Position numbers and translations under genes: made by a program. Under the pieces are notes generated by a model, which worked only from the letters and a program-made list of their open reading frames with translations, was not told the origin of the DNA and searched no databases. DNA of 42,862 nucleotides, taken from the IMG/VR virus record IMGVR_UViG_3300044733_003195, positions 1 to 42,862 of that record. The stretch is one strand, 5' to 3'. The DNA is from a virus. This document shows, in pieces, positions 1 through 42,862 of the stretch. Each line of letters starts with the position of its first letter. The first letter of the stretch is position 1.

Positions 1-1814
1 ACTTTGTTTCCTGATATCACAGAATTAATTCTTGTTTTTTCTCTTTCAAGTTCTTCAAGTCTCAAGTCAGCTTTGATTAGTTGTCCGTCAATCTTTTGGT
101 TTTCTTGGATCTTATCTTGAATCTCTTCCCACCTTTTAAGTTTATCTTTCAACGCACTTATTTTCAAATCACAACTTTCAACTGAGATCTCATATTTTTC
201 TTTAACAAGTTTGTTTTTTTCATATTCGTCAAACTCCTTCTTTAACTGAACAAAACTTTGTTCTTTGCGGGATAAATCCTGCATAAGTGTCGTTTTTGTG
301 GTTTTTTGCACAATAAGTCCATCTAACTCTGCAATTTTAGAATTTGTAATTGCTGCGTTCATTAACTCAATACCACAGTGTTCACATTTGATACCACCCT
401 CCACTTCAGACTTCAGTTTGTTGATTGATGAAATTTCTGTATCAATCTGAACCACTTCTTTATAAACCTCGTTATATTGTTCTTTAACCTCATCGTGTTT
501 ATCTTCGTGATAATACTCACTTGGTTCAACAACTTTAAGTTCATTGATTTTAGAAATGTAACCTTTCTTTTCAAAATCAATGGTGTTGATTTCTTCTTGA
601 ACTTTGTCTGTATTTAATCTACTAATCTCTTGATCAATGTTGGAATGTTTTTTCTTTAACATGTCATCTCGGTAATTTTTACCTTTAGTAATGGCATCTT
701 CAACATTTGTCAATTCTTTGGTGTTATCCTCAATTTGAGTGTTAAGTGTTTGAATTGACTCCTGGTGAGTTGTGATATCATCTTTTAATTGTTCAGATGA
801 ATACACATTTGACAACTTTTGTTTTGAGAATTCTCCGTAGATTTCTTTTGCAACCTCTTCTTTTTTCTTCAAGAACTCCAAACCCATAAATCTTGATAAT
901 ACCTGACCTCTAGCGGTTGGCTTTGACTCTAACAATTCTTCAAGGTTTGATCCTGTTGTTAGAATTGTCATTAAAAAGTCTTCTTTGGTTCCAATTGAGG
1001 TTTTGATAAACGCTTCAGTTTCTCTTCTTTGTTCTCCTGTGAAGTTTAATAAAGTTCCGTCAGATAGTTTTTTAAAGAAGTCCAATTCGGTTTTAACATT
1101 CCATTCACCTTTTTTGGACATCTTTCTTTCGATGTTTCTAACAATCACATAATCCTCACCATCAATTGTGATTTCACCTTTGACATAAACCTTGTCTTTG
1201 TTTGAAAATCTGTTGAATATTTCTTCCGCCTTAGTTGTCTTTGTTGTTTCATTAAAGAACAAGAACATTAAAAGATCCACCGTCAATACGGTTTTACCTC
1301 CGAAATTTGGTGGATCTGACTCTACCACCACAATACCATTTAACTTATCAAAATCTAATCTTTGATTTTCACCATATGATAAAAAGTTTGAGAACTCAAT
1401 GTTTCTAATATACCACTTTTTAAACTGAGTTTGGTTTTCTTCATCACCATTCATTTTGTTTTCAACCATTTTATTGATCCCCAAAATATCGTCAGTTTTA
1501 TCTTTATAACCTTTTGACTCAATAAAATTCTTCAACAAGTCCAACTGATAATTCGCATCACTGATATTTACTGAAACATCAATTGATTGCATATCCTCAG
1601 TTTGAGTTTGTTTTGCTTTGGTTAAAACATTTACATTGGTTGTGTTATACTTTTTTGAAAAGTAATGTTTAACACTTTTAATCTTATCTTGTGTAAAGTT
1701 TTCCGGTAAATCTTCCCAAACAACTTGTATAATAGGGTTTTCAAAACTTGAAAAGTCCAAATCTTTTATCATAATATTGTAGTTAAATAATTTTGGTGGA
1801 TTAAATAAATCCAT
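1..1814 (-). CDS. 46: gp46-like recombination endonuclease ATPase (Rad50/SbcC family) with a fused gp47 C-terminal domain; 3' end outside window
   Basis: Large subunit of the phage Mre11-Rad50-type complex that processes DNA ends for recombination-dependent replication. About 604 residues are visible and the frame runs open off the window edge. Residues 1-133 are not part of a normal Rad50/gp46 protein. The usual N-terminus begins near W134 (IRNIEFSNFLSYGE). A P-loop follows at about 168-175 (PPNFGGKT, K174), then long charged coiled-coil helices, and a zinc hook CEHC with C477 and C480. The C-terminal signature and Walker B motifs lie outside the window. The first glycine expected in the P-loop is a proline. 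The 133-residue extension resembles the C-terminal part of T4 gp47 and starts with a DLFNP box that is repeated at the end of the upstream gp47. The ATG is 2 nt past the previous stop codon. Confidence 0.88.
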   Translation of the reverse strand, partial: MDLFNPPKLFNYNIMIKDLDFSSFENPIIQVVWEDLPENFTQDKIKSVKHYFSKKYNTTNVNVLTKAKQTQTEDMQSIDVSVNISDANYQLDLLKNFIESKGYKDKTDDILGINKMVENKMNGDEENQTQFKKWYIRNIEFSNFLSYGENQRLDFDKLNGIVVVESDPPNFGGKTVLTVDLLMFLFFNETTKTTKAEEIFNRFSNKDKVYVKGEITIDGEDYVIVRNIERKMSKKGEWNVKTELDFFKKLSDGTLLNFTGEQRRETEAFIKTSIGTKEDFLMTILTTGSNLEELLESKPTARGQVLSRFMGLEFLKKKEEVAKEIYGEFSKQKLSNVYSSEQLKDDITTHQESIQTLNTQIEDNTKELTNVEDAITKGKNYRDDMLKKKHSNIDQEISRLNTDKVQEEINTIDFEKKGYISKINELKVVEPSEYYHEDKHDEVKEQYNEVYKEVVQIDTEISSINKLKSEVEGGIKCEHCGIELMNAAITNSKIAELDGLIVQKTTKTTLMQDLSRKEQSFVQLKKEFDEYEKNKLVKEKYEISVESCDLKISALKDKLKRWEEIQDKIQENQKIDGQLIKADLRLEELEREKTRINSVISGNK

Positions 1815-1816
1815 TT

Positions 1817-2098
1817 TTATTCTTCTGTCGGTAGTTCCTCTTCAAATTCTTTATTGATTTTTGCAGACTCCTCTTCGTTTGGTGTGAATTTGAATGCGTG
1901 ATCGATCGTTTTGTGTTCAACGACTTCATAATTTATATCGTTTCCTTGAACTTCGACTTTCATTTCATCGTCTTTTAATTTCTTCAATTGCTCTTGCAAC
2001 AAAAGATCAAATGCTTTTTGCATTCCTGATTTTTGTTGTTTGATTTTTGCATTTCTTTTTGCGACTTTTGCTCTGTGTTCTTTGGCTTTCTTACCCAT
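1817..2098 (-). CDS. small charged protein of unknown function
   Basis: A 93-residue protein with a very basic first third (MGKKAKEHRAKVAKRNAKIK) and an acidic tail ending EEELPTEE. It has no membrane segment, cysteines or catalytic motif that I recognise. The basic head could bind nucleic acid, but that is a guess from charge alone. It is the last gene before the gp46-like gene, 2 nt away, so the two are probably translated from one message. It belongs to the block of genes that separates gp47 from gp46. Confidence 0.7.
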   Translation of the reverse strand: MGKKAKEHRAKVAKRNAKIKQQKSGMQKAFDLLLQEQLKKLKDDEMKVEVQGNDINYEVVEHKTIDHAFKFTPNEEESAKINKEFEEELPTEE

Positions 2099-2112
2099 TT
2101 TATTTGTTTTTA

Positions 2113-2466
2113 TTAGTTATTACTCGGTCTATTTTCTTCAAACCATTCAATTATTCCGTTAATTGCCCATACAGCACCAGCGGACAACATTCCATCAAAA
2201 AATATTGAAAAATATTTATTAAGTCCAATCATTTCGTGCCAAGGAGCAAAAAGAATTAATGATAAGAAAAAACCCACCCATGTTGATGTGCATAATACGC
2301 ACTGAATTAAACTAGATACAAACGCAAAGACAGGTCTTAAAATAACCCACCCCACATTTGGTTGTGCGTTTTTATGTATCCAATTTCTCAACCCATTAAA
2401 GATTGATCCATAAACCAGAATATTTGTCATTCCATAAGCTGCGATAACCCACATTAATATAATCAT
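2113..2466 (-). CDS. small inner-membrane protein with a CxxCxxxW motif
   Basis: A 117-residue hydrophobic protein. Membrane segments are likely near residues 3-22, 40-55, 62-75 and 88-105, with short polar loops. The motif CVLCTSTWVG near residues 57-66 recalls small phage and bacterial membrane proteins of the DUF1360 type; that family call is from memory of the motif and unconfirmed. The function is unknown. The start overlaps the end of the upstream coiled-coil gene by 4 nt (ATGA), which suggests translational coupling and perhaps a joint role at the membrane. Confidence 0.72.
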   Translation of the reverse strand: MIILMWVIAAYGMTNILVYGSIFNGLRNWIHKNAQPNVGWVILRPVFAFVSSLIQCVLCTSTWVGFFLSLILFAPWHEMIGLNKYFSIFFDGMLSAGAVWAINGIIEWFEENRPSNN

Positions 2467-3302
2467 ACTCTTCTATTTAAATTTGATCCCCTCAGAAGAT
2501 AACCTTGATTTGGTCCATTCAGAAGTTCTCGGTTTATTTTTTCTAATTCTTTTATTTGTTCATTCTTTTGTTGTAATTCACTTCTTAGTTTTTGTAAAGT
2601 CTCTTGTAACATTTTTAACTTATTATTTGTTACAGGATCGTCTAACTTTTGTCTAAGTTCATCTAACTCATTATTCTTTTTAGACATTTCATTTTGGAAA
2701 AAAATTTCCATTTCTTCTGTTTTAGAAGTATGTTCTTGTCTGATATTGTCAATTTCTGCGGTCTTAATCAAAATTTCTCCGTTTAAGTGTTCTATTTTTG
2801 ACAACAATTCATTCAACTGTTCGGAATTTCTTAACAGTTCAATTTCCAACTTGGCGTTTTTTTCGCCAAGTTCATTTATTTGGTTGTCATCGGTGGTATA
2901 AATTATTTTCTCAACCACTCTATCAACCGGAACTTCTTTAATAACTTCTTTAACAACTACCCTATCAACAGGTATTTCTTTTGTAACCTCAACAATCTTC
3001 TCAACTTCCTTTATTATTTCCACAGGAACCTCAACGATCTTTTCAACTTCTTTAATTACCTCAACTTCTTTGATAACTTCAACAGGAACTTCCACACGTT
3101 TTTCACGGATCACCTCAATTTCTACCCGTTTTTCCTCTTCATTATCCGTTTTTCCCAAAAAACCATATTTTTTAATATCGAATCCTTGTTTGAAACATAG
3201 GTATATGAAATTATCAATATCCTTGATTTCTTGTGATTCACAAAATGCGGACACCGCCTGCATTGTTTCCTTATTAAATATTTTGGAGTTTTTCAAATCC
3301 AT
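2463..3302 (-). CDS. Glu/Val-repeat coiled-coil protein of unknown function
   Basis: A 279-residue protein in three parts. The first 50 residues are a short ordinary domain. About residues 60-140 are a low-complexity repeat of the type EVPVEVIKEVE / EKIVEVPVEIIKEVE / KEVPVDRVVEK. The rest, about 145-265, is a long heptad-like coiled coil rich in Leu, Glu, Lys and Asn. No enzyme motif is visible. The first 29 nt of the gene overlap the end of the HNH gene in another frame. An ATG at 3263 (residue 14) would avoid that overlap and is an alternative start. It ends in an ATGA overlap with the membrane-protein gene. Confidence 0.75.
   Translation of the reverse strand: MDLKNSKIFNKETMQAVSAFCESQEIKDIDNFIYLCFKQGFDIKKYGFLGKTDNEEEKRVEIEVIREKRVEVPVEVIKEVEVIKEVEKIVEVPVEIIKEVEKIVEVTKEIPVDRVVVKEVIKEVPVDRVVEKIIYTTDDNQINELGEKNAKLEIELLRNSEQLNELLSKIEHLNGEILIKTAEIDNIRQEHTSKTEEMEIFFQNEMSKKNNELDELRQKLDDPVTNNKLKMLQETLQKLRSELQQKNEQIKELEKINRELLNGPNQGYLLRGSNLNRRV
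2890..3130 (-). repeat. degenerate Val/Glu coding repeat
   Basis: Imperfect short repeats on the coding strand give alternating Val/Ile/Glu/Lys units such as EVPVEVIKEVE. The DNA copies differ at many third positions, so the repeat looks maintained at the protein level and is not a fresh DNA expansion. The same region is open on the opposite strand, where it is almost certainly a non-coding shadow. Confidence 0.6.
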
Positions 3303-3933
3303 TTATTTTATTTCTTTTTTCTAAATTTTCATACCACCATAATGGTTGTAGGTTTGTATAATGACAAAGTTTATAAATTTCTTCTTCTGTTTTAGCTGAT
3401 ATTAATGGTATAATATGGTCTATGTGCCAACCATTTAATCCATAATTTTCCCAACACATACCATCTTTAAATTGTTTTTCTATATGTTCTTTTAATTTTT
3501 TAGGTTCACACCCAACAATTTTAAAAGTTTCGTTATCTTGTCTTATATTTTTACTTTTTAAAAAATTTTTTACCCTACTCCGAACATTACACCTTATTTT
3601 AAATTCAATGTCATTTTTTTTTCTATTTTTTGTGTAATTACTTATTTTTTCTTTGTTATTCTCTCTGTATTTCTTTGCGCGTTTTTTTTGTTCCTCTTTA
3701 GTTCTATCTCTATATTTTTTTTTAGTTTCTTTATGTTTTTCAACATTTCTAAAATAAGTTTCTCTATTCCAACTATTAGTTTTTTCTTTATTTATCTTTC
3801 GGTAATTATTTACCCTATTTCTAGTGCAATTTTTGCACTCATTTCTTAGACCGTCTTTTGAATCGGACCTTGAGTGGAAGTCGTTTATAACTTTTTCAGT
3901 ATGACAAATATTACAAATTTTTGTATTTTTCAT
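3274..3933 (-). CDS. HNH homing endonuclease
   Basis: A 219-residue free-standing HNH nuclease, expected to cut a specific DNA site and so spread its own gene. An N-terminal zinc-finger-like pair of CxxC motifs (C7, C10, C33, C36) is followed by a Lys/Arg-rich region (about 40-130) that should bind DNA. The HNH core lies at about 165-210: WHIDHIIPL with H170, D172 and H173, then YTNLQPLW with N194, and a final RNK. Its C-terminal 80 residues closely match the second HNH protein at the right end of the window. The start overlaps the end of the RHH gene by 23 nt, and the end overlaps the start of the coiled-coil gene by 29 nt. It lies between the separated parts of gp47 and is the most likely agent of that split. 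Confidence 0.9.
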   Translation of the reverse strand: MKNTKICNICHTEKVINDFHSRSDSKDGLRNECKNCTRNRVNNYRKINKEKTNSWNRETYFRNVEKHKETKKKYRDRTKEEQKKRAKKYRENNKEKISNYTKNRKKNDIEFKIRCNVRSRVKNFLKSKNIRQDNETFKIVGCEPKKLKEHIEKQFKDGMCWENYGLNGWHIDHIIPLISAKTEEEIYKLCHYTNLQPLWWYENLEKRNKINGFEKLQNI

Positions 3934-4072
3934 CTTTATAATCTTTAAGTAATTTATTAACTAAAGAAGATAAATTGATGTGTAATGTTCGATAAAATTT
4001 CAATAATTCTGGTTCAAGAGCAACAGAAACTTTGGTCTTTTTATCTTCATCTTTTATTTTTAATCTTCCCAT
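3911..4072 (-). CDS. small ribbon-helix-helix DNA-binding protein (probable)
   Basis: A 53-residue open frame with the layout of a ribbon-helix-helix regulator. It has a basic head (MGRLKIKDEDKKTK), one beta strand (KVSVAL), a first helix (EPELLKFYRTLHI), a turn with N-L-S-S, and a second helix (SLVNKLLKDY). Such proteins dimerise through the strand and bind operator DNA. The gene sits directly after the truncated gp47 and overlaps the HNH start by 23 nt, so it may control or be co-expressed with the nuclease. A TATTTAT motif lies 5 nt before its start. A short ORF without a close relative could be spurious, but the pattern of hydrophobic residues fits the fold well. Confidence 0.68.
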   Translation of the reverse strand: MGRLKIKDEDKKTKVSVALEPELLKFYRTLHINLSSLVNKLLKDYKDEKYKNL

Positions 4073-4077
4073 ATATT

Positions 4078-4084
4078 ATAAATA
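4078..4084 (-). promoter_or_regulatory. TATTTAT motif before the RHH/HNH cassette
   Basis: TATTTAT in coding orientation, 5 nt before the start codon of the small RHH gene. It matches the motif found before the late genes of this window. Confidence 0.35.
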
Positions 4085-4117
4085 TCTTGATCTATTAAAA
4101 AGTGTGAATAATATTAA

Positions 4118-4897
4118 TTAAATATTAATTAATTTTTCTGTTCCATTTTCTACGTCTTCAAAAGACTTGATTGAAAATTTTAACAGTGGTCTTGGATTGA
4201 ACAAATCAACATATTTATATTCTTTAGTTTGAACGTCGTAAATACCGTATCCGTGTTTTCCTATACTTTCCCCTACATTCTGCTGAATTGTAGACCCAAT
4301 CATATAACCCTTTCCCGTATTGAATTTAAACTCTTGTCTTTTGTGAATGTCTCCACATAATACGGTTTCAAGTCCATCAAACTTTTCAACATCATACGCC
4401 TCTTCACCAAAGTCAAAACCAAGGTCTGTTTTCATTCCTTGGATTGGTCCGTGAAATAGTCCAATTCTTTTACCTTTTGATTCGGTAATGTCAGGTGGAA
4501 TATTTCCTTGACATTGTGAATACACACACCAACTGATGTTTTCATCTTCATATACACCTCTATCTTTGAGGTATAAAATATTTTCATTGTGTAAGGTATT
4601 TACAATAGGTGTAATGGAGTCTAACCTGTCTTGATTGTTTAAATTTGTATCATGGTTTCCAAGTATAATGATTGTTTTTGCAACAAACGAACATTCGGTT
4701 AATAACCATCTAACCATCTCAATAAGTTCAGGTGTCATTTGGTTTTTAGAATGAACAAGATCTCCAGTAAATACAATACGATCAGGTTCTAACTTTCTCC
4801 ATTGTTCAATTGCAGTTTCTAAAATTGATTTATACAAATCATGATCTTTAAAAAGACGGATGTGTAAGTCAGAAAAATGTATTAGTTTTTTAATCAT
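4118..4897 (-). CDS. 47: gp47-like recombination nuclease (Mre11/SbcD family), N-terminal part
   Basis: Mn-dependent metallophosphoesterase subunit that works with gp46 on DNA ends. All phosphoesterase motifs are present: SDLHI (D10, H12), GDLVH (D46, H49), GNHD (N81, H82, D83), FHG (H149) and GDIH (D183, H185). The protein is 259 residues, against about 339 for T4 gp47, and it ends 30 residues after the sequence YVDLFNPRPLLKF. The C-terminal region that in this family contacts the Rad50 partner is missing here. A matching segment is found at the front of the gp46-like gene 2.3 kb downstream. The start codon overlaps the stop of the preceding small gene by 1 nt (TAATG). Confidence 0.9.
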   Translation of the reverse strand: MIKKLIHFSDLHIRLFKDHDLYKSILETAIEQWRKLEPDRIVFTGDLVHSKNQMTPELIEMVRWLLTECSFVAKTIIILGNHDTNLNNQDRLDSITPIVNTLHNENILYLKDRGVYEDENISWCVYSQCQGNIPPDITESKGKRIGLFHGPIQGMKTDLGFDFGEEAYDVEKFDGLETVLCGDIHKRQEFKFNTGKGYMIGSTIQQNVGESIGKHGYGIYDVQTKEYKYVDLFNPRPLLKFSIKSFEDVENGTEKLINI

Positions 4898-5070
4898 TAT
4901 ACTCTGTTAATTGGATCTTTTTTAAAAATGTATCCTGAAATATCTAAGTATCTTAAAATTTCTCGATCTCCTTCAATTGTAGTTTGACCTTTTTTTATTT
5001 TAATCATTCCAATTTTGTATTCAAAAAGGTTTGCTAACCATTTTACAAATAGTGCTGGTATTCTTTTCAT
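4897..5070 (-). CDS. small protein of unknown function (57 aa)
   Basis: A 57-residue frame (MKRIPALFVKWLANLFEYKI at the start, then KKGQTTIEGDREILRYLDIS). The first 20 residues form an amphipathic or weakly hydrophobic basic helix. No family is recognised. It is placed in a run of small genes with 1-4 nt overlaps: its ATG overlaps the upstream TGA (ATGA), and its TAA shares one base with the gp47 ATG. That tight fit supports a real, coupled gene. Confidence 0.55.
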   Translation of the reverse strand: MKRIPALFVKWLANLFEYKIGMIKIKKGQTTIEGDREILRYLDISGYIFKKDPINRV

Positions 5071-5195
5071 AATTTTTCTATATTAATTTTAAATTTACCT
5101 GATGAAACTAATTCAATTATTTTTTTACATTCATTCCAATTTTTACAACCACTTAAATCAATTGTAATTAGATTTCTTTTTAGTTTTTTAATCAT
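5067..5195 (-). CDS. very small protein of unknown function (42 aa)
   Basis: A 42-residue frame starting MIKKLKRNLITIDLSGCKNW. It follows directly on the stop codon of the previous gene and ends in an ATGA overlap with the next one. The sequence is Lys-rich with two cysteines (C16, C21). No family is recognised; its position in the coupled chain is the main support. Confidence 0.45.
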   Translation of the reverse strand: MIKKLKRNLITIDLSGCKNWNECKKIIELVSSGKFKINIEKL

Positions 5196-5390
5196 TTAAT
5201 TGTTCGGTTTAACCGTTATTGTATATTTTTTACTATAACTTGAATCTTCGTTTTTTACTAATACACCTAATACAGGAATAAATGCGTCTGGATCAAACAT
5301 GATAGGTGTAACAACAACACCTAGATTGGAGTTTTCTAATGCAATTTTTAATTGTTGCGCAATTTCCATTTCATTAATTTCTTTTTTCAT
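5196..5390 (-). CDS. small protein of unknown function (64 aa)
   Basis: A 64-residue mixed alpha/beta-looking protein (helix EINEMEIAQQLKIALENS, then strands GVVVTPI and PVLGVLVKNE). No cysteines or catalytic motif. It is part of the early small-gene run between the PD-(D/E)XK nuclease and gp47, and abuts the next start with no gap. The function is unknown. Confidence 0.6.
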   Translation of the reverse strand: MKKEINEMEIAQQLKIALENSNLGVVVTPIMFDPDAFIPVLGVLVKNEDSSYSKKYTITVKPNN

Positions 5391-5402
5391 TTTTTCATTT
5401 TT

Positions 5403-5645
5403 TTAATCATTTAATTGTTGTTTATCATTACAATATACCTCAAATGGTGGTTTATATGGGTCGTCTTTTACAGGAAATGGATTTACTGGTATTGGTATTC
5501 TAAATGGTTCAGAAATATCAATCTTGTTACTTTCTTTCACCAAATTCATCTTTTCAATAATTGGTGCAATATCAATATTTTTATCTTCTAATTTTCCATG
5601 AAGGTAACCTTGTAACCAAATATAAAATTCTTTATAACTTAACAT
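5403..5645 (-). CDS. small protein of unknown function (80 aa)
   Basis: An 80-residue protein starting MLSYKEFYIWLQGYLHGK. A short aromatic helix of this kind is seen at the front of several small phage proteins, but I cannot name a family. The second half is rich in proline (PFRIPIPVNPFPVKDDPYKP) and probably extended. Its start overlaps the end of the previous small gene by 7 nt. Confidence 0.6.
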   Translation of the reverse strand: MLSYKEFYIWLQGYLHGKLEDKNIDIAPIIEKMNLVKESNKIDISEPFRIPIPVNPFPVKDDPYKPPFEVYCNDKQQLND

Positions 5646-5785
5646 AATTCTCTACAATAAAGATTTATTAACATTTTTCTTGCTAACTTAAATTCTTTAG
5701 CCCTATTAAGTTTTAAAACATAAAGAGTTGCAATATTTTGAAGGTGTGGATACGCCTCAGTAATAGTCATTTTTCTTGTTTCCAT
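5639..5785 (-). CDS. small helical protein of unknown function (48 aa)
   Basis: I place the start at 5785 (METRKMTITEAYPHLQNIA), which shares one base with the stop codon of the zinc-ribbon gene upstream (TAATG). A start at 5827 is also open but would bury 42 nt in that gene. The 48-residue product looks fully helical and basic, and ends KMLINLYCRELC. The function is unknown. Confidence 0.55.
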   Translation of the reverse strand: METRKMTITEAYPHLQNIATLYVLKLNRAKEFKLARKMLINLYCRELC

Positions 5786-6003
5786 TAGTCGATAAACAAT
5801 TCGAAGTCTGCATTCACATGACCACAATCATTACACATGTAAGTTGGGAATGGAACAATTGTATCTTCATGACTTCCTGTTAATAATTTTGGAACTTTCT
5901 TCAACATTGTTATTTCTTTGAAGAACTTTGACTCGCACTTTTCACATTTAATTGTTTCTTGACTTCGTAAGTCGATTTTTGGTCTAATAATATCGTCGCT
6001 CAT
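5785..6003 (-). CDS. small zinc-ribbon protein
   Basis: A 72-residue protein with two CxxC pairs (CEKC near residue 20 and CNDC near residue 57) separated by about 35 residues, the spacing of a zinc ribbon. Such small phage proteins can bind nucleic acid or a host protein such as RNA polymerase, but nothing here decides between these. It lies between the PD-(D/E)XK nuclease and the run of small genes. Confidence 0.7.
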   Translation of the reverse strand: MSDDIIRPKIDLRSQETIKCEKCESKFFKEITMLKKVPKLLTGSHEDTIVPFPTYMCNDCGHVNADFELFID

Positions 6004-6027
6004 AATTTTTTTTATTTAAAATATAGT

Positions 6028-6891
6028 TTATTTTTTAATTTTAGTCAAATATTCTTTCATATCCATTTCAAGTATTGTGTTCATAGTTTTTTTGGAAACT
6101 CTATACTCAATAAATTCCCTTTCATCTGTTATTAAAACGACAATACAACCTAAAAGTGATAGGTCTTCATATTTGGTTCCTTCTAACATTTTTAATAGTA
6201 GCTTACCGTAAAAAGGTAATTGGGTGTTGTAGTGACCAAGAGCATTATCAGGTAGGTCTCTAAATGGTATTTTCATGTTTCTAGTGTATTTTGTAACCGA
6301 AAAGTTTTTTGGTTTATTTGTTTTCCAGTCTGTTATTAAAATACCAACTTTACCATTTGTTCCAACAACCAACCATACCTTATCTGGTTGTCCCGTATAA
6401 CCCAATTCAGGATGACCCAAAACAATTTCCGTATCAATCAACATACAACCCCTTTCTCTTAAAAGATCAATATATCTTTTACCTGCAACGATCATAGAAT
6501 CACTTTTAATAATCTGTTCAGGATCACATTCAAATATTGGTTGACGAACATCTTTTTTTATATCAAATTCTTTTAATGTATGTTCTTCCAAAAAGAAGTG
6601 ACAACGAGAACCCAAGTTTGTTGACTTTCTTCCCGCTTCAACCCACTCTTCCATTAGTCTTTTGGCTTCATCTAAGTCCCAACCGGCTTTGTTAAATGCT
6701 GCTTGTTCTGTTGGAAAATCCTCATAAAAAAGTTTCATGACTTTTGATACTGATGGGAAATCGTTTCTTAATTCTCCACTTTCATCCAACATCGTATATG
6801 TGTGAGTTTCTTCCTCAAACGTGAGTTGAAATTCTTTTTGTTTTTGAGATATGATTTCTCTAATCTCTTGTGCTATTTTTGTTAAATCCAT
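6028..6891 (-). CDS. PD-(D/E)XK nuclease, RecB/Cas4-like
   Basis: A 287-residue nuclease of the RecB-nuclease branch. Visible motifs in order are LGSRCHFFLEEH (H98, E102), TEIVLG (E155), TGQPD (D170), ITDWKTNK (D188, K190) and QLPFY (Q224, Y228). These are the metal and QxxxY motifs of Cas4/AddB/RecB-type exonucleases. It overlaps the primase stop codon by 1 nt, so the pair is probably co-translated. A role in processing DNA ends during replication or recombination, or in degrading host DNA, is an inference from the family and from the neighbouring gp46/gp47 and primase genes. Confidence 0.85.
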   Translation of the reverse strand: MDLTKIAQEIREIISQKQKEFQLTFEEETHTYTMLDESGELRNDFPSVSKVMKLFYEDFPTEQAAFNKAGWDLDEAKRLMEEWVEAGRKSTNLGSRCHFFLEEHTLKEFDIKKDVRQPIFECDPEQIIKSDSMIVAGKRYIDLLRERGCMLIDTEIVLGHPELGYTGQPDKVWLVVGTNGKVGILITDWKTNKPKNFSVTKYTRNMKIPFRDLPDNALGHYNTQLPFYGKLLLKMLEGTKYEDLSLLGCIVVLITDEREFIEYRVSKKTMNTILEMDMKEYLTKIKK

Positions 6892-7790
6892 TATCTAATA
6901 ATATAATAATATTCATCTTTTATTTCGCCTCGAAGATCAGCAATATCCTTTTCATCGGGCAACTTTATTAATTTAATTCTACCCCAAAGTTCACCTCCAT
7001 GAAGTTCGTGATAAAGATTGACTGAGTTTTCCCAAGCATCAGCGTCCAAACAAATAATAATATCACCTTTTGCCTTTTTGTAGATTGTATCAAACAAAAG
7101 TTCTGACATGTGTTTACCTAACATCGGAATTGCATTATCCAAAAACAACCCATCAAAGGCTCCCTCCACCAAGAAAATATCTTTGTTCCAATCTATAAGA
7201 CTTTCCCAAAATATAATTTTTTCTTTTTCGGCCTCAGGGTTTCGATATTTCGCCCTACTGTGTGGATCCCAACTTCTTGCAATATAATAATTCAGTTCAC
7301 CATCAATATTATATGATGGAATAACAATTCGACCAGCATGGTCTCCTTTATCACAAAATCCAATTTGATATTTTTCAATCATATAATCGGTTATTCCCCG
7401 ATTATGTAGGTAATTTATAGCGGCTTTTCTAACGGGGTAAATAGGACTTGAGTCTTTGAATAAAGTAAATCTATCGGGAAGTCTAAGTTTTTTCTTCGGT
7501 TTTTCTCGTTTGACAACCGTCTCTGGTTTTAATACTTGATAAAGTTTTTTTTGTTTTTTATTTCCGTATTTGTCAAATAACTTCCCAAGCGGTCCATGAG
7601 TTCCCTCACTATCTGAACACGCCCAACACTTGAACACGTTGTCTATATAATTAACTTCTAGATTATGTTTATTTCTGTCGTCATCACATACCGGGCAGTT
7701 GAATGATATTTGACCTCGGTTTGGGTAGTGAAGTCCGTGGTCACCCAAAACATCCTCTAATAACTCAACTAACGCATCATTTTCATCCAT
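6891..7790 (-). CDS. DNA primase, DnaG/gp61 type
   Basis: A 299-residue primase that should make RNA primers for lagging-strand synthesis with the gp41-type helicase encoded at 39.7-41.1 kb. An N-terminal zinc-binding module has C32, C35, C55 and C58 (CPVC ... CWAC). A middle region (about 105-200) corresponds to the DnaG catalytic N-subdomain. The TOPRIM motifs are VEGAFDG (E209, D213) and CLDADAW (D249, D251). There is no helicase domain, as in T4 gp61. It is the first gene of the leftward early run. The start at 7790 faces the plus-strand fibre genes across a 75 bp divergent gap. Confidence 0.88.
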   Translation of the reverse strand: MDENDALVELLEDVLGDHGLHYPNRGQISFNCPVCDDDRNKHNLEVNYIDNVFKCWACSDSEGTHGPLGKLFDKYGNKKQKKLYQVLKPETVVKREKPKKKLRLPDRFTLFKDSSPIYPVRKAAINYLHNRGITDYMIEKYQIGFCDKGDHAGRIVIPSYNIDGELNYYIARSWDPHSRAKYRNPEAEKEKIIFWESLIDWNKDIFLVEGAFDGLFLDNAIPMLGKHMSELLFDTIYKKAKGDIIICLDADAWENSVNLYHELHGGELWGRIKLIKLPDEKDIADLRGEIKDEYYYIIR

Positions 7791-7851
7791 CCCTTACAAT
7801 ATAATTAAAAACTTTCAATCTATCAACTACACAAACTTTTGTATTTTTTTA

Positions 7852-7858
7852 TATTTAT
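7852..7858 (+). promoter_or_regulatory. TATTTAT motif before the plus-strand fibre genes
   Basis: TATTTAT on the plus strand, 7 nt before the ATG at 7866, within TATATTTATATTTG. It is the only plus-strand example of the late-gene motif and it fits the only plus-strand transcription unit. Confidence 0.4.
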
Positions 7859-7865
7859 ATTTGTT

Positions 7866-8087
7866 ATGCCATCAGTAATCAATATTAATCTTTTGAATGG
7901 TGCGTCTCCTTTTGACGTTTATACTTGTGATACAGGATATACAACTTGTGTCTATGTTGCAACTATAACAAGTGGTGAAATACCTTATCAATTTGTTGTT
8001 CCTTCAATTCAACAAAGTATGAATCCAATAGGTCTAAAAGTTATTGATAATACCGGATGTATAATAGAACAAAATTTAATAGTATAG
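7866..8087 (+). CDS. small virion-like protein, paralogue of the 101-residue protein at 17.3-17.6 kb
   Basis: A 73-residue protein starting MPSVININLLNGASPFDVY. I chose the ATG at 7866 over the one at 7839 because it follows the TATTTAT motif and gives an N-terminus like its paralogue. Both proteins share a pattern: a strand-rich head, then PYxF, and near the end K-(V/I)-I-D-x-x-G-C followed by (I/V)-x-(E/S). They are probably small beta-sandwich parts of fibres or baseplate. It sits 1 nt before the large fibre gene and is likely expressed with it. Confidence 0.7.
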   Translation: MPSVININLLNGASPFDVYTCDTGYTTCVYVATITSGEIPYQFVVPSIQQSMNPIGLKVIDNTGCIIEQNLIV

Positions 8088-8088
8088 T

Positions 8089-9582
8089 ATGGCATGTAAT
8101 AATTTAGGGTCTTTTGCGGGTGATACTTTTCCGAGTATAAGTCTTTGTCTTTCAGCTCAGACAGCGACTGTTTATGGTGATAGTTTAACAATAGGTCAAA
8201 CACTTTATTCAGATTCTGGTTGCACAATGGCTTTTACCTCATTTTTTTTAAGTAATGGTATTAACTTTTATGAAACAGATTTGTCAGGAAATATCGTAGG
8301 TATTACAGGATGTTCTTGTAATTATTTAGGAACTTTTTCATCTAACTCTCTTCTTGACGCTAGTTGTTTAGGTCCATTTACTTTTGACGTATATGGTGCC
8401 GATTTAAATTTTGGAACGACTCTATATTCAGACTCTGGGTGTTCGATCAATTATACCACAACATTTTTATCCGACGGTGTTACAGTATATGGTGTTGATT
8501 TGGCCGGTGTGATCGAAAGTATTGACAGTTGTTCGTGTGGGGCATTTATTTGCGTTCATAATGACAATATTTATGATGACCAATATGAGTTAGCTGGTGT
8601 TTTTGCAGGACAAAACTATTACACAGGACAAACAACAAATTTTAATATATTTTACTCTTTAAGTGAATCTCGTTGGTGTTTGGCCCAAAACCTTGGTGAT
8701 CCTTGCGAACAATTTGGTCCTTATGGAAGCGTTTCGTCCTGTCCTGATTTCGATGACTCAGTTGCCTATACCGGTTTTTGTGTAACAACTACAACAACGA
8801 CAAACCCTTGTTCTTCGTTGGATTTTGATGCTGTTTTCGATTGTTATATTCCACCTACACCAAGTGTTACGCCAACACTTACTCCGACACCAACTTTAAC
8901 ACCGACACCAAGTTCGTCGGATCCTTGTGGTGGAAGACTTATAAGCGCTTCTATGTTTATTATAACATCAACGCCGACTCCGACTCCAACCCCAACACCC
9001 AGTCCCTCACCCGAGATTACAAGACCTTGTAATTTTCCTGGTGAAGCAATTTTTACCTCTATTGATGAAATTATACAATGTTCAAATAGTAAAAAATTCC
9101 AAGATTGTTTTACAGGAATTAACTACTACACGACAGAAACATTAAGTCTTTCGGGTTCAACTTCGTTAAAAGAAGGTTATGTGTATAACGCAACTATAAA
9201 TAATGAAGTTTATTGTGTGATTTTCCAAGGACTTGTATCTAACATAAGTGGTGTTGATGTAATTCAGTTGAATTACGAAGTGGGGGATTCATTAACGGGA
9301 GCTTGTTTAAGTTGTGTTGTAATTGAATCTCCAACGCCAACACCTACACCAACACCTACTATGACCGTAACTCCTTCGGCAAGTCCTTGTGTGTCTTACG
9401 AATATAGAGTGACAAATCTAAGTCCTGGTAAAATTTCAATTGATTATATTAGTTGTTCCTCAGGTTTACAGTCTCAAACAATTCAACCAAACTCTTCAAT
9501 AATCGTGTGTTCTTCAGGGTCTATTTCAACAGGAAATCCACAGAACATTCAAATACAACAACTTCCATCTATTTGTGTGTAA
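8089..9582 (+). CDS. tail-fibre or adhesin-like protein with Pro/Thr linkers
   Basis: A 497-residue protein. Residues about 5-75 and 76-148 are two tandem copies of a module holding TLYSDSGC and ending in CSC. Then comes a domain (about 150-235) related to one in the minus-strand 552-residue protein (a Trp-containing strand, then a YTGFC end). A short Thr run, two Pro/Thr-rich linkers (about 255-310), a globular domain, a third linker (about 415-425) and a small C-terminal domain complete it. The shape is that of beads on stiff linkers, as in host-binding fibres. No enzyme motif is visible. It and its small neighbour are the only plus-strand genes in the window. Confidence 0.78.
   Translation: MACNNLGSFAGDTFPSISLCLSAQTATVYGDSLTIGQTLYSDSGCTMAFTSFFLSNGINFYETDLSGNIVGITGCSCNYLGTFSSNSLLDASCLGPFTFDVYGADLNFGTTLYSDSGCSINYTTTFLSDGVTVYGVDLAGVIESIDSCSCGAFICVHNDNIYDDQYELAGVFAGQNYYTGQTTNFNIFYSLSESRWCLAQNLGDPCEQFGPYGSVSSCPDFDDSVAYTGFCVTTTTTTNPCSSLDFDAVFDCYIPPTPSVTPTLTPTPTLTPTPSSSDPCGGRLISASMFIITSTPTPTPTPTPSPSPEITRPCNFPGEAIFTSIDEIIQCSNSKKFQDCFTGINYYTTETLSLSGSTSLKEGYVYNATINNEVYCVIFQGLVSNISGVDVIQLNYEVGDSLTGACLSCVVIESPTPTPTPTPTMTVTPSASPCVSYEYRVTNLSPGKISIDYISCSSGLQSQTIQPNSSIIVCSSGSISTGNPQNIQIQQLPSICV
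8851..9012 (+). repeat. Pro-Thr coding repeats
   Basis: Two stretches (about 8851-8920 and 8967-9012) encode alternating Thr-Pro units; a shorter third lies at about 9331-9385. The codons for both residues vary freely from unit to unit, so protein composition and not DNA repetition is being kept. Similar linkers occur in the 835-residue protein on the other strand. Confidence 0.7.
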
Positions 9583-9610
9583 AAAAAATATCGTCTAAAA
9601 AGACGATATT
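9581..9610 (-). terminator. intrinsic terminator of the RuvC-like gene
   Basis: A perfect 10-bp stem (AATATCGTCT paired with AGACGATATT, loop of four A on the plus strand). On the minus strand it is followed by eight T, the layout of a Rho-independent terminator for leftward transcription. It overlaps the plus-strand stop codon at 9580-9582. Read rightward it has no U-tract, so it is probably weaker for the fibre genes. Confidence 0.8.
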
Positions 9611-9636
9611 CAACTTTATCGGTATATTAAACGATA

Positions 9637-10242
9637 TTATTTCCAAATCTCTTTTGATCTCATAAATCCTAAAACACATGTATAGGCATCTGTTTGATCG
9701 AAATTTTCTTTTTTTAGTGTATTGTTTTTGGTATAAGACCAATTAATTTGTGGTTCCAACTTTGAGACCTTTTCCCATATTATCATTTTTTTATCAACAT
9801 CTTTTGGATAACCACCAAATAAAACAAATTTCTTTTTGTCATTTTCTTGAATCAACTCAGGAAATGCAAACTTCCTTGAATTATATGTTGAAATAAACTC
9901 GGGAACTATACCCAAAATGTCATATATTTCTTTGAATATGAAACTATTAAATCTAAGTAATGTTTGAATAGTATATACGTTATTTGAATTCAACAAAGGT
10001 TCCTCTATTATAACTCTTACAATACCTAAAGTTTTATATTCTTTTAGTTTTTCTGAAAAGATTTCAGATTTCAAAAGTAATTCTCTTAATTTATCTTCAT
10101 CTTTATCAACCTTTGGTCGTGGTGATATGTGGGTTAATTCTAATAACTCTTTTGTTTGGATGTCAAACAAAGCCCATCCAATAGTTTTGGTTGATATATC
10201 AAGACCGAGAACTTTAGGCGAGTTTTTTAAATTTTTTCTCAT
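9637..10242 (-). CDS. RuvC-like Holliday junction resolvase
   Basis: A 201-residue protein of the RNase H fold resolvase type. The first strand is VLGLDISTKTIGWALFD (D15), the second acidic motif is VIIEEP (E80/E81), and the C-terminal motif is FDQTDAYTCVLG (D182, D185). It should cut branched DNA before packaging, the role played in T4 by the unrelated endonuclease VII (gp49). The gene lies at the end of the leftward tail module, 53 nt after the 835-residue gene, and is closed by the hairpin at 9.6 kb. Identification rests on the motif layout; a related RNase H-fold nuclease is possible. Confidence 0.78.
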   Translation of the reverse strand: MRKNLKNSPKVLGLDISTKTIGWALFDIQTKELLELTHISPRPKVDKDEDKLRELLLKSEIFSEKLKEYKTLGIVRVIIEEPLLNSNNVYTIQTLLRFNSFIFKEIYDILGIVPEFISTYNSRKFAFPELIQENDKKKFVLFGGYPKDVDKKMIIWEKVSKLEPQINWSYTKNNTLKKENFDQTDAYTCVLGFMRSKEIWK

Positions 10243-10294
10243 AAATTAGTATTATTAAAGTAATATAGTTAAATATGTTAAAAAACAAATACTT

Positions 10295-12802
10295 CTAAAA
10301 ATCTAACTTAACGACGTATTGTTGAATTCCTTGTCTGAGAACAGGCGATTGTAGTTTTGACATTACAAGAATATCTTTGTTTTCATCCAACAAAGCAATT
10401 TCACTAACATATGATTTAGTCCCAAATGTCCATGTTGGGTTTTGTGACACCAAAAACTCTGTTGAACTAAGGTTGATCTTATATTTCATTTCGTAGATAG
10501 TTGCTTGAATGTCGGTTTCAAGATTTCCGTAGAAATAATACTCATCTCCAAAGTTTAATTTCGGACCAACCGTATTCAATGGAACTAAGTCAATATAGTT
10601 GTTTAAGTTATATAGTGGTGCGGAATTATAGTTCGAATCTGTAATTACAAAAGTTGTTCCTGTAAGTGAATTTTGGGTTACGTATCCATTAATAAATTGA
10701 TCGCTAATCTGACTTGTAAAATCAATAATTCTCCAAGACTGAGGACTTGGTTTTTGACCCACCGGTGTTTTTTGTGCTAATACTTGGAATTGCGTAGCGT
10801 AAAACCCTTGAGGAACAACACAAGTAGGACATTGTGTTGTTGTAGTCGTCAATGGACTTATTGTAGTTGTTGTAGTTGTTGTTGGTAAAAAAGTTGTTGT
10901 AGTTGTTGTTGGTGAGAATCCAGGTTGAACTAAACAAGGGAACTCGGCCCCGAATCTAACGGCCACGTTCTGTGGTGTATCAGGGGTGCAAACATTTTGA
11001 GTTCCAATAACACTTGTATAATAATTACTATGTAATGAATTAGTAAACTCGTTGGTGTTTGAAAATCTATAAGTAACCCATAGTGTCTCTTGTGATCCTG
11101 TTAAAACACCCGATGTATTTGATGTTCCGCAAGTGTTTGGGGTTATAAGTGAAACTTGAGGTGCCGGTAATGTCCAGTTTCTATTTGATTTATATGATAA
11201 TGCCGCAACAATTTCTTCATCATCTATTACGATTGTTTGTGAGTCAGGATAAACTTTTCCAATTCTACTCGGAAGACCATTTGGTTGAGCAAAAGTGTCC
11301 CATAAATTATAATATCTCAAACCAGGTTGGTTCATGTTTTGGGATATTGTTGATTTTGTGTATTGGACTTGGAATAGGTTTTTTCCATCAAATCCTGGAG
11401 GATCTACATAGAAAGTTTGTCCAAAACAACATTCAGGATTTTTGTGCCACATCAAAGTTGGGATATGTAATTTGAAGTTTCTTGCCTGTCCTTGGGTATT
11501 CTCGGGATTCTGACTATCAAAGGGTTGCATTGCAAACTTTTCACCATAAAAGAAATCAATTGTTTGATTTGTGTAATGAATTATTGCAATCGCTTTCTGA
11601 TCTTGTGGTGTTACAACTTTTTTCTCACCAAAAGAATTGTAGTAATATACGTCATCACTTGATGTTTGGGCACTTGTCGTATATCCAAAATACTCTTTTT
11701 GTCCAAGATATTGTATAGAACCAAATTTTGTATAATCTTCAAATTGTGAAGAAATAAGACCAGCAGGACTTTCACTCCAAGGAATATTCATATTCCATAT
11801 TTTAACATCAAATTGGTCAGTATCACAAACTGATTCAAAATCAATCACATTTTGAGCCCAATGTCTTTCAGGAGTAAAACTATCGTATAAAGGAACCATT
11901 CTTGGTGGATAAATTATTGCTCTTGCAACACAATCAACCGATAGGTTTGTGTAATCAGGTGTGTTTCTATCTAACGTAAGTTTGTCTTGACAAACGTTAA
12001 TAATTCTATAAGTAAGAGTTGGGTAACAACTAAATAAAACTTTTTCGCAATTTGGTGGTGGTGGAACGGGACATACAGGACTTGGTGATGGTGTCAAGCA
12101 AGGAGTCGCCGTTGGTGATGGTGTTGGTGATGGTGATGCGCATGGGTTTGTTGGCGAGATAGAAGGTGTTGGTGTTGGACTTAAACTTGTTAGTGGTGTT
12201 GATGTGTTTGTTGGTGTTGGGGTTGGTGTAGGGAATCCTGTGCAACTACAATCGTTTTTAGCCAAACCATCGTAAAAAATTGTAATAATATCACCAATTT
12301 GAGGGGTTTTTGTGTTATAAGGGTCGCAATCAATTTTATAAACAGAAATTTCATTTGTTCCGTTCAAACTAAACATATTCACAACATAATTAGGTGTTGA
12401 GACGTATTGATTGTTTGTAAAAACCTTCCAATTGATTGTATTGGCGGTTGTGTTTCCTGTAAAAAATCCTCTCATGGCAGCCCTGTTAAAAACAGGTTCT
12501 ATTTGTGAATCCATAAATGGTATTCCATATATATTAGTTTGATCTTGATCAACTAAATACGGGTATTTTATATATTGACGATTTGACTCTGGAACACCTG
12601 AACTATTTTGTGAGTTAAATTCAGGTTGTAAAATAACGGTATCACTTTGATTGTATGTTGATGGTAATGAATTATAACTAATTTCACTATCTCCAATTGC
12701 AAAATAGGTAACTCTAAAATTACCTTCAGATAATCTCTGTCTTCCTGTGTCAGTTACTCTTGTATTAACTAATCCTGATGTGTTTTTAATTATATATGCC
12801 AT
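10295..12802 (-). CDS. large tail-fibre-like protein with Pro/Thr and poly-Thr linkers
   Basis: An 835-residue virion-type protein. The N-terminus (TDTGRQRLSEGNFRVTYFAI, then GDSEI) looks like an attachment domain; I recall similar phage N-termini but cannot name the family. Residues about 188-253 are a Pro/Thr/Ser linker with scattered cysteines. A large central domain follows, then a Thr-rich linker (about 630-660) with runs of five to seven Thr, then a C-terminal domain that probably carries receptor contacts. No catalytic motif is visible. It is the last structural gene of the leftward cluster and has a TATTTAT motif 6 nt before its start. Confidence 0.78.
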   Translation of the reverse strand: MAYIIKNTSGLVNTRVTDTGRQRLSEGNFRVTYFAIGDSEISYNSLPSTYNQSDTVILQPEFNSQNSSGVPESNRQYIKYPYLVDQDQTNIYGIPFMDSQIEPVFNRAAMRGFFTGNTTANTINWKVFTNNQYVSTPNYVVNMFSLNGTNEISVYKIDCDPYNTKTPQIGDIITIFYDGLAKNDCSCTGFPTPTPTPTNTSTPLTSLSPTPTPSISPTNPCASPSPTPSPTATPCLTPSPSPVCPVPPPPNCEKVLFSCYPTLTYRIINVCQDKLTLDRNTPDYTNLSVDCVARAIIYPPRMVPLYDSFTPERHWAQNVIDFESVCDTDQFDVKIWNMNIPWSESPAGLISSQFEDYTKFGSIQYLGQKEYFGYTTSAQTSSDDVYYYNSFGEKKVVTPQDQKAIAIIHYTNQTIDFFYGEKFAMQPFDSQNPENTQGQARNFKLHIPTLMWHKNPECCFGQTFYVDPPGFDGKNLFQVQYTKSTISQNMNQPGLRYYNLWDTFAQPNGLPSRIGKVYPDSQTIVIDDEEIVAALSYKSNRNWTLPAPQVSLITPNTCGTSNTSGVLTGSQETLWVTYRFSNTNEFTNSLHSNYYTSVIGTQNVCTPDTPQNVAVRFGAEFPCLVQPGFSPTTTTTTFLPTTTTTTTISPLTTTTTQCPTCVVPQGFYATQFQVLAQKTPVGQKPSPQSWRIIDFTSQISDQFINGYVTQNSLTGTTFVITDSNYNSAPLYNLNNYIDLVPLNTVGPKLNFGDEYYFYGNLETDIQATIYEMKYKINLSSTEFLVSQNPTWTFGTKSYVSEIALLDENKDILVMSKLQSPVLRQGIQQYVVKLDF
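10832..10912 (-). repeat. poly-threonine linker coding repeat
   Basis: Minus-strand ACA/ACT/ACC-rich tract that encodes three Thr runs separated by short Pro, Ile and Leu spacers inside the 835-residue fibre-like protein. The tract reads as imperfect GTTGTTGTA-type repeats on the plus strand and could slip during replication. Confidence 0.6.
12051..12236 (-). repeat. Pro-Thr-Ser linker coding repeat
   Basis: Minus-strand tract encoding a roughly 60-residue Pro/Thr/Ser linker with several lone cysteines, between the N-terminal and central domains of the 835-residue protein. Third codon positions vary as in the plus-strand linkers. Confidence 0.65.
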
Positions 12803-12808
12803 CTATGA

Positions 12809-12815
12809 ATAAATA
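12809..12815 (-). promoter_or_regulatory. TATTTAT motif before the 835-residue fibre gene
   Basis: TATTTAT in coding orientation ending 6 nt before the start codon, in the 21-nt gap between two structural genes. Confidence 0.4.
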
Positions 12816-12823
12816 TTGTCATT

Positions 12824-14482
12824 TTATATTTGTGGTGGTGTTGGTATTGTGGGATTAATTAAATTTAGTTGACAACAATCACAACCGCTTACGGATGGGT
12901 TTGTCATATTAAAATAATAATACCCAACAGCATTTCTACAAGCCCCAACAGGTGGGTTAATGATAGAATTTGTAGTTACACCTGTAATTGTTTGATTACT
13001 TGTAAAATTTAATGTTGAGGTAAATGTTTTTTGTATTTGTAATCCCGATATTGGATTATCGGCACTACAAGGTCCAGGAATTGGAACTACGTTTGTTGTA
13101 ACATTAGTTAAGACCATTTGGTAAACACCGTCTATGGTTGTAAAGTTATTGTAATTTGGTGTGGGAATAATTCCAACTGGATAGAACGTAAATATTGATG
13201 TCATGAACAAATCAACACTAAGTGTTACTCCACCAGGAAGTGTTGGTGCTGTTATTGAAAATGTGTTATTTGAAAAATTAACAAGTAAGGTTAGATTATA
13301 TGATGTTGGTAGGTTGTTTGAAATCGTGACGTTTATTGAGTTTCCAACAACATTATTCGAATCTTTTGTTATTACAGAATAAATTCCCGGGTTTAAGTTA
13401 TTGAAAATTGGTGATGCTTGATAGGAGGATCCTCCGTCAACTGAATATGAATATGGCGAAATTCCACCACTCGCGGTAACCGTAATACTTCCAAGACCAC
13501 CACAGAGAGCGTCGTTGTCAATTGCAGTTGTAAACACGGTATATCCAGTACCACAATTACCTTCAACCATATTAACTGAGGTTATGTTTGCATTTCCTAA
13601 AGTTTGCCAATTACTTAAAGGTGGGTATGTTGGGTCGTTGTTTATAAATATTGTTGTGGGGTTATATCCTGTTATGGTCCATTGAGATGGTGTTGATCCT
13701 GTATTCCAATATAGTAAATATTGACTTGTGACTGAAGTCCAACTTTGTTTTCCATTAATTTCGGTCGATGGATCGAAGTTTATTTGTTCAACAGTCAATC
13801 CTGGTATTTCAACGTTTTGATTTAAACTTTCAATGCTAAAACACAACTCATAATCTTCTGTTGGCCCATCAGGTGTGAAACAAAAACCAACATAAGATTC
13901 AACAATTTGTAATTGTGTATCTGACGCAATTTCCCACTGACCACTTAATGCGGATGGATAAAAAGTATCACCCGAAAAAACATTATAAGGACCTGATTGA
14001 CAATCTAAAGATTGACAAAAATACCATTGTTCTGTTGCTTGATTCCAAAATACATAACCTAACTCTTGAATACCATATTGAAGAAAATAACTTGGTCTTC
14101 CGTTTTTTAGTCCGATATTTTCGCTTGTCACATACACTAATTCATTTCCAACAATACCCGTTACAACAAAGCACATACCCGAAATTGATGTTGTTTCTGC
14201 AGTTAAAACACAGACAGTGTTTGCGGTAAAGTCTCCGTAAGAATCTATTATGGTTGCCCCATATTCTCCAACACCTAAGTTTGTAAGTGCGGGAGAAAAT
14301 CCACCAACATCCCAACTTATAGTATATGGCGGTGTTCCTCCTGTTATTGCCAACACTGCCGCCCCATCAAATGTTCTATCTGTAGATGGGTTTTGGACAA
14401 AACATTTTACACCCATAGGGAAAATTGTGATAACATCACATTCGTTTGGTCGATTCAAAGTTGGTGTAGTTTCTAGTCCCAT
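12824..14482 (-). CDS. adhesin-like tail protein with SprB-type repeats
   Basis: A 552-residue protein. Near residues 28-70 is a SprB-like Ig module (GGTPPYTISWDVGG, then LGVGEYGATIIDSYG). A domain at about 75-200 matches one in the plus-strand 497-residue protein (NGRPSYFL, a W-rich strand and an end in YVGFC). Another SprB-like module lies near 325-375 (GGISPYSYSVDGG, then LNPGIYSVITKDSN). The C-terminus ends with a CDCC cluster. SprB modules are typical of cell-surface adhesins of gliding Bacteroidota, so a role in binding such a host surface is likely but inferred. A TATTTAT motif precedes the start. Confidence 0.75.
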   Translation of the reverse strand: MGLETTPTLNRPNECDVITIFPMGVKCFVQNPSTDRTFDGAAVLAITGGTPPYTISWDVGGFSPALTNLGVGEYGATIIDSYGDFTANTVCVLTAETTSISGMCFVVTGIVGNELVYVTSENIGLKNGRPSYFLQYGIQELGYVFWNQATEQWYFCQSLDCQSGPYNVFSGDTFYPSALSGQWEIASDTQLQIVESYVGFCFTPDGPTEDYELCFSIESLNQNVEIPGLTVEQINFDPSTEINGKQSWTSVTSQYLLYWNTGSTPSQWTITGYNPTTIFINNDPTYPPLSNWQTLGNANITSVNMVEGNCGTGYTVFTTAIDNDALCGGLGSITVTASGGISPYSYSVDGGSSYQASPIFNNLNPGIYSVITKDSNNVVGNSINVTISNNLPTSYNLTLLVNFSNNTFSITAPTLPGGVTLSVDLFMTSIFTFYPVGIIPTPNYNNFTTIDGVYQMVLTNVTTNVVPIPGPCSADNPISGLQIQKTFTSTLNFTSNQTITGVTTNSIINPPVGACRNAVGYYYFNMTNPSVSGCDCCQLNLINPTIPTPPQI

Positions 14483-14490
14483 ATTATAAC

Positions 14491-14497
14491 ATAAATA
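14491..14497 (-). promoter_or_regulatory. TATTTAT motif before the 552-residue gene
   Basis: TATTTAT in coding orientation 8 nt before the start codon and just after the stop codon of the glycosyltransferase-like gene. Confidence 0.4.
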
Positions 14498-14498
14498 A

Positions 14499-15479
14499 TT
14501 AGACTTTGTGTTTTTGAATGTATTCTTTCATAATATCCACATATTTGACAGTAGAACTATTCTTATCAACATAATTAAAATAATTATTATCTTCTCGTAA
14601 TTTTTGAATTGGGTCTACATTTATAAAGTCTCCCTTGTAAAACTTGGTGTTTTTTAAATTGTCGGTTACTCCTGCCATGTGTAATATTGGTTTTTTTTCA
14701 AAAACTTCAATACTATCAGTCGCCCATGAAAAATCAAGTTCATTTGTTATGATTGTTTGTTTGTTGTCTTTCCATAAATTCCATAACAAACTCCACATTT
14801 CTGCGGTCCAAAACTGAATTTCGCCAGGTGAAATTGGAAACCTTCTTTGATAATCTAACATCTGATTATATAACCCAATAGAATCTTCATATATTTTTTC
14901 CCACAACTCAAATGTTGTGTTTTTTATAATATATTGACCTCCACCTGAGTGAAGTCTATTTTTTTTAATTAAGTCCACATCTATTTTTACAACATTAGCC
15001 ATTTCCTCAATTAATTGATTTCTTCTTGAATTTGGGTGTTGTTGTTCGTATCTTCTACAACAGTCAATTATGTAATCATAACTTATATAACCATTTGTAT
15101 CAGAAACATAACAAATATCGTCTTGGACTAATCTTTCAAAATCGGGTAAAGTTCTAAATATTATATCGGCATCATGTAAGAAAAATAATTTACCGTAACT
15201 CGGATCACTTTTTATCCACTTGGATATTAAATATGGTTTTATTGAAGGTATGTAGTGTTTTTTTCTTCTGTCGTCATTGTAATGATGGATGTTTACTCCA
15301 AAATTTTTTAATTCTAATGACTCTTTCGATGGTGAAGTATTCGGTGGAACTATTCCAAATATGATGTGTATTTTTGAGGGATTGATCCCTTTTTCTATGA
15401 AGTTATAAATGTAAATTTTGGCCTGCCAAATAAAATATGGCACGTCAGGTTGTGCTGTGACAAATAACAATTCGTTCAT
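14499..15479 (-). CDS. glycosyltransferase-like protein (GT-A type, probable)
   Basis: A 326-residue protein with an N-terminal nucleotide-sugar-type strand-helix pattern (NELLFVTAQPDVPYFIWQAK) and, after a hydrophobic strand, LHDADIIF with a DxD motif at D103/D105. The DxD motif in GT-A enzymes holds the metal and sugar nucleotide. Further conserved-looking pieces are LHSGGGQYI (about 176-184), LDFSWATDS and ILHMAGV (about 270-276). There is no membrane segment. It stands alone as an enzyme gene between tail-protein genes, so its target could be a virion protein or a host surface sugar. The exact family, sugar and acceptor cannot be told from the sequence. Confidence 0.72.
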   Translation of the reverse strand: MNELLFVTAQPDVPYFIWQAKIYIYNFIEKGINPSKIHIIFGIVPPNTSPSKESLELKNFGVNIHHYNDDRRKKHYIPSIKPYLISKWIKSDPSYGKLFFLHDADIIFRTLPDFERLVQDDICYVSDTNGYISYDYIIDCCRRYEQQHPNSRRNQLIEEMANVVKIDVDLIKKNRLHSGGGQYIIKNTTFELWEKIYEDSIGLYNQMLDYQRRFPISPGEIQFWTAEMWSLLWNLWKDNKQTIITNELDFSWATDSIEVFEKKPILHMAGVTDNLKNTKFYKGDFINVDPIQKLREDNNYFNYVDKNSSTVKYVDIMKEYIQKHKV

Positions 15480-15506
15480 AATAAAATTATAATATGAAAG
15501 TTATAA

Positions 15507-15514
15507 TATAAATA
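15507..15514 (-). promoter_or_regulatory. TATTTATA motif before the glycosyltransferase-like gene
   Basis: TATTTATA in coding orientation, 27 nt before the start codon, in the 38-nt gap behind the 404-residue gene. Confidence 0.38.
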
Positions 15515-15517
15515 AAG

Positions 15518-16732
15518 TTATATATAGTATAAAACTTCCGCAGTTCCTAAAAAGGTTGCGTTAGCACCTAATGGTGTTAAACAAACCCACATTTCATCTA
15601 ATGTTCCGTTAATATTAGAACCAACTCTTATTTGATTATCATCAATTTGTAATGTGGTTAAAGCTGATGTTCCTGCTTGACCAATTAAATTGGACATTAT
15701 ATGTCCTGAAGATGTAACCGTTGTTGTTCCTGTCTCTAACGCATATTGAAAAGGTGAATTTGGTATATCTATCCATGTTGGAGTTGCCGATAAGGTTGGG
15801 TTAAATTCTATGGTTACAAGATAGTTATCATTTGATGTGTTTAGAATAGATAAAGAATTATATTGTGATGTTACACCAATGTAAGATGATTTTAATCTAT
15901 ATCCAATAAAAGGATATTTAGTTCCTGATGTTGCTAAAGTTACGGTATTAGTTTGTTGTATTCCAACCGTCGAGTATAATCCGTTTAAGGCTCCTTCTGT
16001 CGATACTTGTGAACAAATCATATCAAAATATCCCGAACCACTTCCTAATTGTCTTATCTCATATCTTATAGGTTGATTAGGTGATGACATATAAACATTT
16101 GCCTCATTATTTGCACAATTATGTTCTGCAAAATAAAAAGTTTGTCCTGACAATACTAACCCAAATCTAAGTCTACCAACACCTAACCATTGGTAATCTA
16201 CCGTCATCAAATTTGCTAAACTCCAATCGATATTTAAAGGGTCGAATTGATCGGTATTCCAAGTTGTTGTTGATGCACTAAATATTGTTGTTCCTGACCT
16301 CCATATTTGAAAACTTATATCATTAGTAATACCATTACTTTCTAAAAAGAATCCGTCAAAAACTGAATTATATGTTGATGCGGTTGTTGAAACAAATGTC
16401 CCAACTCTTTTTATCACATTTGTTTCAATTGATAAATTTGAAAAACTAGCTTCAAACAGCTGACTTTTTCCTGGTTGATATATCGGGTGTGTTTTTGTTT
16501 GTCTTATAACCAAATCATTATTTGCAGATGTCGACATACGAACTCTTGCATATTCTTTTTGAAATACCGATGTTGCAGTTCCCGCAGTAACCTCATCAAC
16601 CTGTAATGGATTTTTATCGTAGACATGTTTTATATCTAAAAGATTTTGAACCGCCGCAGTTCTTAATCTACCAAAGGCATCCAAATTAGGACTATCAGAA
16701 TATGAAATTTCGTTATTAAATATGTAACTCAT
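15518..16732 (-). CDS. phage structural protein with DAFGRLRT ... PGKSQ head
   Basis: A 404-residue protein. Its first 100 residues hold DAFGRLRT, LLDIKHVYDKNPL and QPGKSQLFEASFSN, a pattern I recognise from structural proteins of many large phages, where it sits near tail fibres. The rest is beta-rich, with many Ser, Thr, Asn and Gly. No catalytic motif is present. It is placed between the 179-residue protein and the glycosyltransferase-like gene. A fibre, spike or decoration role is likely; which one is open. Confidence 0.72.
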   Translation of the reverse strand: MSYIFNNEISYSDSPNLDAFGRLRTAAVQNLLDIKHVYDKNPLQVDEVTAGTATSVFQKEYARVRMSTSANNDLVIRQTKTHPIYQPGKSQLFEASFSNLSIETNVIKRVGTFVSTTASTYNSVFDGFFLESNGITNDISFQIWRSGTTIFSASTTTWNTDQFDPLNIDWSLANLMTVDYQWLGVGRLRFGLVLSGQTFYFAEHNCANNEANVYMSSPNQPIRYEIRQLGSGSGYFDMICSQVSTEGALNGLYSTVGIQQTNTVTLATSGTKYPFIGYRLKSSYIGVTSQYNSLSILNTSNDNYLVTIEFNPTLSATPTWIDIPNSPFQYALETGTTTVTSSGHIMSNLIGQAGTSALTTLQIDDNQIRVGSNINGTLDEMWVCLTPLGANATFLGTAEVLYYI

Positions 16733-16739
16733 AATTTTA

Positions 16740-17279
16740 TTATATTATCCACCAATTATTGCTCCTAACAATTAAAGTTAGAGACATGTAGTTTATATTC
16801 ATTACTGAACTTATTTGACCGTCAATCAATGAACCTCCAACCGGGTTTAGGGTTATTGGGTTTGTCGCACAATTTCCCAGTTCATCTTTGATTATTAAAA
16901 ATTGACCCTTTCTACCAAAAGTCGAAGGTAGAGTTAATATAGCGGGTGCGGTCACCTTAACACCATAATAAGTATTATTCCAAGTTAATGTATCGTCTGA
17001 ATTTATTTCTGTTGTTTGATACGTAGGACTTCCACCTGTGTAAAAACCTGACACACTGAAGGTTCCTCCGGTATTGTTTGTAAAGATTGCCGTACCTGTA
17101 GAGTTAGTATAAGTTCCTCCTGTGACGAAAACATCGGTCTTTGATTCAAATACCTGACGTATTGATGCCTTATATGAAGACCCTGCAGGGTTTTGACTTG
17201 TGTCCCCCGTTATAACGATGTGAATTAAATCATCTAATGTAACACCAGTTGCAAATGTTCGATCAGTTAATAAAGACAT
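16740..17279 (-). CDS. short tail-fibre-like protein
   Basis: A 179-residue protein with a coil-like head (DRTFATGVTLDDLIHIVITG) and a beta-rich body with Thr/Gly/Ser repeats, ending in VRSNNWWII. The end LIVRSNNWWII is like the closing strand of short fibre head domains (single-subunit trimers), but this is only a resemblance. It lies between the 101-residue and the 404-residue structural genes and carries a TATTTAT motif 9 nt before its start. Confidence 0.65.
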   Translation of the reverse strand: MSLLTDRTFATGVTLDDLIHIVITGDTSQNPAGSSYKASIRQVFESKTDVFVTGGTYTNSTGTAIFTNNTGGTFSVSGFYTGGSPTYQTTEINSDDTLTWNNTYYGVKVTAPAILTLPSTFGRKGQFLIIKDELGNCATNPITLNPVGGSLIDGQISSVMNINYMSLTLIVRSNNWWII

Positions 17280-17288
17280 TTTTATTTA

Positions 17289-17295
17289 ATAAATA
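17289..17295 (-). promoter_or_regulatory. TATTTAT motif before the 179-residue gene
   Basis: TATTTAT in coding orientation 9 nt before the start codon, in the 21-nt gap after the 101-residue gene. Confidence 0.4.
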
Positions 17296-17300
17296 TTAGA

Positions 17301-17606
17301 CTATTGAAAATTGTATTGTTGTCCGTCCATAAAGAAAAATAAGTCAAAATTTTGAAACTGTTTTTTTGTTGATAAATCTTCTCCAGGTTGACAGTTTATA
17401 ATTTCAGAAACTTCACATCCAACACTATCAATAATTTTGAAAAGTAATGCAGGTGCGGTATTAAATTGAGGTGTTAAATTAAACAAATATGGAAATGTAG
17501 TCCCGCTTCCAACGTATTGACATTGATTACCATAAACATCACAAGCAATTCCACTAAAGGGTGGTGTTACGTTATTTGCCGATATAACATAAACTTGACT
17601 TACCAT
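17301..17606 (-). CDS. small virion-like protein, paralogue of the plus-strand 73-residue protein
   Basis: A 101-residue protein (MVSQVYVISANNVTPPFSGI) with the same core pattern as the plus-strand protein at 7866: PYLF, then KIIDSVGCEVSE. The last 30 residues are unique to this copy (LFFFMDGQQYNFQ). Its start directly follows the stop codon of the 731-residue gene, so the two are probably translated together. The function is unknown; a small beta-domain of the fibre network is the best guess. Confidence 0.65.
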   Translation of the reverse strand: MVSQVYVISANNVTPPFSGIACDVYGNQCQYVGSGTTFPYLFNLTPQFNTAPALLFKIIDSVGCEVSEIINCQPGEDLSTKKQFQNFDLFFFMDGQQYNFQ

Positions 17607-19802
17607 TTAACTACAACTTACACAAGATATATCATAGTCTATTATTAGTTTGACCATCAACTGCGTATCTTGTAATGGGTTTATTGGAACGATTTCACAA
17701 CCTTTTGGTATTTCATCACAAGTTGTGCTAACCGTTATTCGATTTGTTACAATATCAATTGTAACTGCAGAAATACCTATGAAATTTTCCAAAGTGTTTA
17801 TAATTGTATCGGCCCACAATTGGTCTGTTGGGTAGTCCGTTGATCCACTTGATGTGTAAAATTCTGTCTGAGCCGACTGAGAACCAACACTAGCATAAAT
17901 AGAAAACACGGCTTCATTTATAATACAATTTGTATCGCCACTTGTTAAATCGTAAAACCCTTCTAAGAACATTGACCTTATGTTCCGTTTAGTCACAAGA
18001 CCACTATCTTTAAACTCATCACTACAAACGTTATAATATCTGTAATTGTTATATTTTTTTGTTCCTATAAGAGTTGTAAATTTTGTTAGTGTGCAACCGC
18101 TAGCATCCACAACGGTGCAACTATATGTTCCTGCGGTTAATTCTGTTACGGTGCTTCCTGTTTGTGATCCAACAGATCCTCCACTCCAAATATAAGTGAA
18201 TGGTGGTTCACCACTATTAATGTAAGTTGTTATTGTTCCATCGTTTCCAACTATAGGTTGTGTTGAAATAAGATTGAAAAAAACGGCCTGACTATTTGAA
18301 ATAAAAACAGGAATTGTTTGAGAACAGGATGGTGATCCTGAATCTTGAACTGTCAATGTATAGTTTCCGTATTTTAAATTAGTAAAAGTGCTAATTGGTG
18401 TGTTTGTTGTTGTTGGATTGTAAGTTGGTCCAACTAAAGTATATGTGTATGGTAGAGTTCCTCCAGTTGAAACTGATGCTTGTAATATACCATTATTTTG
18501 ACCACATGTTGTTCCTGTGGTTGATGCTGAAACGGTGAATAAATCAACAGAATTGATGGTTGTGGTTGCAGTATAAGTGCAACCAACTGAGCTCACAGTC
18601 ACTAAATATGTTCCATTTGTTAATCCGTAGAAAAACTGATTCGAATTGTTAATGGTTCCCGTTTGTTGTATTCCTGTTGATCCTGATATTGTGATTTGAA
18701 GGTTTTGAGCGGTGCTTAACCCATTATCAACCAAAACTTGTATTATTCCATTATTAGTAGAACATGTTGAGTTTGTTGTGTTTATTGCAACATTCGTAAA
18801 TGAGTTTGGTGTTGTTAAAGTTACCGAATCGTAAATTGTGCAAAGACCAGCATCAGTTACCAAAAATGAATATGAACCACTTGTCAATCCTGTGAATATT
18901 ACTGAAGTTCCAAAAGTTATTTCAACTTGACCTGTTGATGCACTAAAAAAGTAAGGTGGTGTTCCATCAACAACAATGAATTCCACTTCACCGTCATTTT
19001 GGAAGCAACTTGGTTGTTGTAATACTATGAAACCTCCCGAAGTTATAGGATTGACATTATTCACCGTAAAAGATTGTGAATCAACACACCCTAATGAGTT
19101 CGTCACCGTTGCGACATAAGTTCCGGCGGTTAATCCCGTTATTGTCTCACCACTTTGAGGTAAAACACTTGGTGACCAATTTATTGTGTATGCCGATGTA
19201 GGTAGAGTTAGACCCGTTAAAAATATTTTACCTGAAGCCGGTCCAAGACAAGATGCGTTATCTACAACATAACCTCCAAAAGTAAAAAGGTCTGACGGAT
19301 TTATTATGACTGAGGCAGTAATTCCTGTGCATCCACCACCATCATTTGCAACGATGTAATACGTATCGGCAGATAGTGAGGTAAAATTATAGTCATTTGT
19401 AGTTGATGTTGCTGAACTTATAAAATTATCTAAACCATCGTATAAATAAAAGGTTGAAAATCCGTAAACTCCTGAAGTAAAACCGGTAATTGATCCATTA
19501 TCTAATCCACAAGTAGTGTGTTCGGAATCGATTGTTGCTGTTGTTCCCGTTGAGATATATACTGATTGGATTATAGAATTACTTCCTCCATCAGTTATTT
19601 GAAGAAAATATGTTCCTCCGCTCGCACCTGAATAATAATATTCATATGGAGGAGTTAACCCACTTGTTGGGAACGGGCAACCTGTTGTAATACAACTTAC
19701 CGCAAATGGTGGTGTATTACCTGTGACTTGTAAAAAAACTTCCCCAAGCCCCAAATTGGAACAATCTCCGGTTACACTATATTGTAAAAGCGATATACTC
19801 AT
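17607..19802 (-). CDS. tandem SprB/Ig-repeat adhesin-like tail protein
   Basis: A 731-residue protein built from about seven modules of 80-85 residues (about residues 5-575). Typical pieces are GTPPYFFSAS, LTAGTYVATVTNSLGC, LTSGSYSFLVTDAGLC and LTAGTYSCTVVDASGC, each ending in a strand with one Cys. These match SprB-type repeats of Bacteroidota surface adhesins. The last 150 residues form a different domain (DYPTDQLWADTIINTLENF, then a C-rich end) that resembles the end of the neighbouring 995-residue protein. It shares one base with the stop of that gene. It is probably a long flexible arm at the baseplate; its host contact is inferred. Confidence 0.76.
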   Translation of the reverse strand: MSISLLQYSVTGDCSNLGLGEVFLQVTGNTPPFAVSCITTGCPFPTSGLTPPYEYYYSGASGGTYFLQITDGGSNSIIQSVYISTGTTATIDSEHTTCGLDNGSITGFTSGVYGFSTFYLYDGLDNFISSATSTTNDYNFTSLSADTYYIVANDGGGCTGITASVIINPSDLFTFGGYVVDNASCLGPASGKIFLTGLTLPTSAYTINWSPSVLPQSGETITGLTAGTYVATVTNSLGCVDSQSFTVNNVNPITSGGFIVLQQPSCFQNDGEVEFIVVDGTPPYFFSASTGQVEITFGTSVIFTGLTSGSYSFLVTDAGLCTIYDSVTLTTPNSFTNVAINTTNSTCSTNNGIIQVLVDNGLSTAQNLQITISGSTGIQQTGTINNSNQFFYGLTNGTYLVTVSSVGCTYTATTTINSVDLFTVSASTTGTTCGQNNGILQASVSTGGTLPYTYTLVGPTYNPTTTNTPISTFTNLKYGNYTLTVQDSGSPSCSQTIPVFISNSQAVFFNLISTQPIVGNDGTITTYINSGEPPFTYIWSGGSVGSQTGSTVTELTAGTYSCTVVDASGCTLTKFTTLIGTKKYNNYRYYNVCSDEFKDSGLVTKRNIRSMFLEGFYDLTSGDTNCIINEAVFSIYASVGSQSAQTEFYTSSGSTDYPTDQLWADTIINTLENFIGISAVTIDIVTNRITVSTTCDEIPKGCEIVPINPLQDTQLMVKLIIDYDISCVSCS

Positions 19803-22789
19803 TATGCGTTACAGAAAATATCAAAGTTTATTCCCACATTTAATTGAAAATCGTCGAAGTTCGGAACGCAGTTATTATTAAACACAACCAACGTCTCGTC
19901 CTCCTCATCGATATTATAACTATATCCATAGTTTAGTAAATCGGTGAATGTTTGTTGGACCGCTAAAACCCACGTAGATGGGCTTGGGTAACTTCCCGTT
20001 CCAACACCTGTAAAAAATTGTTGTTGTGCGATTTGAACTCCGTTTATTCTAACATCCACAAACCAAGTGCTAATTGTTGAGTTTAACTGGCAGGTATTTG
20101 GGTTAATTCCTATTGAAACGAAAAATTCTTGTAAAGTTTGATTTAATATTACACCAAAAGATGTAATGTTTGGATCCGAATTCCAAGGATATAAACCACA
20201 AGTTACTTCTTGAACAGGACAGTCAATCACATATAAATTAGTTATTAAATCACAAGGAGTGCAAGGTATTGGTAAAAACTTACAACCTTCTTGTCTTCTC
20301 CATACAAATTTTTGTCTGTGGAAAATTGAGTTTTCTAATCGGACACCTGTGTTCCAAATTGTGGTTGCAGGAACCATTTGTTCTATTAGTTGTATCCAAT
20401 AGTCACCCATACCATTAACAAAATCAATCATCGTTTTGTATGTAAAATTATCATTTGGAATACCAGCCTGAGTTAGTGATTCCAAATATTTCCAATAAAT
20501 CGATTGTAATGTTGGGTATCCTCCCGTTTTTCCGTCAGTAATAAATTGACGATTTCGGGTGTTTATCATATTTCTCCAAAATGTTTGGGCAAATTCAAAG
20601 AATGTTTTTTGTTTTGGTTTTGGGACTATTGTTGTCCAATCCACTCCCCCTAATTTAGGATATGGATTATAAGTTTGACATGGTGAAGGTGGTGTATAAA
20701 ATAACCCTTGTTCAGGTATTGGGTAGTTGTATTGTCTTGACATAGTCCAAACGTCATAAACAAGACCCTGAGCCGGGTTCATCATTATATCCACATTTTT
20801 AACATTCAAAGTCAAACATTCCTCACCAACAGAATAATAAGCGGTAAAACCACCATCGGATGAGACTCTTAAAAATGGATCAGTATCAACCCAACTTTTT
20901 TTATTGTCTTGGACATTTCTTAATTTATACCCAAGATCCATATATGGAAATTGTCTATACCTTTGTAGATATTCTTGACCATAGTTAAAAGGAATAAGTT
21001 CAGTTTGATAATTCGGGTTGTTTCCTGTGAATACGGCATTTGTCGGAACCGCAAACTCGGGCATTCTATGTTGTGGTGTTGATTGATACCATCCCCCTCC
21101 AACTTGAAAGAAGTAGTCTTCGGTTGCTGTTGGCATTTTTGGACACCCAAAATCATCAACAGGGTAATCGTTTCTTGTGGTTAGAACGTTTGCGTTAGTA
21201 GTTGTCGTCGTAAATCCTGTATATTGTATTCCTTGTATTGAAAATACATTTGCCGTTTCTAATACTGGAAATTGTTGTATGAAACTACCTAAACTAATTT
21301 GTGCATATTGTTGATCGAACTCAGACATATTTATTCGTCTGTCGGCTACGTAAATATATTCATTAAAATCAATCAAGGCTTCAGGAGCCCCAATCATTCT
21401 TAATAAACACTCAATAGACTTTCTTGTTCCTTTTGATTTAAAAAGGTATGCTGAGTTGATTATTATGTTTCTAAAAAATTGGTAATTGACTTCCTCGGGT
21501 GTTGGTCCTATTTGTAATCCTGGAAATCTATTTGGTTGAGTTGTAAATACGGCTTGTAATAACTCCTCTTGTGATATGGGTGAAAAATTTGTGGCCCATC
21601 CAAGAGTTTGTGCCAAATTTTTTAAAAGTTGTGATGGTATATCATTTTGAACGGTATAATGAACACTATTTATATTTCCAAGTGCGGTTATAAATGTTCT
21701 TGTTTCGTCAAAACTTCTTCCGTAAATCTGAAGTAATTTTTCAAATTTTTGATCGGGTGTATCAAATTCTTTTAAGGCACCAGTTGTTAAAAATCTTGAT
21801 ATAATATTGGTATTGTATTGGTCAAGATTCACCGCAAACTCATTAATTTGAATTAGATAATTATCAAACGTTACTGTTGATATGTCCAAGTTCCAAACTC
21901 CTCCTTTGGGCCAAGTGGCACTTTGTTTTGTAATAGCAAAACTCCCATCTTCTTGTTCGATCGGAACATAAAATTGAGCGGTGTATGGTGGTGTTATACT
22001 TCGGTTCAACAAGAAATTTTCAACAGGATCAAAATCCAAATTATAAACCCTATTAACTTCAAAATCGTTTGGTCTGATTACCAAGTAATCATTTGTTGAG
22101 GTCAATCCGCTAAATGGGTTTCCATCAACAATTATTTTTAGAGTAGTCGAATTACTATCTGTTGGAAACAAATAGTTTAATGGATACTGTTTTCCATTAA
22201 CAAACAAAATGTATTTTTTATACTCCAACTTCATGTTTCTTAGTGGTGAAACTTGAAGTTCATTAAACATCATATTTGTCTCGGCGTTTATCGTATAATC
22301 TATTTCAAAAGGATTAAGAATAGAAGATATATAGATTTCTAATGTTGTATCATCAGCAACCTTATCATAAGATATGTTAAATGCGGTTGTTTGTTTTGCA
22401 AATGTTGGTGTTGTTGAATTTACCTCTAAGGCTGCAGGAAAATAGTTAATTATTTTTGTAACCGAGACTGAAAATCTTTTAACCAACGATCCATATTGTG
22501 TGAAGTTTGTTACTTGTGATAAATCATAATTTGGATAAACTCTATAATTGTTAGCCAGAATTTGTGCCGATTCAACTTGGTTTGAAATATTCAAAGACTC
22601 CAAGTTTATTGGGTCTGAGAAAGTTCCTATGGTAAAAGTTCTGTTTTGTTTTTCACTAATACCTGTTGTGAAATTAAAATTCGCTTGCGTTAGTCCTCCT
22701 CCAGTTACTAACTGAACTCCAACCAAGTTATTTGAAAATTGGTTAGCCGCACTACTTTGAGGGGGACAATATATTTTTTCAAATGCCAT
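19802..22789 (-). CDS. large baseplate-type protein with a tail-protein-I-like segment
   Basis: A 995-residue protein. The N-terminal half is beta-rich. Near residues 350-470 is a helical segment (FEKLLQIYGRSFDETRTFI, then a stretch with LFKSKGTRKSIECLLRMIGA) resembling the P2 gpI-like baseplate fold in general shape. The last 130 residues contain a cysteine-rich part (CKFLPIPCTPCD) and a terminal domain (SYPSPSTWVLAVQQTFTDLL, ending near FDIFCNA) related to the end of the 731-residue protein. It overlaps its neighbours on both sides by 1 nt, pointing to one polycistronic unit. Baseplate placement is inferred from the context after gp25 and gp6. Confidence 0.7.
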   Translation of the reverse strand: MAFEKIYCPPQSSAANQFSNNLVGVQLVTGGGLTQANFNFTTGISEKQNRTFTIGTFSDPINLESLNISNQVESAQILANNYRVYPNYDLSQVTNFTQYGSLVKRFSVSVTKIINYFPAALEVNSTTPTFAKQTTAFNISYDKVADDTTLEIYISSILNPFEIDYTINAETNMMFNELQVSPLRNMKLEYKKYILFVNGKQYPLNYLFPTDSNSTTLKIIVDGNPFSGLTSTNDYLVIRPNDFEVNRVYNLDFDPVENFLLNRSITPPYTAQFYVPIEQEDGSFAITKQSATWPKGGVWNLDISTVTFDNYLIQINEFAVNLDQYNTNIISRFLTTGALKEFDTPDQKFEKLLQIYGRSFDETRTFITALGNINSVHYTVQNDIPSQLLKNLAQTLGWATNFSPISQEELLQAVFTTQPNRFPGLQIGPTPEEVNYQFFRNIIINSAYLFKSKGTRKSIECLLRMIGAPEALIDFNEYIYVADRRINMSEFDQQYAQISLGSFIQQFPVLETANVFSIQGIQYTGFTTTTTNANVLTTRNDYPVDDFGCPKMPTATEDYFFQVGGGWYQSTPQHRMPEFAVPTNAVFTGNNPNYQTELIPFNYGQEYLQRYRQFPYMDLGYKLRNVQDNKKSWVDTDPFLRVSSDGGFTAYYSVGEECLTLNVKNVDIMMNPAQGLVYDVWTMSRQYNYPIPEQGLFYTPPSPCQTYNPYPKLGGVDWTTIVPKPKQKTFFEFAQTFWRNMINTRNRQFITDGKTGGYPTLQSIYWKYLESLTQAGIPNDNFTYKTMIDFVNGMGDYWIQLIEQMVPATTIWNTGVRLENSIFHRQKFVWRRQEGCKFLPIPCTPCDLITNLYVIDCPVQEVTCGLYPWNSDPNITSFGVILNQTLQEFFVSIGINPNTCQLNSTISTWFVDVRINGVQIAQQQFFTGVGTGSYPSPSTWVLAVQQTFTDLLNYGYSYNIDEEDETLVVFNNNCVPNFDDFQLNVGINFDIFCNA

Positions 22790-23694
22790 TAAGCCGTAAT
22801 ATTGTTAAATGCCTTAGAGAAATCGATATTCTCATTTCGATCTTGTCTAACCTCATAAAGAAGGGTATTAAACTGATCTTTAATTTCGTATAAGTTATAT
22901 TGTTTGTAAATATTGTTGTTTGAGTCGTAAATTGTGTATATACCGTCTTCCATAGATTTGGTTTGATTTCCATAAAGAGCAATTGCTAATGTTGAAATAT
23001 CCTGATCCACAATTTCAATTTCTGTGGTAATCGGGTTGAAATATGTGTTGGTTATAATAATATTTTGATTGGGTTGTCCTATAAATGGTGTTGCACTTGG
23101 TTTATTTGTTGGCGAAGATGATGGTGATAAAGTGCAAAACAATAAGTTTGTTGCTCCCTCCACATATCTATATCTTATTGATTTTTGAATTGTGTTTGTC
23201 AAGTTCTGAACAACTGGTTCGCAATAAAATGAAGATGTAATAATTCTAAAAAAGTTAGGTATTTTTGTTCCATCAGAGTTAAGATACTCAACTCTAAACC
23301 CAACCAAACCTTGATTAACAAATTTGTTTCTATATTGTGATGGAACATTATTGAGGTCAATAACAATACCTTTAACATTTGGTAATGATGATAAAACACC
23401 ACAATCTGTTATTACTGTTCTAATTTCAGCAGGTCTTATCATTAGGGTGTATATACCAAGCTTGTTGAATTGATCTGCCGGTAATTTTAGATTATAAAGC
23501 CCTCCTAAGATTTCAACACTACTTCCTCCTGTATTGTTATTATTAAAATACGGTCTCAACACGTCTTGAGCATTCAAAGTTGATAAAACAAAGTTTTGTG
23601 TGTCATCTCTAGATTCAGTATAAACCATTACGATTTCAACATCCTCGGGACTTACGTCTGCCGGTCTTATATTTCCATAATTACCTGTTGCCAT
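22789..23694 (-). CDS. unidentified baseplate-region structural protein (301 aa)
   Basis: A 301-residue, mostly beta-looking protein (MATGNYGNIRPADVSPEDVE at the start). It has a short Ser/Pro linker near residue 193 (SPSSSPTNKPSATPF) that separates two parts. No family is recognised. It is transcribed between the PKD-containing protein and the 995-residue protein, with a 1-nt overlap downstream and a TATTTATA motif upstream. It is likely a virion protein by position only. Confidence 0.65.
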   Translation of the reverse strand: MATGNYGNIRPADVSPEDVEIVMVYTESRDDTQNFVLSTLNAQDVLRPYFNNNNTGGSSVEILGGLYNLKLPADQFNKLGIYTLMIRPAEIRTVITDCGVLSSLPNVKGIVIDLNNVPSQYRNKFVNQGLVGFRVEYLNSDGTKIPNFFRIITSSFYCEPVVQNLTNTIQKSIRYRYVEGATNLLFCTLSPSSSPTNKPSATPFIGQPNQNIIITNTYFNPITTEIEIVDQDISTLAIALYGNQTKSMEDGIYTIYDSNNNIYKQYNLYEIKDQFNTLLYEVRQDRNENIDFSKAFNNITA

Positions 23695-23707
23695 TTTTTT
23701 TCTTTTT

Positions 23708-23715
23708 TATAAATA
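23708..23715 (-). promoter_or_regulatory. TATTTATA motif before the 301-residue gene
   Basis: TATTTATA in coding orientation 13 nt before the start codon, in the 22-nt gap behind the 391-residue gene. Confidence 0.4.
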
Positions 23716-23716
23716 T

Positions 23717-24892
23717 TTAAGTTGATACTTTTTCTATTGTAAAATATTTGTATCCGTATTTTTGTAAATCACCAATATTATCAACTTCACCTAACCTCAT
23801 AACATTTTCTAATGGTGTGTATTTACCTCTTTCTATATACACGTTAGTTATTATTTCTGCTTGGTCAATAACATTCATCAAACCTTCATCTTTTGTTATA
23901 CCCGTCATGATTATTTCGCCAGGAACTAATCCATAAGAATTCACAAAATATATTGTAAAATCTTCATAATCATGATAAATCATATCGTTTATCGTATAAG
24001 CGGTATAGGTATTTGTTTGATCAACACCATAAAAAGTTCCTATGGCCCCTGTGGATCCTGTAACCTGAACTCCCAAAACAAATTTCCCCGCAACTAAATT
24101 ATTTTTTGGACCATATTGTGCCAAGTCGTTCACCGAGGACTCTGTTAGTCCTGTTATTGGAAATGGAACTGTTGTATAGTTGTATGAATAATAGTCGTTA
24201 ATATCGGTATTAGAATCCCCCGTAAAAATATAGTCATAACTTATGGGGGTTGCGCTCCAACTACCTCCAGCAGGAAAAAATGTTATTGAACCTTGTGGGT
24301 TTGGTATTGTTGCATTTGTGAAAGGGGTTGTTATTGGTTTTTGAACTTTTGATATACCCCAAGGTGATGTGGCCGTTAATGTGATGGTATAATTATTTTG
24401 TGCCGTTGGGTAGATGTGTGTTAGTGGAGTGATCCCTAATACTTGTTGTGTTGGTGACCCATCTCCCCAATCAACAACAAAGGTCACGACACTTAGAAAT
24501 TTTATTAGTTCTAAATCTGATGTATTATAAAACACATAGGTGAATGGGTTTATTGTATCTGCCGTTACAATAAAGTTATTTAACACATCGGCTTGTAAAA
24601 CCATACCATCGAATGGTGAGTAATAACCTATATCGATAGTTGTTTCAGTAATCATAATATTTACAGAAAGACCGGTCAAAAATGATGTTCCTTCTGTATT
24701 TCCACTTAACAAATATGACATAGGTAGATAAACTCCTGTTTGACCTATGTCAGATACTGTTGTTGGGGAATTAACCAAACAACAAGGATCCAAAATTTCA
24801 AAGATGTTTGTTAGTCCCGTAAAACCAGCAAAAACCAAATCACTTTTTATGTTTTCGGGGGATATAATAAATTTGTAGTCAGGACTTTCCAT
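23717..24892 (-). CDS. tail protein with a PKD domain
   Basis: A 391-residue protein with a clear PKD domain at about residues 135-180 (VVDWGDGSPTQ, then HIYPT and NYTITLTATS). The N-terminal part holds Ig-like strands and a CC pair (residues 37-38). The C-terminal part is mixed and ends near KYGYKYFTIEKVST. PKD domains carry protein and carbohydrate contacts and are common in Bacteroidota surface proteins. The gene shares a base with the preceding 268-residue gene and belongs to the baseplate/fibre block. Its partner is unknown. Confidence 0.74.
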   Translation of the reverse strand: MESPDYKFIISPENIKSDLVFAGFTGLTNIFEILDPCCLVNSPTTVSDIGQTGVYLPMSYLLSGNTEGTSFLTGLSVNIMITETTIDIGYYSPFDGMVLQADVLNNFIVTADTINPFTYVFYNTSDLELIKFLSVVTFVVDWGDGSPTQQVLGITPLTHIYPTAQNNYTITLTATSPWGISKVQKPITTPFTNATIPNPQGSITFFPAGGSWSATPISYDYIFTGDSNTDINDYYSYNYTTVPFPITGLTESSVNDLAQYGPKNNLVAGKFVLGVQVTGSTGAIGTFYGVDQTNTYTAYTINDMIYHDYEDFTIYFVNSYGLVPGEIIMTGITKDEGLMNVIDQAEIITNVYIERGKYTPLENVMRLGEVDNIGDLQKYGYKYFTIEKVST

Positions 24893-25698
24893 TATGGGGT
24901 TACGTATTCATACCAAATTATCGGTGATGTCGTATCACCAACTCTAAGTTGAGTTGATGTAGAAAACACTTCGTATGTTTTATCACTATAATTCAAATTC
25001 ACTTTATAGTAGAAATAGTCCGCATTATTAAACTGAAATTTATTTGGTGTAATTAAATCTTGTCGGGTGTTGGTCATTTGTTTAAATACTCCAAGTCTTG
25101 CGTTAAAAAATTTAGCAGTCATATAAAACTCAGATATATCAATAAAGTTTCTACTTCTTAACCAATAAATATAAAACCCTTCTTTATCTGCACCAATACT
25201 ATCTAAAATCATAGTAGGTTTTTTAATCTCAACAGAGGGAAGTAAATTATTTAAAACCACGGTTTGTGTGAGACCTTGTTGGACTGGAAGAATTATTGAT
25301 AGATATATTTGTTGTGTTCTTTCATCTTGAGTATCGTAAAAATCAAGTTTGAAAAAAGACTTGGTGAAAGGTTTTGAATAATAATAAACTTCCTGAGTTG
25401 AGAATCCTTCATTCAAATATGAACTACTCCAATTACCAACGGTATTTGCTGTTATGGGTTGTGAATCGTCATAAAAATTAAACTCGTAGTTAATTGCCGT
25501 GTCGAGATTTGGAAATGTGTTATGTGAAAACCTTGCAATCTCGAAGTCAGCAGCAATTCCTGTTACTTCCTTAATTGCCTTTGCTTCATATTCAGAAATA
25601 CTATCATCACGCCCCATGAAATCCCACTGCATGTTGATAGGAATGTTCAAATACTTGTTAGTATCATCTTTTACTATTTTTACTCTACTCGCATTCAT
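24892..25698 (-). CDS. unidentified baseplate-region structural protein (268 aa)
   Basis: A 268-residue protein without a recognisable family. Predicted strands dominate (for example FYIYWLRSRNFIDISEFYMT). The start overlaps the end of the 599-residue gene by 14 nt, in a different frame; a later ATG (MQWDF) would avoid this but loses 22 residues that look normal. The protein probably belongs to the baseplate wedge or to a fibre base. Confidence 0.62.
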   Translation of the reverse strand: MNASRVKIVKDDTNKYLNIPINMQWDFMGRDDSISEYEAKAIKEVTGIAADFEIARFSHNTFPNLDTAINYEFNFYDDSQPITANTVGNWSSSYLNEGFSTQEVYYYSKPFTKSFFKLDFYDTQDERTQQIYLSIILPVQQGLTQTVVLNNLLPSVEIKKPTMILDSIGADKEGFYIYWLRSRNFIDISEFYMTAKFFNARLGVFKQMTNTRQDLITPNKFQFNNADYFYYKVNLNYSDKTYEVFSTSTQLRVGDTTSPIIWYEYVTP

Positions 25699-27484
25699 CT
25701 ACAGTTGGCTCAGGTATTGTTGTTGTGTTTATAGGAACGGAACCTATTTGTGCGTAATCGCTTGGTATATTGTAATTTTCGGGTGTTATTTTAAAAATTG
25801 TATTCAAAAATGGATAATGAGCATCATTTAAATATGGATAATCCACACCAACACCATCAGTATCAACAAATCCATAAGGATATAAATCTCTCCATCTAAA
25901 AAGTGCATTTGTTGTTGAGTAATAAGCATAATCAGGAATACCAACAACGTTGATCGAACTACCTTCTTCAATATAATCAGAAAATGCCCTTATTTGTATT
26001 GTCCTATGTGGTTGGTAAAAATAACCATATTGATTTGTTGTTGGTAATGTATTATCCAACTTAAACCAATTTTCATTATACGTGATTTTATGTTGATACG
26101 TTGAAATTACTCTTTCGAATTGTTCAAAGTTATTCCATTCACAATAATCTCCGTCGATAGTATCGCCAGACGTTAGTAAGTCATTATAAACAAATGGTCC
26201 ATTACCGAGTAATGAATTATATTGACTTTGGTTTAAAGAAGTGCTTGAGTTTGGGTTATTTTGATCCCACCATATTTGAGGGTTACCTTTATCTAAAAAA
26301 GTATTGAATTTCCATCCTTGTTTTAGTTTTTGGGTCCATCCAAAATACCCTCTCCACACCGTTGTAATAAACAATTCACTAACAGGTCTTTTTTGATTGT
26401 CCCTTAAATTCAAAGTATTTACATCACAATTAAAAGATAATGTATAAGATCTTGCACCTTCTTTAATTGAGTTTCTTTTTCTTTGGTCGGGGGTAAGTGA
26501 TTTTATCTCACACTTTTGTTTGATATTATAAACGTTTTGCTCATACCCCGCATTGGTTAAAACGGCGCAATTTGAGTCGGTAAGTATTTTATGTTTTCTA
26601 ACATAATACTCACTAATAGTATCAGCAGAATTTGCAGGATTTATTACTCTTTTGAATGTTCCTTGATTTAAGGTTTGAAATGTAGTTCCTGTGTATCCAA
26701 CATTTTGAATATTAAAAATATAATTCTCAGACCCAGACCCACCGTCCCCCAAACTAGTAACTTGGAAAAAAGAATTTCCATTATAGTTTGTTGAAAGTAA
26801 AACAAATTCACCAACACTAAGTCCATGAACAACAGGACATCTAAAACTAATAAATCTTGTTTGTATGTTGGTTCCAACTTCAATAATATAAGGTAATCCG
26901 TCACCTGATGTCCAATTCCATGAAAAATTCGTGTTGGGTTGAACCGCATACATTTGTTTATTGTAATCGTTTGTAAATGCATAACTTATGTAATGAGACC
27001 AATTATATGTTGTTGCACTAACTGATTTGAAATTCAAATGGTTGTTGGGGGGTAGGGTATATCCTTGAACGTCAATATCGGTTCTAATAAAATCAAACTC
27101 AGAATACTGTGGAAAACCATCCCAAGGTATGTTTGAGTTAATCGGTAAAGGTGGAACTGACGGAAAATTTCCTGACGGATAATATGAAGCGGCATTTGAA
27201 ACTGCATTAGTATAATATAAATTATCTCTAAATGGGGGATAACTCGTGGATCCCGTATAAGAGTTTTCAAATACAACCATAAACTTGGTGACGGGTCTAA
27301 ATGTAAAAGACAATTGACGTTCTTCATCAAATACGGTCGCCAAATTCAAATCAACACTTCTGTCAAATTCAACGAGTTCTTTTTGACTTTGCACCAAAGG
27401 CAGACTCATTTGTTGGTCTTGCTTTGGGGCTCCCTTGAATCTTTGTGTTGATTCTATAATTCTTGTTGTTGGATCAATTTGCAT
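25685..27484 (-). CDS. unidentified baseplate-region structural protein (599 aa)
   Basis: A 599-residue protein with many aromatic and Asn residues and mixed beta structure (FTFRPVTKFMVVFENSYTG near the start). No catalytic motif is seen. It sits directly after the 1785-residue gene with a 1-nt overlap. In T4 the order 6-7-8 is fixed, so a counterpart of gp8 at this position is possible, but sequence similarity is not apparent to me. Confidence 0.65.
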   Translation of the reverse strand: MQIDPTTRIIESTQRFKGAPKQDQQMSLPLVQSQKELVEFDRSVDLNLATVFDEERQLSFTFRPVTKFMVVFENSYTGSTSYPPFRDNLYYTNAVSNAASYYPSGNFPSVPPLPINSNIPWDGFPQYSEFDFIRTDIDVQGYTLPPNNHLNFKSVSATTYNWSHYISYAFTNDYNKQMYAVQPNTNFSWNWTSGDGLPYIIEVGTNIQTRFISFRCPVVHGLSVGEFVLLSTNYNGNSFFQVTSLGDGGSGSENYIFNIQNVGYTGTTFQTLNQGTFKRVINPANSADTISEYYVRKHKILTDSNCAVLTNAGYEQNVYNIKQKCEIKSLTPDQRKRNSIKEGARSYTLSFNCDVNTLNLRDNQKRPVSELFITTVWRGYFGWTQKLKQGWKFNTFLDKGNPQIWWDQNNPNSSTSLNQSQYNSLLGNGPFVYNDLLTSGDTIDGDYCEWNNFEQFERVISTYQHKITYNENWFKLDNTLPTTNQYGYFYQPHRTIQIRAFSDYIEEGSSINVVGIPDYAYYSTTNALFRWRDLYPYGFVDTDGVGVDYPYLNDAHYPFLNTIFKITPENYNIPSDYAQIGSVPINTTTIPEPTVDECE

Positions 27485-30400
27485 TATTCTTGTTCAGTTG
27501 GGACGTATAGTTTATAAAATCTATTAATAGCTGTTTTTCCGTTATTCAACCCAAAATAAAAATGATATGGTGCTCCAACCACAGTAACTGATGATGTTGT
27601 TATTGATGCACTTGGGGCTCCTTGTAATATGTTGGCCAAAGGTGTTATTGGTAATGGATCACCGTTTATATCGAAACTTGCCAAATAACCAAATTTGGTT
27701 AAGTTTGTTTGATATTTACCCGGAATACTTGTGAAGTCCAAATCTTGATATCTTTTTTGATAAAATCCTGAATTGGAGCTAGCGTTTGTAAACCAATTAT
27801 TATCTTCAGATCCAAATATATTTGGTGTTCCAACAACATCTTGAGGAGTTGTAATTGCCCATCTATAATGAGGAACAACTTGTGATTTTGGATATCCAAA
27901 AGACTCTTCGATCAATGGTGTAAAACTATAGGTTTCAATACCTGGTGACATAATTTTTCTGTATCTCAACTCATCGGTATTTGCGGTAAAAAACAATCCC
28001 ATAATAGGTCTTATTTTTTTTGGTGGAAGTGCGTTTGGAATACCATTTTGATTATCTCCAAAATAAATGTAATTTGCTGAAGGAATGTTTTCTGTAATAA
28101 AAGGTAAAACTTTCCATTCAGAATTTATTGACAACATTTGAGCAAAATCACCATCAATTCTATCTCCACCTCTATTACTGTTGAAAAATTGTATTATTCC
28201 AACACCTTCACCACTACTTTGTCCAATATTAATTGGTAACATTCTGTTTCGTGTCCCCTCATTAGTTAATCTTGATAAAAATCCTAATTGTATAATATCT
28301 GAATTATCTTGATAAGAAGTAGTTTTTATTTGGTCAACGTAATATGAACCCGCAGATTGAGTTTGATTAGATGAACAACAAATTTCATTTGTGAATGAGT
28401 CTCTTGGGCCTAAATCAACAATTGTGGTTGGAAATTGAATTTGTTTGGAATTAAATCCGGTGTATAAGTTTGTATTTTGGGAAGGTATAGGAGCGTCTTT
28501 TCCAATGAAATCTGATCCGTTCCATGGTGATGATCTATAGTAAAACACATTGGTCAGTGAGTTAAATACAATGACATCATCACAATATTTGTAGTTCGCG
28601 ATTCCTGTCAAATTGAATGCACTTCTTTTGTTGAAACTATACATATATAAAACCCCGTTGATCCAATTGTTTTGGAACACTTGAGCAAATACTCCACGAC
28701 AAGCAGCAAAGTTCATCATAAATCTAACTTTCCATTCCAAAAACAATCTTATGTCGTCTAAAATTTGTAGAATATAGGGTCTGTTGATCAAACAATAACA
28801 ACCATTGATCATTCTATCTTGTGGAACATCACATTGTCCTGCCGGTAATACTCCAACATTATTTCCTGAACCACTATAACAAGCCAAAGGAACCATCCCT
28901 TCACATGTCAAAGTAGATGTCAATCCCGAAATCACGTCATCAGAGTCTTGAGATTCTCCCGAAGCTGGATCACCACCAGCATAAATCGATGGTGCCGATA
29001 CAATTCCGTTACTTGTGAAAATTGCAAAGTTGTTGTTTTGGTGTAGAGCGTATCCTGTTCTATTTCCCGCACCATTTTCAATTCCTGTTGAAGTTGGTAG
29101 TCGGTCACTTCTCATTATGATTCTGGACGAGTCAGAGAAACTGATTGGTGATAATGCAAATCTATAATAAGCGGATGAATATGAAGAACTCAAAACACCA
29201 CCAGCACTATTAGACCCAAAGTTATTACTTGTGCTTTGTGATTTGTAATACTCACTAACCTGACATGAATTATTACAAGAACCACCACTATCAGTTTCTA
29301 AAGAATAATTAAACGAAGAGTTGTTAGACCATCCGGCAAATGAACCCCCACCAACATAATCAATCTGATTTCTCGGTTGTGTATATGAACTCACTTGTAA
29401 AAACCCTGTTGGTAAAATTAAAGAACCAACACTTTGCCAATTCATAAAAGGTGCTGGAATATATGAGGTGGATATTGCGTCATCGGTGCTTAAGTAGTAA
29501 TACGGTAAATTTGACGTAAATGCTGTATAGTTAGAAGGACTAATATTAAAACTATAAGATGGGAAATATAAATGAGTGTCGGTATTTGAAACAGAATTAT
29601 GACTTCTTGGTTTATTTCCCGATGGGTATGATTGAATTGGGATATTCAAATAATAACTCCCTTCTATTTCTACATTTCCGTTGGTTGTGTATCCGAAAAT
29701 TGATGAAAGGTCATATCGTATAGTCTGTTTTGGGGTGTGTGGATCGACACCTCTTGTAAAAATACAAACTTCAAATGTTTCATATCCAGGGAGTAATCTA
29801 ACCACATCGTTAATCGACCAAGCACTAAATGTATTTATATAATTAACAACATCACAACTTGGAACCGCAATTTGAACGTTATGGAACAAATAAGCCGAAT
29901 TGTATGATCCTGAAGTCCCTAACGAACTATTTTCAAAATCCGAAACAGTCATACCTGTTATTAATTGGAAATATTCCATATCTGTAGCAAATTTCAAGTA
30001 GTCTTGTTCGACTAATGTGTTTCCTGTGACGGGTAGTTGTGAAACTTGGGGAACATCAATTATAATATTTGCCTGTGAGTTAGTTTGCCCGTTGGGGTCA
30101 GTTGGGTTTGCATAATTTACAACAACATTTGTTTGTCCCGTTATTGTTGTTCCTGTAATAGCATTGTTATTAAATTGGTTAGAAGTTCCTCCTGTTAAAT
30201 TAAATTGTCTATTTGTAGATCCTGAATCAGTATAATTTGGATCTTGGAAAGTGCATAAATTTCCTACACCAATAGAACTTGTTGCACCTGCGTTCATAAG
30301 AACAACGACTACTTGGTCGTTAAATGTGGCACTTGCCTGATTTGTATTGATTGAGGGATTAACCCATGTTGATATTCTATTTTTACCTGTAAAATACTTA

Positions 30401-32841
30401 TCTCGAGTATTGAATTCATTTAGTTTTTGAGGAAAAGTGTCGGTCAAAGGATATGCAAAATATCTTCTGTCGGCCGCAGCTCCCTTTTTTTCAGCAGACC
30501 ACAAGAAAGGTTGTGGTGCATGTAATAAATAAAACTCGTTATTGAAAAGTCTATTTGGGTTATTGGAAGACAACACGTCATATCCTGATATGGTTCTTTT
30601 TAAATCTAGACTAGCCTGAACCACTACATCCAAAGATATGTCGTTATTATTTAATAATGTTTCGAAAGATTCATAATTTCCACCATATCCAAATCCACAA
30701 TCGTATGGTTCGCTCCCATCTGCGAGTTTTAATAAATTGGGGTGTGTAATGTTATAAAGGTTTGCACTATTGACAGGGGCAATAAGAGTGTTAACTGTAG
30801 TCAAAGTCACGGTATATGGTAAATCACCAGCCCCATTATTATAATCAGTGGCCGCTTGTATTTGATTTCCAGTATCTTGATCCTCATTAATACCACAATC
30901 ACACTCACAACTTGTGCAATCGGGATAAGCAATCATCGGTAATCCAATTCTTGGAAACCCTGGTATTTCAGGTATGTTGATATTAAAGATTCTTCTTATG
31001 GCGTTTACTATGGTTCTAATTAACTGCCATATTGCTGCCACAATGTGAATTACAAATATCAAAGACATTATTGGCCATGCCAAAATGTTTAATAATAAAT
31101 TCACAACAAAGAATATAAAATCGAAATTTCTTATTATATCATTTACCGGAAAAGTGTTTACCGTTGATTTACAGCTTCTATTGTCAATTTCTTTAATTCC
31201 CAAATGTTTTCCTCTACCGATACCTTTTTTATATCTGTCTAAAAACATCGCAGTGGTATATACCTTATTGAACCCAAATTGATAAAAGGTGTCTTCACAA
31301 TCGATCGCGTCTTGGACATTTACATAATCGTCCCAATCAGTGCTGAAAGCATAAGATTTATATACATCAAACAACTGAGCCGGTATTTGAGTAAAAGTAA
31401 TATCTTGTGGTTGTGTCGGATCTATTGGAGTTGCAATAATTTGTATAGTATCCCCAATGTTAAGATTTATTGAATTCAAAGATCCAATATAAACGGATCC
31501 ATTAATTAATATTTGAAAAGACTCTACGTTACTTGTCTGTGGATTAGATAAACCTTCTTGTGTTAGAAACACTACGGTGTTTCCTGTTGTAGCACCAACG
31601 GGTAATTGATAATTATAACTTCCAATCAAAGTAGGATCAAATGGATCGTTTGATGAGTTAGTCCACCCATATTCTTTAATGTTTGGAACCAAAAAATCGG
31701 CCCTCATAAAACTATTCTGAAGTCCTTGTTCGTTTTGCCATCTAAACTTGAATCTGTATTTCGCTTTAGTTGGAACTCCAACTTTAGGATCATTTGAGAT
31801 TGCTAACTGACCAAATTCGTTGGTAAAAACATAATCTAAGTTCATTGGGACGTTTAATACAAATGTCCCATCACCATCAATTACTTTTCCATCTTCTTCA
31901 ATCTGATATCTTTCCAAGATTGGTAATCCATTTGTGTCAGAGAAAATGGTTTGTCTAATTGCTTGTATTTCACCAGGACCCGCAATTATTTCACATAAGT
32001 TACCTGTGTTATTCTTGGGTTTGCAGGATACTTTTAGGGCGTCGTCATCGGTTGTTGAAATGATAGAACCCATAAATATTGCTGTTGGTTCTATTGTTAA
32101 ATTAGCCTGTTTAGTAAGGTCAAAATCTACTCTAGTAATTCCAACTTGACATAAATCATTATCACCCCAAAAAGGTCTAACATCCACATCAAAAATTAAG
32201 TTTTTAATTTGTGGTAGTTCTTGTAAGTTGGTAGATGATTTGAATCTCGCACCATTTACTTGAGTTTCAGTCGCCAAACCTTGTCTAATCAAATCTTGTG
32301 GTGATAATGAAAAACAACCAATATCGGATAAATCTACATCCATAACGATTGTTTGTGTTCCAACAGGAACTCCAAAAATCATAAAATCACCACTTTCATT
32401 TGTTGTTACTGTAAATCTATAATATTTGTCAAATACTTCGATATATGATCCATCCATTAAAACATCCCCTTTGTTCGGAAACGATCCTGTTGAAACATGC
32501 CCATTATATGACGGCAATTTAGGAAGTAGATTATACCTATAACCATCCTCATTTGTGTCGGTGATTGTTTTGTATGGATATAATTCTGTAATCACAGGAT
32601 CTAATTCATCTGCAGGCTCTAAAGGAATGAATACTGATACTTTAGCATTTGGTAAACCAAACCCATTATTTACAAATACTCTACCTGTTACAACTCCGTA
32701 ATCGGCACAAAATCTCGTATAAACGTCGTTTGCCAAGATCTTCAAAGAAAGTATTTCTAATTGCTCCCAATCTTGTTCTAAATTGACGTTTATATATTTA
32801 TCAACCCCAATTTGGGTTCTTATTCTATATGATTTGGGCAT
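27484..32841 (-). CDS. giant baseplate-region protein with a membrane-like segment
   Basis: A 1785-residue protein, the largest in the window. Its N-terminal part has carboxypeptidase-regulatory/CNA-B-like beta folds (VTGRVFVNNGFGLPNAKVSV, and ESGDFMIFGVPVGTQTIVMD). At about residues 567-612 there is a strongly hydrophobic stretch (FIFFVVNLLLNILAWPIMSL, then IFVIHIVAAIWQLI) followed by basic residues and a cysteine cluster CTSCECDC near 640. The remaining two thirds are beta-rich with many Ser, Asn and Tyr. It occupies the place of T4 gene 7 after gp25 and gp6, so it may be a wedge protein, but T4 gp7 is about 1030 residues. The hydrophobic segment is unusual for a baseplate protein. Confidence 0.7.
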   Translation of the reverse strand: MPKSYRIRTQIGVDKYINVNLEQDWEQLEILSLKILANDVYTRFCADYGVVTGRVFVNNGFGLPNAKVSVFIPLEPADELDPVITELYPYKTITDTNEDGYRYNLLPKLPSYNGHVSTGSFPNKGDVLMDGSYIEVFDKYYRFTVTTNESGDFMIFGVPVGTQTIVMDVDLSDIGCFSLSPQDLIRQGLATETQVNGARFKSSTNLQELPQIKNLIFDVDVRPFWGDNDLCQVGITRVDFDLTKQANLTIEPTAIFMGSIISTTDDDALKVSCKPKNNTGNLCEIIAGPGEIQAIRQTIFSDTNGLPILERYQIEEDGKVIDGDGTFVLNVPMNLDYVFTNEFGQLAISNDPKVGVPTKAKYRFKFRWQNEQGLQNSFMRADFLVPNIKEYGWTNSSNDPFDPTLIGSYNYQLPVGATTGNTVVFLTQEGLSNPQTSNVESFQILINGSVYIGSLNSINLNIGDTIQIIATPIDPTQPQDITFTQIPAQLFDVYKSYAFSTDWDDYVNVQDAIDCEDTFYQFGFNKVYTTAMFLDRYKKGIGRGKHLGIKEIDNRSCKSTVNTFPVNDIIRNFDFIFFVVNLLLNILAWPIMSLIFVIHIVAAIWQLIRTIVNAIRRIFNINIPEIPGFPRIGLPMIAYPDCTSCECDCGINEDQDTGNQIQAATDYNNGAGDLPYTVTLTTVNTLIAPVNSANLYNITHPNLLKLADGSEPYDCGFGYGGNYESFETLLNNNDISLDVVVQASLDLKRTISGYDVLSSNNPNRLFNNEFYLLHAPQPFLWSAEKKGAAADRRYFAYPLTDTFPQKLNEFNTRDKYFTGKNRISTWVNPSINTNQASATFNDQVVVVLMNAGATSSIGVGNLCTFQDPNYTDSGSTNRQFNLTGGTSNQFNNNAITGTTITGQTNVVVNYANPTDPNGQTNSQANIIIDVPQVSQLPVTGNTLVEQDYLKFATDMEYFQLITGMTVSDFENSSLGTSGSYNSAYLFHNVQIAVPSCDVVNYINTFSAWSINDVVRLLPGYETFEVCIFTRGVDPHTPKQTIRYDLSSIFGYTTNGNVEIEGSYYLNIPIQSYPSGNKPRSHNSVSNTDTHLYFPSYSFNISPSNYTAFTSNLPYYYLSTDDAISTSYIPAPFMNWQSVGSLILPTGFLQVSSYTQPRNQIDYVGGGSFAGWSNNSSFNYSLETDSGGSCNNSCQVSEYYKSQSTSNNFGSNSAGGVLSSSYSSAYYRFALSPISFSDSSRIIMRSDRLPTSTGIENGAGNRTGYALHQNNNFAIFTSNGIVSAPSIYAGGDPASGESQDSDDVISGLTSTLTCEGMVPLACYSGSGNNVGVLPAGQCDVPQDRMINGCYCLINRPYILQILDDIRLFLEWKVRFMMNFAACRGVFAQVFQNNWINGVLYMYSFNKRSAFNLTGIANYKYCDDVIVFNSLTNVFYYRSSPWNGSDFIGKDAPIPSQNTNLYTGFNSKQIQFPTTIVDLGPRDSFTNEICCSSNQTQSAGSYYVDQIKTTSYQDNSDIIQLGFLSRLTNEGTRNRMLPINIGQSSGEGVGIIQFFNSNRGGDRIDGDFAQMLSINSEWKVLPFITENIPSANYIYFGDNQNGIPNALPPKKIRPIMGLFFTANTDELRYRKIMSPGIETYSFTPLIEESFGYPKSQVVPHYRWAITTPQDVVGTPNIFGSEDNNWFTNASSNSGFYQKRYQDLDFTSIPGKYQTNLTKFGYLASFDINGDPLPITPLANILQGAPSASITTSSVTVVGAPYHFYFGLNNGKTAINRFYKLYVPTEQE

Positions 32842-32858
32842 TTAATTTGGTTTTTTTC

Positions 32859-32865
32859 ATAAATA
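32859..32865 (-). promoter_or_regulatory. TATTTAT motif before the 1785-residue gene
   Basis: TATTTAT in coding orientation 17 nt before the start codon, inside the 77-nt gap after gp6, the largest gap in the tail module. Confidence 0.4.
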
Positions 32866-32918
32866 GTTTATTTCCCATTTTCATAGAAAAATACACTTGA
32901 TTACAAAAAAATAAATCA

Positions 32919-34760
32919 CTAAGAGAAATTAACAGATGTTAGATTAAGAACTCTAACATTTATATCCTTATTTGGGTATCTAATCTGATATATTTGTGTT
33001 GGTGTTGCAAAAATAGTATCGGCGGTTGGTCTAATTTGTCTTGTTAAAGGATCTGAATATGGCATCGATGTTTGTGATGATGAATATTGTCCCCCAACTT
33101 GATTAAAGAATTGAATATCAGATATACTAACAATTCCATTTTCCGCCTGTATTAGTCTTCTCAACTCTGAAATATTAACGTTTTGACCGAGTTCTCTAAC
33201 AAGAGGATTAAAGAAGTTTCCAATTATTTGAATTGTTTTTGCAACTATCGCTCCTTGGTTTTGACTATTGTCTAATACAACATCAACAACAACAGAAAGA
33301 TCTATTGTTTCCGCAGCTTCAACAGAAATGTAATCATTTATCATTCTGTAGTTTGATAAGTAATTAGCTACGTTTTGTTTTAATGTGTTTGACACAACGT
33401 TTGTTAAAGTTCCGTTTGCATCATACGACAACATTTTAATTCGTATTTTGTTATTTTCTTCTGTAATCGCAACTTTTGCAGGTGCCCCAAATTGTGCCGG
33501 CATCGTTCTTAAAATTGAGTTGTAATCATTTACGGTTACCGCCCTGTTTTGAGCCGCAAAATTAAACGACACCATGTTTCTAACATCTTCGGTTGTTGGT
33601 GGATTTGCTCCTCCGATAGCTGCGGTCACATTATTACATTGTAAGCTGTTGATTACACTTCTATTTGCAGTCTCTGATGGTCCATTTACCGCAAATGAAA
33701 CGGTCCCAATTTGATTAATTGTGTTGATTCCAATATTACTTGCCAAACCACCACCAATTCTATACTGAATAAATAATGTCGTATTAGGAGTAAGTGCGGC
33801 TCCCATTGCGTAATTATTCGTATATCTACTTAAATCAAATCCTTTACCATCACGAGCAAATTCTCTTAGTTGTTCTTCTGCCGAAATGTTACCACCACCA
33901 AATGTCAATTTACAATAACTTTCAGGTGTAAATTCAGAAATAAATTTATTTGATGTTGTTATATATCTTCCAACTTTAATTCCCGGTTGGTCTGAAACCT
34001 TGGTCGGATCTTCAATGAATACTCTGTCTTGAACCAAAGCATCTACCTCAAACCATCTTTCAGGACCAATTGTTAAAAAATCTTGTGGGTTTGGAATTGT
34101 CGAATATTGAGTTCCAGGTTTCAAAAGAACACTTGTAATTCCTAATACATTTTTTTCAGGTAAAAATAATTCAAAATATGGTTTAACATCATTCGGTGTG
34201 ATTGTTCTTTTGAATACTTTTGTTATTCCGTTGACAACAACTTCTCTTTTGACAATTGTGTAATTCAATAACTTTCCACTAGAATCAAAGTTTGGTATTT
34301 TAACTCTATTTGGCGATCCTTCAGCGTTTATTGGTGATGCAAAATCAATATCATATACAGTTTCGAAAGGTTGTCCTCCACCATTAACTTGCGATCCTCT
34401 TCTTAAAACTCCACAATATCTAAGGTCCTCTCTATCTCCAAACGCAGGAACGGTGATTGAAAAATCAACTAAAGCCACAGACGGTCTTTGACCGGGAACT
34501 TTTAATCCGTAAGTTCTTGCAATATTATATATTGAGTTTTTTTGTTGGGCAAATTGTAATACGGTTTCTTGTATGCTTCTATCTATTTGATAATTAAGGT
34601 TGTCAGTAACGGCAGCATTTAGATCCATCATCACTGAGAAAATTCCAGCATCGTTAAAATTTTGAACTAAATCAGGATAATAAGTTCTTGTAAAATTGAT
34701 AAGTTCAGTTCTAACCCCCTGAAAGTCTCTTACGGTATAGGATATTTTTTTTTCTGCCAT
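32919..34760 (-). CDS. 6: baseplate wedge protein gp6 (baseplate J-like)
   Basis: A 613-residue wedge protein that forms the ring joining the baseplate wedges. The N-terminus (VRDFQGVRTELINFTRTYYP, then NDAGIFSVMMDLNAAVTDNL, then YQIDRSIQETVLQFA) matches the gp6/baseplate J pattern. The part with NDYNSILRTMPAQFGAPAKV and the C-terminal region with ELGQNVNISELRRLIQAENG are typical of the J family's back half. Length is close to T4 gp6 (660). It follows gp25 by 6 nt, as gp25 and J-like genes usually pair. Confidence 0.88.
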   Translation of the reverse strand: MAEKKISYTVRDFQGVRTELINFTRTYYPDLVQNFNDAGIFSVMMDLNAAVTDNLNYQIDRSIQETVLQFAQQKNSIYNIARTYGLKVPGQRPSVALVDFSITVPAFGDREDLRYCGVLRRGSQVNGGGQPFETVYDIDFASPINAEGSPNRVKIPNFDSSGKLLNYTIVKREVVVNGITKVFKRTITPNDVKPYFELFLPEKNVLGITSVLLKPGTQYSTIPNPQDFLTIGPERWFEVDALVQDRVFIEDPTKVSDQPGIKVGRYITTSNKFISEFTPESYCKLTFGGGNISAEEQLREFARDGKGFDLSRYTNNYAMGAALTPNTTLFIQYRIGGGLASNIGINTINQIGTVSFAVNGPSETANRSVINSLQCNNVTAAIGGANPPTTEDVRNMVSFNFAAQNRAVTVNDYNSILRTMPAQFGAPAKVAITEENNKIRIKMLSYDANGTLTNVVSNTLKQNVANYLSNYRMINDYISVEAAETIDLSVVVDVVLDNSQNQGAIVAKTIQIIGNFFNPLVRELGQNVNISELRRLIQAENGIVSISDIQFFNQVGGQYSSSQTSMPYSDPLTRQIRPTADTIFATPTQIYQIRYPNKDINVRVLNLTSVNFS

Positions 34761-34766
34761 ATAACT

Positions 34767-35225
34767 TTAAATATTGATTATGACAAAATCTTGTGACTCA
34801 AAAGCCGAGTCTGTAATTCTGTAATCTATTTTTATTTTTGCGGTATGTTCCAAATTTGCAATGTTGGTTACTCTAAATTCTCTTTCACCATATTGGTTTA
34901 TGGTGTCTCCTTTATTTTCTAAACCAGCAGATGCCGGCTCAACGGTAATGTTTGTAACTTGTAAGTTTGGCATATACGTTCTTATAGAGTCTTGGATTTC
35001 AGATTCTATATCTGAAAAAGTTGGCCCATCCAAGGGTTCGAATATATATTCATATAACCTTGATCCAAAATCGGGTAAAAAATATCTACTACCTTTTCTT
35101 GTTAAAAGTAAATGAACTAAATTTGCCCTAATTTCAGCCTCGGTTGAGTTTGTGACATCTAAATACCTACCGGTAAAAGAATCAACAAAAGGAAAAGAAA
35201 TTCCATAAGTAATACCATTTGCCAT
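34767..35225 (-). CDS. 25: baseplate wedge protein gp25 (lysozyme-like fold family W)
   Basis: A 152-residue gp25 protein. The diagnostic stretch is HLLLTRKGSRYFLPDFGSRL, then YEYIFEP, then the helix with SDIESEIQDSIRTYMPNLQV. Length matches T4 gp25 (132) and related proteins. It helps start sheath assembly at the baseplate. The gene opens the tail module, has a TATTTAT motif 7 nt before its start and lies behind a terminator. Confidence 0.9.
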   Translation of the reverse strand: MANGITYGISFPFVDSFTGRYLDVTNSTEAEIRANLVHLLLTRKGSRYFLPDFGSRLYEYIFEPLDGPTFSDIESEIQDSIRTYMPNLQVTNITVEPASAGLENKGDTINQYGEREFRVTNIANLEHTAKIKIDYRITDSAFESQDFVIINI

Positions 35226-35232
35226 ATCACAT

Positions 35233-35239
35233 ATAAATA
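35233..35239 (-). promoter_or_regulatory. TATTTAT motif before gp25
   Basis: TATTTAT in coding orientation (within CTATATTTATATG) 7 nt before the gp25 start, just downstream of a leftward terminator. It is well placed to start the tail transcript. Confidence 0.45.
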
Positions 35240-35260
35240 TAGTATTGATATATTTTATAT

Positions 35261-35289
35261 AAATAAAAACCCACCTTTTTGGGGTGGGT
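35261..35289 (-). terminator. intrinsic terminator before the tail module
   Basis: A 7-bp GC-rich stem (ACCCACC at 35269-35275 with GGTGGGT at 35283-35289) followed on the minus strand by TTTTTATTT. It ends the transcript of the 201-residue gene and separates it from gp25. Confidence 0.75.
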
Positions 35290-35294
35290 AATTA

Positions 35295-35900
35295 TTAATA
35301 TCTTCTTCTATATTGTTTTTGTCGGTAGTTTTCCCCCATAGTCCTTTTGTATCCTTGAGGTAACTCATCTCGATCTCCCATCTCAGAACGTCTTTTTTCA
35401 CCAGTCCTTGGGTCCCAATAAAAAACACTACCTTCTTTTTCACCACTTGATGAACTTCTATTTTTTATCGGATCCATTTCAGGCTCATCTTCATACGTAT
35501 CGTCAGGTCTCATCCTTCTTAACTCACTAGAATGTGAATTTTTTTTATCAGATCGTGCCATTGATGATGGATCGTCCTTTAATAATTTTGCCAATCCCAT
35601 TAATAAAGCTGTTGTTCCCCAACTAACCGCTAAACCGGCTGCGAAAGGTGCTCCAACAGTTCCGGCCAATAGACCCCCAATTGCAATAGCCGCCGGAATT
35701 CCACCCCAAGCAGCAATATTTCCTGCGCCAATAGCGTGTAATACATCTGTCACTTCATCGGGATGAGGTAAATCATAAGTTGTAAATGTGTATGAAATTC
35801 CATTATGTTTAACTTCGAAATCCCAACCATCAGTAAACTCGTTGAATACCATTTTTTCTATGGTAATATTTGATAAATCGCTAATATTAAAAAGTGCCAT
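35295..35900 (-). CDS. protein of unknown function with a Gly/Ala-rich hydrophobic core
   Basis: A 201-residue protein in three parts. Residues 1-50 are a small beta domain (ISYTFTTYDLPHPDE). About residues 56-105 are a Gly/Ala-rich hydrophobic region (IPAAIAIGGLLAGTVGAPFA and a second stretch), which could cross a membrane twice. The C-terminal half is highly charged and disordered, with RMRPDD, YWDPRTGEKRR and a final QKQYRRRY. A holin-like or virion internal protein can be imagined, but nothing decides this. It is followed by a clear terminator. Confidence 0.6.
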   Translation of the reverse strand: MALFNISDLSNITIEKMVFNEFTDGWDFEVKHNGISYTFTTYDLPHPDEVTDVLHAIGAGNIAAWGGIPAAIAIGGLLAGTVGAPFAAGLAVSWGTTALLMGLAKLLKDDPSSMARSDKKNSHSSELRRMRPDDTYEDEPEMDPIKNRSSSSGEKEGSVFYWDPRTGEKRRSEMGDRDELPQGYKRTMGENYRQKQYRRRY

Positions 35901-35907
35901 GAGTTAA

Positions 35908-36207
35908 TTAAAAATCTAAATTTTTAACTTTAATTCCTTGAGTATTTCTTTTTAATCCTGACGGTGTTGTATCATCAGTTCTAAAACTACAAACAACATC
36001 TCCGATTGCGGTTCTTTTGAAGTGGTGAAATGTTCCTTTGTTTCCGTGATATTCACCTTTTACTTCCAATTCACCATAAACATCTTTTAGTTCATCTTTC
36101 GACATCTTCAATATCTCAGATTTACTTGGGTTCTTTTTAGATTCACTAATAACTTGTTTAACAATACGAGCGAGATCTGACTCAGTAAGTCTTATAATTT
36201 TTTTCAT
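35908..36207 (-). CDS. small protein with an LTESDL N-terminal tag (possible prohead-targeted protein)
   Basis: I place the start at 36207 (MKKIIRLTESDLARIVKQVI, then SES). An upstream ATG at 36255 lies inside the terminator hairpin and is unlikely. The 99-residue product has a helical N-terminal peptide of about 23 residues and then a small basic beta domain (GEYHGNKGTFHHFKRTAIGD). From memory, N-termini of the form RLTESDL-x-RIV recur on otherwise unrelated proteins of large marine and Bacteroidota phages. The peptide ends in I-S-E, which fits the [LI]-x-E site of T4-type prohead proteases. A packaged capsid protein is therefore plausible but unproven. Confidence 0.65.
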   Translation of the reverse strand: MKKIIRLTESDLARIVKQVISESKKNPSKSEILKMSKDELKDVYGELEVKGEYHGNKGTFHHFKRTAIGDVVCSFRTDDTTPSGLKRNTQGIKVKNLDF

Positions 36208-36221
36208 TTTTTTATTATTTA

Positions 36222-36228
36222 ATAAATA
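36222..36228 (-). promoter_or_regulatory. TATTTAT motif before the LTESDL protein
   Basis: TATTTAT in coding orientation 14 nt before the chosen start at 36207, just downstream of the nrdA terminator. It supports that start over the one at 36255. Confidence 0.4.
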
Positions 36229-36241
36229 AATATGACGATAT

Positions 36242-36272
36242 AAAAAAAAAATCACCGATTTCTCGGTGATTT
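36242..36272 (-). terminator. intrinsic terminator after nrdA
   Basis: A perfect 10-bp stem (AAATCACCGA at 36249-36258 with TCGGTGATTT at 36263-36272, loop TTTC on the plus strand), followed on the minus strand by a run of ten T. It closes the replication/nucleotide operon 9 nt after the nrdA stop codon. Confidence 0.85.
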
Positions 36273-36280
36273 ATAATATT

Positions 36281-38704
36281 CTATGAAGAACATCCAAAAC
36301 ATTCAAAATCTGAATCTGTTGGTCTTGTAGGAATAACACCTTCTTTTAATATTCTATCAGGTGGTGATGGAGGTGGAGTTTGTTTTTTTGACATATCTAA
36401 GGCCAAGTGTTTTGCTCCAGTTGATATCGCTTTGGTTCTAACATAATAACAAAGTGTCTTCAAACCGCTTTCCCATGAGTGGAAATGTGATGATGTTATT
36501 TTTGATAATGTTGGGTTTGCCATATAGATATTCATTGATTGTGACTGATCAATAAATGGTGCTCTATCGGCCGCCATATCAATAAGTTGTTTTTGTGATA
36601 TCTCCCAAATAGTTTTATACTTAGGAATTAAGTGTTCAATACGTCTAACTTTCTTATTGTAATTCTTATCTTCAGGATCCAAATAGTTATTAAAATTAAT
36701 ATTTTGAATTGATCCTTCATTAATGATGATTTCATTTTTTAAATCTTCAGACCAAATTCCAATTTTTTCAAAATCATTAATAAGATATTTGTTAACAATA
36801 ATAATTTCACCACCAACGACTCTTCTATTAAATAATGCTGAATGCGCAGGTTCAGTCATTTCAAATGAACCTGTAATCTTAGCTGAAGACGCCACAGGCA
36901 TTTGTGCTGTAAATAATGAATTACAAACTCCGTATTTTGAAACGTTTTCTTTTAATTTACTCCAATCCCACATTCCTGAAAGTTGTGTTTCATCAACACC
37001 CCACATATCAAATTGGAATTCTCCTTTCGACATTGGTGATCCTTTAAAGAATTTGTATGGTTCATATTTTCCATTCATACACAACTGGTTACTTTCGTAG
37101 ATGGCTGCGTAATAAATTGTTTCAAAAATATCTTTGTTTAGTTTTTTTGCCCCTTGAGACGTAAAGATGTAATCCATTAAGTAGAATACGTCAGCTAAAC
37201 CTTGTGTTCCAATCGCAATGGCTCTTTGTTCTAAACCACCTTTTAAACCTTTTTGAGTTGAATAATTGTTAATGTCAATTACTTTGTTCAAAGATCGAAC
37301 AACCTTTCTAACTTCAGTAAATAACAACTCAAAATCAAACTTACCTCCTTGAATAAAGTTTTTTAACACCATTGATGATAATGTGCAAATCGCTGTAGTC
37401 TCTTCATCAGTATATTGGTAAATTTCATTACAAAGATTTGATTGTTTAATTACACCAATGTTTTGGTGATTAGTTTTTCTATTCGCACTATCTTTAGCGC
37501 ATAGGTAAGGAACACCAGTCTCAACTTGAGATTCAATAATCTTAGTCCAAATATCTTGAGCCTTAACTTTTTTACCTAATCCCATTTGAACCGCTTGATT
37601 ATACGTTTGTTCGTATTCATCACCATAACTTTCTTGAAGTGCTTTTAATCCTGCTTTTTTAATATCATTAGGACAAAACAAATACCAATCACCATTATTT
37701 TTAACGGCTCTCATAAAGTTATCAGGAATCCAAAGTGCTGTAAATAAATCACGAGCCCTTAACTCTTCAGCTCCGGTATTCTTTTTAATATCTAAAAGAT
37801 CAACAATATCTTTATGCCATGGTTCAAGATAAATCGCCGCAGATCCAGGTCTACGACCTTGTTGATTAAAGAATCTTAGTGACTCATTTACAATTTTAAG
37901 ATATTTTAATAATCCACCAGCATATCCACCTGAAGTGGTAATTCTACTTTCTTTACTACGAATATTAGACATTGATAATCCAATACCGGCAGCATCAGAT
38001 GAAAATGTTGAGATGTCGTTTAACGTATCCAACAATCCTTGTCTTGAATCTGAATCATTATAATGTAAAACACAAGATGCCAATTGAGGAACCTTAGTTC
38101 CCGAATTAATCATAATTGGTGTTGCCTTTGATATTAACTGATTAGATAGTGATTTGTAATATTCCAACGCATCAGTTAAGTTATCAGTTACCCACAATGC
38201 AACTCTCATATACATGTGTTGAGGTCTTTCAATTACTTGACCATTAGGTCTTTTTAGTAAATACATTTCTTGAAGTGATCTCCAAGCAAAATAATCAAAG
38301 TTGTAATCATTTTCGTGGTTGATTGCTGCATCAATCGTATCTTCACCATACTCTTTAATGGTATCAATTAACTTTTCATTAACAATCCCATCTTCACATA
38401 ATAACATCATAGTTTGTGAAAAGCTATCGTTAGTTTCTTTGTGGTAAGATGAAATTGCAACAAAGGCGGCCAATTTAGAATAATCATAATGACTTCCCGT
38501 ATATGAAGCGGCAATCTCGTAAACTAATTTATCTAATTCTTTAGTTGTGATCTCCCCTTCTGTTGGAACTGACGTAATCACTTTGATAAAAATTTCATCT
38601 GAATTAACGTTCAATCCCTTAGCAGCTCTTTTAACTCTATGATAAATTTTCTGTGGGTTAAATGAGACTGACTCTCCGTTTCTTTTTAATATTTTTAATG
38701 ACAT
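36281..38704 (-). CDS. nrdA: ribonucleoside-diphosphate reductase large subunit, class Ia
   Basis: An 807-residue NrdA that reduces ribonucleoside diphosphates to deoxy forms for phage DNA synthesis. An N-terminal ATP-cone (about 1-95, starting LKILKRNGESVSFNPQKIYH) is the allosteric activity site. Catalytic pieces are QLASCVLHY (C211), SNLCNEIY (N423, C425, E427) and ICTLSS (C440). The C-terminal redox pair is CFGC in FECFGCSS. All key residues are present, so the enzyme should work. It is 10 nt after nrdB and ends at a strong terminator. The overall sequence is nearer the eukaryote-like NrdA group. Confidence 0.95.
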   Translation of the reverse strand: MSLKILKRNGESVSFNPQKIYHRVKRAAKGLNVNSDEIFIKVITSVPTEGEITTKELDKLVYEIAASYTGSHYDYSKLAAFVAISSYHKETNDSFSQTMMLLCEDGIVNEKLIDTIKEYGEDTIDAAINHENDYNFDYFAWRSLQEMYLLKRPNGQVIERPQHMYMRVALWVTDNLTDALEYYKSLSNQLISKATPIMINSGTKVPQLASCVLHYNDSDSRQGLLDTLNDISTFSSDAAGIGLSMSNIRSKESRITTSGGYAGGLLKYLKIVNESLRFFNQQGRRPGSAAIYLEPWHKDIVDLLDIKKNTGAEELRARDLFTALWIPDNFMRAVKNNGDWYLFCPNDIKKAGLKALQESYGDEYEQTYNQAVQMGLGKKVKAQDIWTKIIESQVETGVPYLCAKDSANRKTNHQNIGVIKQSNLCNEIYQYTDEETTAICTLSSMVLKNFIQGGKFDFELLFTEVRKVVRSLNKVIDINNYSTQKGLKGGLEQRAIAIGTQGLADVFYLMDYIFTSQGAKKLNKDIFETIYYAAIYESNQLCMNGKYEPYKFFKGSPMSKGEFQFDMWGVDETQLSGMWDWSKLKENVSKYGVCNSLFTAQMPVASSAKITGSFEMTEPAHSALFNRRVVGGEIIIVNKYLINDFEKIGIWSEDLKNEIIINEGSIQNINFNNYLDPEDKNYNKKVRRIEHLIPKYKTIWEISQKQLIDMAADRAPFIDQSQSMNIYMANPTLSKITSSHFHSWESGLKTLCYYVRTKAISTGAKHLALDMSKKQTPPPSPPDRILKEGVIPTRPTDSDFECFGCSS

Positions 38705-38714
38705 AGTATATAAT

Positions 38715-39662
38715 TTAAAAATCGTCCGTAAAACTTATTGTTTCATTCAATTTGGCCTTTTGGTATTCCATTGTTCGAGATTCAAAGAAATTACCTTTTG
38801 TTTCAATGGCAATTTGTTCCATAAACTTAAAAGGTTGATCTACATTGAATTCTTTACTACAACCCATTTTTACTAACAAACCATCGACTACAAACTCTAA
38901 GTATTGTTTCATTAGATTAGAATTCATACCAATTAATGAAACAGGAAGTGATTCAGTAATGAACTCTTTTTCAATTTCAAGAGCTGATAATAAAATCTCT
39001 TTAATTCGTTTTTCAGAAGGTTTATTTTCTAAATGGTTGTTTAATAAATGAATTGCAAAATCACAATGTAAGTTTTCGTCTTTGAATATTAGAGAATTTG
39101 CGTTACACAATCCTTGCATGATTCCTCTTGATTTCAACCAAAAGATAGAACAAAATGAACCTGAGAAAAATATTCCTTCAACAGCGGCAAATGCAACTAA
39201 ACGTTCGGCAAATGATGCGTTTTCAATCCAGTCTAACGCCCATTTAGCCTTCTTTTGGACTGCCGGTAACCTATCAATAGCATTAAAGCACTCATCCTTT
39301 TCTTTTGGGTTGTTGATATACGTATCAATTAATAATGAATACATTAATGAGTGAATGTTTTCCATTGCCAACTGAAATCCGTAGAAAAATTTTGCCTCAG
39401 GATATTGGACTTCTCTATAGAAGTTTTCGGCCAAATTTTCATTTACAATACCATCCGATGCCGCAAAGAAGGATAAAACGTTTTTAACAAAATACTGCTC
39501 ATTCTCTGTTAATTTTTCCCAATCTCTAATATCATTGGTTAAATCAACCTCTTCTGCCGTCCAAAATGCTGCTTGGTGTTGTTTATAAAATTCCCATATA
39601 TCATTGTGTTCTATTGGAAATATCACAAATCTACTAGGATTTTCTACTAATATTTTTTCCAT
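38715..39662 (-). CDS. nrdB: ribonucleoside-diphosphate reductase small subunit, class Ia
   Basis: A 315-residue NrdB that makes the tyrosyl radical. Diiron ligands and the radical tyrosine fit the family: EEVDL (D40), [12 protein letters not shown] (E101, H104, radical Y108), VEGIFF (E162) and KDENLHCDF (E196, H199). The tail [10 protein letters not shown] is the acidic/aromatic peptide that binds NrdA. It is slightly shorter than usual (about 340-390) at the N-terminus. It is transcribed before nrdA, the reverse of the T4 order. Confidence 0.95.
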
Positions 39663-39683
39663 GTTTATAATTTAATTATTTTG

Positions 39684-41066
39684 TTAATTTGTTTGTGTTT
39701 CTTTTTGTTTTCTTTTTTCAAGAAGTTCCCTAACTCTTTGTCGTTGTCTTTCCTCTTTTTGTTCTTCAAGACCAAGGAAAGTCATTGAACTTTCAGTATC
39801 AATTTCAATCATGGCATTATCAAATTTACAATTTTCAAATACCACACCATCATCACCAATTCGAGACTTGGTTATTGCAATTGTTGCCAACTTTAATTCT
39901 TTTTGTTGTAAGGTTTTTGCTACCGATATAATAACGTGTCCAACTTGTGCCTTTTTAATTGATCCACCCATTTGATCTGTGGTCACAACTTCTGAAGATA
40001 TTGATGACCTGTTTCCTTGTGTTGCGGTCCATCCAACTAAATTCATTTCGTGACACATAGCCTCAAATGCCCTCATAACAGACCCCTCACTTTTCCATTC
40101 GTCACCAAGATTCTTATCAGGAACTATACAATCAATATAATCTAAAACTACCATATCAATTTTGATCCCGTCAGATACCATTTTTCTAATTTGGTTTTTG
40201 ATTTGTAACATCGTAAGTGTATCTGATGGTAATTTTTTCAAAATCAACTTGTTTGGCATCGTATCTTCAATCTCTTTAACTTTGGTCATAACTTCATCCT
40301 TTTTTTCTGACAAATCGTCAGGGTGAACTTTAGTCCATAAAGTAAAGTGTTTTCTTTGAATCACCTTTGAGTTATCCTCAAAGAAGATTTGAAGAACGTT
40401 AAATCCGAGATTAAATGCGTGGTTTGCCATCTTAGTTAGGATCGTTGATTTACCAACACCCGTAGGGGCTAAGATAACACCAATTTCTCCTTTTGCCAAA
40501 CCACCCTTTAATAGTCTGTCGATTCCTGGAATTCCCATCGGAATTGGGTGTCTGTAATCCTCTTCAAGAACTTGGTCAAGGTTTGAGAATACATCTAACA
40601 TTGATGTATCTTTTGATCCGACCTGAAGGGCCGTCTTTACCATCTCTTCGAGGGTGTCGTAGTTTTCAAACTCACCCCCGTCAATGATCTTTTGTGCTTT
40701 TCCCATAACCTTCTGAAGTTCTTGTTGTTTACAGAATTTCAAGGCTTTTTCTTGAACAAAACCTACGCCATCAATAGGTGCATCCTTAATTTTCTTGATT
40801 GTATCCAATACAATTTTAGATGCTGTTGCCTGTTGTAATTCAGATTTGGTTATTTGTTCAAGAGTTTCAAATGAAGGTGTATGATCATATTTTAGATAAT
40901 ACTCTTTTACCATCTGAATGATTATTTTAAAATACTTGTTTTCAAAATAATTGTTTTCAATAACATCAAGAATAGAGTGTGAAAAGTCCTTATCTACAAT
41001 AATTTGATTTAAAAGTTGTAATTGAAAAGTGTTCCCTAAATACTCAAAATTTTTACTAGTCGCCAT
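39684..41066 (-). CDS. 41: replicative DNA helicase, gp41/DnaB type
   Basis: A 460-residue hexameric helicase. An N-terminal helical domain (about 1-150) is followed by a RecA-type motor: GGLAKGEIGVILAPTGVGKS with P-loop K206, Walker B MVVLDYID (D309), and a later part with TATQGNR and SRIGDDG. The C-terminus is a charged helix (KEERQRQRVRELLEKRKQKE). It should unwind the fork and bind the primase at 6.9-7.8 kb. A TATTTAT motif lies 23 nt upstream. It sits 17 nt after the 149-residue gene's stop codon is cleared and directly before nrdB. Confidence 0.92.
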   Translation of the reverse strand: MATSKNFEYLGNTFQLQLLNQIIVDKDFSHSILDVIENNYFENKYFKIIIQMVKEYYLKYDHTPSFETLEQITKSELQQATASKIVLDTIKKIKDAPIDGVGFVQEKALKFCKQQELQKVMGKAQKIIDGGEFENYDTLEEMVKTALQVGSKDTSMLDVFSNLDQVLEEDYRHPIPMGIPGIDRLLKGGLAKGEIGVILAPTGVGKSTILTKMANHAFNLGFNVLQIFFEDNSKVIQRKHFTLWTKVHPDDLSEKKDEVMTKVKEIEDTMPNKLILKKLPSDTLTMLQIKNQIRKMVSDGIKIDMVVLDYIDCIVPDKNLGDEWKSEGSVMRAFEAMCHEMNLVGWTATQGNRSSISSEVVTTDQMGGSIKKAQVGHVIISVAKTLQQKELKLATIAITKSRIGDDGVVFENCKFDNAMIEIDTESSMTFLGLEEQKEERQRQRVRELLEKRKQKETQTN

Positions 41067-41089
41067 ATGTTTTTTCTCTTTTAGTAAAG

Positions 41090-41096
41090 ATAAATA
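41090..41096 (-). promoter_or_regulatory. TATTTAT motif before the helicase gene
   Basis: TATTTAT in coding orientation (within ACTATTTATC) 23 nt before the helicase start. This is the only replication gene of the right end with the motif, so it may be a chance match. Confidence 0.28.
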
Positions 41097-41099
41097 GTA

Positions 41100-41549
41100 T
41101 TAGTTTTTGATAAAGTTGGGATAAAAATAATTAAAATTTTTAGCTGAAAAAATGTCAGTTAGCTCAGCCATGATTGATTTTAACTTTGGCCGTAGGTCTA
41201 CGGTGTATCTGACCTTTGGTGGGTATACTTTTGCGTCGAACTGCCTATGACAAATTGTCATGTCTCCGACCTTAATAATTAAATTAAAATTTTCTGGACC
41301 TTCAGTAATTGAGGTGTTTAGAATTTCAGGGTTTTCAGAAATCTCATATTGATTGTCCAATAAATAAACTACCGATCTCATTTTCAAATCATATTTCAAA
41401 CCACGGCAAAGACCTTCAATATGGTTATAAAATTCTTCAGATTTGTGAGCATTTTTGTTGAACCCTCTTACATTGAAAAATCTTTGAACTACAATGTTGT
41501 CGTTACACATTAACAAGAATTCTACTTTGGTTATGTCCTGTTCTTTCAT
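41100..41549 (-). CDS. protein of unknown function (149 aa)
   Basis: A 149-residue protein between the FLAP nuclease and the helicase, 7 nt after the former. It starts MKEQDITKVEFLLMCNDNIV and holds VVQRFFNVRGFNKNAHKSEE and, near the end, YTVDLRPKLKSIMAELTDIF. There is no metal-binding or nucleotide motif. Because it is embedded in the replication operon it may act at the fork, but no family is recognised. Confidence 0.68.
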   Translation of the reverse strand: MKEQDITKVEFLLMCNDNIVVQRFFNVRGFNKNAHKSEEFYNHIEGLCRGLKYDLKMRSVVYLLDNQYEISENPEILNTSITEGPENFNLIIKVGDMTICHRQFDAKVYPPKVRYTVDLRPKLKSIMAELTDIFSAKNFNYFYPNFIKN

Positions 41550-41556
41550 TTGTTTT

Positions 41557-42567
41557 TTACTTTTTTTTGTTTCTAAATTTTTGTTTTTCTTTTCTTGTCA
41601 ATTTGAGAAATGGTTTTAAAAAACTTACCCAAGCGTCGTCACCCTTCGGTAAGTATTTAAAAAACCCGTCCTCCATCATCATTCGAATTAGATTTCTATG
41701 TCCTCTTCCGTCGGGATCCATCGACTCTGAGTAATATAGTCCAACTAATTCTTTTTCCTCTTCATTCAAAAGTGGATTTTCTAAATTGACAAGTTTTTCA
41801 TTTATTACAAAAAACTCATCACCAAAAATACCCTCTTTTGTTTTCCCACTAAGTAGGTTTTGAAGAGCTACGTTTCCTTTTTCTTCTTTTAAAAGTTTTT
41901 CACTTTTTTCTAAAATATAGGACAGTTCTACCCTTTCTTCAAGTAGTTCAGGAAACATTTTTACCAAAGTCTTCTCACCAAGATAGAATATTCCATCAAT
42001 ATTGTCGGAACTATCACCGGTGAGGATTTTGATTGTTTTAACATTATAGTGGGGAACTTCAATATCATGAAGTTTTATTTTGTCTCCCAACTTATAATAT
42101 TGTTTTGTGGATGGTGAATAAATGGAAACTTTTTCTCCAATTAATTGAGTTAAATCTCTATCACTCGAGAAGATTGTTTTTTCTTCGTCTAAAGACACTT
42201 TACAGTAGTGAGCAATCAAGTCATCAGCTTCTGCGTGTTCTGTCTCCAGTTGTCTTACAAACATCTCTTCAAGGTATTGTTTAACCCTTCCTTTTTGTTC
42301 CAAAAAAGATTCCTCTTTCGACTCTGTTTCAGATGATTTACGATTTAACTTATACTTAGGATAGATTAATCTTCTCTGAGCCGATGAAGTTTTAGAGTCC
42401 CAAAGAACCACAACTTTGTTATAGTTGTGTTCTTCTAAGAATTTACGAAGAGTGTTTAGAAAGTGCCAAACTCCACCAACATGTTTTCCATTATGATAGA
42501 AATCTCTAACACCATGAAAACCAATTTTTAAAAGGTTGTTTCCGTCAACCAATAATGTTTTATTCAT
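41557..42567 (-). CDS. rnh: 5'-3' exonuclease / FLAP nuclease, T4 RNase H type
   Basis: A 336-residue FLAP-family nuclease that removes RNA primers and 5' flaps during lagging-strand synthesis. Acidic metal-site motifs are LLVDGNN (D8), LWDSK (D57), HAEADDLIAH (E113, D115, D116), SSDRDL (D136, D138) and LTGDSSDNIDGI (D185, D188), the last opening the helix-hairpin DNA-binding part. Length is near T4 RNase H (305). The first 8 nt overlap the end of the HNH gene at the window edge. Confidence 0.92.
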   Translation of the reverse strand: MNKTLLVDGNNLLKIGFHGVRDFYHNGKHVGGVWHFLNTLRKFLEEHNYNKVVVLWDSKTSSAQRRLIYPKYKLNRKSSETESKEESFLEQKGRVKQYLEEMFVRQLETEHAEADDLIAHYCKVSLDEEKTIFSSDRDLTQLIGEKVSIYSPSTKQYYKLGDKIKLHDIEVPHYNVKTIKILTGDSSDNIDGIFYLGEKTLVKMFPELLEERVELSYILEKSEKLLKEEKGNVALQNLLSGKTKEGIFGDEFFVINEKLVNLENPLLNEEEKELVGLYYSESMDPDGRGHRNLIRMMMEDGFFKYLPKGDDAWVSFLKPFLKLTRKEKQKFRNKKK

Positions 42568-42862
42568 TTATCATACCATTAGATGGTTCAACAATTTTGT
42601 TTCCTTTTTTCATATTTTCAATCGCCCACAGAGGTTGTAAGTTAGTATAATGGCATAACTTGTAAAGTTCTTCTTCAGTTTTTGCCGAAGATAATGGAAT
42701 TATATGATCTATATGCCACTCTACTCTATTTTCCCAAGTCATACCGTTACTAAATTGTTTTTCTAAGTGTTCTTTTAATTCTTGAGGTGTGCATCCAACA
42801 ATATCAAAAGTTTTTTTTGATCGGTATTTTAAATATCTATTAACAGAATTTCTCATATCAAG
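42560..42862 (-). CDS. HNH homing endonuclease, 5' end outside window
   Basis: C-terminal part of a second HNH nuclease. The frame stays open to the window edge (Leu-Asp before the first Met at 42856), and the visible part aligns with residues 110-210 of the HNH protein at 3.3-3.9 kb, so the real start is probably outside. Motifs are WHIDHIIPL and HYTNLQPLW, plus the shared VGCTPQELKEHLEKQF and GMTWEN block. It lies immediately upstream of the FLAP nuclease gene and overlaps its start by 8 nt. Confidence 0.85.
   Translation of the reverse strand, partial: LDMRNSVNRYLKYRSKKTFDIVGCTPQELKEHLEKQFSNGMTWENRVEWHIDHIIPLSSAKTEEELYKLCHYTNLQPLWAIENMKKGNKIVEPSNGMINE

What the first reader, a model, noticed from the sequence alone, without database searches (positions are those of the whole stretch)
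1..4897. gp47 is cut short and its C-terminal domain appears fused to gp46
The gp47-like protein (4118-4897) keeps all five phosphoesterase motifs but has only 259 residues, against about 339 in T4. The gp46-like gene (start 1814) carries 133 residues before the normal Rad50-type N-terminus (W134 onward). That extension resembles the part gp47 lacks: in T4 gp47, as I recall it, the tail has a strand like SVRVIVTEV and a final helical segment, and here the extension has PIIQVVWEDL and a later IDVSVNISD plus a helix. Both parts also share a box at the break: VDLFNPRPLL near the end of gp47 and MDLFNPPKLF at the start of the gp46 gene. The simplest reading is that an ancestral fused or adjacent gp47-gp46 was split, leaving a short duplicated segment, and that the Rad50-binding end of Mre11 is now covalently attached to Rad50. 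I know no described case of this arrangement in a phage.
Basis: partly seen in the sequence, partly recalled or inferred. Interest (0 to 1): 0.85.

Follow-up and report, generated by a model that had tools for sequence, protein, structure and literature searches.

The report
Phage Mre11 nuclease split into Rad50
In a large group of environmental phages the DNA-repair nuclease Mre11 is cut in two inside one of its domains, and the severed tail, which normally grips the partner motor protein Rad50, is built into Rad50 itself; this shows how a two-part repair machine was fused and then cut again at a different place.

Summary
gp47 (4118-4897, 259 aa) has the whole Mre11 phosphoesterase domain and then stops. 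The gp46 gene (3-1814, running off the window) has 133 residues before the Rad50 N-terminus. By profile, gp47 matches positions 9-255 and gp46 residues 38-148 match 276-386 of natural single-chain Mre11-Rad50 proteins of other phages: one Mre11 cut in its capping domain, with cap half plus Rad50-binding helix-loop-helix fused to Rad50. All 150 close-relative loci with a full gp47 (76 distinct proteins) keep a 259-260-aa gp47; 62 of 80 distant loci are also split, 12 fused. A rooted tree puts all splits in one clade (97/92) with fused forms outside: fusion, then one fission. Full fusions are already published; the displaced fission was not in the papers I searched. The 'duplicated box' as a scar of the break is not supported: the leader MDLFNPP is absent from the deepest split lineages. 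In some relatives it reads QL[DN]LF, the bacterial sliding-clamp-binding consensus. The HNH gene between the two is an optional late arrival. Likely mechanism: gp47's last strand and tail dock onto the half-cap carried by gp46. No complex was modelled.

The parts
4118..4897 (-). gp47: Mre11/SbcD-like nuclease subunit, 259 aa; phosphoesterase domain plus the first cap strand and the segment after it
   Evidence: Pfam Metallophos 1.3e-11; matches fused Mre11 model positions 9-255, E=4e-77
4121..4210 (-). gp47 residues 230-259: last nuclease strand (YVDL), cap strand 1 (PLLKFSIKS) and a tail in the place of the cap's first helix (EDVENGTEKLINI)
   Evidence: ends at fused-model position 254-264 in all split loci; position by analogy with E. 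coli SbcD QPMAVLKGDLASITAQLEQW
3..1814 (-). gp46: N-terminal part (604 of about 790 aa) of a Rad50/SbcC-like ATPase carrying the C-terminal half of Mre11
   Evidence: phrog_77 2e-24; complete homologues 790-795 aa
1740..1814 (-). gp46 leader, residues 1-25 (MDLFNPPKLFNYNIMIKDLDFSSFE); box MDLF, reading QL[DN]LF in some relatives
   Evidence: present in 33 of 35 core loci, 1 of 8 early-branching and 0 of 17 S2 loci; box pN/pS 0.05; QL[DN]LF found only at gp46 N-termini
1605..1739 (-). second half of the Mre11 capping domain, gp46 residues 26-70 (strand-helix-strand)
   Evidence: AF2 ext model: strand 28-35, helix 42-56, strand 60-67; collinear with fused proteins
1443..1565 (-). Mre11 helix-loop-helix (Rad50-binding) segment, gp46 residues 84-124
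   Evidence: hhalign to the fused family E=1.9e-6 over residues 82-125; AF2 helices 87-100 and 104-123
810..1415 (-). Rad50 N-lobe, gp46 residues 134-335, Walker A PPNFGGKT at 1290-1313
   Evidence: hhalign ext330 to fused family E=1e-30
375..386 (-). Rad50 zinc hook CEHC
   Evidence: sequence
1817..3302 (-). three genes (93, 117 and 279 aa) between gp46 and gp47; same trio in 126 of 142 relative loci
3274..3933 (-). endonuclease VII/HNH-type gene, optional insertion in the gap (homologue in 12 of 142 relatives, at varying positions)
   Evidence: phrog_1035 1.5e-21

Best explanation
The two genes together encode one Mre11 and one Rad50. The phage lineage descends from a phage with a single-chain Mre11-Rad50 fusion. 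That gene broke once, in the loop of the Mre11 capping domain between the segment after cap strand 1 and cap strand 2. Since then the nuclease with the first piece of the cap is made as gp47, and the rest of the cap, the Rad50-binding helix-loop-helix and Rad50 are made as gp46. Shown by sequence, profile and tree: the domain mapping, the conservation of the cut, the single origin and the direction fusion to fission. Inferred: gp47 docks non-covalently by adding its cap strand and tail to the half-cap on gp46, so the capping domain is rebuilt in trans and nuclease dimer plus Rad50 ATPase work as an ordinary Mre11-Rad50 DNA-end processing complex (recombination-dependent replication, host DNA breakdown), with the helix-loop-helix tethered to Rad50 in cis. 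Genes later moved between the two halves.
For: Profile of fused proteins: gp47 covers positions 9-255 (E=4e-77) and gp46 residues 38-148 cover 276-386 (E=6e-13); over all split loci gp47 ends at 254-264 and gp46 starts mostly at 276. hhalign: gp47 1e-61, gp46 N-terminus 1e-30. Same linker from helix-loop-helix to Rad50 as in fused proteins. AF2 model of a natural fused Mre11 part (pLDDT 85) has strand 245-253 / cut loop / strand 266-274, helix 278-291, strand 296-301, helices 325-339 and 344-359 and matches Mre11 chains in Mre11-Rad50 structures (3qg5 E=8e-14; 6s6v; 3tho). 62 split, 12 fused, 6 cut off among distant loci. Trees: split one clade, 97/92, fused forms outside when rooted on T4 and E. 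coli. Purifying selection on both halves. Only one Mre11-type nuclease gene in each of 12 contigs of 136-369 kb, apart from one weak partial extra hit. No Rfam match such as an intron.
Against: The extension alone folds poorly in AF2 (pLDDT 66) and finds no significant PDB match, as expected for half a domain but not positive proof. No multimer prediction was possible, so the docking is untested. The root rests on two long outgroup branches. L162, the fused sister of the split clade, is itself a long branch and lay inside the split clade in the nuclease-only tree.
Confidence: 0.85

Rival explanations
1. An ancestral gene was cut with duplication of a segment, so both halves carry the same DLFNP box and an extra copy of cap strand 1.
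For: The box pair ranks 1st-8th among about 140,000 profile window pairs and sits exactly at the break.
Against: The deepest split lineages start gp46 right at cap strand 2 (MNPFIKVTW in L353, MVPFIKVTWED in L347) or with an unrelated leader (S2 group, 0 of 17). No overlap is found against the fused profile.
Confidence: 0.1
2. The halves are rejoined by splicing (intron, split intein) or frameshift, so a normal single chain is made.
For: Such elements occur in the family: split inteins interrupt Rad50 at Walker A in L298, L302, L306, L308 and L312.
Against: No intein fragment at the gp47 end or gp46 start in any split locus; no Rfam intron in 1-8000; three conserved genes lie in the gap; the gp47 C-terminus and gp46 start are conserved as protein ends.
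Confidence: 0.02
3. The homing endonuclease in the gap caused the split in this phage.
For: An endonuclease VII/HNH gene lies in the gap (3274-3933), and fused genes of other phages are broken at GDIHK by about 0.9 kb, in LR756508 around an endonuclease-like gene.
Against: Homologue in only 12 of 142 relatives and at different places; the split is far older than this insertion. An ancient endonuclease origin cannot be excluded.
Confidence: 0.05
4. gp46's extension is a dead remnant and gp47 works alone as a minimal nuclease without a cap.
For: gp47 has the whole catalytic domain.
Against: pN/pS 0.21 on the cap/HLH part and conservation across two deep split clades.
Confidence: 0.05

Closest known systems
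Mre11/Rad50 (SbcD/SbcC) single-chain fusions: Mimivirus R555, Bacillus phage 0305phi8-36 and others (Yoshida et al. 2011, PMC3175470)
   Same: Mre11 cap and helix-loop-helix directly followed by Rad50 in one chain; same GDxH variant of motif V as R555
   Different: Those are complete fusions. Here the nuclease domain has been cut off again, inside the cap, and is a separate gene
Fused gp47-gp46 genes in Microcystis phage Mel-JY01, huge phage LR756501 and Tenacibaculum phage pT24
   Same: Homologous Mre11-Rad50 in the same order; LR756501 is the sister of the split clade
   Different: One ORF of 1066-1311 aa
T4 gp46/gp47 and E. coli SbcC/SbcD
   Same: Same two activities; T4 gp47 and SbcD align to the fused Mre11 profile, T4 including the cap
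   Different: Break lies at the end of Mre11, so Rad50 carries no Mre11 sequence
Fractured genes with split inteins or free-standing endonucleases
   Same: A gene in pieces with other genes between the pieces; seen in the same family at Walker A and at GDIHK
   Different: No intein at the gp47/gp46 junction; two mature proteins are expected

Membership tests
Mre11/SbcD (gp47 + gp46 residues 26-124) | Calcineurin-like phosphoesterase domain with metal motifs | tested here: met
   Pfam 1.3e-11, conserved motifs; motif V is GDIH, not GHxH
Mre11/SbcD (gp47 + gp46 residues 26-124) | C-terminal capping domain in the same chain | tested here: not met
   cap is divided: strand 1 in gp47, the rest in gp46
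Mre11/SbcD (gp47 + gp46 residues 26-124) | Rad50-binding helix-loop-helix in the Mre11 chain | tested here: not met
   it is in gp46 residues 84-124
Rad50/SbcC | ABC ATPase halves with Walker A, zinc hook, signature and Walker B | tested here: met
   Walker A and CEHC in the window; signature SGSGYERT and Walker B VIVFDEV in complete relative L146
Mre11-Rad50 single-chain fusion | nuclease and ATPase in one ORF | tested here: not met
   two ORFs with three or four genes between them
Split-intein or intron fractured gene | splicing element at the junction | tested here: not met
Sliding-clamp-binding protein | QLxLF motif | tested here: inconclusive
   exact in some relatives; the window has MDLF without the Gln; consensus in PMC11139829
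Active Mre11-Rad50 complex | ATP-dependent endo/exonuclease activity | not testable with these tools
   needs purified proteins

The most novel reading that the evidence does not exclude
After the fission the nuclease became an exchangeable subunit that docks by completing the half-cap domain built into Rad50, and the newly exposed gp46 N-terminus evolved a sliding-clamp-binding peptide (QLDLF, QLNLF or MDLF), so the phage Mre11-Rad50 is tethered to the replication clamp, perhaps the host's, since no beta-type or T4-type clamp was recognised in 12 long contigs.
Probability: 0.25. Interest if true: 0.75.

Novelty: new variant of a known kind. Interest (0 to 1): 0.62.

Why it matters
It gives an ordered series of separate, fused and re-split forms of a universal repair machine, and shows that Mre11 need not be one chain: a domain contacting DNA and Rad50 can be cut and shared between partners. 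That makes it testable whether the cap only has to be present or has to be covalently linked to the nuclease, a question bearing on how ATP-driven movement of Rad50 controls the Mre11 active site. For annotation it warns that short gp47 proteins in environmental phages are complete and that their gp46 partner carries the rest.

Tried and rejected
(1) PDB sequence search with the extension profile: no Mre11 hit (best E=1.3, unrelated). (2) AF2 of the extension alone: pLDDT 66, PDB fold search without significant match; replaced by folding a natural fused homologue. (3) Own-genome Pfam AAA_23 search: nothing. (4) LR756501-only scan of viral contigs: no relative. (5) Scan of bacterial genomes: none, so the host is not identified. 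(6) Duplicated-box idea: tested and not supported. (7) Intron: no Rfam match. (8) Homing endonuclease as cause of the split in this phage: not supported. (9) Search for a phage clamp, PF02916 and PF00712: none in 12 contigs, which does not exclude a divergent one.
Full report
What is in the window. On the minus strand the window holds a 259-residue Mre11-like protein (gp47, 4118-4897) and, after three or four other genes, the first 604 residues of a Rad50-like protein (gp46, 3-1814, running off the window edge). gp47 matches the calcineurin-like phosphoesterase family (E=1.3e-11) and the phage SbcD family; gp46 matches the phage SbcC family (2e-24).

Is it real and conserved? Two searches of viral contigs fetched 160 loci. 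Every locus with a complete gp47 (150; 76 distinct sequences) has a 259- or 260-residue gp47, and the complete gp46 proteins are 790-795 residues with the same N-terminal extension. Both parts evolve under purifying selection (pN/pS 0.16-0.33 for the gp47 tail, 0.21 for the cap/HLH part of gp46). So neither protein is broken.

What the extension is. Phages with one long ORF containing both activities exist: Microcystis phage Mel-JY01 (1066 aa), the huge phage LR756501 (1202 aa) and Tenacibaculum phage pT24 (1310 aa). Profile-profile comparison puts gp47 on residues 14-263 of such a fusion (E=1e-61) and the gp46 start, from residue 82 onward, on residues 327-559 (E=1e-30); the extension alone still matches the helix-loop-helix segment just before Rad50 (E=1.9e-6). 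A profile built from 24 fused proteins gives gp47 = positions 9-255 and gp46 38-148 = positions 276-386; over all split loci gp47 ends at 254-264 and gp46 resumes mostly at 276. The residue-level alignment runs through the cap strand-helix-strand and the linker to Rad50. A structure model of a natural fused Mre11 part (pLDDT 85) shows strand 245-253, a loop, then strand 266-274, helix, strand and two helices, and its best matches in the PDB are Mre11 chains of Mre11-Rad50 complexes (3qg5, 6s6v, 3tho; E about 1e-13). The cut therefore falls in that loop, inside the capping domain.

How widespread, and in which order. A search seeded with divergent members returned 80 more loci: 62 split, 12 fused, 6 cut off by contig ends or without a recognised partner nearby. 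In a careful tree of nuclease plus Rad50 N-lobe all split proteins form one group (bootstrap 97, SH-aLRT 92), both without and with outgroups; rooted on T4 and E. coli, all fused lineages lie outside and LR756501 is the fused sister of the split group. The nuclease-only quick tree put long-branched LR756501 inside the split group, so its exact place is uncertain. The reading is fusion first, then one fission.

The box and the leader. The similarity of VDLFNPRPLL (gp47) and MDLFNPPKLF (gp46) is among the best of about 140,000 window pairs, but the gp46 box occurs in 33 of 35 core loci, 1 of 8 early-branching and 0 of 17 S2 loci; some early forms begin directly at the cap strand. It was thus gained after the split and is not a scar of it. 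It is strongly constrained as protein (pN/pS 0.05). In a number of relatives gp46 starts a little upstream and the box reads QLDLF or QLNLF; among 4,720 ORFs of the loci searched the pattern Q[LM][DNS]LF occurs 32 times, always at a gp46 N-terminus. QLxLF is the strongest bacterial clamp-binding motif and QLNLF is that of Pol V (PMC11139829). The occurrences are related to each other, and the window's own form lacks the Gln, so this stays a hypothesis. No clamp of the two best-known families was recognised in 12 long contigs of the group.

The gap. The trio of 279-, 117- and 93-residue genes separates gp47 and gp46 in 126 of 142 relatives; an endonuclease VII/HNH gene like 3274-3933 is present in 12 and at varying places. 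It is a later guest. No intron family matches and no intein fragment is found at the junction.

Mechanism. Shown: one Mre11 in two pieces, the second piece covalently on Rad50; single origin; conserved. Inferred: gp47 binds gp46 by completing the cap; the helix-loop-helix packs on the coiled-coil root in cis; the complex does what gp46/gp47 do in T4. Each of 12 contigs of 136-369 kb has one Mre11-type nuclease gene only, apart from one weak partial hit, so no full Mre11 was seen that could replace it.

Known and new. Complete Mre11-Rad50 fusions were described in 2011, including a phage (PMC3175470). A jumbo-phage overview calls SbcC and SbcD practically universal in its set; the passages naming them say nothing of such a split (PMC7824862). 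Searches of the paper library found no description of an Mre11 split inside its cap with the tail on Rad50; subscription journals are largely not covered. I rate it a new variant of a known kind.

Noticed in passing
L302 6442-7044 and 8547 onward; also L298, L306, L308, L312: Rad50 in these split-clade phages is broken a second time at Walker A (GGK | T) by a split intein: a 29-30 aa N-fragment starting CVRADTKV and a roughly 120 aa C-fragment ending SHN before Thr; Pfam Intein_splicing 2e-5 to 4e-4, below its cut-off.
   Followed up: partly
L163 4950-9175 (LR756508); L208-L211, L214: Single-chain Mre11-Rad50 genes of other phages are interrupted at the GDIHK motif of the nuclease by about 0.9 kb; in LR756508 the insert holds a gene with a TnsA-like endonuclease domain.
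   Followed up: partly
window 3274-3933 and 42560-42862: Two related endonuclease VII/HNH-type genes, one in the gp47-gp46 gap and one at the other window edge beside the flap-nuclease-like gene.
   Followed up: partly
L215 3304-6547: Fused-type gene broken in the nuclease domain into two overlapping frames (224 and 860 aa, overlap ATGAAAAAGGTTAG): frameshift, error or a third way of splitting.
   Followed up: no
window 4118-4897: Motif V is GDIH instead of GHxH throughout this phage Mre11 family, as in Mimivirus R555; what this does to metal binding is untested.
   Followed up: no
window 8089-9582 and 10295-12802: Large proteins with Pro-Thr-Ser repeat stretches (TPTPTP) and TTTTTT runs among structural genes.
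   Followed up: no
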